A stretch of 37,968 nucleotides of DNA. It comes from a virus. A model generated the notes under the pieces. That model was not told the origin of the DNA and did not search any database. It saw only the letters and a list, made by a program, of their open reading frames with translations. This document shows, piece after piece, positions 1-37,968 of the stretch. The position numbers were made by a program, and so were the translations under genes. The stretch spans positions 1 through 37,968 of IMG/VR virus record IMGVR_UViG_3300020579_000317; one strand, 5' to 3'. Positions within the stretch are counted from its first letter, which is position 1. Each line of letters starts with the position of its first letter.

Positions 1-255
1 TCAGAGTTTGTGGAGAAAGTGAAAGAGCACGCCGACAGCGATGGCGCCCAGCACGACCGCGATGCGGTCAAACCACTTGTTCTGTGTGAAGTCGGGAAGG
101 ATCACCGCAGGGAGAATGAGCGCCAGGAGGAACACGCAAAGCGACACGGCGATGATTTTCGGGATCGCGAGAAACACTGCGGCGAAGATCGCCCCAATCA
201 CAAAGTGCAGCAAGTGGTATTTGGCCAGGGACTGCTCTACTGAGTTGATGTTCAA
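1..255 (-). CDS. Holin-like small membrane protein
   Basis: This 84-residue protein is mostly hydrophobic, with about three predicted membrane segments (roughly residues 15-30, 33-52 and 64-80) and a short His/Lys-ended tail. Small multi-span proteins next to an endolysin are usually holins, which form the membrane lesion that releases the endolysin. I chose the TTG start at 255 because it overlaps the endolysin stop as TTGA and follows a GGAGGT site; the open frame runs further upstream only as a shadow of the endolysin gene. The stop codon is the first three bases of the window. The holin role is inferred from topology and position, not from a recognised motif. Confidence 0.72.
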   Translation of the reverse strand: MNINSVEQSLAKYHLLHFVIGAIFAAVFLAIPKIIAVSLCVFLLALILPAVILPDFTQNKWFDRIAVVLGAIAVGVLFHFLHKL

Positions 256-836
256 GAGACCTCCAGTGAAGTTCCCGCCGGCGGCGGGGGATTGTTGAGA
301 GCGGTAACGAGCTTCGTGACGGCGTCGATGAAACGCGGCCATCCGGTGAGACCACCGTTCACTCTGCGTCGCACCATCTCCCAATTCTGCTGATCCGCGT
401 AATACGCGATGTGGCGCTCGTTGAAGTAGAGCGCGAGGATGTCCGCCGCGACTGAGGGGTCGAGCGCCAGGTCGGGATTTGCCGTGAGGTCCTGGCCGAT
501 TTCCGAACCGAAGTGCTCGTAGTTCCCCCGGCCGGTGATCTGAATGAATCCGCGGCCCCGGAACTTCGCGCCGTCGCCCGGATCCGTGTTCCCGAGGTCC
601 TTCCTGTTCTCGTACAGGTTGGTGAGGTAGGTCGGACCGCCGCGCTCCTTGATCGGGCAGAACGTCCCAGTCTCGACCGCGATGGTCGAGATCGCGGCGA
701 CGGCGGATAGCGGAGAATAATCGCCGCGGCGGTCGAGCGCCGCCTCCACGAGGGGCCAGTTCGCGCGGACGTTTTGGACCGGACCATAAGGTCCGAGGAT
801 CGCGGCGATGAGTTCGGGTGACAGTGGGAAGTTCAT
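252..836 (-). CDS. Endolysin, glycoside hydrolase family 19 type
   Basis: The 194-residue protein matches the GH19 chitinase-like lysozyme fold used by many phage endolysins, which cut the glycan strands of peptidoglycan. Visible signatures are the likely catalytic Glu55 in VETGTF and the block FRGRGFIQITGRGNY (residues 93-106), typical of the family. There is no signal peptide, so export would depend on the neighbouring holin-like protein. Length fits a single catalytic domain, with a short Pro-rich tail (about 182-188) and no separate wall-binding domain. The gene overlaps the upstream coiled-coil gene as ATGA and the downstream holin gene as TTGA. Confidence 0.9.
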   Translation of the reverse strand: MNFPLSPELIAAILGPYGPVQNVRANWPLVEAALDRRGDYSPLSAVAAISTIAVETGTFCPIKERGGPTYLTNLYENRKDLGNTDPGDGAKFRGRGFIQITGRGNYEHFGSEIGQDLTANPDLALDPSVAADILALYFNERHIAYYADQQNWEMVRRRVNGGLTGWPRFIDAVTKLVTALNNPPPPAGTSLEVS

Positions 837-1198
837 GGGTGTTTACCTCCTAGCTTCGAAAGCGCATAGCCGATCAGGGCAGCGATAAGGAGCTTGCAGA
901 GGTCGAAGATCCAACGGAGTATGGCGTCCTTCGGCTCCTCCTGCTGTCGCCGAATCTCCGCGATTTCGTCGCCCTGCCTTTTCACGTCTTCAGAGAGCCT
1001 TCGCACCTGCTCCTGTAGTTGGCCCATTGCTCTTGCGTCCTCCGTCTTCGTGCGGAGAATCTCATCCAGCTTCGTATTTAGCTCTGTTCGAAGTTCGGCG
1101 CTTCCCTTCGCGTAACCGGACAATTCGCGGCGGAGAGATTCGAAACAGGTCTCGGACTCCGCGCGCGTCATGAAACTGTCGAGGTTCAATTCGGTCAT
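833..1198 (-). CDS. Coiled-coil protein with C-terminal membrane anchor, lysis cassette
   Basis: The 121-residue protein has a long charged, heptad-rich region (about residues 15-92, rich in Glu, Arg, Leu and Gln) followed by one membrane segment (about 96-115) and a short basic tail. This tail-anchored layout next to holin and endolysin genes is seen in several phage lysis accessory proteins, including some holin or spanin-like proteins, but no family motif is recognised. The start has a GGGAGG site about ten bases upstream, and the gene overlaps the endolysin start as ATGA. A role in lysis or its timing is inferred from position only. Confidence 0.7.
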   Translation of the reverse strand: MTELNLDSFMTRAESETCFESLRRELSGYAKGSAELRTELNTKLDEILRTKTEDARAMGQLQEQVRRLSEDVKRQGDEIAEIRRQQEEPKDAILRWIFDLCKLLIAALIGYALSKLGGKHP

Positions 1199-1217
1199 GC
1201 CGCTACCGCCCTCCCAT

Positions 1218-2615
1218 TTAAGGTTCCTGCAGATACGCTGCGTAGACTTTCATTTGCACACCGCCAGTGCTTCCCGGAATCTGACAGATCGCCGAGATTT
1301 TCGCCGCGAGCGTCGGCGCCGACACGCCCGCTGCGACTGCCAGCGAAACAGTGTTCCTCGCCACGATTCCCGCGCCTGGTATCGCTGAAGCGAGCACGGT
1401 CTCCGTCCCTCCGATGAACACGCTCACCTTCCACGCGGGGAGGGTTTGCGACGGGGCCACGAGGTCGTTCTGCGTGACTTCGAAATCGACTTTGAGATGA
1501 CCCGGACCGCCGGTCGTGCCGTTCATCAGATCGGCTTTCACGGCGACTATGTCCCCCGGCGAACCGGAGGAGGTGAGCGTCGCGAAAGTCGTGTCGTCGC
1601 CGTCGATGACGTTCGAAGGGTTCAGGCAGGTCCCGGTGAAAATATCCAGAGTCCAGGAGGCGACGCTGCTGTTCGCCCAAAAGCCCACCGGCCAGCCGGC
1701 AGTCGAACCCTGCACCGCAATCGCCTTAACGGTCGTCGGGACGTTCACAGCGAACGGCGCAGTGTAAAGAGTGGAGCTCGAGGTCGGCGTCGTACCGTCC
1801 GTCGTGTAGTGAATCTCCAGACCCTGCGCCTGCGAGAGCGTGACGGTCTGGTGCGCGTTGTATTCGCCCGTCCCGTGATCGCTGGTCGGCGGCGACGCGA
1901 CCGCCGGAGTCGACGCAATGCTCACCAGGATGGCGTTCACGATGGAAGAGGGATAGCTCCACGCGGGGTTTTCACTGATTGCCGCCCCATATGGGTTGTA
2001 GGCCGCATCGAACGTCGCCTGCGAGCCGAGAATGCCGCCGCCGATGCTCCCAATCGGCGTGGCGTTGGTCTGGTATTCTCGCGCGGTCATGCCGGACACG
2101 GTAGGGTTGATATTCCCGGTGCGAGTCGCGAACACGAGAAAAATGTATGCGTCGTCGTTGAAGGATGGATTCGGGAAGCTCTGGATAAGTGTCCCGAGCG
2201 GAAAGGAAAACTGCGAATCCCATCCGATACCAGAGTTGGCGCCGTCGGTGTCGTACTGGAAGATCTGGCCAGCGTCTGGTGCCACTTCGTGGATCGAAAT
2301 GAACATGAGGCCCGGAGACGTCGCTGTCGCGACAACCGCGCCATTCGGTCCCACCTTCGAATATGGAATGAAAAACACCTTCGTGAGGATGTCGCCGCCG
2401 AGTGGCATGGCCGATGAGCGCTTCGGACTCCATGCGCCGTGAGCCGTATCCGAGACGGTGATTGCCGGATACGCGGCGGCATTGTTGTTCGGGTCGATCC
2501 ACGTCACCGCGGCCAGCAATCCGTGCCCCGCGGCGATGTTCGAAGCGAATGTCGCGGAGACCGATGCGCCGGAGCGCGACACATTGCTCTTCGACTGAAC
2601 GAATGTACAACTCAC
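1218..2615 (-). CDS. Distal tail or fibre protein with chitobiase-type C-terminal domain
   Basis: The 465-residue protein is rich in Ser, Thr, Ala and Gly with alternating beta pattern, as in tail fibres. Residues about 250-305 match the chitobiase/beta-hexosaminidase C-terminal module (HYTTDGTTPT followed by a Y-x-x-P-F segment and VKAIAV), a beta-sandwich often found on carbohydrate-binding surface proteins. The part before it (1-230) and the jelly-roll-like part after it (about 320-465) are not recognised. The GTG start overlaps the upstream tail tip gene as GTGA. The position after the tail tip gene and the carbohydrate-type module suggest host surface contact; this is inference. Confidence 0.75.
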   Translation of the reverse strand: MSCTFVQSKSNVSRSGASVSATFASNIAAGHGLLAAVTWIDPNNNAAAYPAITVSDTAHGAWSPKRSSAMPLGGDILTKVFFIPYSKVGPNGAVVATATSPGLMFISIHEVAPDAGQIFQYDTDGANSGIGWDSQFSFPLGTLIQSFPNPSFNDDAYIFLVFATRTGNINPTVSGMTAREYQTNATPIGSIGGGILGSQATFDAAYNPYGAAISENPAWSYPSSIVNAILVSIASTPAVASPPTSDHGTGEYNAHQTVTLSQAQGLEIHYTTDGTTPTSSSTLYTAPFAVNVPTTVKAIAVQGSTAGWPVGFWANSSVASWTLDIFTGTCLNPSNVIDGDDTTFATLTSSGSPGDIVAVKADLMNGTTGGPGHLKVDFEVTQNDLVAPSQTLPAWKVSVFIGGTETVLASAIPGAGIVARNTVSLAVAAGVSAPTLAAKISAICQIPGSTGGVQMKVYAAYLQEP

Positions 2616-5434
2616 AGGAAGAGACCTCCGACATTGACCCGCGAATATTCGTAGCGCCCCGGCGACGGTAGAGTCGTAGCGGTGCCAAACATGAGCGTCG
2701 ACACAACCTGCGGGAAGTAGCTGGCGAGCCCTCCCGCCACGGATGAAATCTCGATCGTGGTGAGCTTCGTATAGTCGGGATCGTCGATGCCACGCTGCGC
2801 GGCCGTGTAGGTGAATGTCTCAGACGTGCCGACGTTGATCGGAGCGCCAACGGCGACCCCGGCGATTTTTATCTGGACCTGAAAAGACTGGCCGGTTTCC
2901 CCGGCGATCTCCCCGGCGTCCTGCTGAACAGTGAGAGCTTGCGTGAGCCGGTTCCGCGAATTCCATGTGACTGTGAGATCGCCAGCGGTCGTCGCCGGCC
3001 GGACTCCGTAGGCGCGCCCATTCACGCGGACATTCCCCGGTGGATACGGCCGCGCGTATCGCGAGCGCGTGGTGAGCGTCACGTCCGACGCCGCGGCGAT
3101 CGCCAATTGGTCGATGGCTGAGTTTGGAGTGAAGCGCGCTGTCACGGTGAGATCGGACGCATACGGCGTCGGCTGCGTTACGTTCGCTCCGAGCGAAAAG
3201 AAGAACACCTTCGCGCCGGCCGCATGAGCTGCAGGGACCGTGTCGAGTAGACCGCGCGCGATGCCGGCGATGGTGTAGGTGCCGTCCGCATTCAGCGTCG
3301 GCGTGGTCCACGCCATGATTTCGTTGTCGATCATGCAGAGAGTGACGCCATCCGCGAAATCGGTGGGGGACGCGGCCGTGAGCTGGTCGAGGTCGACGCC
3401 GCCGGCTGAAGCGAGAACGAACCCAGTGGGATCGAACGCGGTAAGACCGGATGGATACGCGGCATTGAGAACGCCGACGGGACAGAAACCCGACGTAATC
3501 CCGGAGTCGGCGAAGCCGCTGCCAGGATTGAGCCAAATCTCAAAGGATTGCTCGTTCACGACCGGATCGCGCCCGGCCATCGCGAGCGCGTAGATGCCGA
3601 GCGGGAGCGACTCGCGCTGCTGCAGCAAGTAGGGAAGTTCCACGAGCTGCTGCGCGGAGCACGGTGTGGCGGCGCCAAGCGGATTCACCCATCCCGAGGA
3701 TGGCGGCGCGACGAAGGCCACGCTGTTAATTCCGAAGATATCCTCGACGGCGTCGATGCTGATTTTCCCGTCGGTCAGTTCGCCGTAGCCGATGCGCGTG
3801 ATCCGAAACACCTGGTTCACGATGCCAAGCGGGACCCATGTAAAGCGGAACAGGCCTCCAGGACGGAACTGCCATGCGGCGCGATTCGCCACGAGCTTAA
3901 TCTTCGACAGGGGATAGGTGAGCGTTTTCAGGACGCGGATCGCCACGAGCGCCGCCGCCGTCTCTGAACTGATTCCTTTGAAATCGATGGTCTGCGGACG
4001 GACCTCCCCGGTGACGGAGATATTCGCAGGATCGTAGGCTTTCACCAGGCGGTCGTTGTAATTGTTCACGCGGGACGTGAAGCGGATCCCGACCAGGTTC
4101 GTCGTTTCGCTCCACGAGCCGCGGGAGAAGTCCGGCGTGGCGAGGACGTTGTCGACTGTAAGGACCGGGAGCGTCGCGGGATTGTACCCTCCGCGTGCGA
4201 GAACGATGGTCCACTGGCCCGTCGCCGGGTCGGTGTAGAGCAAGCCGTCGCAATGCCGGAGAATTTCTCCGATGAGCTGGTCGGCCGTCGCCTGCGTATC
4301 GAACTGCATGGAAATGCCGAGACCCTCGGTCGCCAGGGCGGACGCTGCGGACATGAAACTGGTCGCGTTCATCGTCGCCACTGGAAGTCCCAAACCGTAA
4401 TCCGGATTGGTGAGAAGTTCGTACACCGCGAGTGCCGGGTTCGCGTCCCCGCTGATGTTGGCCATGGCCGCGCCCTGCGCGAGAGGATCGGGACACCGCT
4501 GCACCACGAACGTGACCGGCTTCAGATAGTTGGACGTTCCAACGTAAAGCTGTTTGAACGCCGCGTAGCATTTCCGCGGATACGCCGGCGCGATACTCGC
4601 GTGCTGCGTCGTGATGGTGAACACGTCACCGTTCGCGAATTGCGTGGACCCAGTCTGGATCGTGAAGTTAATTCGCGGGTTAGAGAACGCCTGGTCCGCC
4701 CAGCATGCCGTGGAGCCCTCCGCATTCGGCGCACTATTGGAGAGCGAGCCGGAGAGCGATCCCACCACGCTAAATTTCATCTTCTGGTAGGTGGAATGGG
4801 CGATGTTGCTGTCGATCCCGATGGCAGTGACCGTTATCGTTTCCGCGAGCGACGCGCTGCCGGCGGACTCCGCGGTGATCGTTCCATTCCCCACGCCGCT
4901 GAATGTGTATCCGATGCCGGCCTGGTTCAGGACGATGCGGCCCTGCTTCTGGCTCAAATAGTCGTCCGGCTGCTGTGTGTCGAGACCGCGGTAAAAATTG
5001 ATGATGCCGGCGAGTCCGCCACCACCACCAGGAATCGTCCCGCCGAAGAGCTTCGGCGCATTGACAGAGAGCTGGAGGTAGTTCTCGGTCCCGTTCCCAT
5101 TGTTGATTACCGTCGTCGTGTACGGGACGTGCTTCACATCGGCCTGAATGTCGATGAGCTTCAGATCGGGCGAACCGTGGCAAAGCATGAACTGACAGCC
5201 GAGATAGTATTGGTAGCCAATCGTCTGAGTCCGGCCGAGGGAAAGAATCCCGCCGCCCTGTTTGATTGGTCTCGATTTCAGGTCGCCCCACCAGACGGTG
5301 TTACCGCCTTTGATCATGCATGTGCCGAACACCACGGGGATCGCGCGGCCCTCTTGCGCTGTCGGGACGGAGAAGTCCCCGAGCGCGGACGGCTGCGGCC
5401 CACGGGGATGCGGGGCGAGCAGAGCGCCCACCAC
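2612..5434 (-). CDS. Tail tip (central fibre, J-like) protein
   Basis: This 940-residue protein begins with a Pro-rich segment and the stretch around PVVFGT and WWGDL (residues 33-52), the hallmark of phage tail proteins of the J/GTA tip type, which form the tail tip that contacts the host. Residues about 181-275 carry an inserted beta module (VGNGTITA ... GSLSGSL ... FANGDVFTI) also present in the 9019-10194 product. Later parts (about 330-900) resemble the tail-tip core with fibronectin-like strands. The chosen GTG has no Shine-Dalgarno site, and the frame continues upstream as a hydrophobic stretch (bases 5435-5482) without an ATG, GTG or TTG, so the true N-terminus is uncertain. Confidence 0.85.
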   Translation of the reverse strand: MVGALLAPHPRGPQPSALGDFSVPTAQEGRAIPVVFGTCMIKGGNTVWWGDLKSRPIKQGGGILSLGRTQTIGYQYYLGCQFMLCHGSPDLKLIDIQADVKHVPYTTTVINNGNGTENYLQLSVNAPKLFGGTIPGGGGGLAGIINFYRGLDTQQPDDYLSQKQGRIVLNQAGIGYTFSGVGNGTITAESAGSASLAETITVTAIGIDSNIAHSTYQKMKFSVVGSLSGSLSNSAPNAEGSTACWADQAFSNPRINFTIQTGSTQFANGDVFTITTQHASIAPAYPRKCYAAFKQLYVGTSNYLKPVTFVVQRCPDPLAQGAAMANISGDANPALAVYELLTNPDYGLGLPVATMNATSFMSAASALATEGLGISMQFDTQATADQLIGEILRHCDGLLYTDPATGQWTIVLARGGYNPATLPVLTVDNVLATPDFSRGSWSETTNLVGIRFTSRVNNYNDRLVKAYDPANISVTGEVRPQTIDFKGISSETAAALVAIRVLKTLTYPLSKIKLVANRAAWQFRPGGLFRFTWVPLGIVNQVFRITRIGYGELTDGKISIDAVEDIFGINSVAFVAPPSSGWVNPLGAATPCSAQQLVELPYLLQQRESLPLGIYALAMAGRDPVVNEQSFEIWLNPGSGFADSGITSGFCPVGVLNAAYPSGLTAFDPTGFVLASAGGVDLDQLTAASPTDFADGVTLCMIDNEIMAWTTPTLNADGTYTIAGIARGLLDTVPAAHAAGAKVFFFSLGANVTQPTPYASDLTVTARFTPNSAIDQLAIAAASDVTLTTRSRYARPYPPGNVRVNGRAYGVRPATTAGDLTVTWNSRNRLTQALTVQQDAGEIAGETGQSFQVQIKIAGVAVGAPINVGTSETFTYTAAQRGIDDPDYTKLTTIEISSVAGGLASYFPQVVSTLMFGTATTLPSPGRYEYSRVNVGGLFL

Positions 5435-5442
5435 GGTCGTCG

Positions 5443-5481
5443 CTACGAAAAGCAGTAGTAGTAGCCAGAAGAAGACGTCAC
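5443..5481 (-). CDS. Possible 12-codon leader peptide before the tail tip gene
   Basis: A GTG with a GGGA site six bases upstream opens a 12-residue frame, MTSSSGYYYCFS, ending in TAG nine bases before the GTG-GTG used for the tail tip gene. It lies in a different frame from that gene. It may be a translational coupling leader, or it may be chance. Nothing else supports it. Confidence 0.2.
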   Translation of the reverse strand: MTSSSGYYYCFS

Positions 5482-5496
5482 CTCACATCCCGCGAG

Positions 5497-6294
5497 CTAA
5501 CCGATGCTCGCGCTTCCGTCGAATGGGTTCACCGTTGGAATCAAGTCGAACCCGAGAAAACTCTGCGTCCGCCCGTAATGAGCGCACGTCGAAAAGTCCA
5601 AAGCGCAGCCCGCCGTCCCACTCACCGCCGCGCCCACTGCCAGTCCGGGGATCGCCGAAATCAGCGTCACCGTGGATCCGGAATGGCCCACCACCATGCG
5701 ATAGTCGTTCCCTCGCTTCAGATATCCCGCCTTCAGCGTGTCCGGGAGCGATGCGAACGCGGGGATCGTTAGAACTGTCCCCGTCGAATCAATCGCGGTG
5801 ATGACTCCGGGGTAGGTATGTGCCGCAAGATTCGCGCCGCAATTCGAGTCGCCAAAAATGTGAGAGCAGGGAGATTGATAGAGCTGCTGCGGGATCTTGC
5901 GCTGCAGCAAGTACGTCGCGGAATTGCAGAGGAGTTCGCACTGGTCAGTGAAACGAGCCGATGCGATGGCGCCGGTGAAGAGCACCACGGTCTCGGTGTC
6001 CGAATAGTGGGAGCCGTAGACGGTGACGGCGATGGGCGCCGACGGCAGGTATGGGATGAGGCTCTGCGCGAGCGCGTGATCCCTCGGAATGTAAATCTTG
6101 ATCTGGCCCGACACTACCTCGTTCGAATGCTCCGCCTCTGTGCGCGTGATCGTCGCCGGCGTGTAAATCTGGCCGAGATAGGTGATCGGGTTCTCGGCGC
6201 TCGTCAACGCGTAAGTAACCCCGGCGGTCTGGAAGAGGTAGAGCTCGTATGGCTGCGAGCCGTAGCCGGATTGTTCTAGCGCGTCGAAACTCAC
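5497..6294 (-). CDS. Phage tail assembly protein, BR0599/DUF2163-like
   Basis: The 265-residue protein resembles the DUF2163/BR0599 family of distal tail proteins found in siphophages and gene transfer agents, just before the tail tip gene. Supporting features are the N-terminal beta strands with YELYLF and the C-terminal Cys-rich signature CALDFSTCAHYGR followed by FLGFDLIPTVNPF, the family's typical ending. Cys residues are also clustered in the middle (about 140-170: ELLCNSA, SPCSHIFGDSNCGANL), where metal binding or disulfides are possible. The GTG start at 6294 is chosen because it overlaps the upstream stop as GTGA; the frame extends to 6357 only inside the upstream gene. Confidence 0.85.
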   Translation of the reverse strand: MSFDALEQSGYGSQPYELYLFQTAGVTYALTSAENPITYLGQIYTPATITRTEAEHSNEVVSGQIKIYIPRDHALAQSLIPYLPSAPIAVTVYGSHYSDTETVVLFTGAIASARFTDQCELLCNSATYLLQRKIPQQLYQSPCSHIFGDSNCGANLAAHTYPGVITAIDSTGTVLTIPAFASLPDTLKAGYLKRGNDYRMVVGHSGSTVTLISAIPGLAVGAAVSGTAGCALDFSTCAHYGRTQSFLGFDLIPTVNPFDGSASIG

Positions 6295-8003
6295 GGGGTC
6301 TCCCTGGGGACTTCCTGCAGCGAGAGCAGCGACTCGGCATGCTCCGAGCTGTCCCATTTGATGGATACGGAATCAGACGCAAGCCGCGTGAGCGTGAGAA
6401 ACGAAACCAACGTGCTGGCGGCCGGGAACGCCTTCCCCGTCGGCGCTTCGAGAGTAAGCGTCTCGGTGCCATCACCGTTGTCCACCGCGCCCGTGATTTT
6501 CACGTAGACGTTCCCGGAACTGTTGGTGGGGATGAACGCGATGAACCGGCGCGCCGGCGACGGGAAGAAGAACCGGGTGTAAAACTCCGACTTGATCCGG
6601 ATTGAAGGATCCGCCGCCCCCACATCCGTAAAGAGCACCAGGTCCTGGTCCCACGTCGGAATCCAGAAAGGATTCAGCCGCCCAAAGCGACGGAAGATGA
6701 ACGCGCGAAAGAGCGTGACGTTCGGGTGAGTGTCGAGCCACCAGGGGAACTCCTGGCCTACCACCGCCGATCCGCCCTTGTCGATCACCTGAATCGGTCC
6801 CACCTTCGGATCGATGGTCACCAACGAACGCTTATAGCTGCGTTTCAGCGGAGCCTGGTCCCAGTTCGGTGGAATCTCCAGCACGTCGATTCCCTTGTAT
6901 TGGGTCAGCGTCGTCGCGGGTGCCGGAGATGGCTGTCCCGCTTCGCCGATGAAGCTAAGGTCCATCTGGTCGATCTCACTGCTGTGCCGCGAGACGTCAA
7001 CGGAAGCCGGGATCCGACAGAGCAGGATTGGCAGGACACGCGTCTGTGCACCGCCAATCCAGGCGAACTGCGTCGGGGAAGAGACGGTGACGGACTGAGC
7101 AGCCACGCTGACGATGGCGAGCGCTTCGAACGTGTATTCGTCCTTCCAGAGCGCGAGCAGACCGCCGGGAGCGAACAGGCGGTCCGCCGTGGCGACGGGG
7201 ATGACAAACGTGCCTGCCCCGATGCTCGAGAGCAGAGGCTGCGCGTCAGGCCACCAGGGGACGCCATATGGCTGGTTCTGCCAGCCCCACACGAGCGACT
7301 CCATGCCGGCGGCGTCGCGCGCGTTGAGCGTGAGCGCCCGGTAGCGCATCGCGCGCCGCGGGAGCTGGCGCAGGCCTCGCCGCTGCTCGTTATCGGAGTA
7401 CGCGCTGAGCACCTCGGTGAGGTACTCGATCGATTCCTCCATCCCCTCGTTCCAGTCCGGCGCGACGGAAAAGAGCGTGATGCGGGAGCCGGTGGCGTGC
7501 ATGTCTGCAGTCAGCCCGCTCAAAAAAGTGAAGAGCACGTCCTGGGAGATTTGCGCGGCACCGACGCTCGGCACGGTCACCTGATAAATATACGAATCGA
7601 GCGCGGCGAAGATGAGCGGCTCGCCATAGGGATCGGCTATCGTGAGGCCGCCGCTCCCGGTGACAGTGATGGACTGGAGCGTCTGATCGGAGTCGCGGAA
7701 AGTGTTCCAGACCTCGACCGCGAACTGCGTCGCCGTAAGGACAAACCCGAGCGTCTTCGTGGTGGGGATGATCACGATCTTACTGAAGAGCTGGCCGCCG
7801 AATGTGTGGATGCGCTGACCGGCGAAACTGCGATTCGCGACCGCGATGACTGGCTGCGGGACGCTGCTATTCGCGGCAAGGGGAGACGATTCGCGGCTCA
7901 GAGATCGCGTGAGAGAGAACACGACGGCAGTAATATCGGTCGAAAGGTTCGCCGGCGTGAGTCGGCCTGGGAACGCATTCAGTTGTCCTGCGAAATTGGC
8001 CAT
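6291..8003 (-). CDS. Minor tail protein (distal tail region)
   Basis: This 570-residue protein sits between two unassigned virion genes and the BR0599-like gene, in the tail-tip assembly block. It is beta-rich, with aromatic motifs such as FRRFGRLNPFWIPTW (about residues 435-449) and a Phe-rich stretch YTRFFFPSPARRF. It has no membrane segment or enzyme motif. I recognise it only by position as a minor tail or distal tail component. It starts with ATG and overlaps the next gene as GTGA. Confidence 0.7.
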   Translation of the reverse strand: MANFAGQLNAFPGRLTPANLSTDITAVVFSLTRSLSRESSPLAANSSVPQPVIAVANRSFAGQRIHTFGGQLFSKIVIIPTTKTLGFVLTATQFAVEVWNTFRDSDQTLQSITVTGSGGLTIADPYGEPLIFAALDSYIYQVTVPSVGAAQISQDVLFTFLSGLTADMHATGSRITLFSVAPDWNEGMEESIEYLTEVLSAYSDNEQRRGLRQLPRRAMRYRALTLNARDAAGMESLVWGWQNQPYGVPWWPDAQPLLSSIGAGTFVIPVATADRLFAPGGLLALWKDEYTFEALAIVSVAAQSVTVSSPTQFAWIGGAQTRVLPILLCRIPASVDVSRHSSEIDQMDLSFIGEAGQPSPAPATTLTQYKGIDVLEIPPNWDQAPLKRSYKRSLVTIDPKVGPIQVIDKGGSAVVGQEFPWWLDTHPNVTLFRAFIFRRFGRLNPFWIPTWDQDLVLFTDVGAADPSIRIKSEFYTRFFFPSPARRFIAFIPTNSSGNVYVKITGAVDNGDGTETLTLEAPTGKAFPAASTLVSFLTLTRLASDSVSIKWDSSEHAESLLSLQEVPRETP

Positions 8004-8010
8004 AGCCTCT

Positions 8011-9009
8011 CTATTGCTTCACGACAGCGAAATTCGGAAACATCTTGTAGGTAGTCGAGCCGATCACATACTCATCGACATTCGAAAAACCGTGGCCGAC
8101 TCCGTTCGTGAAAAAGATATTCGGGGGAGTGCCGAGCATCGAGAAGCCCGTGGTGGTGCCGTCACGGAGCACCCACAAAATAAGCGGGAGCAGGTTCGCG
8201 CGGCCGTCCTGCTGACTTGTCTGCTCGTTTTGAAACTGCGAGGCGTTCGCTCCATTACTGTAAACAGGGAAATTGGCCTTCATCGTTAAGCCAGCGCCGC
8301 GCATCGACGTGTCACCGGACTTCCCGGTATATCCGTATATCGGCTGCGTTGAGGGAAAGATGCTGATCCACTTCCCGACCCATGAATCAACGTCCGCACG
8401 AACGAATGCACACGCCGCGCCTTGTTGATCTACGTTGGGAAACGGGCAGTCCGACGTGGTCGTAAATCCCGGCACACCTACTCCGGAGCTTGTGAAGCTG
8501 GTGTTGTAGCTGGAGGTAGATCCGAAAAAGTAGGCACCACCCGTATAGCTTCCAGCTTTCTGAAGCGAGAGACCCCACCCCAAATGGACATAAAGACCAG
8601 GGGTCTTTTCCACCACCACCACGATGTTGTCCGCCGTTGCATCCGCGAAAAAATAGTAATTCGAGAAAGGACCGGCCGTGAGCTGCATCCCAACGCCGAT
8701 ATTCTGTGCTGTTCCGCTGGCGACGGGACCGCCTGGCTGATTGTTGAAGAGGTTCGCCCCGTTGAACCCGGTGCCGAGATACATGTGGAGACCGTAGTGC
8801 GCGCTCCCGTAATTCGTCACCCACGGCAGGTTAGCCTCATTGACCGCCGCGCGGAGATTGACGTAGTTCCCGTTGTGGTGGAGCGTCGCGGTCCACCCGG
8901 CACCTTCCGCCGCGCTGCGATCCTGGGTCCAGCCCAGGCCCACGAGCCACGTCACGAGCGTCTGCAGTAGATTGACCGGCGAGGTTGGCGTGCCCGTCTG
9001 GTAGCTCAT
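8011..9009 (-). CDS. Unassigned virion (tail) protein, 332 aa
   Basis: The protein is rich in Gly, Asn, Tyr and Phe, with a beta-type pattern and no catalytic motif. Its first 30 residues (GTPTSPVNLLQTLVTWL, then GWTQD) parallel the N-terminus of the next upstream gene product (GTATDYANLLNILDSFL), which suggests a shared docking segment. A strong AAGGGGAG site precedes the ATG. Its place between tape measure and tail tip genes suggests a tail-tip-associated or decorating protein. Function is not known. Confidence 0.65.
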   Translation of the reverse strand: MSYQTGTPTSPVNLLQTLVTWLVGLGWTQDRSAAEGAGWTATLHHNGNYVNLRAAVNEANLPWVTNYGSAHYGLHMYLGTGFNGANLFNNQPGGPVASGTAQNIGVGMQLTAGPFSNYYFFADATADNIVVVVEKTPGLYVHLGWGLSLQKAGSYTGGAYFFGSTSSYNTSFTSSGVGVPGFTTTSDCPFPNVDQQGAACAFVRADVDSWVGKWISIFPSTQPIYGYTGKSGDTSMRGAGLTMKANFPVYSNGANASQFQNEQTSQQDGRANLLPLILWVLRDGTTTGFSMLGTPPNIFFTNGVGHGFSNVDEYVIGSTTYKMFPNFAVVKQ

Positions 9010-9018
9010 GCTCTCCCC

Positions 9019-10194
9019 TTAACTCAACCGCACGGCGAAGAAATCTGCCTTTGTATTGCGGAAAACGTTCTGCACCACGAGGTACGGGATCCCTCCGACG
9101 GTGATCGTGTTCTCGGACCCTTGCGAGAATCCCGCAGTCGAATAGACCCCGTCGAGTTCGCCGTAAATGTTTGGCGTCGCGTCAAACAGGACGACGGGGA
9201 GAAGAGGGTAGGTACCGTCGAGATTCGGACGCCAATCGTAGTTCGCGGCCGGGTCGACGTATGCGTTCGGCCACAACTGCCCGTAAGTAGCCTCGGCATT
9301 CGAGATGTCGAAGCCGCGCCAGGTCCCGAATGTGAGGCGGAGTCGGAGCGAACTCTGGTAGTCGCCAGACATTGAGCTCGCGAAGGGAATCGCGAAGTTC
9401 CTCATCTCGACGCCGGCATAGCTCCAGCGCCACGAGGGGTCCGTCACCACCGGTTCGTTCAGGAATGCGAGATTTCCTCCCACGATGAGCGGATAGGGGA
9501 ACGCGCCGGGAGCCATGTAGGAGGACATGAATCCGAGATAGGCGGCGACGTATACCGTGGAGATCTTCGCGATGATGATCACGCGGCGGCCGTTCGCGAT
9601 AATCCAATAGGGGATCGTCGAGTTCCACAGCGAGAGCACCGGGGATGATTGAGCCTGCCCCGCGCCGCCGACGTAGCCGCTTTGCGCGGTGAAAGCCTGC
9701 CCCGCATTGAACGCGCTGAATCCCCCGAGCCGCCAGTCGTAGTAGTCGGCGCCCACATTCGAAAACGCCTTCGCGCCGACGATGATCTGATCCAGTCCGC
9801 CGTTGCCGGGAGCCTGCCAGATCATCTCCGAACCGGCTACGCGCCGGAGCGAGGTCCATGGTGGACAGACGGAGAACGTGAACGCGTCGCCAGCGGCGAA
9901 TGGCGTGGTTCCTGCGGTGACCGTGAGATTCGCTTTCGTTGACGCGAACGCCGTGCCCACCGTGCCCGTTCCCAGGGACCCGGAGATCGAACCCACCACG
10001 CCGAATGCTGTTGCGCTCGTGAATGTAACCGTGATCACCTCGGCGACGCCGGCGGATCCGCCGAGCGCGCTGATTGTGCCATTCCCCACGCCGACAAAAG
10101 AAGGCGAGAGCGCCATCCCCGTGGACGTCAGAAACGAGTCGAGGATGTTCAGCAGGTTGGCGTAATCCGTGGCTGTCCCGATCTGTACGCTCAT
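9019..10194 (-). CDS. Unassigned virion (tail) protein with GNGTI beta module, 391 aa
   Basis: The 391-residue product starts with the same NLL-containing segment as the 8011-9009 product. Residues about 36-107 form a beta module (VGNGTISA ... GSISGSLGTGTVG ... FAAGDAFTF) that recurs in the tail tip protein. The rest is Trp/Tyr-rich and beta-like, with no enzyme motif. The ATG directly follows the tape measure stop, with GAGGAG upstream, so it belongs to the same transcript. A structural tail role is inferred from position and the shared module. Confidence 0.65.
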   Translation of the reverse strand: MSVQIGTATDYANLLNILDSFLTSTGMALSPSFVGVGNGTISALGGSAGVAEVITVTFTSATAFGVVGSISGSLGTGTVGTAFASTKANLTVTAGTTPFAAGDAFTFSVCPPWTSLRRVAGSEMIWQAPGNGGLDQIIVGAKAFSNVGADYYDWRLGGFSAFNAGQAFTAQSGYVGGAGQAQSSPVLSLWNSTIPYWIIANGRRVIIIAKISTVYVAAYLGFMSSYMAPGAFPYPLIVGGNLAFLNEPVVTDPSWRWSYAGVEMRNFAIPFASSMSGDYQSSLRLRLTFGTWRGFDISNAEATYGQLWPNAYVDPAANYDWRPNLDGTYPLLPVVLFDATPNIYGELDGVYSTAGFSQGSENTITVGGIPYLVVQNVFRNTKADFFAVRLS

Positions 10195-12876
10195 CTAGTC
10201 GCTCCTCGAAAGCGCCTTCTGCGCTGCCTTCGGATTGTTCGTGAGATGCTGCAGGACGATGTTCCCCGCGGCCTTGCTCGAGAGATGCTTCAGAATCAGT
10301 CCCTCGTCGAGACCGATCCCGAGATTGATATTCGAGTTGCCACCTCCGCCGCCGGCGTTCCCTACGAGACCGCCCTCGGCGAACTTCGGAAGAGAGAGTC
10401 GCTCGAGCGAAGGAATCTTCAGACCGCGATTGATCGCCTCGAGGTTGTGGACGCCGAACGCGGAGACGGCGTCCGCCTTCACGATGTACTCGCCAGGAGA
10501 AACGCGCGCCGGAATGGAGTCGGACTTCGGACCGCCGGGTCCCTTGATGAGACCGCCCTCGGCGAAGTGTCCGCCGCCTCCGAATAGGCCTCCGAGAAAT
10601 CCTCCTCCTCCGCCTCCCGCTCCGCCTGTGGCTCCGCCGAATATTTTCACCAGGAGCAGCTTCACGATGATCTGCTCGAGGGATTGGACTACGCTGGCAG
10701 CAAGCCCGCGGAACTGGTCAGCAGCGGATGCGGTGCTCCGCCCGAGATTCAGGAAGAAGTTCCCGAAGTCATTCGAGATCGAACCGCGAAGAGTGTCACC
10801 GAGTGTGACGGTCTTCAGCCTCAGATTTTCCACGCCGGCCGCTGCATTCTGTGACGCGGCTTGATTGTCCTGATTCCCCGTCTTATTCGCCGCGGCGACT
10901 TCGGCAGCCGCGTCCGCGCGGAGCAAGGGCAGCCGAGCGGCGATGAGATCGTTCAATTGCCGTTCGGCTTCGATTTGGCTGATCTTGCGGGTTTTGGCTT
11001 CGAGCTCGATGCGCTGCACTTCGATTTCGTAAGCCTGCCGATCCTGCCGGAGCTTTTGTTCCGCGTCTTTGAACTCGGCCTGGGCAGTTTTCAGTTCGGC
11101 GAAGCGTGCGATCTCCTGCTCGCTCGCGACCTGGTCGCGGCGGAGCTTTTCAGCTTCCTGGGCGATTTCGGCCTTTGTCTCCGCCTCCTGGTTGCCCTGC
11201 AGAGCTGCAAGCTGCTTCTGGAACTCGAGTACCTTCTGCTGGTGCTCCTCAGTCTTCTTGAACTCCTCGGTGTCGAGCGCCTGAACCTTTGTCGCGGTGT
11301 TGATCTGGATCTCCCGGATTTTGGTCTGGAGTTCCTCGACCTGCTTCAGCGCCGTGAGACGAGCCGCCTCCTGCTTATCCGCGTCCTTTGGCGTCGCCGC
11401 CTTCGATTTCGCGACAGCGGCCTTCTGCGCTTCGGCATTGGCAGCTTCCACGCCGTGCCGGAGAATCTCGACCTCCTCGTTGGCATCTGCGCGTACTGCC
11501 GTGCGGCGGCGGTCGAAATATTCCTTAAGCGAGATCTCACCCTTAGCGAACATCTCGGCATCGACCTGCTCCGTCTGCTTCGCATAGGCTCGATGAATCG
11601 CGAGCTCGTCCTGCAATTGCTTCTCGAGCAGAGAGAGCGCGGCTTTCGCCGCGGCGTCAGTCGGCGCCGCGGTAACCGGTCCCTGGCGGTCATCTGTCTT
11701 GTCCGGCCGGAGCTTGTTAACCCTCTCCCTAGCCTTCCGCGCCTCGTCAGCGTCGGACGGGTTCAGGGCTTCCATTGATTTGCGGATGTGGATGGCCGCG
11801 TCATCCCAAATCGCCTTCTGTTTGCGGGCGAGTTCGGCTTGCGCTCTTTCGATATCGCGTGAACCGGCGTCGTACACTGCTTTGGCTTCCGCAAAATGGC
11901 CCTTCACTGCTAGGCCCAGTGCCTCGTAGACGCTTACTCCTTTGGTTTTGATTTCGCCGAATTGTTCGCTGAAAAACACTTCGGCGTCCGCAATTTCGGC
12001 CGCGATGACAGTCCCCATCCAGATGAAGCCGGCCGCGATGCCGCGGACCACGTCACCGGCCACTTTCCCGATCTGCTTAAGACCATCCCCGTTCTTGCCG
12101 CTGATGTCGAATGACTCCAATAGCGCTTCTCCGACGTCGGAGATCGCCGGGAGCAGCCCCGCCTCGAACTGTGTAGCCATGCCCTTTCCGGCATCCTCGA
12201 GCTCTTGCATCGAGGCTTTGGCGGCGCGGAACGCATCAGTGGTCTGCTGGTCCAGGAGCAAGCCGAGCTTCGAAACTGACGCGGTGATTTTGTCGAAGCC
12301 CTCGCCGGCGATGGCATTGGCGACGGGGATGAACTCGGCGCCGCCCTTTGAGAAAATCAATTGGGCGGCGGTTGCCTTCTGGAATCCAGCGGTCATTCCG
12401 CCGAGGCGCGACGTCACGAGGGCGATTTTCTCGTCGGGCTTCAGTCCGGCGAAATCCTTTTGGGTGATCCCGAGGATCTGGAAACCCTTCGCCGCCTTTG
12501 TGCTGCCCTGCTCGAATTCGGTGATGGACTTCGCCGCTTTGGTGAGAGCCTTGTCGACTGCGCCGGTCTCCACTCCCACTTCCTCGGCGACATGATGGAA
12601 AACGCTGAGGCTCTGCGTGGTCAGTCCTGTCTTGTCCGCCATCTTCCCGATGTTGATCGCGGAGTCGAATGCCTGCTTTCCGAACTCAGTGAGCTTGAGC
12701 AACGCGCCGGCCGCGGCGATTCCCTCGAAAGCCTTCTTCAGCGATAGACCCGACGTGGCCGTCTCGTCCTGCTGCTTTTTTAGGTTTTTGAGCTGACTGG
12801 TGAGCTCCTTGATCGCAGCGGACACACCCGTGTCCTCAGCGGTCAGCTTTACTTTAATCTCGGGAGCATCGGCCAT
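10195..12876 (-). CDS. Tape measure protein
   Basis: At 893 residues, this is the second longest tail gene and sits directly after the frameshifted tail chaperones, the standard tape measure position. The N-terminal part (about 50-130) has the GKQAFDSAINIGKMADKTGL segment common in tape measures. The middle (about 390-700) is a long Lys/Glu/Ala/Gln-rich coiled coil. A Gly-rich membrane-active segment with GGGGGGFLGGLFGGGG and GHFAEGGLIKGPGGPKSDSI follows (about 765-800), typical of tape measure C-termini. It sets tail length and is probably ejected with DNA. Its length would predict a tail well over 100 nm by the usual scaling; this is an estimate. Confidence 0.93.
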   Translation of the reverse strand: MADAPEIKVKLTAEDTGVSAAIKELTSQLKNLKKQQDETATSGLSLKKAFEGIAAAGALLKLTEFGKQAFDSAINIGKMADKTGLTTQSLSVFHHVAEEVGVETGAVDKALTKAAKSITEFEQGSTKAAKGFQILGITQKDFAGLKPDEKIALVTSRLGGMTAGFQKATAAQLIFSKGGAEFIPVANAIAGEGFDKITASVSKLGLLLDQQTTDAFRAAKASMQELEDAGKGMATQFEAGLLPAISDVGEALLESFDISGKNGDGLKQIGKVAGDVVRGIAAGFIWMGTVIAAEIADAEVFFSEQFGEIKTKGVSVYEALGLAVKGHFAEAKAVYDAGSRDIERAQAELARKQKAIWDDAAIHIRKSMEALNPSDADEARKARERVNKLRPDKTDDRQGPVTAAPTDAAAKAALSLLEKQLQDELAIHRAYAKQTEQVDAEMFAKGEISLKEYFDRRRTAVRADANEEVEILRHGVEAANAEAQKAAVAKSKAATPKDADKQEAARLTALKQVEELQTKIREIQINTATKVQALDTEEFKKTEEHQQKVLEFQKQLAALQGNQEAETKAEIAQEAEKLRRDQVASEQEIARFAELKTAQAEFKDAEQKLRQDRQAYEIEVQRIELEAKTRKISQIEAERQLNDLIAARLPLLRADAAAEVAAANKTGNQDNQAASQNAAAGVENLRLKTVTLGDTLRGSISNDFGNFFLNLGRSTASAADQFRGLAASVVQSLEQIIVKLLLVKIFGGATGGAGGGGGGFLGGLFGGGGHFAEGGLIKGPGGPKSDSIPARVSPGEYIVKADAVSAFGVHNLEAINRGLKIPSLERLSLPKFAEGGLVGNAGGGGGNSNINLGIGLDEGLILKHLSSKAAGNIVLQHLTNNPKAAQKALSRSD

Positions 12877-12880
12877 TTGC

Positions 12881-13554
12881 TTAACTCCTCAGAACCCTCG
12901 GGATCGCCGGGGGGTCCTTCTTCGTGCGCTGGTGCGGAGCGAGAGCGCTCCAGACCAGGAGTTCTGTTTCGTACGTCCTAAGAGCCGCCTCCCTCATGCA
13001 TTCCACATACGCGAGCATGAGATCCCGCAGTGGCCAGTCCAGCACTTCGCGAATCCGGTCCGGGTCGTTGTGGGCGACCTCCCGGATTAAGAGCGCGAAG
13101 TCCCCGAGGTCGACGGAGCCGCGTTCTTTGTAGGGGGGACCTTTGCGCTCCGGCTCGAAGATTTCCGGGAAGTCTCCGACGATGGTTCCCCTAACGTAAA
13201 AAAACCGATCACGAACTTGACGATCGAGGTCCGCATAGCGGTTTTTTCCTCGACGTCGGTGATCCCCGCGAATCGCGCCGCGTTCGCATCCGCCTCCGCA
13301 CGGCCCCATGTCTTGCCGACTTCGGTCAGACAGCCGGCGAGGATGTGGTGCGTGCGCCCGGAGAGAAGAATCTGCGTGAGCAGGTCCTCCGCTCGCTGTT
13401 CCTTCGTTCGCTGTTTGCCGTCGATGTCGCTCAAGACCTCGATGGCGCCGGCGAGCCGGAGATGCGCGAGGATGTAGTCGTCCTGGTTTGCGGTGAGAGA
13501 TTGCGAGATGCCTGCGAATTGCCGACCGTCGAGCTTGATGCTTTCGTCGTTCAT
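12881..13554 (-). CDS. Tail assembly chaperone, long frameshift form (GT-like)
   Basis: A -1 slip at T-TTT-TTT (13198-13204) joins the first ~119 codons of the short chaperone to a second frame that ends at 12881, giving a 224-residue protein. The downstream frame (from FYVRGTIVGDF on) is protein-like throughout, with helical segments DLGDFALLIREVA and DWPLRDLMLAYVECM, and has no good start of its own. The ORF reading that frame alone begins with an Arg/His-rich shadow. Position, slippery heptamer and frame order all match the G/GT arrangement conserved in long-tailed phages. A sequencing error in the T run is the main alternative. Confidence 0.78.
13087..13554 (-). CDS. Tail assembly chaperone, short form (G-like)
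   Basis: This 155-residue product lies between tail tube and tape measure, where lambda-like phages encode the chaperones that load the tape measure for tube assembly. It has a helical acidic/basic body up to about residue 118 (VIGFF), then a Ser/Arg/Lys-rich tail that looks like out-of-frame sequence. Translation uses ATG at 13554 with GGAGG five bases upstream. At 13198-13204 it reads through a run of seven T on the minus strand, where part of the ribosomes probably slip into the frame of the longer product. Confidence 0.8.
   Translation of the reverse strand: MNDESIKLDGRQFAGISQSLTANQDDYILAHLRLAGAIEVLSDIDGKQRTKEQRAEDLLTQILLSGRTHHILAGCLTEVGKTWGRAEADANAARFAGITDVEEKTAMRTSIVKFVIGFFTLGEPSSETSRKSSSRSAKVPPTKNAAPSTSGTSRS
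13198..13204 (-). promoter_or_regulatory. Programmed -1 frameshift site (T7 slippery heptamer)
   Basis: The minus strand reads GGT TTT TTT ACG in the incoming frame, so the heptamer T TTT TTT is correctly phased for simultaneous tRNA slippage. After slipping, the next codon is TAC. The junction fuses the two tail chaperone frames. Confidence 0.75.
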
Positions 13555-13600
13555 TCATTCCTCCGGGACGGGATCGCCGCCCGCTAACTTCTGAAACTTT

Positions 13601-13627
13601 GGGGGAGCCCCCTTCCCGGACTCCCCC
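13601..13627 (-). terminator. Hairpin between tail tube and tail chaperone genes
   Basis: A perfect 7 bp stem (gggggag at 13601-13607 with ctccccc at 13621-13627) encloses a 13-base loop within the 127 bp gap between tail tube and chaperone genes. No T run follows on the minus strand, so it may be a weak terminator, an RNA-stability element that lowers expression of downstream genes relative to the tail tube, or chance in GC-rich DNA. Confidence 0.35.
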
Positions 13628-13681
13628 TCCGTTCTACCGAGACGCACGCCGGAACAGCTATGCCAGCGTCCCTCTCACGTC

Positions 13682-14482
13682 TCAGTAGAATGTGTATTGA
13701 AAGAACGGAGCCAACGGATGGTTCGCCGTGTCGTCGAGGATCTGGCCGTCGAGCGTCCAGTTCCCATAATCGTCGGCGATGAGACCGATCTGACCGTTGG
13801 GGTTGAGATTGCAGCGCCAGATATCGACGCCGATTTTTTGACCGTCGACGGGATCCGGGACGAATACCAGGTGACCCTGCTGGTGCGGAACCGTTGCGCC
13901 GGCGACCTGGTCATAGGTTCCCACGAGCGTGTGGTAGGTGATCAGGACCGGGAACGCTCCGGCGATAGAGGAAGTGAGCGGGATGTAAATCAGTCCCGTC
14001 ACCGGATCGCTCAGGATGTAGTCGGTCCCCGCCACGAGCGCGACGGAGTTCTGCGTGAGCGCCGGAGCCGTTCCTGTGGGATCGTAGTTCGGCGTCGCGG
14101 TCTTAAAAAACCGCCCCTTCGCATTCGGGACTTGCGCGACGCTGATAAGAGTCTCCCCCGTCACGGTTCCCACGGCGGTGGTGAGGGTCGTCTTTCCCGC
14201 GGACATGGCACTGATGGCCATATGGTTGGAGGAAAAGTCCGTTCCGGTGATGGCGACCTTCGGCTGGCGCTTTGCCACCGCGGTCGCGATGAGCGTCACG
14301 TTTTTGTTCAGCGACTGATAGAGCTCCTTAATGTCGTCCTTCATATCGAGCTCAAACTTCGTGCAGTTCCCGAGATGCTGCAGGCCCGTGGGGAGTCCGG
14401 TGACCGGATCGAAAATATCGAACAGGATCGAACCCTTGCCCAGCATGGGGACATGCGGGATGGGATACTTGATTCCTGGCAT
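13682..14482 (-). CDS. Major tail tube protein
   Basis: The 266-residue protein is beta-rich and has the usual tail tube features: the N-terminal segment GSILFDIFDPVTG (residues 17-29), followed by a strand region LGNCTKFELDMKDD and a Gly/Thr-rich middle, ending in a Phe/Tyr-rich tail. It lies immediately upstream of the tail chaperone and tape measure genes, where the tube subunit is expected. A GGAGGG site precedes the ATG. A relatively large gap containing a hairpin follows the gene, as would suit a highly expressed structural protein. Tube protein identity is inferred from fold pattern and position. Confidence 0.82.
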   Translation of the reverse strand: MPGIKYPIPHVPMLGKGSILFDIFDPVTGLPTGLQHLGNCTKFELDMKDDIKELYQSLNKNVTLIATAVAKRQPKVAITGTDFSSNHMAISAMSAGKTTLTTAVGTVTGETLISVAQVPNAKGRFFKTATPNYDPTGTAPALTQNSVALVAGTDYILSDPVTGLIYIPLTSSIAGAFPVLITYHTLVGTYDQVAGATVPHQQGHLVFVPDPVDGQKIGVDIWRCNLNPNGQIGLIADDYGNWTLDGQILDDTANHPLAPFFQYTFY

Positions 14483-14491
14483 TGTGCCCTC

Positions 14492-14953
14492 CTAAGACTT
14501 TGAAGTCGGATCGAGCCTGCTCGTCCGGTACCTGATGGTGAAACTGAGCTTCGCCGATGCGACCGGAACATCTCCCTCGCGGGAGTTCCACACCGTCCTG
14601 CCTTCTTCCACGCCACTGGCGAGACCGCCGAAGCGTTCATTCGTCAGCACCGTCTGCGCGGCCCAGACGAGCACCGGGTCCAGCGCCTCGTCCGGGGAGA
14701 CGCCATTCGAACCCTGCGCTCGACATTCCAACACCAGCGAAAAATGTCGCTCGGTTAGCGGAGCGGCATAGACCTGCTGGCCGAGAGTTTTCGGAACATC
14801 ATCGTCCGCGTAGACCATGATCGCGGGGAGCGAATCGACCTCGAGCGGTCGCGTTCTCTCCCGATGAACGGTCAGACCCGAGGGACTTCCTGCCCCTCCC
14901 GCACCGAGCGCCGTCACCAGCGCGACCATGATCTGCTCTCGAATCGAAGCCAC
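14492..14953 (-). CDS. Tail terminator / minor tail protein U-like
   Basis: The 153-residue protein begins ASIREQIMVALVTAL and has the pattern VHRERTRPLEVDSLPAIMVY (residues 29-48) and DDDVPK, characteristic of small tail-completion proteins that cap the tail at the neck. It sits directly before the tail tube gene, as lambda U does before V. The GTG start has an AAAGGAAAG site. The central LVLECRAQG strand and the late LSFTIRYRTS strand fit the small alpha/beta fold of this group. Assignment rests on pattern and position. Confidence 0.72.
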   Translation of the reverse strand: MASIREQIMVALVTALGAGGAGSPSGLTVHRERTRPLEVDSLPAIMVYADDDVPKTLGQQVYAAPLTERHFSLVLECRAQGSNGVSPDEALDPVLVWAAQTVLTNERFGGLASGVEEGRTVWNSREGDVPVASAKLSFTIRYRTSRLDPTSKS

Positions 14954-14968
14954 TGAACTTTCCTTTCT

Positions 14969-15232
14969 CTATTGCGAGAAACTTCCCGTAGGCAGCGTCG
15001 CCGCCGGTACCGATGTCGGCGCGGAAGCGAGTCCCGACTGCGCCAGCATCAGCGAAGCAACCAAATTCTTGACGCCCGTCACTCCACTGGATGTATAAGC
15101 CGCGGTAATCGCACTAAGCCATAGCTGAACCGTCACCGCGATACCGTCGACGGTTCCCACGACCGTCACCTGCGGATCTGCAGCGGACCCCGGAACGTAC
15201 GTCGCGCTCGAGATTGTGTATGCGTGTGCCAC
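14969..15232 (-). CDS. Small virion-region protein, 87 aa
   Basis: This 87-residue Ala/Ser/Thr/Val-rich protein looks like a short beta segment (VTVVGTVDGIAVTVQLWLSAI) followed by a helical, small-residue tail. It has no cysteine or enzyme motif. The GTG start sits three bases after the upstream fibre gene stop. Function is unknown; possibly a small structural or decorating protein. Confidence 0.6.
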   Translation of the reverse strand: MAHAYTISSATYVPGSAADPQVTVVGTVDGIAVTVQLWLSAITAAYTSSGVTGVKNLVASLMLAQSGLASAPTSVPAATLPTGSFSQ

Positions 15233-15235
15233 GTC

Positions 15236-17116
15236 CTACTCCTCCGTCCCGAAAACGAAACCGCTTACCGAACCGGCCGCTGTCACATCCACGGTCAGCA
15301 CATTGTTCGCGAGCGCCGAGAGGATGCCATTCCCCATACCTGGTGGGCACGGTTGGCCGACGCCAGCAGCCATCAGCGGAGTCCGCGCAATTTCCGCTGC
15401 GGCATCCTTCAGGATCACCGAACCCGCCACGGTAAGGCTCAACGCGTAACCCATGACGCGGAATTTCTTGCCGGTCGCCGGTGTCCAGATCGCGACTGGA
15501 GTTCCAACGGCGACAGCGACAGCGGCAATAGGTTTGAACACGACTGGAGTTCTTTGAGACACCCAGACGGAGGCTCCCGTCGTGGCCGACGTGGCAAGCA
15601 TGTTTGCGATTGCAAGTACTCTGCCCACACCGTTTGCGTCAGTTGCAAAAGCAGAGATGACAGACTCCTGGCCGGGGCCACTTGCACTCAGCAACCCCAA
15701 CAAACCGTCATTGGGGTTCCCGTTCATCGTTGGGTTAAGTGGCTTCAGCGCAGACACTGTGGTGACTGAGAGAATCGGAGTGGTCTGCGCGTTTGCTCCG
15801 TTTTGAAAACGAAGCCTCCAATAACGACCATTGATCGTCGCGTAAAACGAGTTATATAGGCCGTTGGTTGACGGCGAAAACGACTGCGTTTGGAAATTTA
15901 GCTGTGTCGGGTCGTCGGTTGTATCAAACTTCAACGAGTTGCTGGCGGGACCTGTAGCCGGAATCACGGCCGCAATAACAGCTTGAGCGGCACCGGTCTG
16001 CTGCGAGTCAAACCATGCAGAAGTATAGAGAGCATTCGCTGCGATGGCAGCAGTAGAAAGAAGGTCTTGGCTCTTTCTCTGAATCGGTTTGATAACGGGA
16101 GCGAGTTCTGTTCCAACTGGAGGCACACCGGACGCGGGAGGTGCCGATACTGCGGTCCCGCCCCAATTCTTCACGTTATCCTGCGAGACCCCGCCGGAGA
16201 TGACACTTGCAATCGTGTCGAGGTCTGCCTTCGCCGCCGCGAGATTTCCTCCCGTTTCGAGCGCGAGAGTGGACGTGTTGAGATTCGTTCCAGCGTTCGC
16301 GATGACCGTGCCGCTCACAGGCTGCGTCGCGGGAAAGTTCGATACGTTGACCGTGAGCGTCGCCTTCAGCGCGTCGTAGATGGAGCGGAGCCATCCGCGA
16401 ATTCCGGTGCCAGGGATCGCTGCCGGAGCTGCGCCATCCGTCCCGAGACTCGCTTCTGTTGCGGCGCCGGCCGGGAGCGGGAGAGCCGTCGCGCTCACCG
16501 GTTGCGTCGCGGGGAAATTGGAAACGCTGACAGGCTGCGTCGCGGGAAAGTTCGACACGCTGACCGTGAGCGTCGCCTTCAGCGCGTCGTAGATGGAACG
16601 GAGCCATCCGCGAATTCCGGTGCCGGGGATCGCCGGCGGAGTTGCGCCATCGGTGCCGAGGCTCGCCTCCGTCGCTGCGCCGGCAGGAAGCGGAAGAGCG
16701 GTCGCGCTGACTGGCTGCGTTGCTGGAAAGTTCTGGACGTTGACGTTGGCGTTTCCCTGTGTGTCGCCCTTCAGCCTCTGGACGTTCGTGCCGTCAAACA
16801 CGCCCGCCTGGACGGGGGGACGCGTCGGCGGAGTTCCAGGAGCGTCGGGTCCGCTGACAATCGGATCGCCGGGGACATATTTCCCCGATGGCCCGTCGAA
16901 AATTAGGATTTCGCCGTTCACCGGAGCCTGCGCCAGGACAGGAACGCCGTTGATAGAAGTCGCGTTGCCGCTGCCGGCGCTGACGATCTCCACCATTCCC
17001 GTGTCGGTGCCAACGAACAGTTCGTGAGTGTCCGTCGTCAGAAATGCCTCACCCGCCGGCGCGCTCGCCGGAAGATTGGCCTTCAGTCCTCTTCGAAGTT
17101 GAATGATGTAGGACAT
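15236..17116 (-). CDS. Tail fibre-like structural protein with tandem repeats
   Basis: The N-terminus IIQLRRGLKANLP, followed by GEAFLTTDTHELFVG (residues 23-37), matches the attachment domain at the start of many tail fibres and tropism proteins. The middle carries two ~71-residue repeats (GAATEASLGTDGA, then IPGTGIRGWLRSIYDALKATLTV) joined by several copies of the short unit SNFPATQPVS. The C-terminal part (about 330-626) is Gly/Ala/Thr-rich and beta-like. At 626 residues it is unusual in lying between the head-completion and tail terminator genes rather than near the tail tip. It may therefore be a neck whisker or head fibre. That location-based role is inference. Confidence 0.72.
   Translation of the reverse strand: MSYIIQLRRGLKANLPASAPAGEAFLTTDTHELFVGTDTGMVEIVSAGSGNATSINGVPVLAQAPVNGEILIFDGPSGKYVPGDPIVSGPDAPGTPPTRPPVQAGVFDGTNVQRLKGDTQGNANVNVQNFPATQPVSATALPLPAGAATEASLGTDGATPPAIPGTGIRGWLRSIYDALKATLTVSVSNFPATQPVSVSNFPATQPVSATALPLPAGAATEASLGTDGAAPAAIPGTGIRGWLRSIYDALKATLTVNVSNFPATQPVSGTVIANAGTNLNTSTLALETGGNLAAAKADLDTIASVISGGVSQDNVKNWGGTAVSAPPASGVPPVGTELAPVIKPIQRKSQDLLSTAAIAANALYTSAWFDSQQTGAAQAVIAAVIPATGPASNSLKFDTTDDPTQLNFQTQSFSPSTNGLYNSFYATINGRYWRLRFQNGANAQTTPILSVTTVSALKPLNPTMNGNPNDGLLGLLSASGPGQESVISAFATDANGVGRVLAIANMLATSATTGASVWVSQRTPVVFKPIAAVAVAVGTPVAIWTPATGKKFRVMGYALSLTVAGSVILKDAAAEIARTPLMAAGVGQPCPPGMGNGILSALANNVLTVDVTAAGSVSGFVFGTEE
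16319..16744 (-). repeat. Tandem ~213 bp repeat inside the fibre gene
   Basis: Two copies of a 213 bp unit (anchor points atggagcgg at 16380 and atggaacgg at 16593) encode the 71-residue protein repeat. Copies differ at scattered, mostly third-codon positions, so they are not recent identical duplications. A further ~33 bp copy of the FPATQPVS unit lies at the junction. Confidence 0.8.
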
Positions 17117-17488
17117 TTAGAAAGTTCCACCGTCGATCACATTGTTTGGTGCTGCCCCGCCCTGAGGAACGACGGGACCGGAACCCAACAGCAATTTCGT
17201 GAGACCTCCGTCACCTTCGCGAAGCCGTTCGCGCACGGTGAAATTGGCAGTTCCGATTACCACCGCGTCGCCGATCTTCACGGTGGGGAATGCTGACGTC
17301 TGGACGGTCAGCGTACTCGCAAGCATAACGACGCCGCCGCGGTTTACGTCCTGCACGATGATCTCGTCAGCCTCATCGAGCAAACCAATGCCGGCCACCG
17401 CTCCGACTGTCACAGCGACGCCCGTATCCGCCAGGAGAGCGGGGATATCGGCATCGCCGAACGCGGGAGCAGTGGACGGCGTCGGCAT
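17117..17488 (-). CDS. Head-tail attachment / head completion protein (FII-like)
   Basis: The 123-residue protein has the pattern of the small head-tail attachment family: FGDADIPALLADTGVAVTV, then GIGLLDEADEIIVQDV (about residues 33-49), strands LTVQTSAF and IGDAVVIG, and FTVRERLREGDGGLTKLLL near the end. These proteins close the head at the connector and form the surface to which the tail joins. It sits between the capsid block and the first tail-region gene, the expected place. The start is one base from the preceding gene's stop. Confidence 0.78.
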   Translation of the reverse strand: MPTPSTAPAFGDADIPALLADTGVAVTVGAVAGIGLLDEADEIIVQDVNRGGVVMLASTLTVQTSAFPTVKIGDAVVIGTANFTVRERLREGDGGLTKLLLGSGPVVPQGGAAPNNVIDGGTF

Positions 17489-17740
17489 TTATTCCTTGAC
17501 CTTCGGAGCCTTGCCGGAGACGCGCCGCGAGACAGGGTCGGCACTGGTCGGGCTCTCCATGCGGTTCACGGACGTCGGACCTGCTTCCGGTTCCCCGCCT
17601 TCCTCGACGTGATGAACGGCAGAACCTTCGCCGATGAGCCGGTATGCGAGAGCGCGCTCCACATCGTGCACTTCCCCTTCTTCTGCGTGCTCGCGGTTCA
17701 AAATGATCGAGCGCGTCAGCTTGATGCGTTTCATTTCCAT
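17489..17740 (-). CDS. Small protein between capsid and head completion genes
   Basis: This 83-residue protein starts with MEMKRIKLTRSI, followed by EGEVHDVERALAYRLIGEGSAV (about residues 22-43), and ends in a Ser/Pro/Lys tail. The first half looks like the small connector-adaptor proteins often seen after the capsid gene, which have a Val/Ala-rich helix with a Gly-Glu-Gly turn. A GAAGGGAA site precedes the ATG. The assignment to head completion is by position only. Confidence 0.65.
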   Translation of the reverse strand: MEMKRIKLTRSIILNREHAEEGEVHDVERALAYRLIGEGSAVHHVEEGGEPEAGPTSVNRMESPTSADPVSRRVSGKAPKVKE

Positions 17741-17767
17741 GGTTCCCTTCGCTTTCTGCGGCGGTGA

Positions 17768-17791
17768 GCGGCCGGACTCGAATCCGGCCGC
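17768..17791 (-). terminator. Strong hairpin after the capsid gene
   Basis: A perfect 9 bp GC-rich stem (gcggccgga / tccggccgc) encloses a 6-base loop, 43 bases after the capsid stop in the direction of transcription. There is no T run after it, so it is more likely an RNA-stability or processing element, or a leaky terminator, than a full intrinsic terminator. Confidence 0.5.
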
Positions 17792-17806
17792 GCGCCGCGG
17801 GGTGGT

Positions 17807-17824
17807 GCCGCGCGTACACGCGGC
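17807..17824 (-). other. Second hairpin just after the capsid stop
   Basis: A 6 bp stem (gccgcg at 17807-17812 with cgcggc at 17819-17824) with a 6-base loop lies 10 bases after the capsid stop, upstream of the stronger hairpin. Together they fill the 94 bp non-coding gap at the most highly expressed gene. Confidence 0.35.
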
Positions 17825-17834
17825 GGGGTGAAAA

Positions 17835-19988
17835 CTAGGTGGTGATGACGTCGGTCGCCACGACGAACGCCTGTGGGTACCTCAGGACGATGTCGGTGAG
17901 CATGAATGTGGTGAGTTCGATCATGCCCTGTTTCTTCAGGCGATACGGGTCGACCACGATCTCGAAGCCGCTGCCCCACATGCTGATGATCATGGTCTCG
18001 AACACGCCGCGAATGAGCGTGCTGAGGTTGGTACCGGTGCCCTTGGTGCCGTTCGAAGCCACGATATTCGTGGACGCGGCACGGTAGCCGTCCACGGTGT
18101 TGTCATCGGCCCAGATCGGCAGCGCGATGGTGTTGTTCAATTTCCCGATGCGCTTCAGTTTGGCTTTGCACGCGGGACTCGTAAGCCATGCGCCCTCACC
18201 AAGCTGATCGGCATTCGCCGTCTCGAGCAACTTGGTCATGTTAACGACGTCATCCCAGGCAGGCGCGCCGCCGTTGCCAGCATCCGCAATCACGACGTAG
18301 GACTGCACGCCGGCCGTTGCGCCGATCCCTACGGGTTGATTTGCGCCGCCGCCGAGGATGCCTGCAGCATCGACGGCTAGGGCCATGTCGCGGCCGAGAT
18401 CTTCGCGCACCAGGGTGTCGACATCGACGACTGCCTGAGCGAGCAATTGCCGCGAATAGCTCGAAGAAGACTGGTAGGTCTTCGGAGAGCTCGCGATCAA
18501 CCCGAGCGCGAGCGCCGAGTCGGCCACATCGACGCCGGGATTTTCACCCACCCACGCGCCGGTCGCTTTTCCGGTCTGTTTCGGGTACCCCACGTTGTCC
18601 TTGAGGCCCGCGATGGTGCGCGCACCGAGCTGCTTCAGGCGCGTCTGGTTGTACAGGAACTGGATGAACTCGCCCGGCTCGGTGAACTTCAATTCCTGAC
18701 CGGCTGTCGCCACGTTGGTAGAAAGGCCCGCGCGCTTCTGTGCCACGGGACCATATTTCTCCGCGAGTTCGGGATTCCATGCATGGCGGAGACTCCATGG
18801 CACAAACAAGCCGCCATGCCGAGCGCCCTTCCAATCCTTCTCGATGGTTTCGGAGATTTCCATCTCGAAAGAGTTCTCGCGCTTCGACGCGGTGCCACCC
18901 GACGCCGCTTCAATGTTCTTGACGGCGGTCATGATCCCGCGCGCGACGTTGTATTGCTTCTGCTCTTTCTCGGTCAGCTCCAAGCGGTCCTGATTTTCGG
19001 CGGGAGGCTGCGTCAGCGGCTTCCCTCCGCGCTTGGCAACTTCCTCGAGCACGAGGCTTGAAAATGCGCCGACGGTCATGCCGTCGGCGACAGCCAGCGC
19101 CGTGCGCTCCTGATCGATCCCGTGAACCTTGCCGAGCCGGATGATTTCCGCTGCGGCGGCCCGGGATTCTGCGACTTGCTGTGTTGCGGTTACAGGTTCC
19201 ACTGTGACCTCCTTGAGATTCGGCTCGGAAGCCGGATTTGCATTGCGAACTAAAACTGGGTACTGCCGATCCCCTGCCTTGCGGTCGTTGCCGACTGTCG
19301 GATCGGCAGGAACGCCAACCGAACTCGCCTCGAGTGGTGTCCACTTGGTCGCACGATACGTGTCGCCTTCCTCTTTCGAGGATTTGTCGAGCGTGTACTC
19401 GTTGACCATGTATCCGACGGAGATGAAGCGCCGGATCCCATCCTGAATGTCCGTCTTGATTTGCTGAGCCGGAGCACTCCGGGAGAACCGCACCTGACCG
19501 CGAAGCTTTTTGTCGTCCCCGACTTTCACCTTGTCGACGATGCCGATGACGGACTTGGCATCATGAGAATCGAGAAACGAGAGCCCACGCTTTGCGCGCG
19601 AGAGATCGATGGAGTCCGGGGAGTGGTCCAGGATTTCCTTCCCAAACCAGCGCTCCACCGGATATTCCGAGGAGATCGAAATGGCGAAGCGGTCCTCGTC
19701 GCGGCCCGCGTTTTCGTCTTCGTTGTCCTCGCCGCGTGGGTTCTCATCCTCGCCGCGGTCGCCGTCGCCATCCTCGTCATCGTCATCGTCGTCGGGATCC
19801 GGCACCTCGCCGGCGTCCGCCTTCTTCTTCCGCCGCTCCGCGCGTTCGGCTTGTGCCCGGAGTTCCTCCGGCGTCCGCGTTTTTTTCCCACGCTTGGCGA
19901 CGGGAACCATTTCGAGAATCTCGAACTCCCGACTGAGCATCGGGAGCGACTCTCCGAGCTTTTCCGTCTCGCGTGCCAATGGCTTCAT
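17835..19988 (-). CDS. Prohead protease-major capsid protein fusion
   Basis: The 717-residue product joins two head genes. Residues about 1-250 are an HK97-type S78 prohead protease: His142 (in LDSHDAK), Ser190 (in ISVGY) and Glu220 (in WTPLEASSVGVPADP) match the catalytic positions. An acidic run (about 66-99, mostly Asp/Glu) interrupts the N-terminal part. Residues about 430-717 are an HK97-fold capsid protein, including IAGLKDNVGYPK and DLGRDMALAVDAAGILGGG. A helical region between (about 255-400) may be scaffold. The protease would cut itself free and trim the capsid. ATG at 19988 is chosen because it overlaps the portal stop as ATGA. No separate capsid start is needed. Confidence 0.9.
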   Translation of the reverse strand: MKPLARETEKLGESLPMLSREFEILEMVPVAKRGKKTRTPEELRAQAERAERRKKKADAGEVPDPDDDDDDEDGDGDRGEDENPRGEDNEDENAGRDEDRFAISISSEYPVERWFGKEILDHSPDSIDLSRAKRGLSFLDSHDAKSVIGIVDKVKVGDDKKLRGQVRFSRSAPAQQIKTDIQDGIRRFISVGYMVNEYTLDKSSKEEGDTYRATKWTPLEASSVGVPADPTVGNDRKAGDRQYPVLVRNANPASEPNLKEVTVEPVTATQQVAESRAAAAEIIRLGKVHGIDQERTALAVADGMTVGAFSSLVLEEVAKRGGKPLTQPPAENQDRLELTEKEQKQYNVARGIMTAVKNIEAASGGTASKRENSFEMEISETIEKDWKGARHGGLFVPWSLRHAWNPELAEKYGPVAQKRAGLSTNVATAGQELKFTEPGEFIQFLYNQTRLKQLGARTIAGLKDNVGYPKQTGKATGAWVGENPGVDVADSALALGLIASSPKTYQSSSSYSRQLLAQAVVDVDTLVREDLGRDMALAVDAAGILGGGANQPVGIGATAGVQSYVVIADAGNGGAPAWDDVVNMTKLLETANADQLGEGAWLTSPACKAKLKRIGKLNNTIALPIWADDNTVDGYRAASTNIVASNGTKGTGTNLSTLIRGVFETMIISMWGSGFEIVVDPYRLKKQGMIELTTFMLTDIVLRYPQAFVVATDVITT

Positions 19989-21544
19989 TTGCCCCTCCCG
20001 AGTGCGATCAGCCGGCCGCTGCCGGCCGAGGATTTTTTGCCTTCGCCATCGCCGGACCCCGATGCTTCGGCCCCTGCCTCGTCCTCTTCGTCGACCTGGT
20101 CCTTTGGACCCTTGTCGACGGTCGGAGCTTTGGCCGCAATGGTGAGTTCGAGTTTGTATTCGTCGGCGAGGTCCTTTTCTTCCTTGAGCTGCTCGAAGAC
20201 TTCCTCGACGTCGCCGCCCTGCTCGGAGATGGCAGCGTCGCGACTCGTGAGACCCGCGCCAATCCCGAGAATCGTGGCCTGCACGTCCTTGAGCGGGTCG
20301 ACCCACATCCACCCCCGCGGCTCCCATTTACCGGCACAAAAGCGCGACGGATCGCGGGAGTCGAGTACGAGCGAGGCAGAAAGCAGCGCCATCGAAATCC
20401 AGTTCTCGAAAATAGGCTGGAGCATCTGCTCTTTTAGGAGGGACTGGAGCATCTTCCATTGATCGCGCTCGATGAGTAGTCCGGATCGCATCGAGGAATA
20501 GTTCACGCCCTCGAGGTCTGACGCGAGCGCGTTATAGGAAACGCCCATCGAAGATGCCACGAATCGGAGCATCGCCTTTACAAACATCGGAAAAGCGGAA
20601 GAGGGGTGGTCTGGACTCCACGCCGTGAATTTCATGCCAGGCGGTATTGACTCGATCACTCCAGGCTCGGCCTCGATGCGATACTTCGCATCCGGATTCG
20701 GCTCCACGAACGAGGAAGCGTCGCTGTGCTCGAAGAACCCCATTTTAGCGGCGCCCGTGCGCGCGGCGACGAGTTCTGCCTCCACGTATCCGCCGAGCAT
20801 GCGGAGCTCGACCATGCACGGGTGAAACCAGGTGATCCCGCGGGTTTGACTGATACGCTCGGGATCGTAGAGATGGATGATCTGGTCCGCGGGGATCCGC
20901 GTGCGAACGAGCGAGCCTCCGAGATCGGACGGGTGTTTCTCATTGATGTGATAGGCGACGGGACGCCCCCACTCGTCGACCTCGATGCCCATCCGAATCT
21001 CGTTTTCGCCTTGCGACGCGAAGCGCGAAAAGAGATGGTCGACCTGGTCGGCGTCGATGAGCTGCAGTGCGAAGCGGTGCTTATTGTCGAACCCGCGAAC
21101 CATCCGGATGAACACTTCGCCGTCGGTCGCCATGTTCTTCAGCACGAGAGTCTGGACGCCGCGGTAAGAGAGCTTTCCGTCGACAGTGCAATTTCCCTTT
21201 TTCGCCCACTCGCACCAGGCGTCCTCGATCTTCGTATTGAAGGCGGCGTTCAAGGTCCTGTCGTTGTTCCGAACGAGCGCCTTGTAACCGATGCCCTTCT
21301 CTCCTAGAACATTCGCGGTGAGAATTTTCAGGTAGGACTTCGCCACGGGATTGTTGCGGGAGAGTTCACGCGCGCGAGCGCGGAGCAGCCGCATGTTCCC
21401 TTTGATTTCCTGATCGGCAGAGAGGATCGAAGCGATCCAATCCATCGTCAGGCGACCGCCCATCGCGCCGTTGTAGACCGTCAGCGCGCGCTTCGCCATT
21501 CCGAACGCATACCGGAGACGGCGGAAAAAGGACGGGGCGCTCAT
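19985..21544 (-). CDS. Portal protein (lambda B type)
   Basis: The 519-residue protein matches the lambda-type portal family: ARARELSRNNPVAKSYLK (about residues 55-72), DGEVFIRMVRG, LQLIDADQVDH, HLYDPERISQTRGITWFHP and the late block VSYNALASDLEGVNYSSMRSG. It forms the dodecameric ring through which DNA enters and leaves the capsid. The C-terminus is acidic then basic (about 470-519). The ATG at 21544 overlaps the upstream gene's stop as ATGA; the frame extends upstream only as a shadow. Confidence 0.93.
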   Translation of the reverse strand: MSAPSFFRRLRYAFGMAKRALTVYNGAMGGRLTMDWIASILSADQEIKGNMRLLRARARELSRNNPVAKSYLKILTANVLGEKGIGYKALVRNNDRTLNAAFNTKIEDAWCEWAKKGNCTVDGKLSYRGVQTLVLKNMATDGEVFIRMVRGFDNKHRFALQLIDADQVDHLFSRFASQGENEIRMGIEVDEWGRPVAYHINEKHPSDLGGSLVRTRIPADQIIHLYDPERISQTRGITWFHPCMVELRMLGGYVEAELVAARTGAAKMGFFEHSDASSFVEPNPDAKYRIEAEPGVIESIPPGMKFTAWSPDHPSSAFPMFVKAMLRFVASSMGVSYNALASDLEGVNYSSMRSGLLIERDQWKMLQSLLKEQMLQPIFENWISMALLSASLVLDSRDPSRFCAGKWEPRGWMWVDPLKDVQATILGIGAGLTSRDAAISEQGGDVEEVFEQLKEEKDLADEYKLELTIAAKAPTVDKGPKDQVDEEDEAGAEASGSGDGEGKKSSAGSGRLIALGRGK

Positions 21545-22152
21545 CGCTCGAGACCCGTGACGTCCTGCCATGTCGGGGGGTAATCGGGCGATTCGTTCTC
21601 GAGTGCGAACGTCACGCGGTACGGTACCCCGAGCTGGCCGGGATTGTTCTGCCTCCAGAGCGCCGCCTTCAGTTCGCCGCGGATCTGGCGGAGCTCTTGG
21701 ATCGGAATTTTCGAGACTGAGCGTCCCGCGATTTGGTACGCCTGCATGCCGGCAGTGAGCTGACCGGAAATCGCCGCCTCGACAACGGCGAGTGTGCGCT
21801 CCTCCCAGGTGTTGAACACGCCGGCGGCCGAACTCGCCACGTTCGGCTCGATATTGATCACGAGCTCATCGCCCGTGATGTCGTACACGTCTCCCGTTAC
21901 AGAGTTCGTGAGCCGTTCGGCGTAGCGGTAGGGTCCGGGGTTTAAGGCAGCGGTGTCAGCGGGGAGGAAAGCAATCTGGAAGACGTTGTTGAGGACCGTG
22001 GCGGCTTTGTTGAACTTCTGGGTGAGACCATTCAGGTAGATTGCGTAAGTCCATCCGTCCGCCGGCGAGAAGTCGTCCAGCGTGCGAGTGAACTTCACCG
22101 TCGTCCCCGCCGGGAAGTGATCCGGGACGACGTCGGGAATGATCGGTGGCAT
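21541..22152 (-). CDS. gpW-like head completion protein with N-terminal beta domain
   Basis: The 203-residue product has two parts. Residues about 1-105 are beta-rich (FPAGTTVKFTRTLDDF, then GWTYAIYLNG) and look like an immunoglobulin-like module. Residues about 120-175 (TLAVVEAAISGQ, YQIAGRSVSKIPIQELRQIRGEL) resemble small gpW-type head-completion proteins, which sit between terminase and portal genes in lambda-like phages, as here. No clear Shine-Dalgarno site precedes the ATG, although the gene follows a terminator. How it is transcribed and initiated is therefore open. Confidence 0.65.
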   Translation of the reverse strand: MPPIIPDVVPDHFPAGTTVKFTRTLDDFSPADGWTYAIYLNGLTQKFNKAATVLNNVFQIAFLPADTAALNPGPYRYAERLTNSVTGDVYDITGDELVINIEPNVASSAAGVFNTWEERTLAVVEAAISGQLTAGMQAYQIAGRSVSKIPIQELRQIRGELKAALWRQNNPGQLGVPYRVTFALENESPDYPPTWQDVTGLER

Positions 22153-22222
22153 TAACTGTAAGAATGGAGTTAACGCCAGAGTTCGGAAATTCGAGACTTT
22201 GTATAAAACCCTAAAATGAAAA

Positions 22223-22247
22223 CGGCTCCCGAGAGGACCGGGAGCCG
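22223..22247 (-). terminator. Intrinsic terminator after the cargo gene
   Basis: A perfect 9 bp stem (cggctcccg at 22223-22231 with cgggagccg at 22239-22247) with a 7-base loop is followed on the minus strand by TTTTCATTTT. This is the clearest intrinsic terminator in the window. It lies 23 bases past the stop of the secreted cargo protein and upstream of the gpW-like and portal genes. Confidence 0.85.
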
Positions 22248-22270
22248 CGGGAAATGTGCAGGAGGACTAT

Positions 22271-22780
22271 TCAGCGAGAAGCGGAGTCGGCCGGAAGAGC
22301 AGCAAGGAACGCCCGGATCCGCTCTATGGCTTTGCCGTTCAGTTTGGTCTCATACCGCCCGATTTTCAATTCGACCTTTTTGGCGGCGGCGACTTTCTCC
22401 AACACCGAATGATCTACCGGAGCGGCGATGGTTTCACTCAGCCAGGCACTGGTATCGATAGTCCCTTTCGTGCTGATGAAATGCCCCAAGTCGATGCGCT
22501 CGCCATCTGCGAGAAGATAGACATCGGCACCATCGAGAAACTGCCAGCTTCCTGAATAGCTATAGATTATGAGCGCCGCCGGCTTCGGCTGGTCGTTGAG
22601 CGAGCATGCCGACAGAGACAGATTCACGAAGCCAAGTTGGAAACTCCCGATGCTCATGGGCTTCATGGTCACCGTCGTCTTGCCGGTGAATTTGTCGGTC
22701 TGCACCATGATGTTTTTATCGTTCGCCGATGCGCCGACGGTAAAAAGGGCGAGTGCGGCGACGGCTAGAAGTCGTTTCAT
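22271..22780 (-). CDS. Secreted cargo (moron-like) protein
   Basis: The 169-residue protein starts with a clear signal peptide (MKR, hydrophobic LLAVAALALFTVG, cut likely after ASA at about residue 19). The mature part has GSWQFLDGADVYLLADGERIDLG (about 79-101) and ends with a helix-strand-helix pattern VAAAKKVELKIGRYETKLNG, resembling a family of uncharacterised exported bacterial proteins. It has no virion or DNA-related motif. It has a strong AGGAGG site, a palindrome upstream and its own terminator. It sits between terminase and head genes, where phages often carry host-modifying cargo. An effect on the lysogen's envelope is inference. Confidence 0.75.
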   Translation of the reverse strand: MKRLLAVAALALFTVGASANDKNIMVQTDKFTGKTTVTMKPMSIGSFQLGFVNLSLSACSLNDQPKPAALIIYSYSGSWQFLDGADVYLLADGERIDLGHFISTKGTIDTSAWLSETIAAPVDHSVLEKVAAAKKVELKIGRYETKLNGKAIERIRAFLAALPADSASR

Positions 22781-22801
22781 AGATCCTCCTGTTCCAGTTT
22801 A

Positions 22802-22813
22802 GAGTGATCACTC
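22802..22813. promoter_or_regulatory. 12 bp palindrome upstream of the cargo gene, possible operator
   Basis: gagtgatcactc is a perfect palindrome 22-33 bases upstream of the cargo gene's ATG, between it and the small gene 22837-23046. A related half site (aagtgag) lies next to it. The position suits binding by a dimeric repressor, but no promoter boxes are clear. Confidence 0.35.
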
Positions 22814-22836
22814 CGAAAAGTGAGATTACCCCCGCA

Positions 22837-23046
22837 CTACTGTTCCGAAGAAGCAACAGCCGCCTCCTTGCCGAACTCTTTGCGCTTCGCTTTAAGCTTT
22901 GCCAGAACAGAGGACACTGTGAGTCCTCGCTCGGGCAGGCAACAGGAACTCCCGGTCACCGGATCGCGGAACATAACGTGCCCCTCCCATTTCCCAAGCC
23001 ATTGGGCACTTGCGAGTTCCACGATTCGTTCGACGCTGGACTTCAT
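22837..23046 (-). CDS. Small protein upstream of the cargo gene, 69 aa
   Basis: The product has SSVERIVELASAQWLGKWEG near the start, then VMFRDPVTGSSCCLPERGLTV (two adjacent Cys) and a basic helical segment LAKLKAKRKEFG. I chose the ATG at 23046, which has GGAGGGG eight bases upstream. A GTG at 23109 would add 21 residues with a strand-like sequence but has no Shine-Dalgarno site. Its role is unknown. With the next gene it forms a two-gene island between terminase and head genes. Confidence 0.55.
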   Translation of the reverse strand: MKSSVERIVELASAQWLGKWEGHVMFRDPVTGSSCCLPERGLTVSSVLAKLKAKRKEFGKEAAVASSEQ

Positions 23047-23172
23047 CAGGACCGCCCCTCCAGATATCGTAGCGTTCACTTCGATGACAAGATTCGCTCT
23101 GACTCTCACTATTGTCGAGTTAATAAGGGTACAGGTCCGTTCTCATGGATTACCCCCGTCCGATTGGGCTGG

Positions 23173-25101
23173 TCACCGCCACCCCTGGACCCAGGATGCC
23201 CCCCCGCCGGGACGCCCAGGACCGCGGGATGACCCGCCCGTGCCGCCCTGTGCCCCACCAGACGGCTCCGTAGGCGGCTCCCGGAGCGCAGCGGCCATTT
23301 CCCCAAGCTTGCGGATCGTGGCCTGACCCAGAACGTACAGCGCCGCCAGAACGTAGACCTCGAGGTCCAGCGCCTCGTTGCGCGCGCGAGTCTTGATGTA
23401 TTCGCGGATCGTGCCCTTGCCGCGGCGGTACCGGCGGACCGCCTTCTCGGAAGTGAGCTGCGCGAGATACTCGTCCTCAGCGAAATCGGGGAGATGCATG
23501 TAGCCGGGACCCGGTCCGGGGATTTTCATGCGCGCGAAGATTCGGTCCTTTGCCGTGTCGGTCCCGATGAGCCACAGCTTCACGCGATACTGATTGTTGA
23601 TGCTGAACTTCCCGAGGATTTCCTTCCCTGACTCGCTCGAGCCTTTGAGCGCGAAGATTTTCCGGTGCTGGCGCGCGCGAACGAAGCGATAGACAGAGTC
23701 GGTGTGGAGACCGCCGGAGTCGATCATGGTGCAAGAGATTTTCACCTTCTGCCCGGACGCGTGCTCCCACGTCGAGAGCAGGAACGAGTCGAGCTCGTTC
23801 CACACGGCCTCCTGGCCGGGATCGCCGAAGAGCTGCTGATAGGCAATGAGCCAGGACTCCTCTTTCTCGCCCCATCCCTTCACGACGCATTCCAGGCGGT
23901 CGCTCTGGACGTCGACCGCGGCGGTGAGCAGGCCCACGCCGTCGGGGACCTCCGCCTGGTATGGCTCGAGCCGCGCCTTGAGAGCGAGCGCTTCAATGGC
24001 GTCGCCCTGCTCCTCCCACGTTTCCCCGAGACGGAGATTGATGAAAGCCTTCAGTTTCTCGGGATTGTTTTCCTTGTTCGCCTCGTGCCACTCCTGGGCG
24101 AGCGCGGTCCAGTTGTCGCGCCACGGCGAGTAGAGTGCGTTGATGTGGAATCCCACCACCTCGCGGTGCGGAAACTCGGGGACCCACTTGCCGCTGTTGA
24201 GCATCTGCTGCTTGTAGCGCTCGGGAATTTTTTTCGAGCAGCAGGTGCACACGTAGGCGACGCTCGCCGGGTCCACCTGGCCGTCGGAATTCGTCGAGTA
24301 GAAAAGCCGGAACTGCTTCGAGTCCGGGTCCCTCCACCAGAGCGGCTGCAGCGCGGAGCAAAACGGACAAGCCACGTGGAAGCGCCGCATGTCGCTGCGG
24401 AGAAAATCGCGCTCGATTGGACTGATCCCTTTCGGTTTCGCCGGCGTCGAGCCTTTCACGATTTTGTAGTCGGCGAACGAATCCGTCCGGCGAGTGCCGA
24501 TGGCCACGGGATCGCCCTCGCCGTCGACGTCGATGGGATAGCCGTCGACCTCGTCGAACAGCACGATGGGGACCGGATCGGATCGGAGACCCGCGCCGGA
24601 GTTCGCGCCGGTGAGCTTCAGGAATCCGCCGGGGAATTCCTTCAGCGCGAGCGTATTCCCCGAGCGACGCGACGCCGGCGGCTTGATTTTTTCGCGGAGC
24701 GCCGCGCAGTTCTCAATCATCGGCGTGATCCGCTTCTTCCCGTAGTCCTTCGCGTTGTCGATGGTAGGCTGCACCAACATGATCGGCTTCGGATTCGCGT
24801 CGATAAAATAGCCGCACACGTTATTGATCACCGCATCGGAGTAACCCACCTGCGTCGACTTCATGATCACGACTTCGTGAACGAGCGGGTCGAGCACCAC
24901 GTCCATCATTTCGATTTGGAATTTTTCGGGTTTGAACGGACCAGGTCGTGAGGTCGTTCCCTTCGGGAGCACGCGATTGTTGATCGCCCACTCAGAGACG
25001 GTGACCTCAGGTGGCGGCTTATAGTGCCGCCACGCGCGCGTGAGCATCGCCTCGAAATTTACTGCCGCGGACTCGTGGGTTGTCGCCTCACCCGCTGACA
25101 T
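23173..25101 (-). CDS. Terminase large subunit (lambda gpA type)
   Basis: The 642-residue protein is the DNA-packaging ATPase-nuclease of the gpA family. The ATPase shows a Walker A variant MKSTQVGYSD (residues 79-88) and Walker B VLFDEVDG (180-187). A zinc-ribbon pair follows (CPFC at 245-248; CTCC at 285-288). The nuclease half has the acidic strand LLTAAVDVQSDRLE (about 397-410) and MIDSGG. Residues about 615-642 are Gly/Pro-rich. It translocates DNA into the capsid and cuts genome ends, working with the small subunit encoded just upstream, whose gene it overlaps by 14 bases. Confidence 0.94.
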   Translation of the reverse strand: MSAGEATTHESAAVNFEAMLTRAWRHYKPPPEVTVSEWAINNRVLPKGTTSRPGPFKPEKFQIEMMDVVLDPLVHEVVIMKSTQVGYSDAVINNVCGYFIDANPKPIMLVQPTIDNAKDYGKKRITPMIENCAALREKIKPPASRRSGNTLALKEFPGGFLKLTGANSGAGLRSDPVPIVLFDEVDGYPIDVDGEGDPVAIGTRRTDSFADYKIVKGSTPAKPKGISPIERDFLRSDMRRFHVACPFCSALQPLWWRDPDSKQFRLFYSTNSDGQVDPASVAYVCTCCSKKIPERYKQQMLNSGKWVPEFPHREVVGFHINALYSPWRDNWTALAQEWHEANKENNPEKLKAFINLRLGETWEEQGDAIEALALKARLEPYQAEVPDGVGLLTAAVDVQSDRLECVVKGWGEKEESWLIAYQQLFGDPGQEAVWNELDSFLLSTWEHASGQKVKISCTMIDSGGLHTDSVYRFVRARQHRKIFALKGSSESGKEILGKFSINNQYRVKLWLIGTDTAKDRIFARMKIPGPGPGYMHLPDFAEDEYLAQLTSEKAVRRYRRGKGTIREYIKTRARNEALDLEVYVLAALYVLGQATIRKLGEMAAALREPPTEPSGGAQGGTGGSSRGPGRPGGGASWVQGWR

Positions 25102-25573
25102 GCGTGGGAGCCTCGCGCTTCGACAGGCTGAGCAGAGCTTCCTTCAGCGCCTTCTCGATTTTGGCGTGGACCATCACGCGGGAAGTTTCGCCGAGTAGAT
25201 CTGGAGCGAGCCGCGGCGCGACCGCCATGATCCGCGCCTTCGTGGTGAGCACCAGGTCCGTCATCGCTTTTTCAACGTCCTGGATCGCCACGAGCTGGCC
25301 GCGCTTTTCCGACAGTTCGATTTCGCTGAGATCGGCCTGGGAGCGTAGCAGCCGGACCCGTTCTTCGCGTTCGCCGACGAAACCGCCATCGAGAGTCGGG
25401 ACGGCTTTTTTCTCCAGCGCCTGCTGCAGGTATCGGATGTACCAGAGCATGCACTTTACCGGGTCGTATTGCCCACGCGCCTCGCGCGGCATTCCCTCTT
25501 TGACGAGCTGCTGAACGCGCTGCTCAGTGAGATTGAGAGCGCTGGCGACTTTGCTGACGTCCACGGTCGGCAT
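25088..25573 (-). CDS. Terminase small subunit (Nu1-like)
   Basis: The 161-residue protein has an N-terminal helix-turn-helix (DVSKVASALNLTEQRVQQLVKE, about residues 5-26) followed by REARGQYDPVKCMLWYIRYL, typical of phage Nu1-type small terminases, and a long helical C-terminal half (about 70-160) with REERVRLLRSQADLSEIELSE. It binds the packaging site and recruits the large subunit. It lies directly upstream of that gene with a 14-base overlap, the normal order. The packaging site itself is not recognisable by eye. Confidence 0.88.
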   Translation of the reverse strand: MPTVDVSKVASALNLTEQRVQQLVKEGMPREARGQYDPVKCMLWYIRYLQQALEKKAVPTLDGGFVGEREERVRLLRSQADLSEIELSEKRGQLVAIQDVEKAMTDLVLTTKARIMAVAPRLAPDLLGETSRVMVHAKIEKALKEALLSLSKREAPTHVSG

Positions 25574-25579
25574 CGATGG

Positions 25580-25879
25580 CTACCCTTCGCCTTGTTCCTG
25601 CCCCACGGGAGCCACGCGATAGCCGCGCCACACAAAATTAAAATGCGCCTCCCCGAGCGGCACCAGTGAATATTCGAACGCAGGGAAGCGCTTCTCGAGG
25701 TCCTCAGAGATTTCATCCAGCATGTTCTCGATGGCCCGTCCGGTGAAACCCTTCCCTTGACCCGCGCGAATCCTGCGGACCGTCGAACCGCGGTTCTCCT
25801 CATTGAATACACGGAAGGTGACCGAGGTCCAGATCTGCCCCCCGATTTGGTCCTTCTCGAGTTTTGCAAAATGCTTCAT
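25580..25879 (-). CDS. Small protein of unknown function, 99 aa
   Basis: The 99-residue product is a mixed alpha/beta sequence with WTSVTFRVFNEENRGSTVRR (about 16-35), a helix ENMLDEISEDLEKRFP and a closing strand HFNFVWRGYRVAPV. The ATG at 25879 overlaps the methyltransferase stop as ATGA, so the longer upstream frame is a shadow. It lies between the methyltransferase and terminase genes; no family is recognised. Confidence 0.65.
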   Translation of the reverse strand: MKHFAKLEKDQIGGQIWTSVTFRVFNEENRGSTVRRIRAGQGKGFTGRAIENMLDEISEDLEKRFPAFEYSLVPLGEAHFNFVWRGYRVAPVGQEQGEG

Positions 25880-27186
25880 TGGCGTGTCTCCCTCTTGGCT
25901 TTTTTCCCCGTGGCCTGCTCCCATCGAAGCGCGATGACGTCACAGAACTTCGGCTCGAGTTCACAGAGGTAGGCGGTCCGGCCGAGCTTCTCGCATGAAA
26001 CGAGAGTCGAGCCGGAGCCGCCGAACGGGTCGAACACAAGGTCGTTCTTCTTTGTGGAATTGCGGAGCATCTTGTCGATGAGCGCGACCGGCTTCATCGT
26101 CGGATGGTCCTCGTTCTTTTTCGGCCGCGGTACTTTCACCACGGTGGTCTCGAGCTCCTCCACTGCGAGCTTCTCGCCGCGGATCTGAAACCACTGATCC
26201 CCGAGCCGGAGTCGGTAGAGATTCGGCTCGACCTGGGTGAGCGGAGCCTCGAGCATGAACTCGGAGATGGTTGTGGACTTCCGGTCGCCGTACCATTTGT
26301 GCGAGCCGGTCGGCTTCCAACCGTAGAGTATCGGCTCATGCTGCCACTGGTAATCGGAGCGGCCGAGCACGAGCGCGTCCTTGCACCAAATGAGGCAGCC
26401 GGCGAGCTTGAAACCCGCATCCCTAAACGCCCCGCGAAAGTTCAGCCCCTCGGTGTCAGCGTGGCAAACGTAGATCGCGCCGCCGTCCTTCAGGACGCGG
26501 AACATGACGGAGTACGCGCGGAGAAGGAACGTGCGGAACTTCCCGTCCTCCATGTCGTCGTTTTTGATTTTGCCGGCGCCGCCTTCGTAGTTCACGTTGT
26601 ACGGCGGATCCGTAAAGATCGCGTCGGCCTTCGCGCCGGCGAACAATTTCTCGATCACGAACGGGTCCGTGGAGTCCCCGCAGATCACGCGGTGCTTCCC
26701 GAGATGGATGAGCTCGCCGGGAAACGTCGTCGGCTTCGCCGGCGTCGCCGGCACCGCGTCCTCTTCGGCGCCTGGGAGCAGACCGCCCTGCTCGAGGTTC
26801 AGGAGCGCGTTGATCTCGTCAGCGTCGAAGCCGGTCGCCCCGAGATCGAATCCGAGCTTGCTCAAATCGCCGAGCTCGAGCGCGAGAAGTTCCTCGTCCC
26901 AGTCCGCTTCTTCGTGGACCCTGTTGTCCGCCAGGCGGTACGCCTTCACCTGTGCCGGCGAGAGATCGCCGGCGACCAGGACGGGGACCTCCTTCATCCC
27001 GAGCCTGAGAGCCGCGAGCAGTCTCGTGTGGCCGACGATGATCACGGAGTCTTTGTCCACCACGATAGGCTGCTTAAAACCGAACTCCTTAATCGATGCT
27101 GCTACTTTCTCGACAGCCTCGTCATTGCGTCGCGGATTCCGCTTGTACGGAATGACCTTATCGACGCTCCACATCTGAATTTTCAT
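25876..27186 (-). CDS. ParB-domain / DNA methyltransferase fusion
   Basis: The 436-residue protein has two modules. Residues about 1-130 are a ParB/sulfiredoxin-like domain (VIPYKRNPRRN, GFKQPIVVDKD, IVGHTRLLAALRLG, AYRLADNR). Residues about 150-436 are an amino-methyltransferase with DPPYNV at 193-198 before the SAM motif DPFGGSGST (about 393-401), the beta-class order. DPPY favours N6-adenine, although N4-cytosine cannot be excluded. Such fusions are common in phages and plasmids and probably modify phage DNA against host restriction. It directly precedes the packaging genes. An AGGGAG site precedes the ATG. Confidence 0.92.
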   Translation of the reverse strand: MKIQMWSVDKVIPYKRNPRRNDEAVEKVAASIKEFGFKQPIVVDKDSVIIVGHTRLLAALRLGMKEVPVLVAGDLSPAQVKAYRLADNRVHEEADWDEELLALELGDLSKLGFDLGATGFDADEINALLNLEQGGLLPGAEEDAVPATPAKPTTFPGELIHLGKHRVICGDSTDPFVIEKLFAGAKADAIFTDPPYNVNYEGGAGKIKNDDMEDGKFRTFLLRAYSVMFRVLKDGGAIYVCHADTEGLNFRGAFRDAGFKLAGCLIWCKDALVLGRSDYQWQHEPILYGWKPTGSHKWYGDRKSTTISEFMLEAPLTQVEPNLYRLRLGDQWFQIRGEKLAVEELETTVVKVPRPKKNEDHPTMKPVALIDKMLRNSTKKNDLVFDPFGGSGSTLVSCEKLGRTAYLCELEPKFCDVIALRWEQATGKKAKRETRQ

Positions 27187-27353
27187 GCTGTCGCTCCCTG
27201 AACTGGATCTGAATGAAAAACAAAAACAAAGTCCGTCAAAAAACTTCGGTGCCAGGACTTATTGCGCGATCGCCGTCACCCGCGGCGGCGGCACACCCCG
27301 GAGAGGACCCTGCGCGAAACCATTCGTTAAGCCACCCTCCGTGGAAGCATCGG
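27187..27353 (-). other. Non-coding gap before the ParB-methyltransferase gene
   Basis: No convincing gene lies here. A short frame (GTG at 27357, stop at 27259, 32 codons) is coupled to the upstream stop as GTGA but is Gly/Pro-rich with no Shine-Dalgarno site. The segment 27211-27260 holds a TTGACG (minus strand, 27239-27234) with a weak -10 match downstream. It also holds a 6 bp inverted repeat (aagtcc 27229-27234, ggactt 27255-27260) followed by T-rich sequence. It could be a promoter or a weak terminator ahead of the packaging operon. Confidence 0.35.
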
Positions 27354-27653
27354 TCACCACCATCTGCAAGCCGACCCGAGCCAGAGCAGCACACCAACGA
27401 TCACGCCAAGAAACATAGCGATGCACACGTCGAACTCCCGTGAGCGGCGCCGTGGCACATGCGGCGCGGGATCGCTGGCCTGGATCACTGGCGCGCCGGG
27501 CGGCGTGAACGCGTTGAGATGAATCATGGATCGAACAGGCCCGTCCCAATCCTCAGCGAAGTCCCGAGCCGTGCTGACCTTTTGACCGTGCCACACTTCC
27601 ACGAGCACGCCTTCAGAGACGAATACCTCGAACTCATTGTCGGCCGGGATCAT
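27354..27653 (-). CDS. Small membrane protein, 99 aa
   Basis: The first ~70 residues are soluble and mixed (FEVFVSEGVLVEVWHGQ, then a Pro-rich, Arg-rich PRRRSREF), and residues about 74-95 are a single C-terminal membrane segment (CIAMFLGVIVGVLLWLGSA). The ATG overlaps the gpZ-like gene's stop as ATGA. It has no recognised family. It could be a superinfection exclusion or membrane-associated accessory protein, but this is only suggested by topology. Confidence 0.6.
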   Translation of the reverse strand: MIPADNEFEVFVSEGVLVEVWHGQKVSTARDFAEDWDGPVRSMIHLNAFTPPGAPVIQASDPAPHVPRRRSREFDVCIAMFLGVIVGVLLWLGSACRWW

Positions 27654-28294
27654 GCTCCACGCTCCGCGCGCTTCAGAATTTCTTTTGTGAATTCTTCGGT
27701 GAAGATCGGCGCGAACCGTTGATCGATAACGCGCAGCATGGCATTCCGCAGATGAATGTGCGGTGGCAGTTTGGCCGACGGCTTGAACGAGTAGATAAGA
27801 ACGGTCGCATCAGGCGAATCGCCTGCAGCGACGCGCTGAAAGATGCCAACGTTCGGAATCAAGAACGTCCGCTTTCGCCCTTTGCGATTGTTGAATCGAA
27901 GATTTGTGTATCGCAGCGACGTCGCCACGGGATCAGGAAAAGACGGCCGCGGCGCTTCGCCAGTAAGCGGAATCGCGATATCTGGCCCTGCAGTCGGCAG
28001 CTTCGTGCCGCCTTCCTCGAGGAAAGAGAGAATCAGCGGCGCGCCCTGGACTTGATTGTCGATGCCGATGATCGCCGTCAGATTTCCGACTTTCGAGTAC
28101 TGCAGGATTTTGATGCGATTCAGAATGAACCTTTTGCGGATCTGCAGATCGGCGGCGATTTCCTTCTGGCCAGCGTCGACCGCTTCCTTCGCCGTGCGAG
28201 TGATCGCGTTGTTTGCGGCGTATGGGAGCTGCCGGAGCACTGCTGCGGTGAGTTTTACGACTTGTTCTGAATCCACATCGACGCTGATTTTCAT
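27650..28294 (-). CDS. gpZ-like minor tail / neck protein, displaced
   Basis: The 214-residue product has the helical segment PYAANNAITRTAKEAVDAGQKEI (about residues 23-45), followed by IRKRFILNRIKI, a pattern shared with the lambda Z family of tail-completion proteins. Later it has SFLEEGGTKLPT and a basic NNRKGRKRTFLIPN stretch. ATG at 28294 overlaps the upstream gene's stop as ATGA. Lambda Z lies between head completion and tail terminator genes; here the gene sits upstream of terminase among accessory genes, which is unusual. The assignment is moderate. Confidence 0.62.
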   Translation of the reverse strand: MKISVDVDSEQVVKLTAAVLRQLPYAANNAITRTAKEAVDAGQKEIAADLQIRKRFILNRIKILQYSKVGNLTAIIGIDNQVQGAPLILSFLEEGGTKLPTAGPDIAIPLTGEAPRPSFPDPVATSLRYTNLRFNNRKGRKRTFLIPNVGIFQRVAAGDSPDATVLIYSFKPSAKLPPHIHLRNAMLRVIDQRFAPIFTEEFTKEILKRAERGA

Positions 28295-28521
28295 GCCGCC
28301 CCTTCCAGATTTCGGTATTCGCGAATTTGCCACGCGCCGGACAAACCGAGTCTGAGACATTCATGCCGCGCATCTTCCGCGCAGGTGAATCGCTGCGCGA
28401 GAACGAGCCGAAACGTCACATCGAACGCCGCGCCAGGTGTTGTCTGAGTGATCCAGCAGATCCCAGTCGTGCCTTCGAATTGAATGACCCAATGCGATGA
28501 TTCATTCGCCGTTGTCAGCAC
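28291..28521 (-). CDS. Small protein of unknown function, 76 aa
   Basis: The product has WVIQFEGTTGICWITQTTPG (about residues 11-30) and a helical HECLRLGLSGAW segment. Two GTG starts are possible. The one at 28521 has an AAGGA site nine bases upstream and overlaps the DUF5131 gene stop; the other at 28539 would add six residues inside that gene. It is coupled to the gpZ-like gene by ATGA. No family is recognised. Confidence 0.55.
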   Translation of the reverse strand: MLTTANESSHWVIQFEGTTGICWITQTTPGAAFDVTFRLVLAQRFTCAEDARHECLRLGLSGAWQIREYRNLEGAA

Positions 28522-29459
28522 TTCGGGAATTCCTTCCACTCGACGCCGTCGAGATTCGACCCCGCTTTGTGCTTTCCGACGCAGAGCATTATTTGGTGGT
28601 CATCGCGTCCAGCGCGACCCGGATGCGCCGGCATCAAGAGCGGCCTGCTGCGGTCGATTTCCGGCCACTGGGTGAAACCATTTGCCGCACCAGGCATCCA
28701 TGCGCCCCACTGTTTGAAGAAAAACGGAACGCCGGCAGCTGTGCATTGATCGCGAACAGTCCGCGCCCAGTTGGGATGCATCGGACGCGCGTGCGGACCC
28801 GATTCACCGCCGCAAATAATCCAGTCGAACGCGGAAACCAAAAGCGGCATGCCGCCCATCGCTGCCACAAAATCGACCGGCCCGATGGCAGGCTCGTAGC
28901 TGACGATCCGAACTGCAGCCGGACACTGCGCGAGGATCGGGAGCCGACGCTTCGCGGTCTCTTGGTCTTCGATGCTGACGCCAAACCACCAATTCGGAGG
29001 CGGCCAGGACTGCCGAAAATTCTCGTGAGCATCGCGCGCTGCGAGGAGAGCCTGCAGCATTCGCTCCGGTCGCTTCGTGAGGATCTGATACGTATGCTGC
29101 GGAGCCTTCAGCATGGTCCAGAAAATCCGCGCGAGCCATTCGTCTTTAACGCCCGGATGGAAGAGATCGCTCATCGAGTTGACGAAGATTTTCGCCGGCT
29201 CTTTCCAGCGGATCGGGTCCTCGAGATGTTTTTCGATGAACCCCACCTCGCCCGTCCAGTGCGGCTCGACGCGTTCGTTCGGCGTGTTTTCCCCGATGAC
29301 GCGGAACTCGGCGAGGCCTTCATAGGCTTGACCGGGACCGCTGAAGCGCGCGGCGACGGATTCGGCATAGCAGTTTCGACAGCCCTCGCTGACGCGAGAG
29401 CAGCCGCGGATTGGATTCCAAGTCGAGTCGGTCCACTCGATGCCGGTTGTTTTTCCCAT
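28515..29459 (-). CDS. Phage Gp37/Gp68 (DUF5131) family protein
   Basis: The 314-residue protein matches the phage Gp37/Gp68 family: GIEWTDSTWNPIRGC at the N-terminus, Cys20, Cys27 and Cys30 in GCSRVSEGCRNCYAE, KIFVNSMSDLFHP (about 90-102), YQILTKRPERM, WFGVSIEDQ and CGGESGPHARPM. The Cys pattern resembles iron-sulfur cluster sites and is thought related to radical SAM enzymes; the reaction is not established. A strong GGAGGAG site precedes the ATG. It sits after the replication gene, suggesting a role in nucleotide or DNA modification, by inference. Confidence 0.85.
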   Translation of the reverse strand: MGKTTGIEWTDSTWNPIRGCSRVSEGCRNCYAESVAARFSGPGQAYEGLAEFRVIGENTPNERVEPHWTGEVGFIEKHLEDPIRWKEPAKIFVNSMSDLFHPGVKDEWLARIFWTMLKAPQHTYQILTKRPERMLQALLAARDAHENFRQSWPPPNWWFGVSIEDQETAKRRLPILAQCPAAVRIVSYEPAIGPVDFVAAMGGMPLLVSAFDWIICGGESGPHARPMHPNWARTVRDQCTAAGVPFFFKQWGAWMPGAANGFTQWPEIDRSRPLLMPAHPGRAGRDDHQIMLCVGKHKAGSNLDGVEWKEFPKC

Positions 29460-29626
29460 TCTCTCCTCCAGACCTCAATGCTAGTTTTGTGATTCCAGCG
29501 CCGCCGCTCGCCGCACTCGAGCTGAAAGCGGATCGCATCCTCCGGGGTCGCGATTGCTTTCAGTCTTTCCTTTCGTGCGAAGTCGATCCAACGCCTCTCC
29601 TGATCCCGATTGGCAGTCCAATCCAC
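29171..29626 (-). CDS. Possible overlapping ORF, 151 aa, front half protein-like
   Basis: A GTG at 29626, with AAAGG seven bases upstream and 20 bases after the replication gene stop, opens this frame. Residues 1-58 (WTANRDQERRWIDFARKERL, ATPEDAIRFQLE, EVWRREWEKQ) look like a genuine helical protein. The remaining ~93 residues lie inside the DUF5131 gene in another frame and are Ser/Arg/Ala-rich, as a shadow would be. It may be a real gene with an overlapping 3' end or a decayed remnant. The front part fills an otherwise empty 190 bp gap. Confidence 0.35.
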   Translation of the reverse strand: MDWTANRDQERRWIDFARKERLKAIATPEDAIRFQLECGERRRWNHKTSIEVWRREWEKQPASSGPTRLGIQSAAALASARAVETAMPNPSPRASAVPVKPMKASPSSASSGKTRRTNASSRTGRARWGSSKNISRTRSAGKSRRKSSSTR

Positions 29627-29646
29627 GGTTCGGCCTTTGCCTTTCC

Positions 29647-30267
29647 TTAACCAGAGGTTTTGTATTTCTTCTGCAGCATCTCGAGCTGATCGCGGAGCAC
29701 GCGCCGCCGTTCCGCGAGTTGCTCTTCGGTTTTTTCCACACTCGGCACAGCGTGAGCGCGCGAAGCGCCGGAGATTTTCTCTTCTGGTTTACTTCTTACT
29801 TCTTTGCGGGGACACTTCTGTCCCCACGAAAGGGACACATCTGTCCCCACGGCGACTGCTGTTTTCCGCTTCTTATCCACAGCCTTTCCACGCGATATCG
29901 ACAGCGGCTGTGGAGAATAAAGTGGGAGCTGCGTCGCCGGAGCGGGGACTTCACCCGCCCATTTCGCGGAGCCGAGAAGCGTCACGATCATGCCGTCGGA
30001 CATCCCGGCCTTGCGGATCCGCACGAGACCCGCGCGCTTGAGCTTCGCCATGTGGCGCTTCAGCGTGCGGATCACCGGCCGCTCGTCTGGGTTCCCGGGC
30101 CATCGAGAGAGAATCCACGCGTAGGAGATCGCGTGGCCGTAGAACACGCGCCCTGATGCATCGGTTTGATTGTGGGTGAGCAGATCGTGAAGAGCGGTTG
30201 CAGAGCCGAGCTTCCACTGAGCTGGTCGGTCGGGATGGATAGCCACGAATCGGAACTTGGAACTCAC
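29647..30267 (-). CDS. Winged-helix replication initiator-like protein
   Basis: The 206-residue product has an N-terminal winged-helix-type domain (about residues 10-100: WKLGSATALHDLLTHN, then IRTLKRHMAKLKRAGLVRIRK), the layout of phage replication proteins of the O/helix-turn-helix type. A flexible, charged middle follows, then a C-terminal coiled coil (about 175-203). The gene itself carries two tandem inverted-repeat iterons and a perfect DnaA box, as lambda O carries its origin. The GTG at 30267 overlaps the upstream nuclease stop as GTGA. The initiator role is inferred from the domain and the internal repeats, not from a family match. Confidence 0.65.
   Translation of the reverse strand: MSSKFRFVAIHPDRPAQWKLGSATALHDLLTHNQTDASGRVFYGHAISYAWILSRWPGNPDERPVIRTLKRHMAKLKRAGLVRIRKAGMSDGMIVTLLGSAKWAGEVPAPATQLPLYSPQPLSISRGKAVDKKRKTAVAVGTDVSLSWGQKCPRKEVRSKPEEKISGASRAHAVPSVEKTEEQLAERRRVLRDQLEMLQKKYKTSG
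29732..29917. other. Candidate phage replication origin (iterons plus DnaA boxes)
   Basis: Two near-identical 19-base units, GGGACAC(T/A)TCTGTCCCCAC, lie at 29809-29827 and 29832-29850. Each contains an inverted repeat (29808-29825, 7 bp arms; 29832-29847, 6 bp arms), and they repeat every 23 bases. Next to them is a low-GC pyrimidine tract (29774-29805). A perfect DnaA box TTATCCACA lies at 29873-29881, with one-mismatch boxes at 29732-29740 (TTTTCCACA) and 29909-29917 (TTCTCCACA on the minus strand). All of it is inside the initiator-like gene, as in lambda. Confidence 0.6.
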
Positions 30268-30764
30268 CGGAGCGCCCTCCGATTCAGAGCGAGCCGTTCC
30301 CCGAGATATTCCTCGACGTCCTTCGAACTCCACGCCACGAGCACGACGGCGCCGCGGCGGTGCTTCTCGAACAGGAAGTCGAGCTGCTCCTGCGATGGTT
30401 GACCGGCGCGACGGATTACTTTCGCGTTAGCGTCGAGCCACGCGGGAGCTTTCACCTCGACGTAGAGAGAGCGACCGTCTGGAGCGAGCGTGGCCTCAAG
30501 GTCCGAGAATCCAGACGGGATCGCGGCGCCTGTTTTCGCGTTCTGGATGCCGGCGAGATTGATGCCGGCGGATTTCGCCGCGGCCATCATCCGACCGCGC
30601 TGCCTGCGTCCGCCGGCGTCGATGGCAACCAGGTCGACGTTGTATACGGACATCAGCGCGAGAATGTCCGATTGCACTTCCGCCTCGGTGACTTGGCGCA
30701 TGAGATACAGACTTGAATAACGAGCGCCTTCGAACCTCCAGGGGAATGGGTAGTGTCCGCTCAA
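30264..30764 (-). CDS. VRR-NUC domain nuclease
   Basis: The 166-residue protein matches the VRR-NUC (PD-D/ExK-type) nuclease domain, common in phages next to replication genes. After TEAEVQSDILALMSVYNVDLV (about residues 26-46), it shows the core GFSDLEATL (Asp88) and LYVEVKAP (Glu103, Lys105), then SQEQLDFLFEKHRRGAVVLVAW. Such enzymes act on branched or replication-intermediate DNA. The TTG start at 30764 overlaps the upstream stop as TTGA. An internal ATG (residue 22) is an alternative start that would keep the whole domain. Confidence 0.9.
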   Translation of the reverse strand: MSGHYPFPWRFEGARYSSLYLMRQVTEAEVQSDILALMSVYNVDLVAIDAGGRRQRGRMMAAAKSAGINLAGIQNAKTGAAIPSGFSDLEATLAPDGRSLYVEVKAPAWLDANAKVIRRAGQPSQEQLDFLFEKHRRGAVVLVAWSSKDVEEYLGERLALNRRALR

Positions 30765-30964
30765 GCGATGCGCGCCTCCCTCTGAATGTCGAGTAGATCT
30801 GCGAGCGGCGTCACCGCGATGCAGTGAAGTGCGGAGCAGAGATTCCGCTCGGCATTAACCCAAGCGCACGTCTCAAGCGGATTTCCGTCGCCGCCATCTG
30901 AGAGACAGGGATTGAGATCCGTGCATCCGCACACGCGGCATTTCCCCGAGCTAGTTATGTTCAT
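30761..30964 (-). CDS. Cys-rich zinc-binding-like small protein, 67 aa
   Basis: The product has CRVCGCTDLNPC near the start (about residues 9-20) and further Cys in ETCAWVN and NLCSALHC, a layout seen in small phage proteins that probably bind zinc. The ATG at 30964 overlaps the membrane protein's stop as ATGA; the longer upstream frame is a shadow. The role is unknown. It precedes the VRR-NUC gene, with which it overlaps by TTGA. Confidence 0.78.
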   Translation of the reverse strand: MNITSSGKCRVCGCTDLNPCLSDGGDGNPLETCAWVNAERNLCSALHCIAVTPLADLLDIQREARIA

Positions 30965-31206
30965 GGTTTGCCGCCGAGGAGTCCCTTCAGGTAAGCCGCG
31001 CGATGCAGGTACCTCACGCCGAAGTGAAGAAAGATCCAAGTTATCCCCGGCATCGTCACCCACCAGGGAACCCAACGGACTATCACTTGGGTGAGCATGG
31101 GGATGTCTTTCGCGCCCATCTTCTCCACGCCGGCATAGGTCTCCCACACGCCGAACGCGATAGCCCAAAACAGCCAATAGAGACACGGCCCGAGTTTCCA
31201 GTTCAC
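30961..31206 (-). CDS. Small two-span membrane protein, 81 aa
   Basis: The sequence is rich in Trp and aliphatics, with one membrane segment near residues 5-24 (LGPCLYWLFWAIAFGVW) and another near 43-66 (VIVRWVPWWVTMPGITWIFL), then a basic tail. The GTG start overlaps the J-domain gene stop as GTGA, and its stop overlaps the zinc protein ATG. No family is recognised. A host-membrane or exclusion role is possible but unsupported. Confidence 0.7.
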   Translation of the reverse strand: MNWKLGPCLYWLFWAIAFGVWETYAGVEKMGAKDIPMLTQVIVRWVPWWVTMPGITWIFLHFGVRYLHRAAYLKGLLGGKP

Positions 31207-31850
31207 GCTCGCACCTCCGCGAGAGCCGCCGCAAGAGCGCCATTTAGTTCCACCATCCGCTCGTGATCGCCGCCCTGTTTGTCGGGGTGAAGTTCAGTTG
31301 CCAGCGCGCGGAAGGTTCTCTCCACGAGATCCGTCCCTGGAGTCATGTGCGCGGGGAAACCTAAGACTTCGCGCCATGACCGTCCTGCGTGCGTCGGCAG
31401 TTGCGCGAATCCAATGAAGGCGCGATCGAGGATCGAACCGCCGCCGTGCCGCTCAATCGCGCGAAGCGCTTCCATCGTTGCGGCGACAGCGGCTAGGTTG
31501 TCGGCGACGCGGTCGTAGCGGTCGATGGCCATGCACTGGCTTTTACTTTTGAGCATCCAGTAGACAGCGACGCCGGGATCTGACGGCTCGCCGCGGTCGC
31601 CGCGCGGGATACCAGAGAGGTTCAATGGAACGTTTGTGGAAATGATCACGTTCTCCTCTGGAACTCCGAACCGTTCGAGTTCATAGGCGATTCTCTGGAC
31701 GGAATCCTGCATCGAAAGTCGGGACTTTCCGTTGTAGAGCTTGACGCCGTCGGCGTACCGCGCGTTCGCTTTTCCGAACTGCGCTCGAGTTCGATTCGTC
31801 GTGCGCTTCCAGTTCGCCGGCCAACATAGCGGGTAGCGTGTTTCGTTCAT
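31203..31850 (-). CDS. J-domain (DnaJ-like) phage protein
   Basis: The 215-residue protein ends in a J-domain: ERTFRALATELHPDKQGG (about residues 177-194) contains the HPD motif at 188-190, followed by the closing helix MVELNGALAAALAE. The N-terminal part begins RYPLCWPANWKRT and has a mixed fold with YWMLKSKSQCMAIDRYDRVADN (about 97-118). J-domains stimulate Hsp70 (DnaK) ATPase. Lambda recruits DnaK-DnaJ to activate its origin, so a phage J-protein upstream of a lambda-O-like region is suggestive. That link is inference. The ATG overlaps the upstream stop as ATGA. Confidence 0.85.
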   Translation of the reverse strand: MNETRYPLCWPANWKRTTNRTRAQFGKANARYADGVKLYNGKSRLSMQDSVQRIAYELERFGVPEENVIISTNVPLNLSGIPRGDRGEPSDPGVAVYWMLKSKSQCMAIDRYDRVADNLAAVAATMEALRAIERHGGGSILDRAFIGFAQLPTHAGRSWREVLGFPAHMTPGTDLVERTFRALATELHPDKQGGDHERMVELNGALAAALAEVRA

Positions 31851-32077
31851 GGTTTTCCTCCCTTTCCAATTTCGTGATCCGCCGCGCGCCGGACGTGTCC
31901 GGGCTCGAGAATGAAAACTTCCTTACGCTGCAGCGGGTTCGTGCTTTCGAGCTCGAGGACATGAAACCTGCCCGATGAACAGCGCCGGAATTCGACGTAT
32001 GAGCCGACCCATCCTGCCCACGGGTGATTCCCGCGGATCATGAAGCGCGTGCCTGCGAAGTGTTTGTAGTCCTGCAT
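31847..32077 (-). CDS. Small beta-rich protein, 76 aa
   Basis: The sequence TRFMIRGNHPWAGWVGSYVEFRR (about residues 10-32), then GRFHVLELES and EVFILEPGHVRR, looks like a small beta-barrel protein of the SH3-like type common among phage accessory genes. It has ATGA coupling to the J-domain gene. Its start abuts the stop of the 32078-32308 frame. Function is unknown. Confidence 0.68.
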   Translation of the reverse strand: MQDYKHFAGTRFMIRGNHPWAGWVGSYVEFRRCSSGRFHVLELESTNPLQRKEVFILEPGHVRRAADHEIGKGGKP

Positions 32078-32241
32078 TCAGTCGCTCGCTTCAGAGCATT
32101 GCGGCTCGTCACCGCTCGAAACCCGTCCAGAAACTCCACCAGGCACGAGTTCATCGAACCCCGCACCAGGACTCTGCAGATCGTCCCCTTCCGACCAGGC
32201 AGGCCAGGACGATTCCATCGGTAGACATAGAGCTGCGTCAC
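32038..32241 (-). CDS. Small basic phage protein, 67 aa
   Basis: The product (LYVYRWNRPGLPGRKGTICRVLVRG, then MNSCLVEFLDGFRAVTSRNALKR) has a conserved-looking core with the MNSC and VTSRNALKR segments that recur in small proteins of many phages, from memory. The GTG has a GAGGTGA site just upstream. It overlaps the next gene's start by 40 bases and lies within the 32078-32308 frame. I rate it the more likely coding frame in the 32078-32241 interval. Confidence 0.68.
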   Translation of the reverse strand: MTQLYVYRWNRPGLPGRKGTICRVLVRGSMNSCLVEFLDGFRAVTSRNALKRATECRTTNTSQARAS

Positions 32242-32308
32242 CAGTCACCTCGCGCACCACGAGCGTTTCGCCACCGAGCCAACGATTCACCACCACGCGC
32301 GCTCTCAC
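32078..32308 (-). CDS. Overlapping small ORF, 76 aa
   Basis: A GTG at 32308 coupled to the upstream stop as GTGA opens this frame. The first ~25 residues (RARVVVNRWLGGETLVVREVTGD) look like real beta-strand protein. The rest (Gly/Ser/Glu-rich) overlaps the 32038-32241 gene in another frame. Either both are expressed or this one is only genuine at its front. It ends one base before the next ATG, which fits a real cistron. Confidence 0.4.
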   Translation of the reverse strand: MRARVVVNRWLGGETLVVREVTGDAALCLPMESSWPAWSEGDDLQSPGAGFDELVPGGVSGRVSSGDEPQCSEASD

Positions 32309-32502
32309 TTTTTCGGCCCCACCGTGAACTCGCGGAGATCGTCGAGCGCTTCCTGCATGCCTTCGTACGAATTCGTCGCGATGCTGACGCTTGCGTAATG
32401 CAGAGTCCGCTGCACCTTTTCGAGCCGCTGCGCGTCAAGCCTTGGAAGCAGTTCGCGGACCCGCCGCATTTCCCTCGTCAGTTCCACGATGATGTTCGCC
32501 AT
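32305..32502 (-). CDS. Small helical protein, 65 aa
   Basis: The product (IIVELTREMRRVRELLPRL, then HYASVSIATNSYEGMQEALDDL) is almost entirely helical and amphipathic. The ATG overlaps the upstream stop as TGATG. No family is recognised. It belongs to the translationally coupled run of small early genes. Confidence 0.7.
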   Translation of the reverse strand: MANIIVELTREMRRVRELLPRLDAQRLEKVQRTLHYASVSIATNSYEGMQEALDDLREFTVGPKK

Positions 32503-32780
32503 CAGCGGCTCCTATGCTTCGGACAAAAATCTTTGTCGCCGACGCGCGTCGCGCATTTAGCGCAGACCGGCGCGTCGCAAGTGATCGGATCGCCGCCGAG
32601 CGTTTTCCCGACTTCAAAATCACAGAGAAGCGTCGCCTTCTCAATGAGAGAGCCGTCGTGGAGTCCGCGCCCCATGCGTTCGAGCCGCCCCTGACAGAAC
32701 TTGCAACGGGGATATCGCGCCGCCGCGTGCTTCACGATGGCGACTCCGCCTCCGGGCATGTTTATCCGCGAGCAAGGCAT
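32502..32780 (-). CDS. Small zinc-finger-like protein, 92 aa
   Basis: The 92-residue product has CKFCQGR (about residues 26-32) and CDFEVG, then DAPVCAKCATRVGDKDFCPKHR at the end, with Cys and His pairs that fit one or two zinc sites. A basic N-terminal region precedes them. The ATG at 32780 overlaps the next gene's stop as TGATG, so the long upstream frame is a shadow. Such proteins often bind nucleic acid, but the partner is unknown. Confidence 0.75.
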   Translation of the reverse strand: MPCSRINMPGGGVAIVKHAAARYPRCKFCQGRLERMGRGLHDGSLIEKATLLCDFEVGKTLGGDPITCDAPVCAKCATRVGDKDFCPKHRSR

Positions 32781-32917
32781 CAGAGACCTCGCCTCTTCGA
32801 AGTGTCGAACGTCTTGTAAATGCGACCGCCGCAACGCTTGCACTTCTTCCATCGGCCGCGCGTGGGATCGGGAACGATGCAAAAGCAGCGTTTGATCTGC
32901 GGCTTCTTTTTCATCAT
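32780..32917 (-). CDS. Cys-rich mini-protein, 45 aa
   Basis: A 45-residue basic protein with CFCIVPD, then KKCKRCGGRIYKTF, a four-Cys zinc-ribbon-like layout. ATG at 32917 is chosen because ATGATG overlaps the upstream TGA, and the stop overlaps the next gene as TGATG. A second ATG follows immediately (32914). Confidence 0.65.
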   Translation of the reverse strand: MMKKKPQIKRCFCIVPDPTRGRWKKCKRCGGRIYKTFDTSKRRGL

Positions 32918-33663
32918 TCCCCCGCCGCCGCGCGATTGATCTCCATGGCGAGCTGCAGCGCCTTGAAGTCGTCGTACGCGCAACCGGGCCACGACCTGAC
33001 ATGGACGCCGAACACGTAAAGATGCGGACCGCCGTGGGTGAGGTTAACGGAGGCAATCGCTCTGGATTCCTGACCCCGCGCCGGCGACGCGTCGAGTTCC
33101 TTGAAGCAACCGGTGCAGAGATCAATGCGATGAGTGGGGTGATTGGTGGCGCAGTTGAAACAGACCTCGTTGGGATCCGCCTCCTCGCAGGGGAGTTCCC
33201 GCACCGGTGCGGCTTTCCGCGCCGCTGATATCTCCGCGCGTTTCTCCGGCGTGAGGCACCGGATCACTCGCTCCATCGCGGAACAGGGAATGGAGACGTG
33301 CGGGTCGTTGACGGACCGCGCGTGCGCGAGCCATCCGCGGAGGTCCGCCAGAAACTCCTCCGACGGCGATGGCGGATCGCCAACCGCATCCCGCGGAGGC
33401 GGCGTTTCCCATGGGCGCAAGAGATTCGTGCGAGGACCGTTGGCGAGGTCAAAGCGGCATCGGACGCCGAGAGCGTCGGCGTTGTGCTGGCAGTCAAGAG
33501 CGCCGATCCGTTCATGCCGCGAACAATCACAGAGCGGCTTTAAGTCCCCATCCTTCGCCACAGGAGCCGCTGTAAGGAACGCGGAGTGAGCGAGCGCGAC
33601 CGGGGAGGTCCCCGGAGTTACGCTGCCGATTTGCCCTGTTTCTGCCTTCTCTTTTCGAGCCAT
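32914..33663 (-). CDS. Protein with C-terminal zinc-ribbon-like region, 249 aa
   Basis: The product starts MARKEKAETGQIG, has a Cys-containing segment LCDCSRHERIGALDCQHNADAL (about residues 43-65), a helical middle (about 95-150) and a CFNCATNHPTHRIDLCTGCFKEL motif (about 166-188) that fits a zinc ribbon. The C-terminus (VFGVHVRSWPGCAYDDFKALQLAMEINR) is alpha/beta. ATG at 33663 has GAGGGG upstream; an earlier TTG at 33687 is possible. No family is recognised. A regulatory or nucleic-acid-binding role is possible. Confidence 0.7.
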   Translation of the reverse strand: MARKEKAETGQIGSVTPGTSPVALAHSAFLTAAPVAKDGDLKPLCDCSRHERIGALDCQHNADALGVRCRFDLANGPRTNLLRPWETPPPRDAVGDPPSPSEEFLADLRGWLAHARSVNDPHVSIPCSAMERVIRCLTPEKRAEISAARKAAPVRELPCEEADPNEVCFNCATNHPTHRIDLCTGCFKELDASPARGQESRAIASVNLTHGGPHLYVFGVHVRSWPGCAYDDFKALQLAMEINRAAAGE

Positions 33664-33680
33664 CTCGCCCCTCTTTCCAC

Positions 33681-33695
33681 AGGACAACTAGTCCT
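33681..33695. other. Short inverted repeat upstream of the 249-aa gene
   Basis: aggac-aacta-gtcct is a 5 bp inverted repeat with a 5-base loop, in the 99 bp gap between 33664 and 33762. The gap also holds a GAGGG and T-run segment (about 33752-33762). It might be an operator or weak terminator, but short hairpins are common by chance. Confidence 0.2.
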
Positions 33696-33762
33696 GCGCT
33701 TTGAACTTCGCGGCTGTAACCCGCTCGAACTGCGCGAGATGCAGACGCGAAAAAACCCTCTC

Positions 33763-33915
33763 TCACTGAGTGCCACTGCCGGTGCCAAGGTTTTTCGACG
33801 ATTTCCGGCGGATCGGCGGCGCCTCTTTGCACGCCGTGCAGAGCCTGTGATTGCAGCGGGGACAGATGAACTTCCGCGTGACCTTCCGGCAGTTACAGCA
33901 CACGAGCCGACTCAT
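33763..33915 (-). CDS. Mini zinc-finger protein, 50 aa
   Basis: Translating the minus strand from ATG at 33915 gives 50 residues: SRLVCCNCRKVTRKFICPRC, then NHRLCTACKEAPP and a basic Ser/Lys tail. The spacing (C6, C7, C9, C18, C21, C26, C29) fits a cross-braced zinc ribbon. The ATG overlaps the methyltransferase stop as ATGA, with GGAGG upstream. The codons are unbroken and the Cys pattern is regular, so this short gene is probably real. It is shorter than the usual cutoff for gene callers. Confidence 0.75.
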   Translation of the reverse strand: MSRLVCCNCRKVTRKFICPRCNHRLCTACKEAPPIRRKSSKNLGTGSGTQ

Positions 33916-35147
33916 GTCAGGAGCCTCCGAGTAAGTACCGCGAACGCGACGCCAGCCTGCAGCGCCACAACGCCATTTCCGACCGCGCGAAGCTGATCGG
34001 TCCGGTGCTCGTCCACCACCACGGCATCCCCATCAGCCAAGCCGCAAACGCCGGGTTCAATCGCCGGCGCGAGCCACGGATCGGCGGCGAGGATGTCTCC
34101 CCATCGGGGATCTCCGGGACCTGGAGCGAAAATATCTGCTCCGCCGCTTCGTCGAGTTGACCCCGCCGCTGTCCCTCCACCGCGCTCCCCTTCCAATCGT
34201 TCGCTCCCGCGCTCGGCCAGCGCGACACCGCCACCGTCAAATCCGCGAAGCCTCCCTCCCTCGATCGAGATGGACCCCCGCAGTTGTTCGCGTTGTCTTC
34301 CGTCGGCGTCGGCCAGAACATCCGCGCTTGTCCCTCGAGCAGGAGCTCGTCCTTCCGATCCCCGCTCCTCGACGAGTTCCCCCCGCCGACGCCCCTTGGT
34401 GTTTGCCAAAGCATCGTTTCGATTTGCATGCTCGGAGTTCGGCGCGCCATCTCGGACGGACAAATTCCCCGATCCATTTCGCTCGCCTTCGGCGTTTGCC
34501 AGAGATCGCGATTCAGGTGAGCGCCCTCGCCCGAGATCGCCGTCGGCGTGTTCCAATTCCGCGTCACGCCAGTGAGCGAGTCGCTCGCACCGTTCGGATG
34601 ATTCCCGCAGGATTCGCCGTCCTCCGCGCGCGTCGACGGCCAGGATGAAGACTCTCTTACGGAGATGGGCGGCGCCCACGTCGGCTGCGGAAAGAGAACA
34701 CCACTCCGCATCGAACCCGAGTCCGGCAAGGTCTCCGAATACGCGATTGATTCCTCGTCCAGCAACGAGGCCTGGGACATTCTCAAGAAAAACGACGGGC
34801 GGCTCGACGGCTCGGATGATCCCGGCGATTGCTGGCCAGAGCCATCGGTCGTCGGCTTCGCCTTGCTGCTTTCCTGCAGCGCTCCACGGCTGGCACGGGA
34901 AGCCAGCAGTGATGCAGTCCACTGCTCCACGCCACTCCCGGCTCGGGAAATCTTCAAGAGGTCCGCACCAAATAGGTGCTGGCTCCAACGCCGCGTCTCC
35001 CATCCGCGCCAAGAGAATTCCCTGAGCAAAGGCTTCCCGCTCGACGTAACCCACAGTCCGCGCCTCGGGCAGAGCGATGCGAACTCCTTCATCGAGCATC
35101 GCTGTGCCGGAGCAAAGCGAGAGGACATGGAAGGCGGAATCAGCCAC
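33912..35147 (-). CDS. DNA cytosine-C5 methyltransferase
   Basis: The 411-residue protein carries the C5-methyltransferase motifs in order: I LSLCSGTAMLDEG (9-21), IV GFPCQPWS (82-89, catalytic Cys85), VI ENVPGL (122-127), VIII RKRVFILA (164-171) and X QLRAVGNG (about 387-394). The region between (about 180-370) is the variable target-recognition part, with repeated A-D/N-x-x-G motifs (LANAEG, LANTKG, LADADG). It methylates phage or host DNA, probably for protection from restriction. A second long frame overlaps nearly all of it. The ATG at 35147 overlaps the upstream winged-helix gene by 8 bases. Confidence 0.92.
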   Translation of the reverse strand: MADSAFHVLSLCSGTAMLDEGVRIALPEARTVGYVEREAFAQGILLARMGDAALEPAPIWCGPLEDFPSREWRGAVDCITAGFPCQPWSAAGKQQGEADDRWLWPAIAGIIRAVEPPVVFLENVPGLVAGRGINRVFGDLAGLGFDAEWCSLSAADVGAAHLRKRVFILAVDARGGRRILRESSERCERLAHWRDAELEHADGDLGRGRSPESRSLANAEGERNGSGNLSVRDGAPNSEHANRNDALANTKGRRRGELVEERGSEGRAPARGTSADVLADADGRQREQLRGSISIEGGRLRGFDGGGVALAERGSERLEGERGGGTAAGSTRRSGGADIFAPGPGDPRWGDILAADPWLAPAIEPGVCGLADGDAVVVDEHRTDQLRAVGNGVVALQAGVAFAVLTRRLLT

Positions 35148-35182
35148 AAGTCGGCCTCCGCCCCTCGAGCCTGTACTCCCAC
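33917..35182 (-). other. Long alternative frame overlapping the C5-methyltransferase
   Basis: A second open frame of 421 codons covers the methyltransferase gene. Its sequence has recurrent Trp-x-Thr-Pro units (WNTPTA, LWQTPKA, LWQTPRG, FWPTPTE) and ends in LNPAFAAWLMGMPWWWT, a pattern I recall from phage databases in ORFs annotated near such enzymes. The units are the frame-shifted reading of the repeated A-D/N-x-x-G codons of the enzyme frame. It may be a second coding layer or a shadow preserved by codon constraint. There is no clear start or Shine-Dalgarno site of its own. Confidence 0.4.
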
Positions 35183-35469
35183 GTCCCGGAGCCGCCCCGC
35201 CGGCGCTTTGAGATCACGTAGCCGTCGACGCGAGCATTCCGGATCTGCGAGCCGATGCTTCCCTGCGGGATTGCAAGCCGCTCGGCCAGTTCGTATTGCG
35301 TGTGCCAGAGCCTGTCCTCGAACGCCGCAATGATTCGCCCGAACTGAGTCTCGAGCCGCGGTCGGTCCTTGACCGCGTCCATGCCCTCGTGGTGCTGGTG
35401 GCCGAGAGACGGTCGGCGTGAGCGCGGCTTGCGGGGCTGTTCGAACAGATTTGTCTGCAGAGCGTTCAT
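35140..35469 (-). CDS. Small winged-helix DNA-binding protein, 109 aa
   Basis: The product has a basic N-terminus, then TQFGRIIAAFEDRLWHTQYELAERLAIPQGSIGSQIRNARVDGYVISKRRRG (about residues 41-91), a winged helix with recognition helix and basic wing. Such proteins act as regulators or DNA-binding adaptors in phage early regions. It is coupled to the integrase by ATGA and overlaps the methyltransferase start. Target and function are unknown. Confidence 0.7.
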   Translation of the reverse strand: MNALQTNLFEQPRKPRSRRPSLGHQHHEGMDAVKDRPRLETQFGRIIAAFEDRLWHTQYELAERLAIPQGSIGSQIRNARVDGYVISKRRRGGSGTWEYRLEGRRPTCG

Positions 35470-36497
35470 TCCTCGCCTTCCTTCTTTTTGGCGACCATCT
35501 TCTCCGCTGCGGCTAGGCGATGATCTGGCGCGAGATGCGCGTATTTCATCGTCATCGTGATGTTCTTGTGACCGAGGAGTTCCTGCACCGTGCGGATGTC
35601 GGCGCCGCCCATGACCAGGCGCGACGCGAATGTGTGGCGGAGATCGTGCCAGCGGAAGTCCTTCACTCCGGCCTTCTTCGCGGCTTCATAGAGCCAACGT
35701 CGCCAATCGCGCTTCACGCCGCCGCCGGCGTCGGGAGAGACGTGTGTTGCATTGCCGGTGAGTTTGTGGAGGTTGCGGAGCGCGGCCTTCGCCTCAGAAT
35801 TCGCGACAACGTGACGCCTTCCGGTTTTTCCCCGGACCGTGAGGATCCCGCGCTCGAGGTCGACGTCCTTCCACTGAAGATCGAACTGCTCTCCGCGGCG
35901 CATCCCGGTATGGAGCGCCAGATCGAACTCGTACTCGTGGGCGTCGGCCACGAGCGCCTCGCGGATCGCCTTCTCTTCCTCCGGCCGGAGCCATCGGATG
36001 CGCGATTCGTTTTCCTTGTAGCGTTTGACTTTCGTGAAGGGATTGATGGCGATGCGGCCGGCCTTGACTGCGAACTTGTAGATTGAAGAGCCGAGAGCGT
36101 GGAAGCGATTCACCGTTGAGCTGCTCTTTCCCTCGCGCCGGAAGTGCGCGAGCGTTTCCTCGATGCGAGATGGTGTGAGCCGATCCGCGGGGAGATTGCC
36201 GATGAGCGGGAGGAGTTGCTGCAGACGGAGCATGTCGGTCTCGTAAGAGGCTGGAGCAAGCCGGAGTTTCTTCTGCGTCATCGCTGCATTTGCGAGATCG
36301 CGGAATGTGAGCCGAGCGCCGGCGCGAGGCGGGATATACCGTCCCTCCCTGACCTCGAGCCGACGTCGGCCCAAAGCGTCCAGCGCAGCGGAGCGGCGGC
36401 CGACTTTCTCGCGGTGACGTTTGCCTTCGCCGTCACAGTAAGAAATCCACCACACTCCGCTCCGCGGCGGACGCTCGAAGATGCCCCGGATCGCCAT
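35466..36497 (-). CDS. int: Tyrosine integrase
   Basis: The 343-residue protein is a phage tyrosine recombinase. The catalytic set is complete: Arg200 in HTGMRRGE, Lys224 in RGKTGRR, His284 and Arg287 in HDLRHTF, His310 in LGHKN and nucleophile Tyr319 in MKYAHL. An N-terminal arm-binding region (about 1-60) and a core-binding helical domain (about 65-150) precede the catalytic domain. The ATG at 36497 overlaps the upstream stop as TAATG. Its presence makes the phage temperate. No excisionase is recognisable, and no attachment site can be identified from this window. Confidence 0.94.
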   Translation of the reverse strand: MAIRGIFERPPRSGVWWISYCDGEGKRHREKVGRRSAALDALGRRRLEVREGRYIPPRAGARLTFRDLANAAMTQKKLRLAPASYETDMLRLQQLLPLIGNLPADRLTPSRIEETLAHFRREGKSSSTVNRFHALGSSIYKFAVKAGRIAINPFTKVKRYKENESRIRWLRPEEEKAIREALVADAHEYEFDLALHTGMRRGEQFDLQWKDVDLERGILTVRGKTGRRHVVANSEAKAALRNLHKLTGNATHVSPDAGGGVKRDWRRWLYEAAKKAGVKDFRWHDLRHTFASRLVMGGADIRTVQELLGHKNITMTMKYAHLAPDHRLAAAEKMVAKKKEGEE

Positions 36498-37249
36498 TAG
36501 CTGATGATCGGGATGCCCGTGATTTGAGCCGAGAGCCACGTCTTGATCGCGGCAACGGCTCCGAGACGCCAGCGACCGCCGTCGCCCTCGAAGAGAGCGA
36601 GATGAACCTGCTCGCCCTGAATGCGCGCGCGGAAAACGAACTGCGAGAGCACCTGGTCGATTTCCGCGAACGTGCGGTAAGGCGCGAGGTTCACGAGCGG
36701 ACGGAGCGCAGTCTCGGTCTTCAGCACCACGCCCTGCTTCACCGCCACGCGCTGCGCGAGTCCGTCGTCGTCATTCGAGGCGACAGATTCCGCACTGATC
36801 CCGGAGGCGATTTTCAGAACGTAGTCGAGGTCCTGTGCGAAAGAGCCGTCGTCATTTTGGATCTTCACGCGCTGGAAGGACTGTTGCGCCATGATGATGA
36901 AGTTCTCTGGGTTGAGCCACGCGCCAAACGTGAACGTCGTGCAGCCCTTCGGATATTCCGCTTCGGCATAGACCTGCCGGCGGCCGTAGTTGTCGGATTT
37001 GCGGGAGATGAGAGAGACCTTCGTCGGGGACTCAATGTGAATGAGGAGATCGCCGCCTGTGGCCTTGTCGACGTCCTCGAGGTTTCCCTTCAAGAGGTCG
37101 ACCAGGCCCTGCAACGTTGAGCACGGGACGTGGGACGGCCGCGGCGGAGTCACGAGAAGCAGAGTCTTGTCGACGTAGAGCTTGTCGCCCACGGTCACCT
37201 GGTTGGGGACCGAGAGCGACAGAATTTTCTCGATAGCTTCTTTGATCAT
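36497..37249 (-). CDS. Early phage protein of unknown function, 250 aa
   Basis: The 250-residue product is mixed alpha/beta, with KLYVDKTLLLVTPPRP (about residues 23-38), a middle NPENFIIMAQQSFQ, and a C-terminal half (LAPYRTFAEIDQVLSQFVFRAR, then LALFEGDGGRWRL) that I recall from a family of uncharacterised phage early proteins often next to a replication-terminator-annotated gene. That partner is present just upstream. The reaction is unknown. The stop overlaps the integrase ATG as TAATG, so the two are cotranscribed. Confidence 0.68.
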   Translation of the reverse strand: MIKEAIEKILSLSVPNQVTVGDKLYVDKTLLLVTPPRPSHVPCSTLQGLVDLLKGNLEDVDKATGGDLLIHIESPTKVSLISRKSDNYGRRQVYAEAEYPKGCTTFTFGAWLNPENFIIMAQQSFQRVKIQNDDGSFAQDLDYVLKIASGISAESVASNDDDGLAQRVAVKQGVVLKTETALRPLVNLAPYRTFAEIDQVLSQFVFRARIQGEQVHLALFEGDGGRWRLGAVAAIKTWLSAQITGIPIIS

Positions 37250-37288
37250 TCGAACCCTTTCCGTTTCTGAGATTTGAACTGCGTGGCC

Positions 37289-37633
37289 CTAATTCGTTTT
37301 GTCGTTCGCCGCCGCGGCCTTCGGATCGAACATCCGAATCTGCTTCGGGTCGTGAGGGACAGCGATCATCACGAGACCTTTTCGCTGCAGGAACACCGTG
37401 CCCTTCACCGCCTCGACCGGGATCGTCTTCGACTTGCAGGCGAACGTAACCTGCGCGCCGGAGCGGTCCTCGAACGGTGCGATGGTGAACTCGAGGGTGA
37501 TCTTCCGTTTCGCCTCGGGGTTTGTGTTGACGTCGGCGATGTTGGCGAGAACCGCTGCGAACTCCCGCTGGAACACTTCGTCGACCGCGCCGCCGCAAAG
37601 GTTCGTGAGACTGACTTGTTCTTTCTCTTCCAT
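37289..37633 (-). CDS. Phage protein, replication-terminator-annotated family
   Basis: The 114-residue protein has the layout of a small phage family commonly annotated as replication terminator protein: LCGGAVDEVFQREFAAVLANIADVNTNPEAKRKITLEFTIAPFEDRS (about residues 12-58), followed by KSKTIPVEAVKGTVFL. The NIADVNTNPEAKRKI core is the recognisable part. The annotated function is unproven. A strong AAGGAGGAAACG site precedes the ATG. It lies between the HTH regulator and the 250-residue partner. Confidence 0.7.
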   Translation of the reverse strand: MEEKEQVSLTNLCGGAVDEVFQREFAAVLANIADVNTNPEAKRKITLEFTIAPFEDRSGAQVTFACKSKTIPVEAVKGTVFLQRKGLVMIAVPHDPKQIRMFDPKAAAANDKTN

Positions 37634-37674
37634 CGTTTCCTCCTTCGGAGAGTTGGCCGTTGTGGGATCGCGCC

Positions 37675-37968
37675 TTAGAGCAAGCGCGCGTGTTGGGATG
37701 ACCGTTGGAACACCTTGTGCCGTGCGGATTGGAGATCACGGTAGTGCTGGTAGATCTCGTCTTGGGAGAGGGAGACGCCGCGGCGTTTGGCAATCTTCTG
37801 GATGGAGAACGCGATCGATCGGCGAGGCGAGTTCTTGCCGGACAGCCAGTGGTAGACCGAGGCCTTCTTGACGTCGACGAGCTTCGCCAGATTGCCTGGG
37901 CCGATATTGTCGATGAACTGAGCGAACTTGGAATCCCACCGCTTATCTTTAGAGCGAGGACGCGCCAC
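37675..37968 (-). CDS. Helix-turn-helix regulator, possibly extending past the window
   Basis: The 97-residue product has a Cro/C1-type helix-turn-helix: NIGPGNLAKLVDVKKASVYHWLSGKNSPRRSIA (about residues 21-53), then helices to LSQDEIYQHYRDL. The first base pair of the GTG codon is the last base of the window, so the start may lie further upstream. It is the first gene in transcription order. It could be a repressor or Cro-type regulator, but no divergent partner is visible in the window. Confidence 0.7.
   Translation of the reverse strand: MARPRSKDKRWDSKFAQFIDNIGPGNLAKLVDVKKASVYHWLSGKNSPRRSIAFSIQKIAKRRGVSLSQDEIYQHYRDLQSARHKVFQRSSQHARLL

Follow-up and report, generated by a model that had tools for sequence, protein, structure and literature searches.

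The putative initiator gene and its internal repeats

The DNA analysed here, hereafter the window, is the whole of a 37,968-base IMG/VR record. The phage it encodes is tailed and probably temperate, with recognisable genes for terminase, major head, tail, endolysin and integrase. It also has genes for a ParB-N6/N4 methyltransferase fusion, at 25876-27186, and for a C5 cytosine methyltransferase, at 33912-35147. Two iterons, three DnaA-type boxes and an AT-rich tract (Table 1) all lie within the minus-strand open reading frame (ORF) 29647-30333. The start at 30267 is likelier than the one at 30333, because the related protein of contig L141 aligns only from 30267. The gene immediately upstream, at 30264-30764, resembles endonucleases or Holliday-junction resolvases in PHROGs, and in Arthrobacter phage Abidatro a RusA-like gene likewise precedes the initiator gene.

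Table 1. Features of the initiator locus in window coordinates; L027 and L141 are the viral contigs that encode relatives of the window protein.
Feature	Position	Strand	Remarks
Putative replication initiator gene	29647..30267	-	Alternative start 30333; weak profile similarity to phage initiators
Predicted winged-helix region	29974..30201	-	Residues 45-120 of the 228-aa reading
Arg93 codon	30055..30057	-	Recognition-helix residue that goes with CA-ending half-sites
One-mismatch DnaA-type 9-mer	29909..29917	-	TTCTCCACA; lost in both relatives
DnaA-type 9-mer	29873..29881	+	TTATCCACA; kept in L027, reads TTTTCCACA in L141
Iteron 1 (coding order)	29831..29848	-	GGGGACAGATGTGTCCCT, read as GTDVS
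Iteron 2	29808..29825	-	GGGGACAGAAGTGTCCCC, read as GQKCP, in another frame than iteron 1
AT-rich tract, candidate unwinding element	29774..29805	-	Directly 3' of the last iteron
One-mismatch DnaA-type 9-mer	29732..29740	+	TTTTCCACA; kept in L027, altered in L141

The window protein is below detection by PHROG and Pfam and is tied to the HTH_36 initiators only by profile comparison. No significant Pfam match was obtained (none at E 0.01; the best was HTH_20, E 0.017), neither HTH_36 (PF13730) nor RepA_N was matched in Pfam, and PHROG gave no O-like match. A tblastn search of the protein against named phages returned nothing, and a PDB fold search with the first structure model gave no match at E below 0.001. 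The structure models, including a second one of the domain alone, are of low confidence; they predict the order helix-helix-helix-helix-strand-strand for the winged-helix region. With hhalign, this region was matched to the winged helices of the initiators with a probability of 75% (E 2.5e-5), and Arg93 was aligned to their invariant Arg. The recognition helix carries R93 and L98, matching the invariant Arg and Leu of the HTH_36 initiators. A winged-helix profile trained without the relatives of the window gives its protein only 7 bits; a score of 37 bits, inflated by the presence of these relatives in the training set, was not used. We consider the protein a distant member of the group, whose winged helix is weakly supported on its own. 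No helicase or helicase loader was recognised beside the gene; in several named phages, a loader or DnaB helicase gene comes after the initiator gene.

The two 19-mers described in the sequence-only reading, 23 nt apart, were found as described and lie at 29809-29827 and 29832-29850. Their palindromic core is GGACA-N4-TGTCC, and the two copies are read in different frames, which had been missed in that reading. With up to two mismatches allowed, the window contains two copies of the palindrome GGGGACA-N4-TGTCCCC, where 0.11 would be expected from shuffled sequence. Two copies were seen in no shuffle out of 100; the pair is not expected by chance. Both iterons are located in the linker between the winged-helix-like region and the C-terminal helix of the ORF. 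The low-GC tract that had been reported next to them is equally present, with 28% GC in a 61% GC genome: GC this low is found in only 16 of the 37,937 32-mers of the record, which fall at three places, the tract being one of them.

The one perfect and two one-mismatch DnaA boxes of the sequence-only reading were all recovered, and the order on the coding strand is box, iteron, iteron, AT tract, box. Across the whole window, five boxes with at most one mismatch occur against 2.5 expected, and three of the five lie within 186 nt. An imperfect 15-nt inverted repeat within 29870-29920 has two of the DnaA-type boxes as its arms. The GC-skew switch anticipated at the iterons did not materialise, the skew being silent there.

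Only two relatives are known, namely the viral contigs L027 and, more distant, L141, which encode the window protein with 85% and 68% identity. Both retain a pair of iterons spaced by 23 nt and, next to it, the AT tract, with little change. In L141, same-residue codons are identical in 22 of 23 cases within the iteron/AT stretch, compared with 84 of 118 elsewhere (p 0.015). The corresponding conservation in the closer relative is not significant (p 0.11), so that the proposed conservation of the iteron DNA beyond what the amino acids require is significant against L141 only. The DNA of the SISRGK-coding stretch next to the two boxes within 29870-29920 is also nearly unchanged among the three relatives.

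Tandem palindromes in initiator genes of other phages

We scanned 2.9 million IMG/VR viral contigs for tandem palindromes, blind to the proteins. The strict form was found in nine contigs which include, besides the relatives, several unrelated phages carrying the pair in the linker after the winged helix. The relaxed form, GGACA-N4-TGTCC twice within 25 nt, occurred in at least 120 stretches, compared with 6 in a permuted control of the same composition. Among the matches listed, the ORFs from this relaxed scan form 95 clusters at 70% identity, and 94 distinct sequences or loci, including the window, were scanned against Pfam and PHROG. Among these listed matches, about two thirds of the 94 loci have the repeats inside a winged-helix gene, and Pfam assigns HTH_36 to 55 of the 94 ORFs. 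In the same set, the PHROG families matched most often comprise replication initiation, O-like and DnaD-like proteins (54, 48, 45, 43 and 38 members of 94). Most tandem GGACA loci in viral contigs are, as far as the listed matches go, of the HTH_36-initiator kind. Other ORFs at the same loci match the initiator profile in about 0.6% of cases.

More than one reading frame is used by the copies in 52 of 63 winged-helix ORFs among the matches listed, and a separate count gave 34 of 40. Owing to this change of frame, the repeat is translated now as DKNVP, now as RTKMS or GQKCP; the conserved element is the DNA, not the peptide. The spacing between copies is most often 22-24 nt, and a lesser maximum lies at 31-34 nt. 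The 40 nt located 3' of the last copy exceed their surroundings in AT content by 13 and 18 points (SE below 2), a difference of at least seven standard errors that has no counterpart on the 5' side. This AT-rich position is also the place of the AT tract in the window. In lambda, an AT-rich tract lies beside the iterons, on their 3' side. The strict motif is absent from TP901-1 rep and from 11 named phage initiators and is therefore not universal; variants (TAACA, TGACA and GGCCA) are carried by some of these named initiators and by others.

Related repeats were also seen in other settings. An Acidobacteria genome contig (L063:2340-2420) exhibits three GGGACA-type palindromes (RDRSVPDRDKVVPDADRSVP) in a winged-helix ORF and is probably a prophage or element with the same type of origin. 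A group of related phage contigs (L006-L009, L011-L013, L017, L019, L023, L024, L026 and L028) carries GGGACACTTCTGTCCC beside many TCCCAAA/TTTGGGAC units, outside any winged-helix ORF by profile (e.g. L006:1100-1330), which is possibly another iteron array. The 16-mer GGGACACWTCTGTCCC occurs in one conserved context, before a hairpin-like stretch CCTTCCCTTCTCTGTTGTGCAGGGAAGG, in many Bradyrhizobium genomes (L037, L041, L049, L051, L061 and others).

Half-sites and the recognition-helix residue

Eighty relatives of one clostridial-type initiator were gathered by protein alone, which removes selection on the motif. At least two strict GGACA palindromes are present in 28 of them and a single or degenerate one in 28 more, while in the rest GGAAG (nine ORFs), GGCAG or CGACA can replace GGACA. 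All the GGACA proteins of this set have an Arg before a Trp (RRW, SRW or QRW). Ser or Asp stands in place of that Arg in the GGAAG and GGCAG proteins; in the two CGACA proteins the Arg is present and follows a Glu. All 39 diverse GGACA initiators that were aligned share this Arg, which is equivalent to Arg93 in the window.

The prediction that tandem GGAAG loci elsewhere would lack the Arg was set beforehand and tested by a fresh scan. Tandem GGAAG-N4-CTTCC was found in 31 contigs, 21 of which have a winged-helix ORF spanning the pair. None of these 21 genes encodes the Arg, compared with 89 of 93 GGACA genes among the matches listed, and 20 of the 21 encode an Arg one position earlier. The difference persists between clusters at 70% identity (58/62 for GGACA against 0/13 for GGAAG, Fisher p 2e-11) and at 50% identity (41/45 against 0/12, p 3e-9). 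The training sequences of the profile that defined winged-helix ORFs had Arg or Lys at the recognition position, yet the Arg-less GGAAG proteins pass it as well.

Named elements with the Arg include Lactobacillus phages c5 and PMBT4 and a Monoglobus plasmid, which have TAACA, Bifidobacterium phage PMBT6, which has TGACA, and Geobacillus phage PK5.2, which has GGCCA. The division of half-sites into CA-ending and AG-ending ones is post hoc, drawn up after these named elements, and wants a fresh test. The link between residue and half-site rests on related proteins. On trees the switches are consistent with it, but of the 11 independent switches that the domain tree allows only two are on well-supported branches; tree tests alone are underpowered.

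As the repeat type follows the recognition-helix residue, each initiator most likely binds the iterons in its own gene, although this is inferred and no experiment has been made. More generally, a large and diverse set of phage winged-helix initiators probably share one recognition scheme, with arm-N4-arm iterons in the linker of the gene itself. In this scheme, Arg at one recognition-helix position would specify CA-ending half-sites (GGACA, CGACA, TAACA, TGACA and GGCCA), and a small or polar residue there, with an Arg just before it, would specify AG-ending ones (GGAAG and GGCAG). We found no report of a shared half-site or residue rule in the open-access literature, most subscription papers being outside the search. 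The shared half-site and the recognition rule appear to be new, whereas in-gene origins were already known (lambda O, RepA_N).

A probable origin within the initiator gene

Of the features of a lambda-O-type in-gene origin, as proposed in the sequence-only reading, tandem iterons in the initiator gene and an AT-rich tract beside them are both present, and the comparison strongly supports the proposal, since the relatives and many unrelated initiators share the layout. We consider it very likely that the iterons are the replication origin of the phage, sited in the linker of the gene for its initiator; this assessment derives from sequence comparison, and binding and replication are inferred. 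The starting points are computed observations: the anatomy, conservation, position and frame independence of the repeats, the AT tract, and the way in which half-site and residue change together. What follows from here is inference. Dimers of the initiator would use the winged helix to bind the pair of palindromic iterons, with each recognition helix reading one GGACA half-site and Arg93 contacting the inner CA/TG. As the iterons are about two helical turns apart, they would lie on one face of the DNA. The bound complex would then open the adjacent AT-rich tract, where the host helicase would be loaded, possibly with some help from host DnaA.

Several known systems resemble this arrangement in part. 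The HTH_36 initiators (PF13730, PHROG 270/428 and others) exhibit the same layout and the same invariant Arg as the window. RepA_N plasmid initiators use an N-terminal winged helix to bind repeats located midway along the gene that encodes them, and the linker is dispensable (PMC5703833). The rep gene of the Staphylococcus plasmid pSK41, of this type, has GGACAC units 23 nt apart, the same spacing as in the window, but its half-sites are TGTC-AAAA-GGACA, converging on an A tract, instead of GGACA-N4-TGTCC. Lambdoid O origins have inverted-repeat iterons inside the initiator gene, with CCCTC/GAGGG as the half-site and not GGACA (PMC7466680). RepA of PLE, a Vibrio cholerae satellite, is a winged-helix initiator that binds semi-palindromic iterons (PMC7145576), but these, unlike those of the window, lie outside the gene in noncoding DNA. 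RepA-type mycobacterial prophages have a helix-turn-helix RepA and an origin suspected in or next to repA, but, unlike in the window, no repeated motif in the regions examined (PMC7157519).

An alternative is that the palindromes are an operator, through which the protein represses or stalls transcription of its own operon, the origin being elsewhere. Palindrome-binding winged-helix proteins are often repressors, and the evidence for binding fits both roles alike. Nevertheless, repressor sites usually lie at promoters, whereas these are tandem sites in the middle of a gene, with helical spacing and an AT tract behind them, and PHROG classes the families as replication initiators. An operator without an origin is thus unlikely in our opinion, although the two roles can coexist. 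We find it still harder to credit an origin acting mainly via host DnaA on the three boxes, with the palindromes secondary. The clustering of the boxes within 186 nt, and the presence of a perfect one kept in L027, speak for such an origin, but boxes occur near the iterons in only 5 of the 63 winged-helix loci (7 sites against 3.3 expected), and one box of the window is lost in both relatives. The boxes of the window are real, but the support that they had been thought to lend to an origin is not general.

Two further readings are already contradicted. Since the same 16-mer is present in over 100 bacterial contigs, the repeats could be a dispersed, REP-like host element that landed in the gene; this is very improbable, as the 16-mer is single and in other contexts in most genome contigs, whereas the tandem form is concentrated in the initiator linkers of unrelated phages and its half-site varies with the protein. 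It is scarcely conceivable that the repeat encodes a functional peptide (GTDVS, GQKCP, DKNVP) of which the DNA is a by-product. Such peptide repeats do look conserved within each protein, but all three frames are used to read the palindrome, and most genes, as counted above, use more than one.

In-gene iterons bound by their own initiator remain our preferred reading. The GGACA word, found at the same place in dozens of unrelated phages and changing together with one amino acid, is, judged from these sequences, very probably an origin. Most phage origins, above all those of uncultured phages, are unmapped, and with a repeat of fixed layout whose sequence one recognition-helix residue predicts, origins could be called by sequence. 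Such a repeat would also offer a simple test of how initiator and origin evolve jointly when the same stretch of DNA encodes both. If the shared recognition scheme is true, both the origins and the incompatibility of uncultured phages would be readable from sequence.
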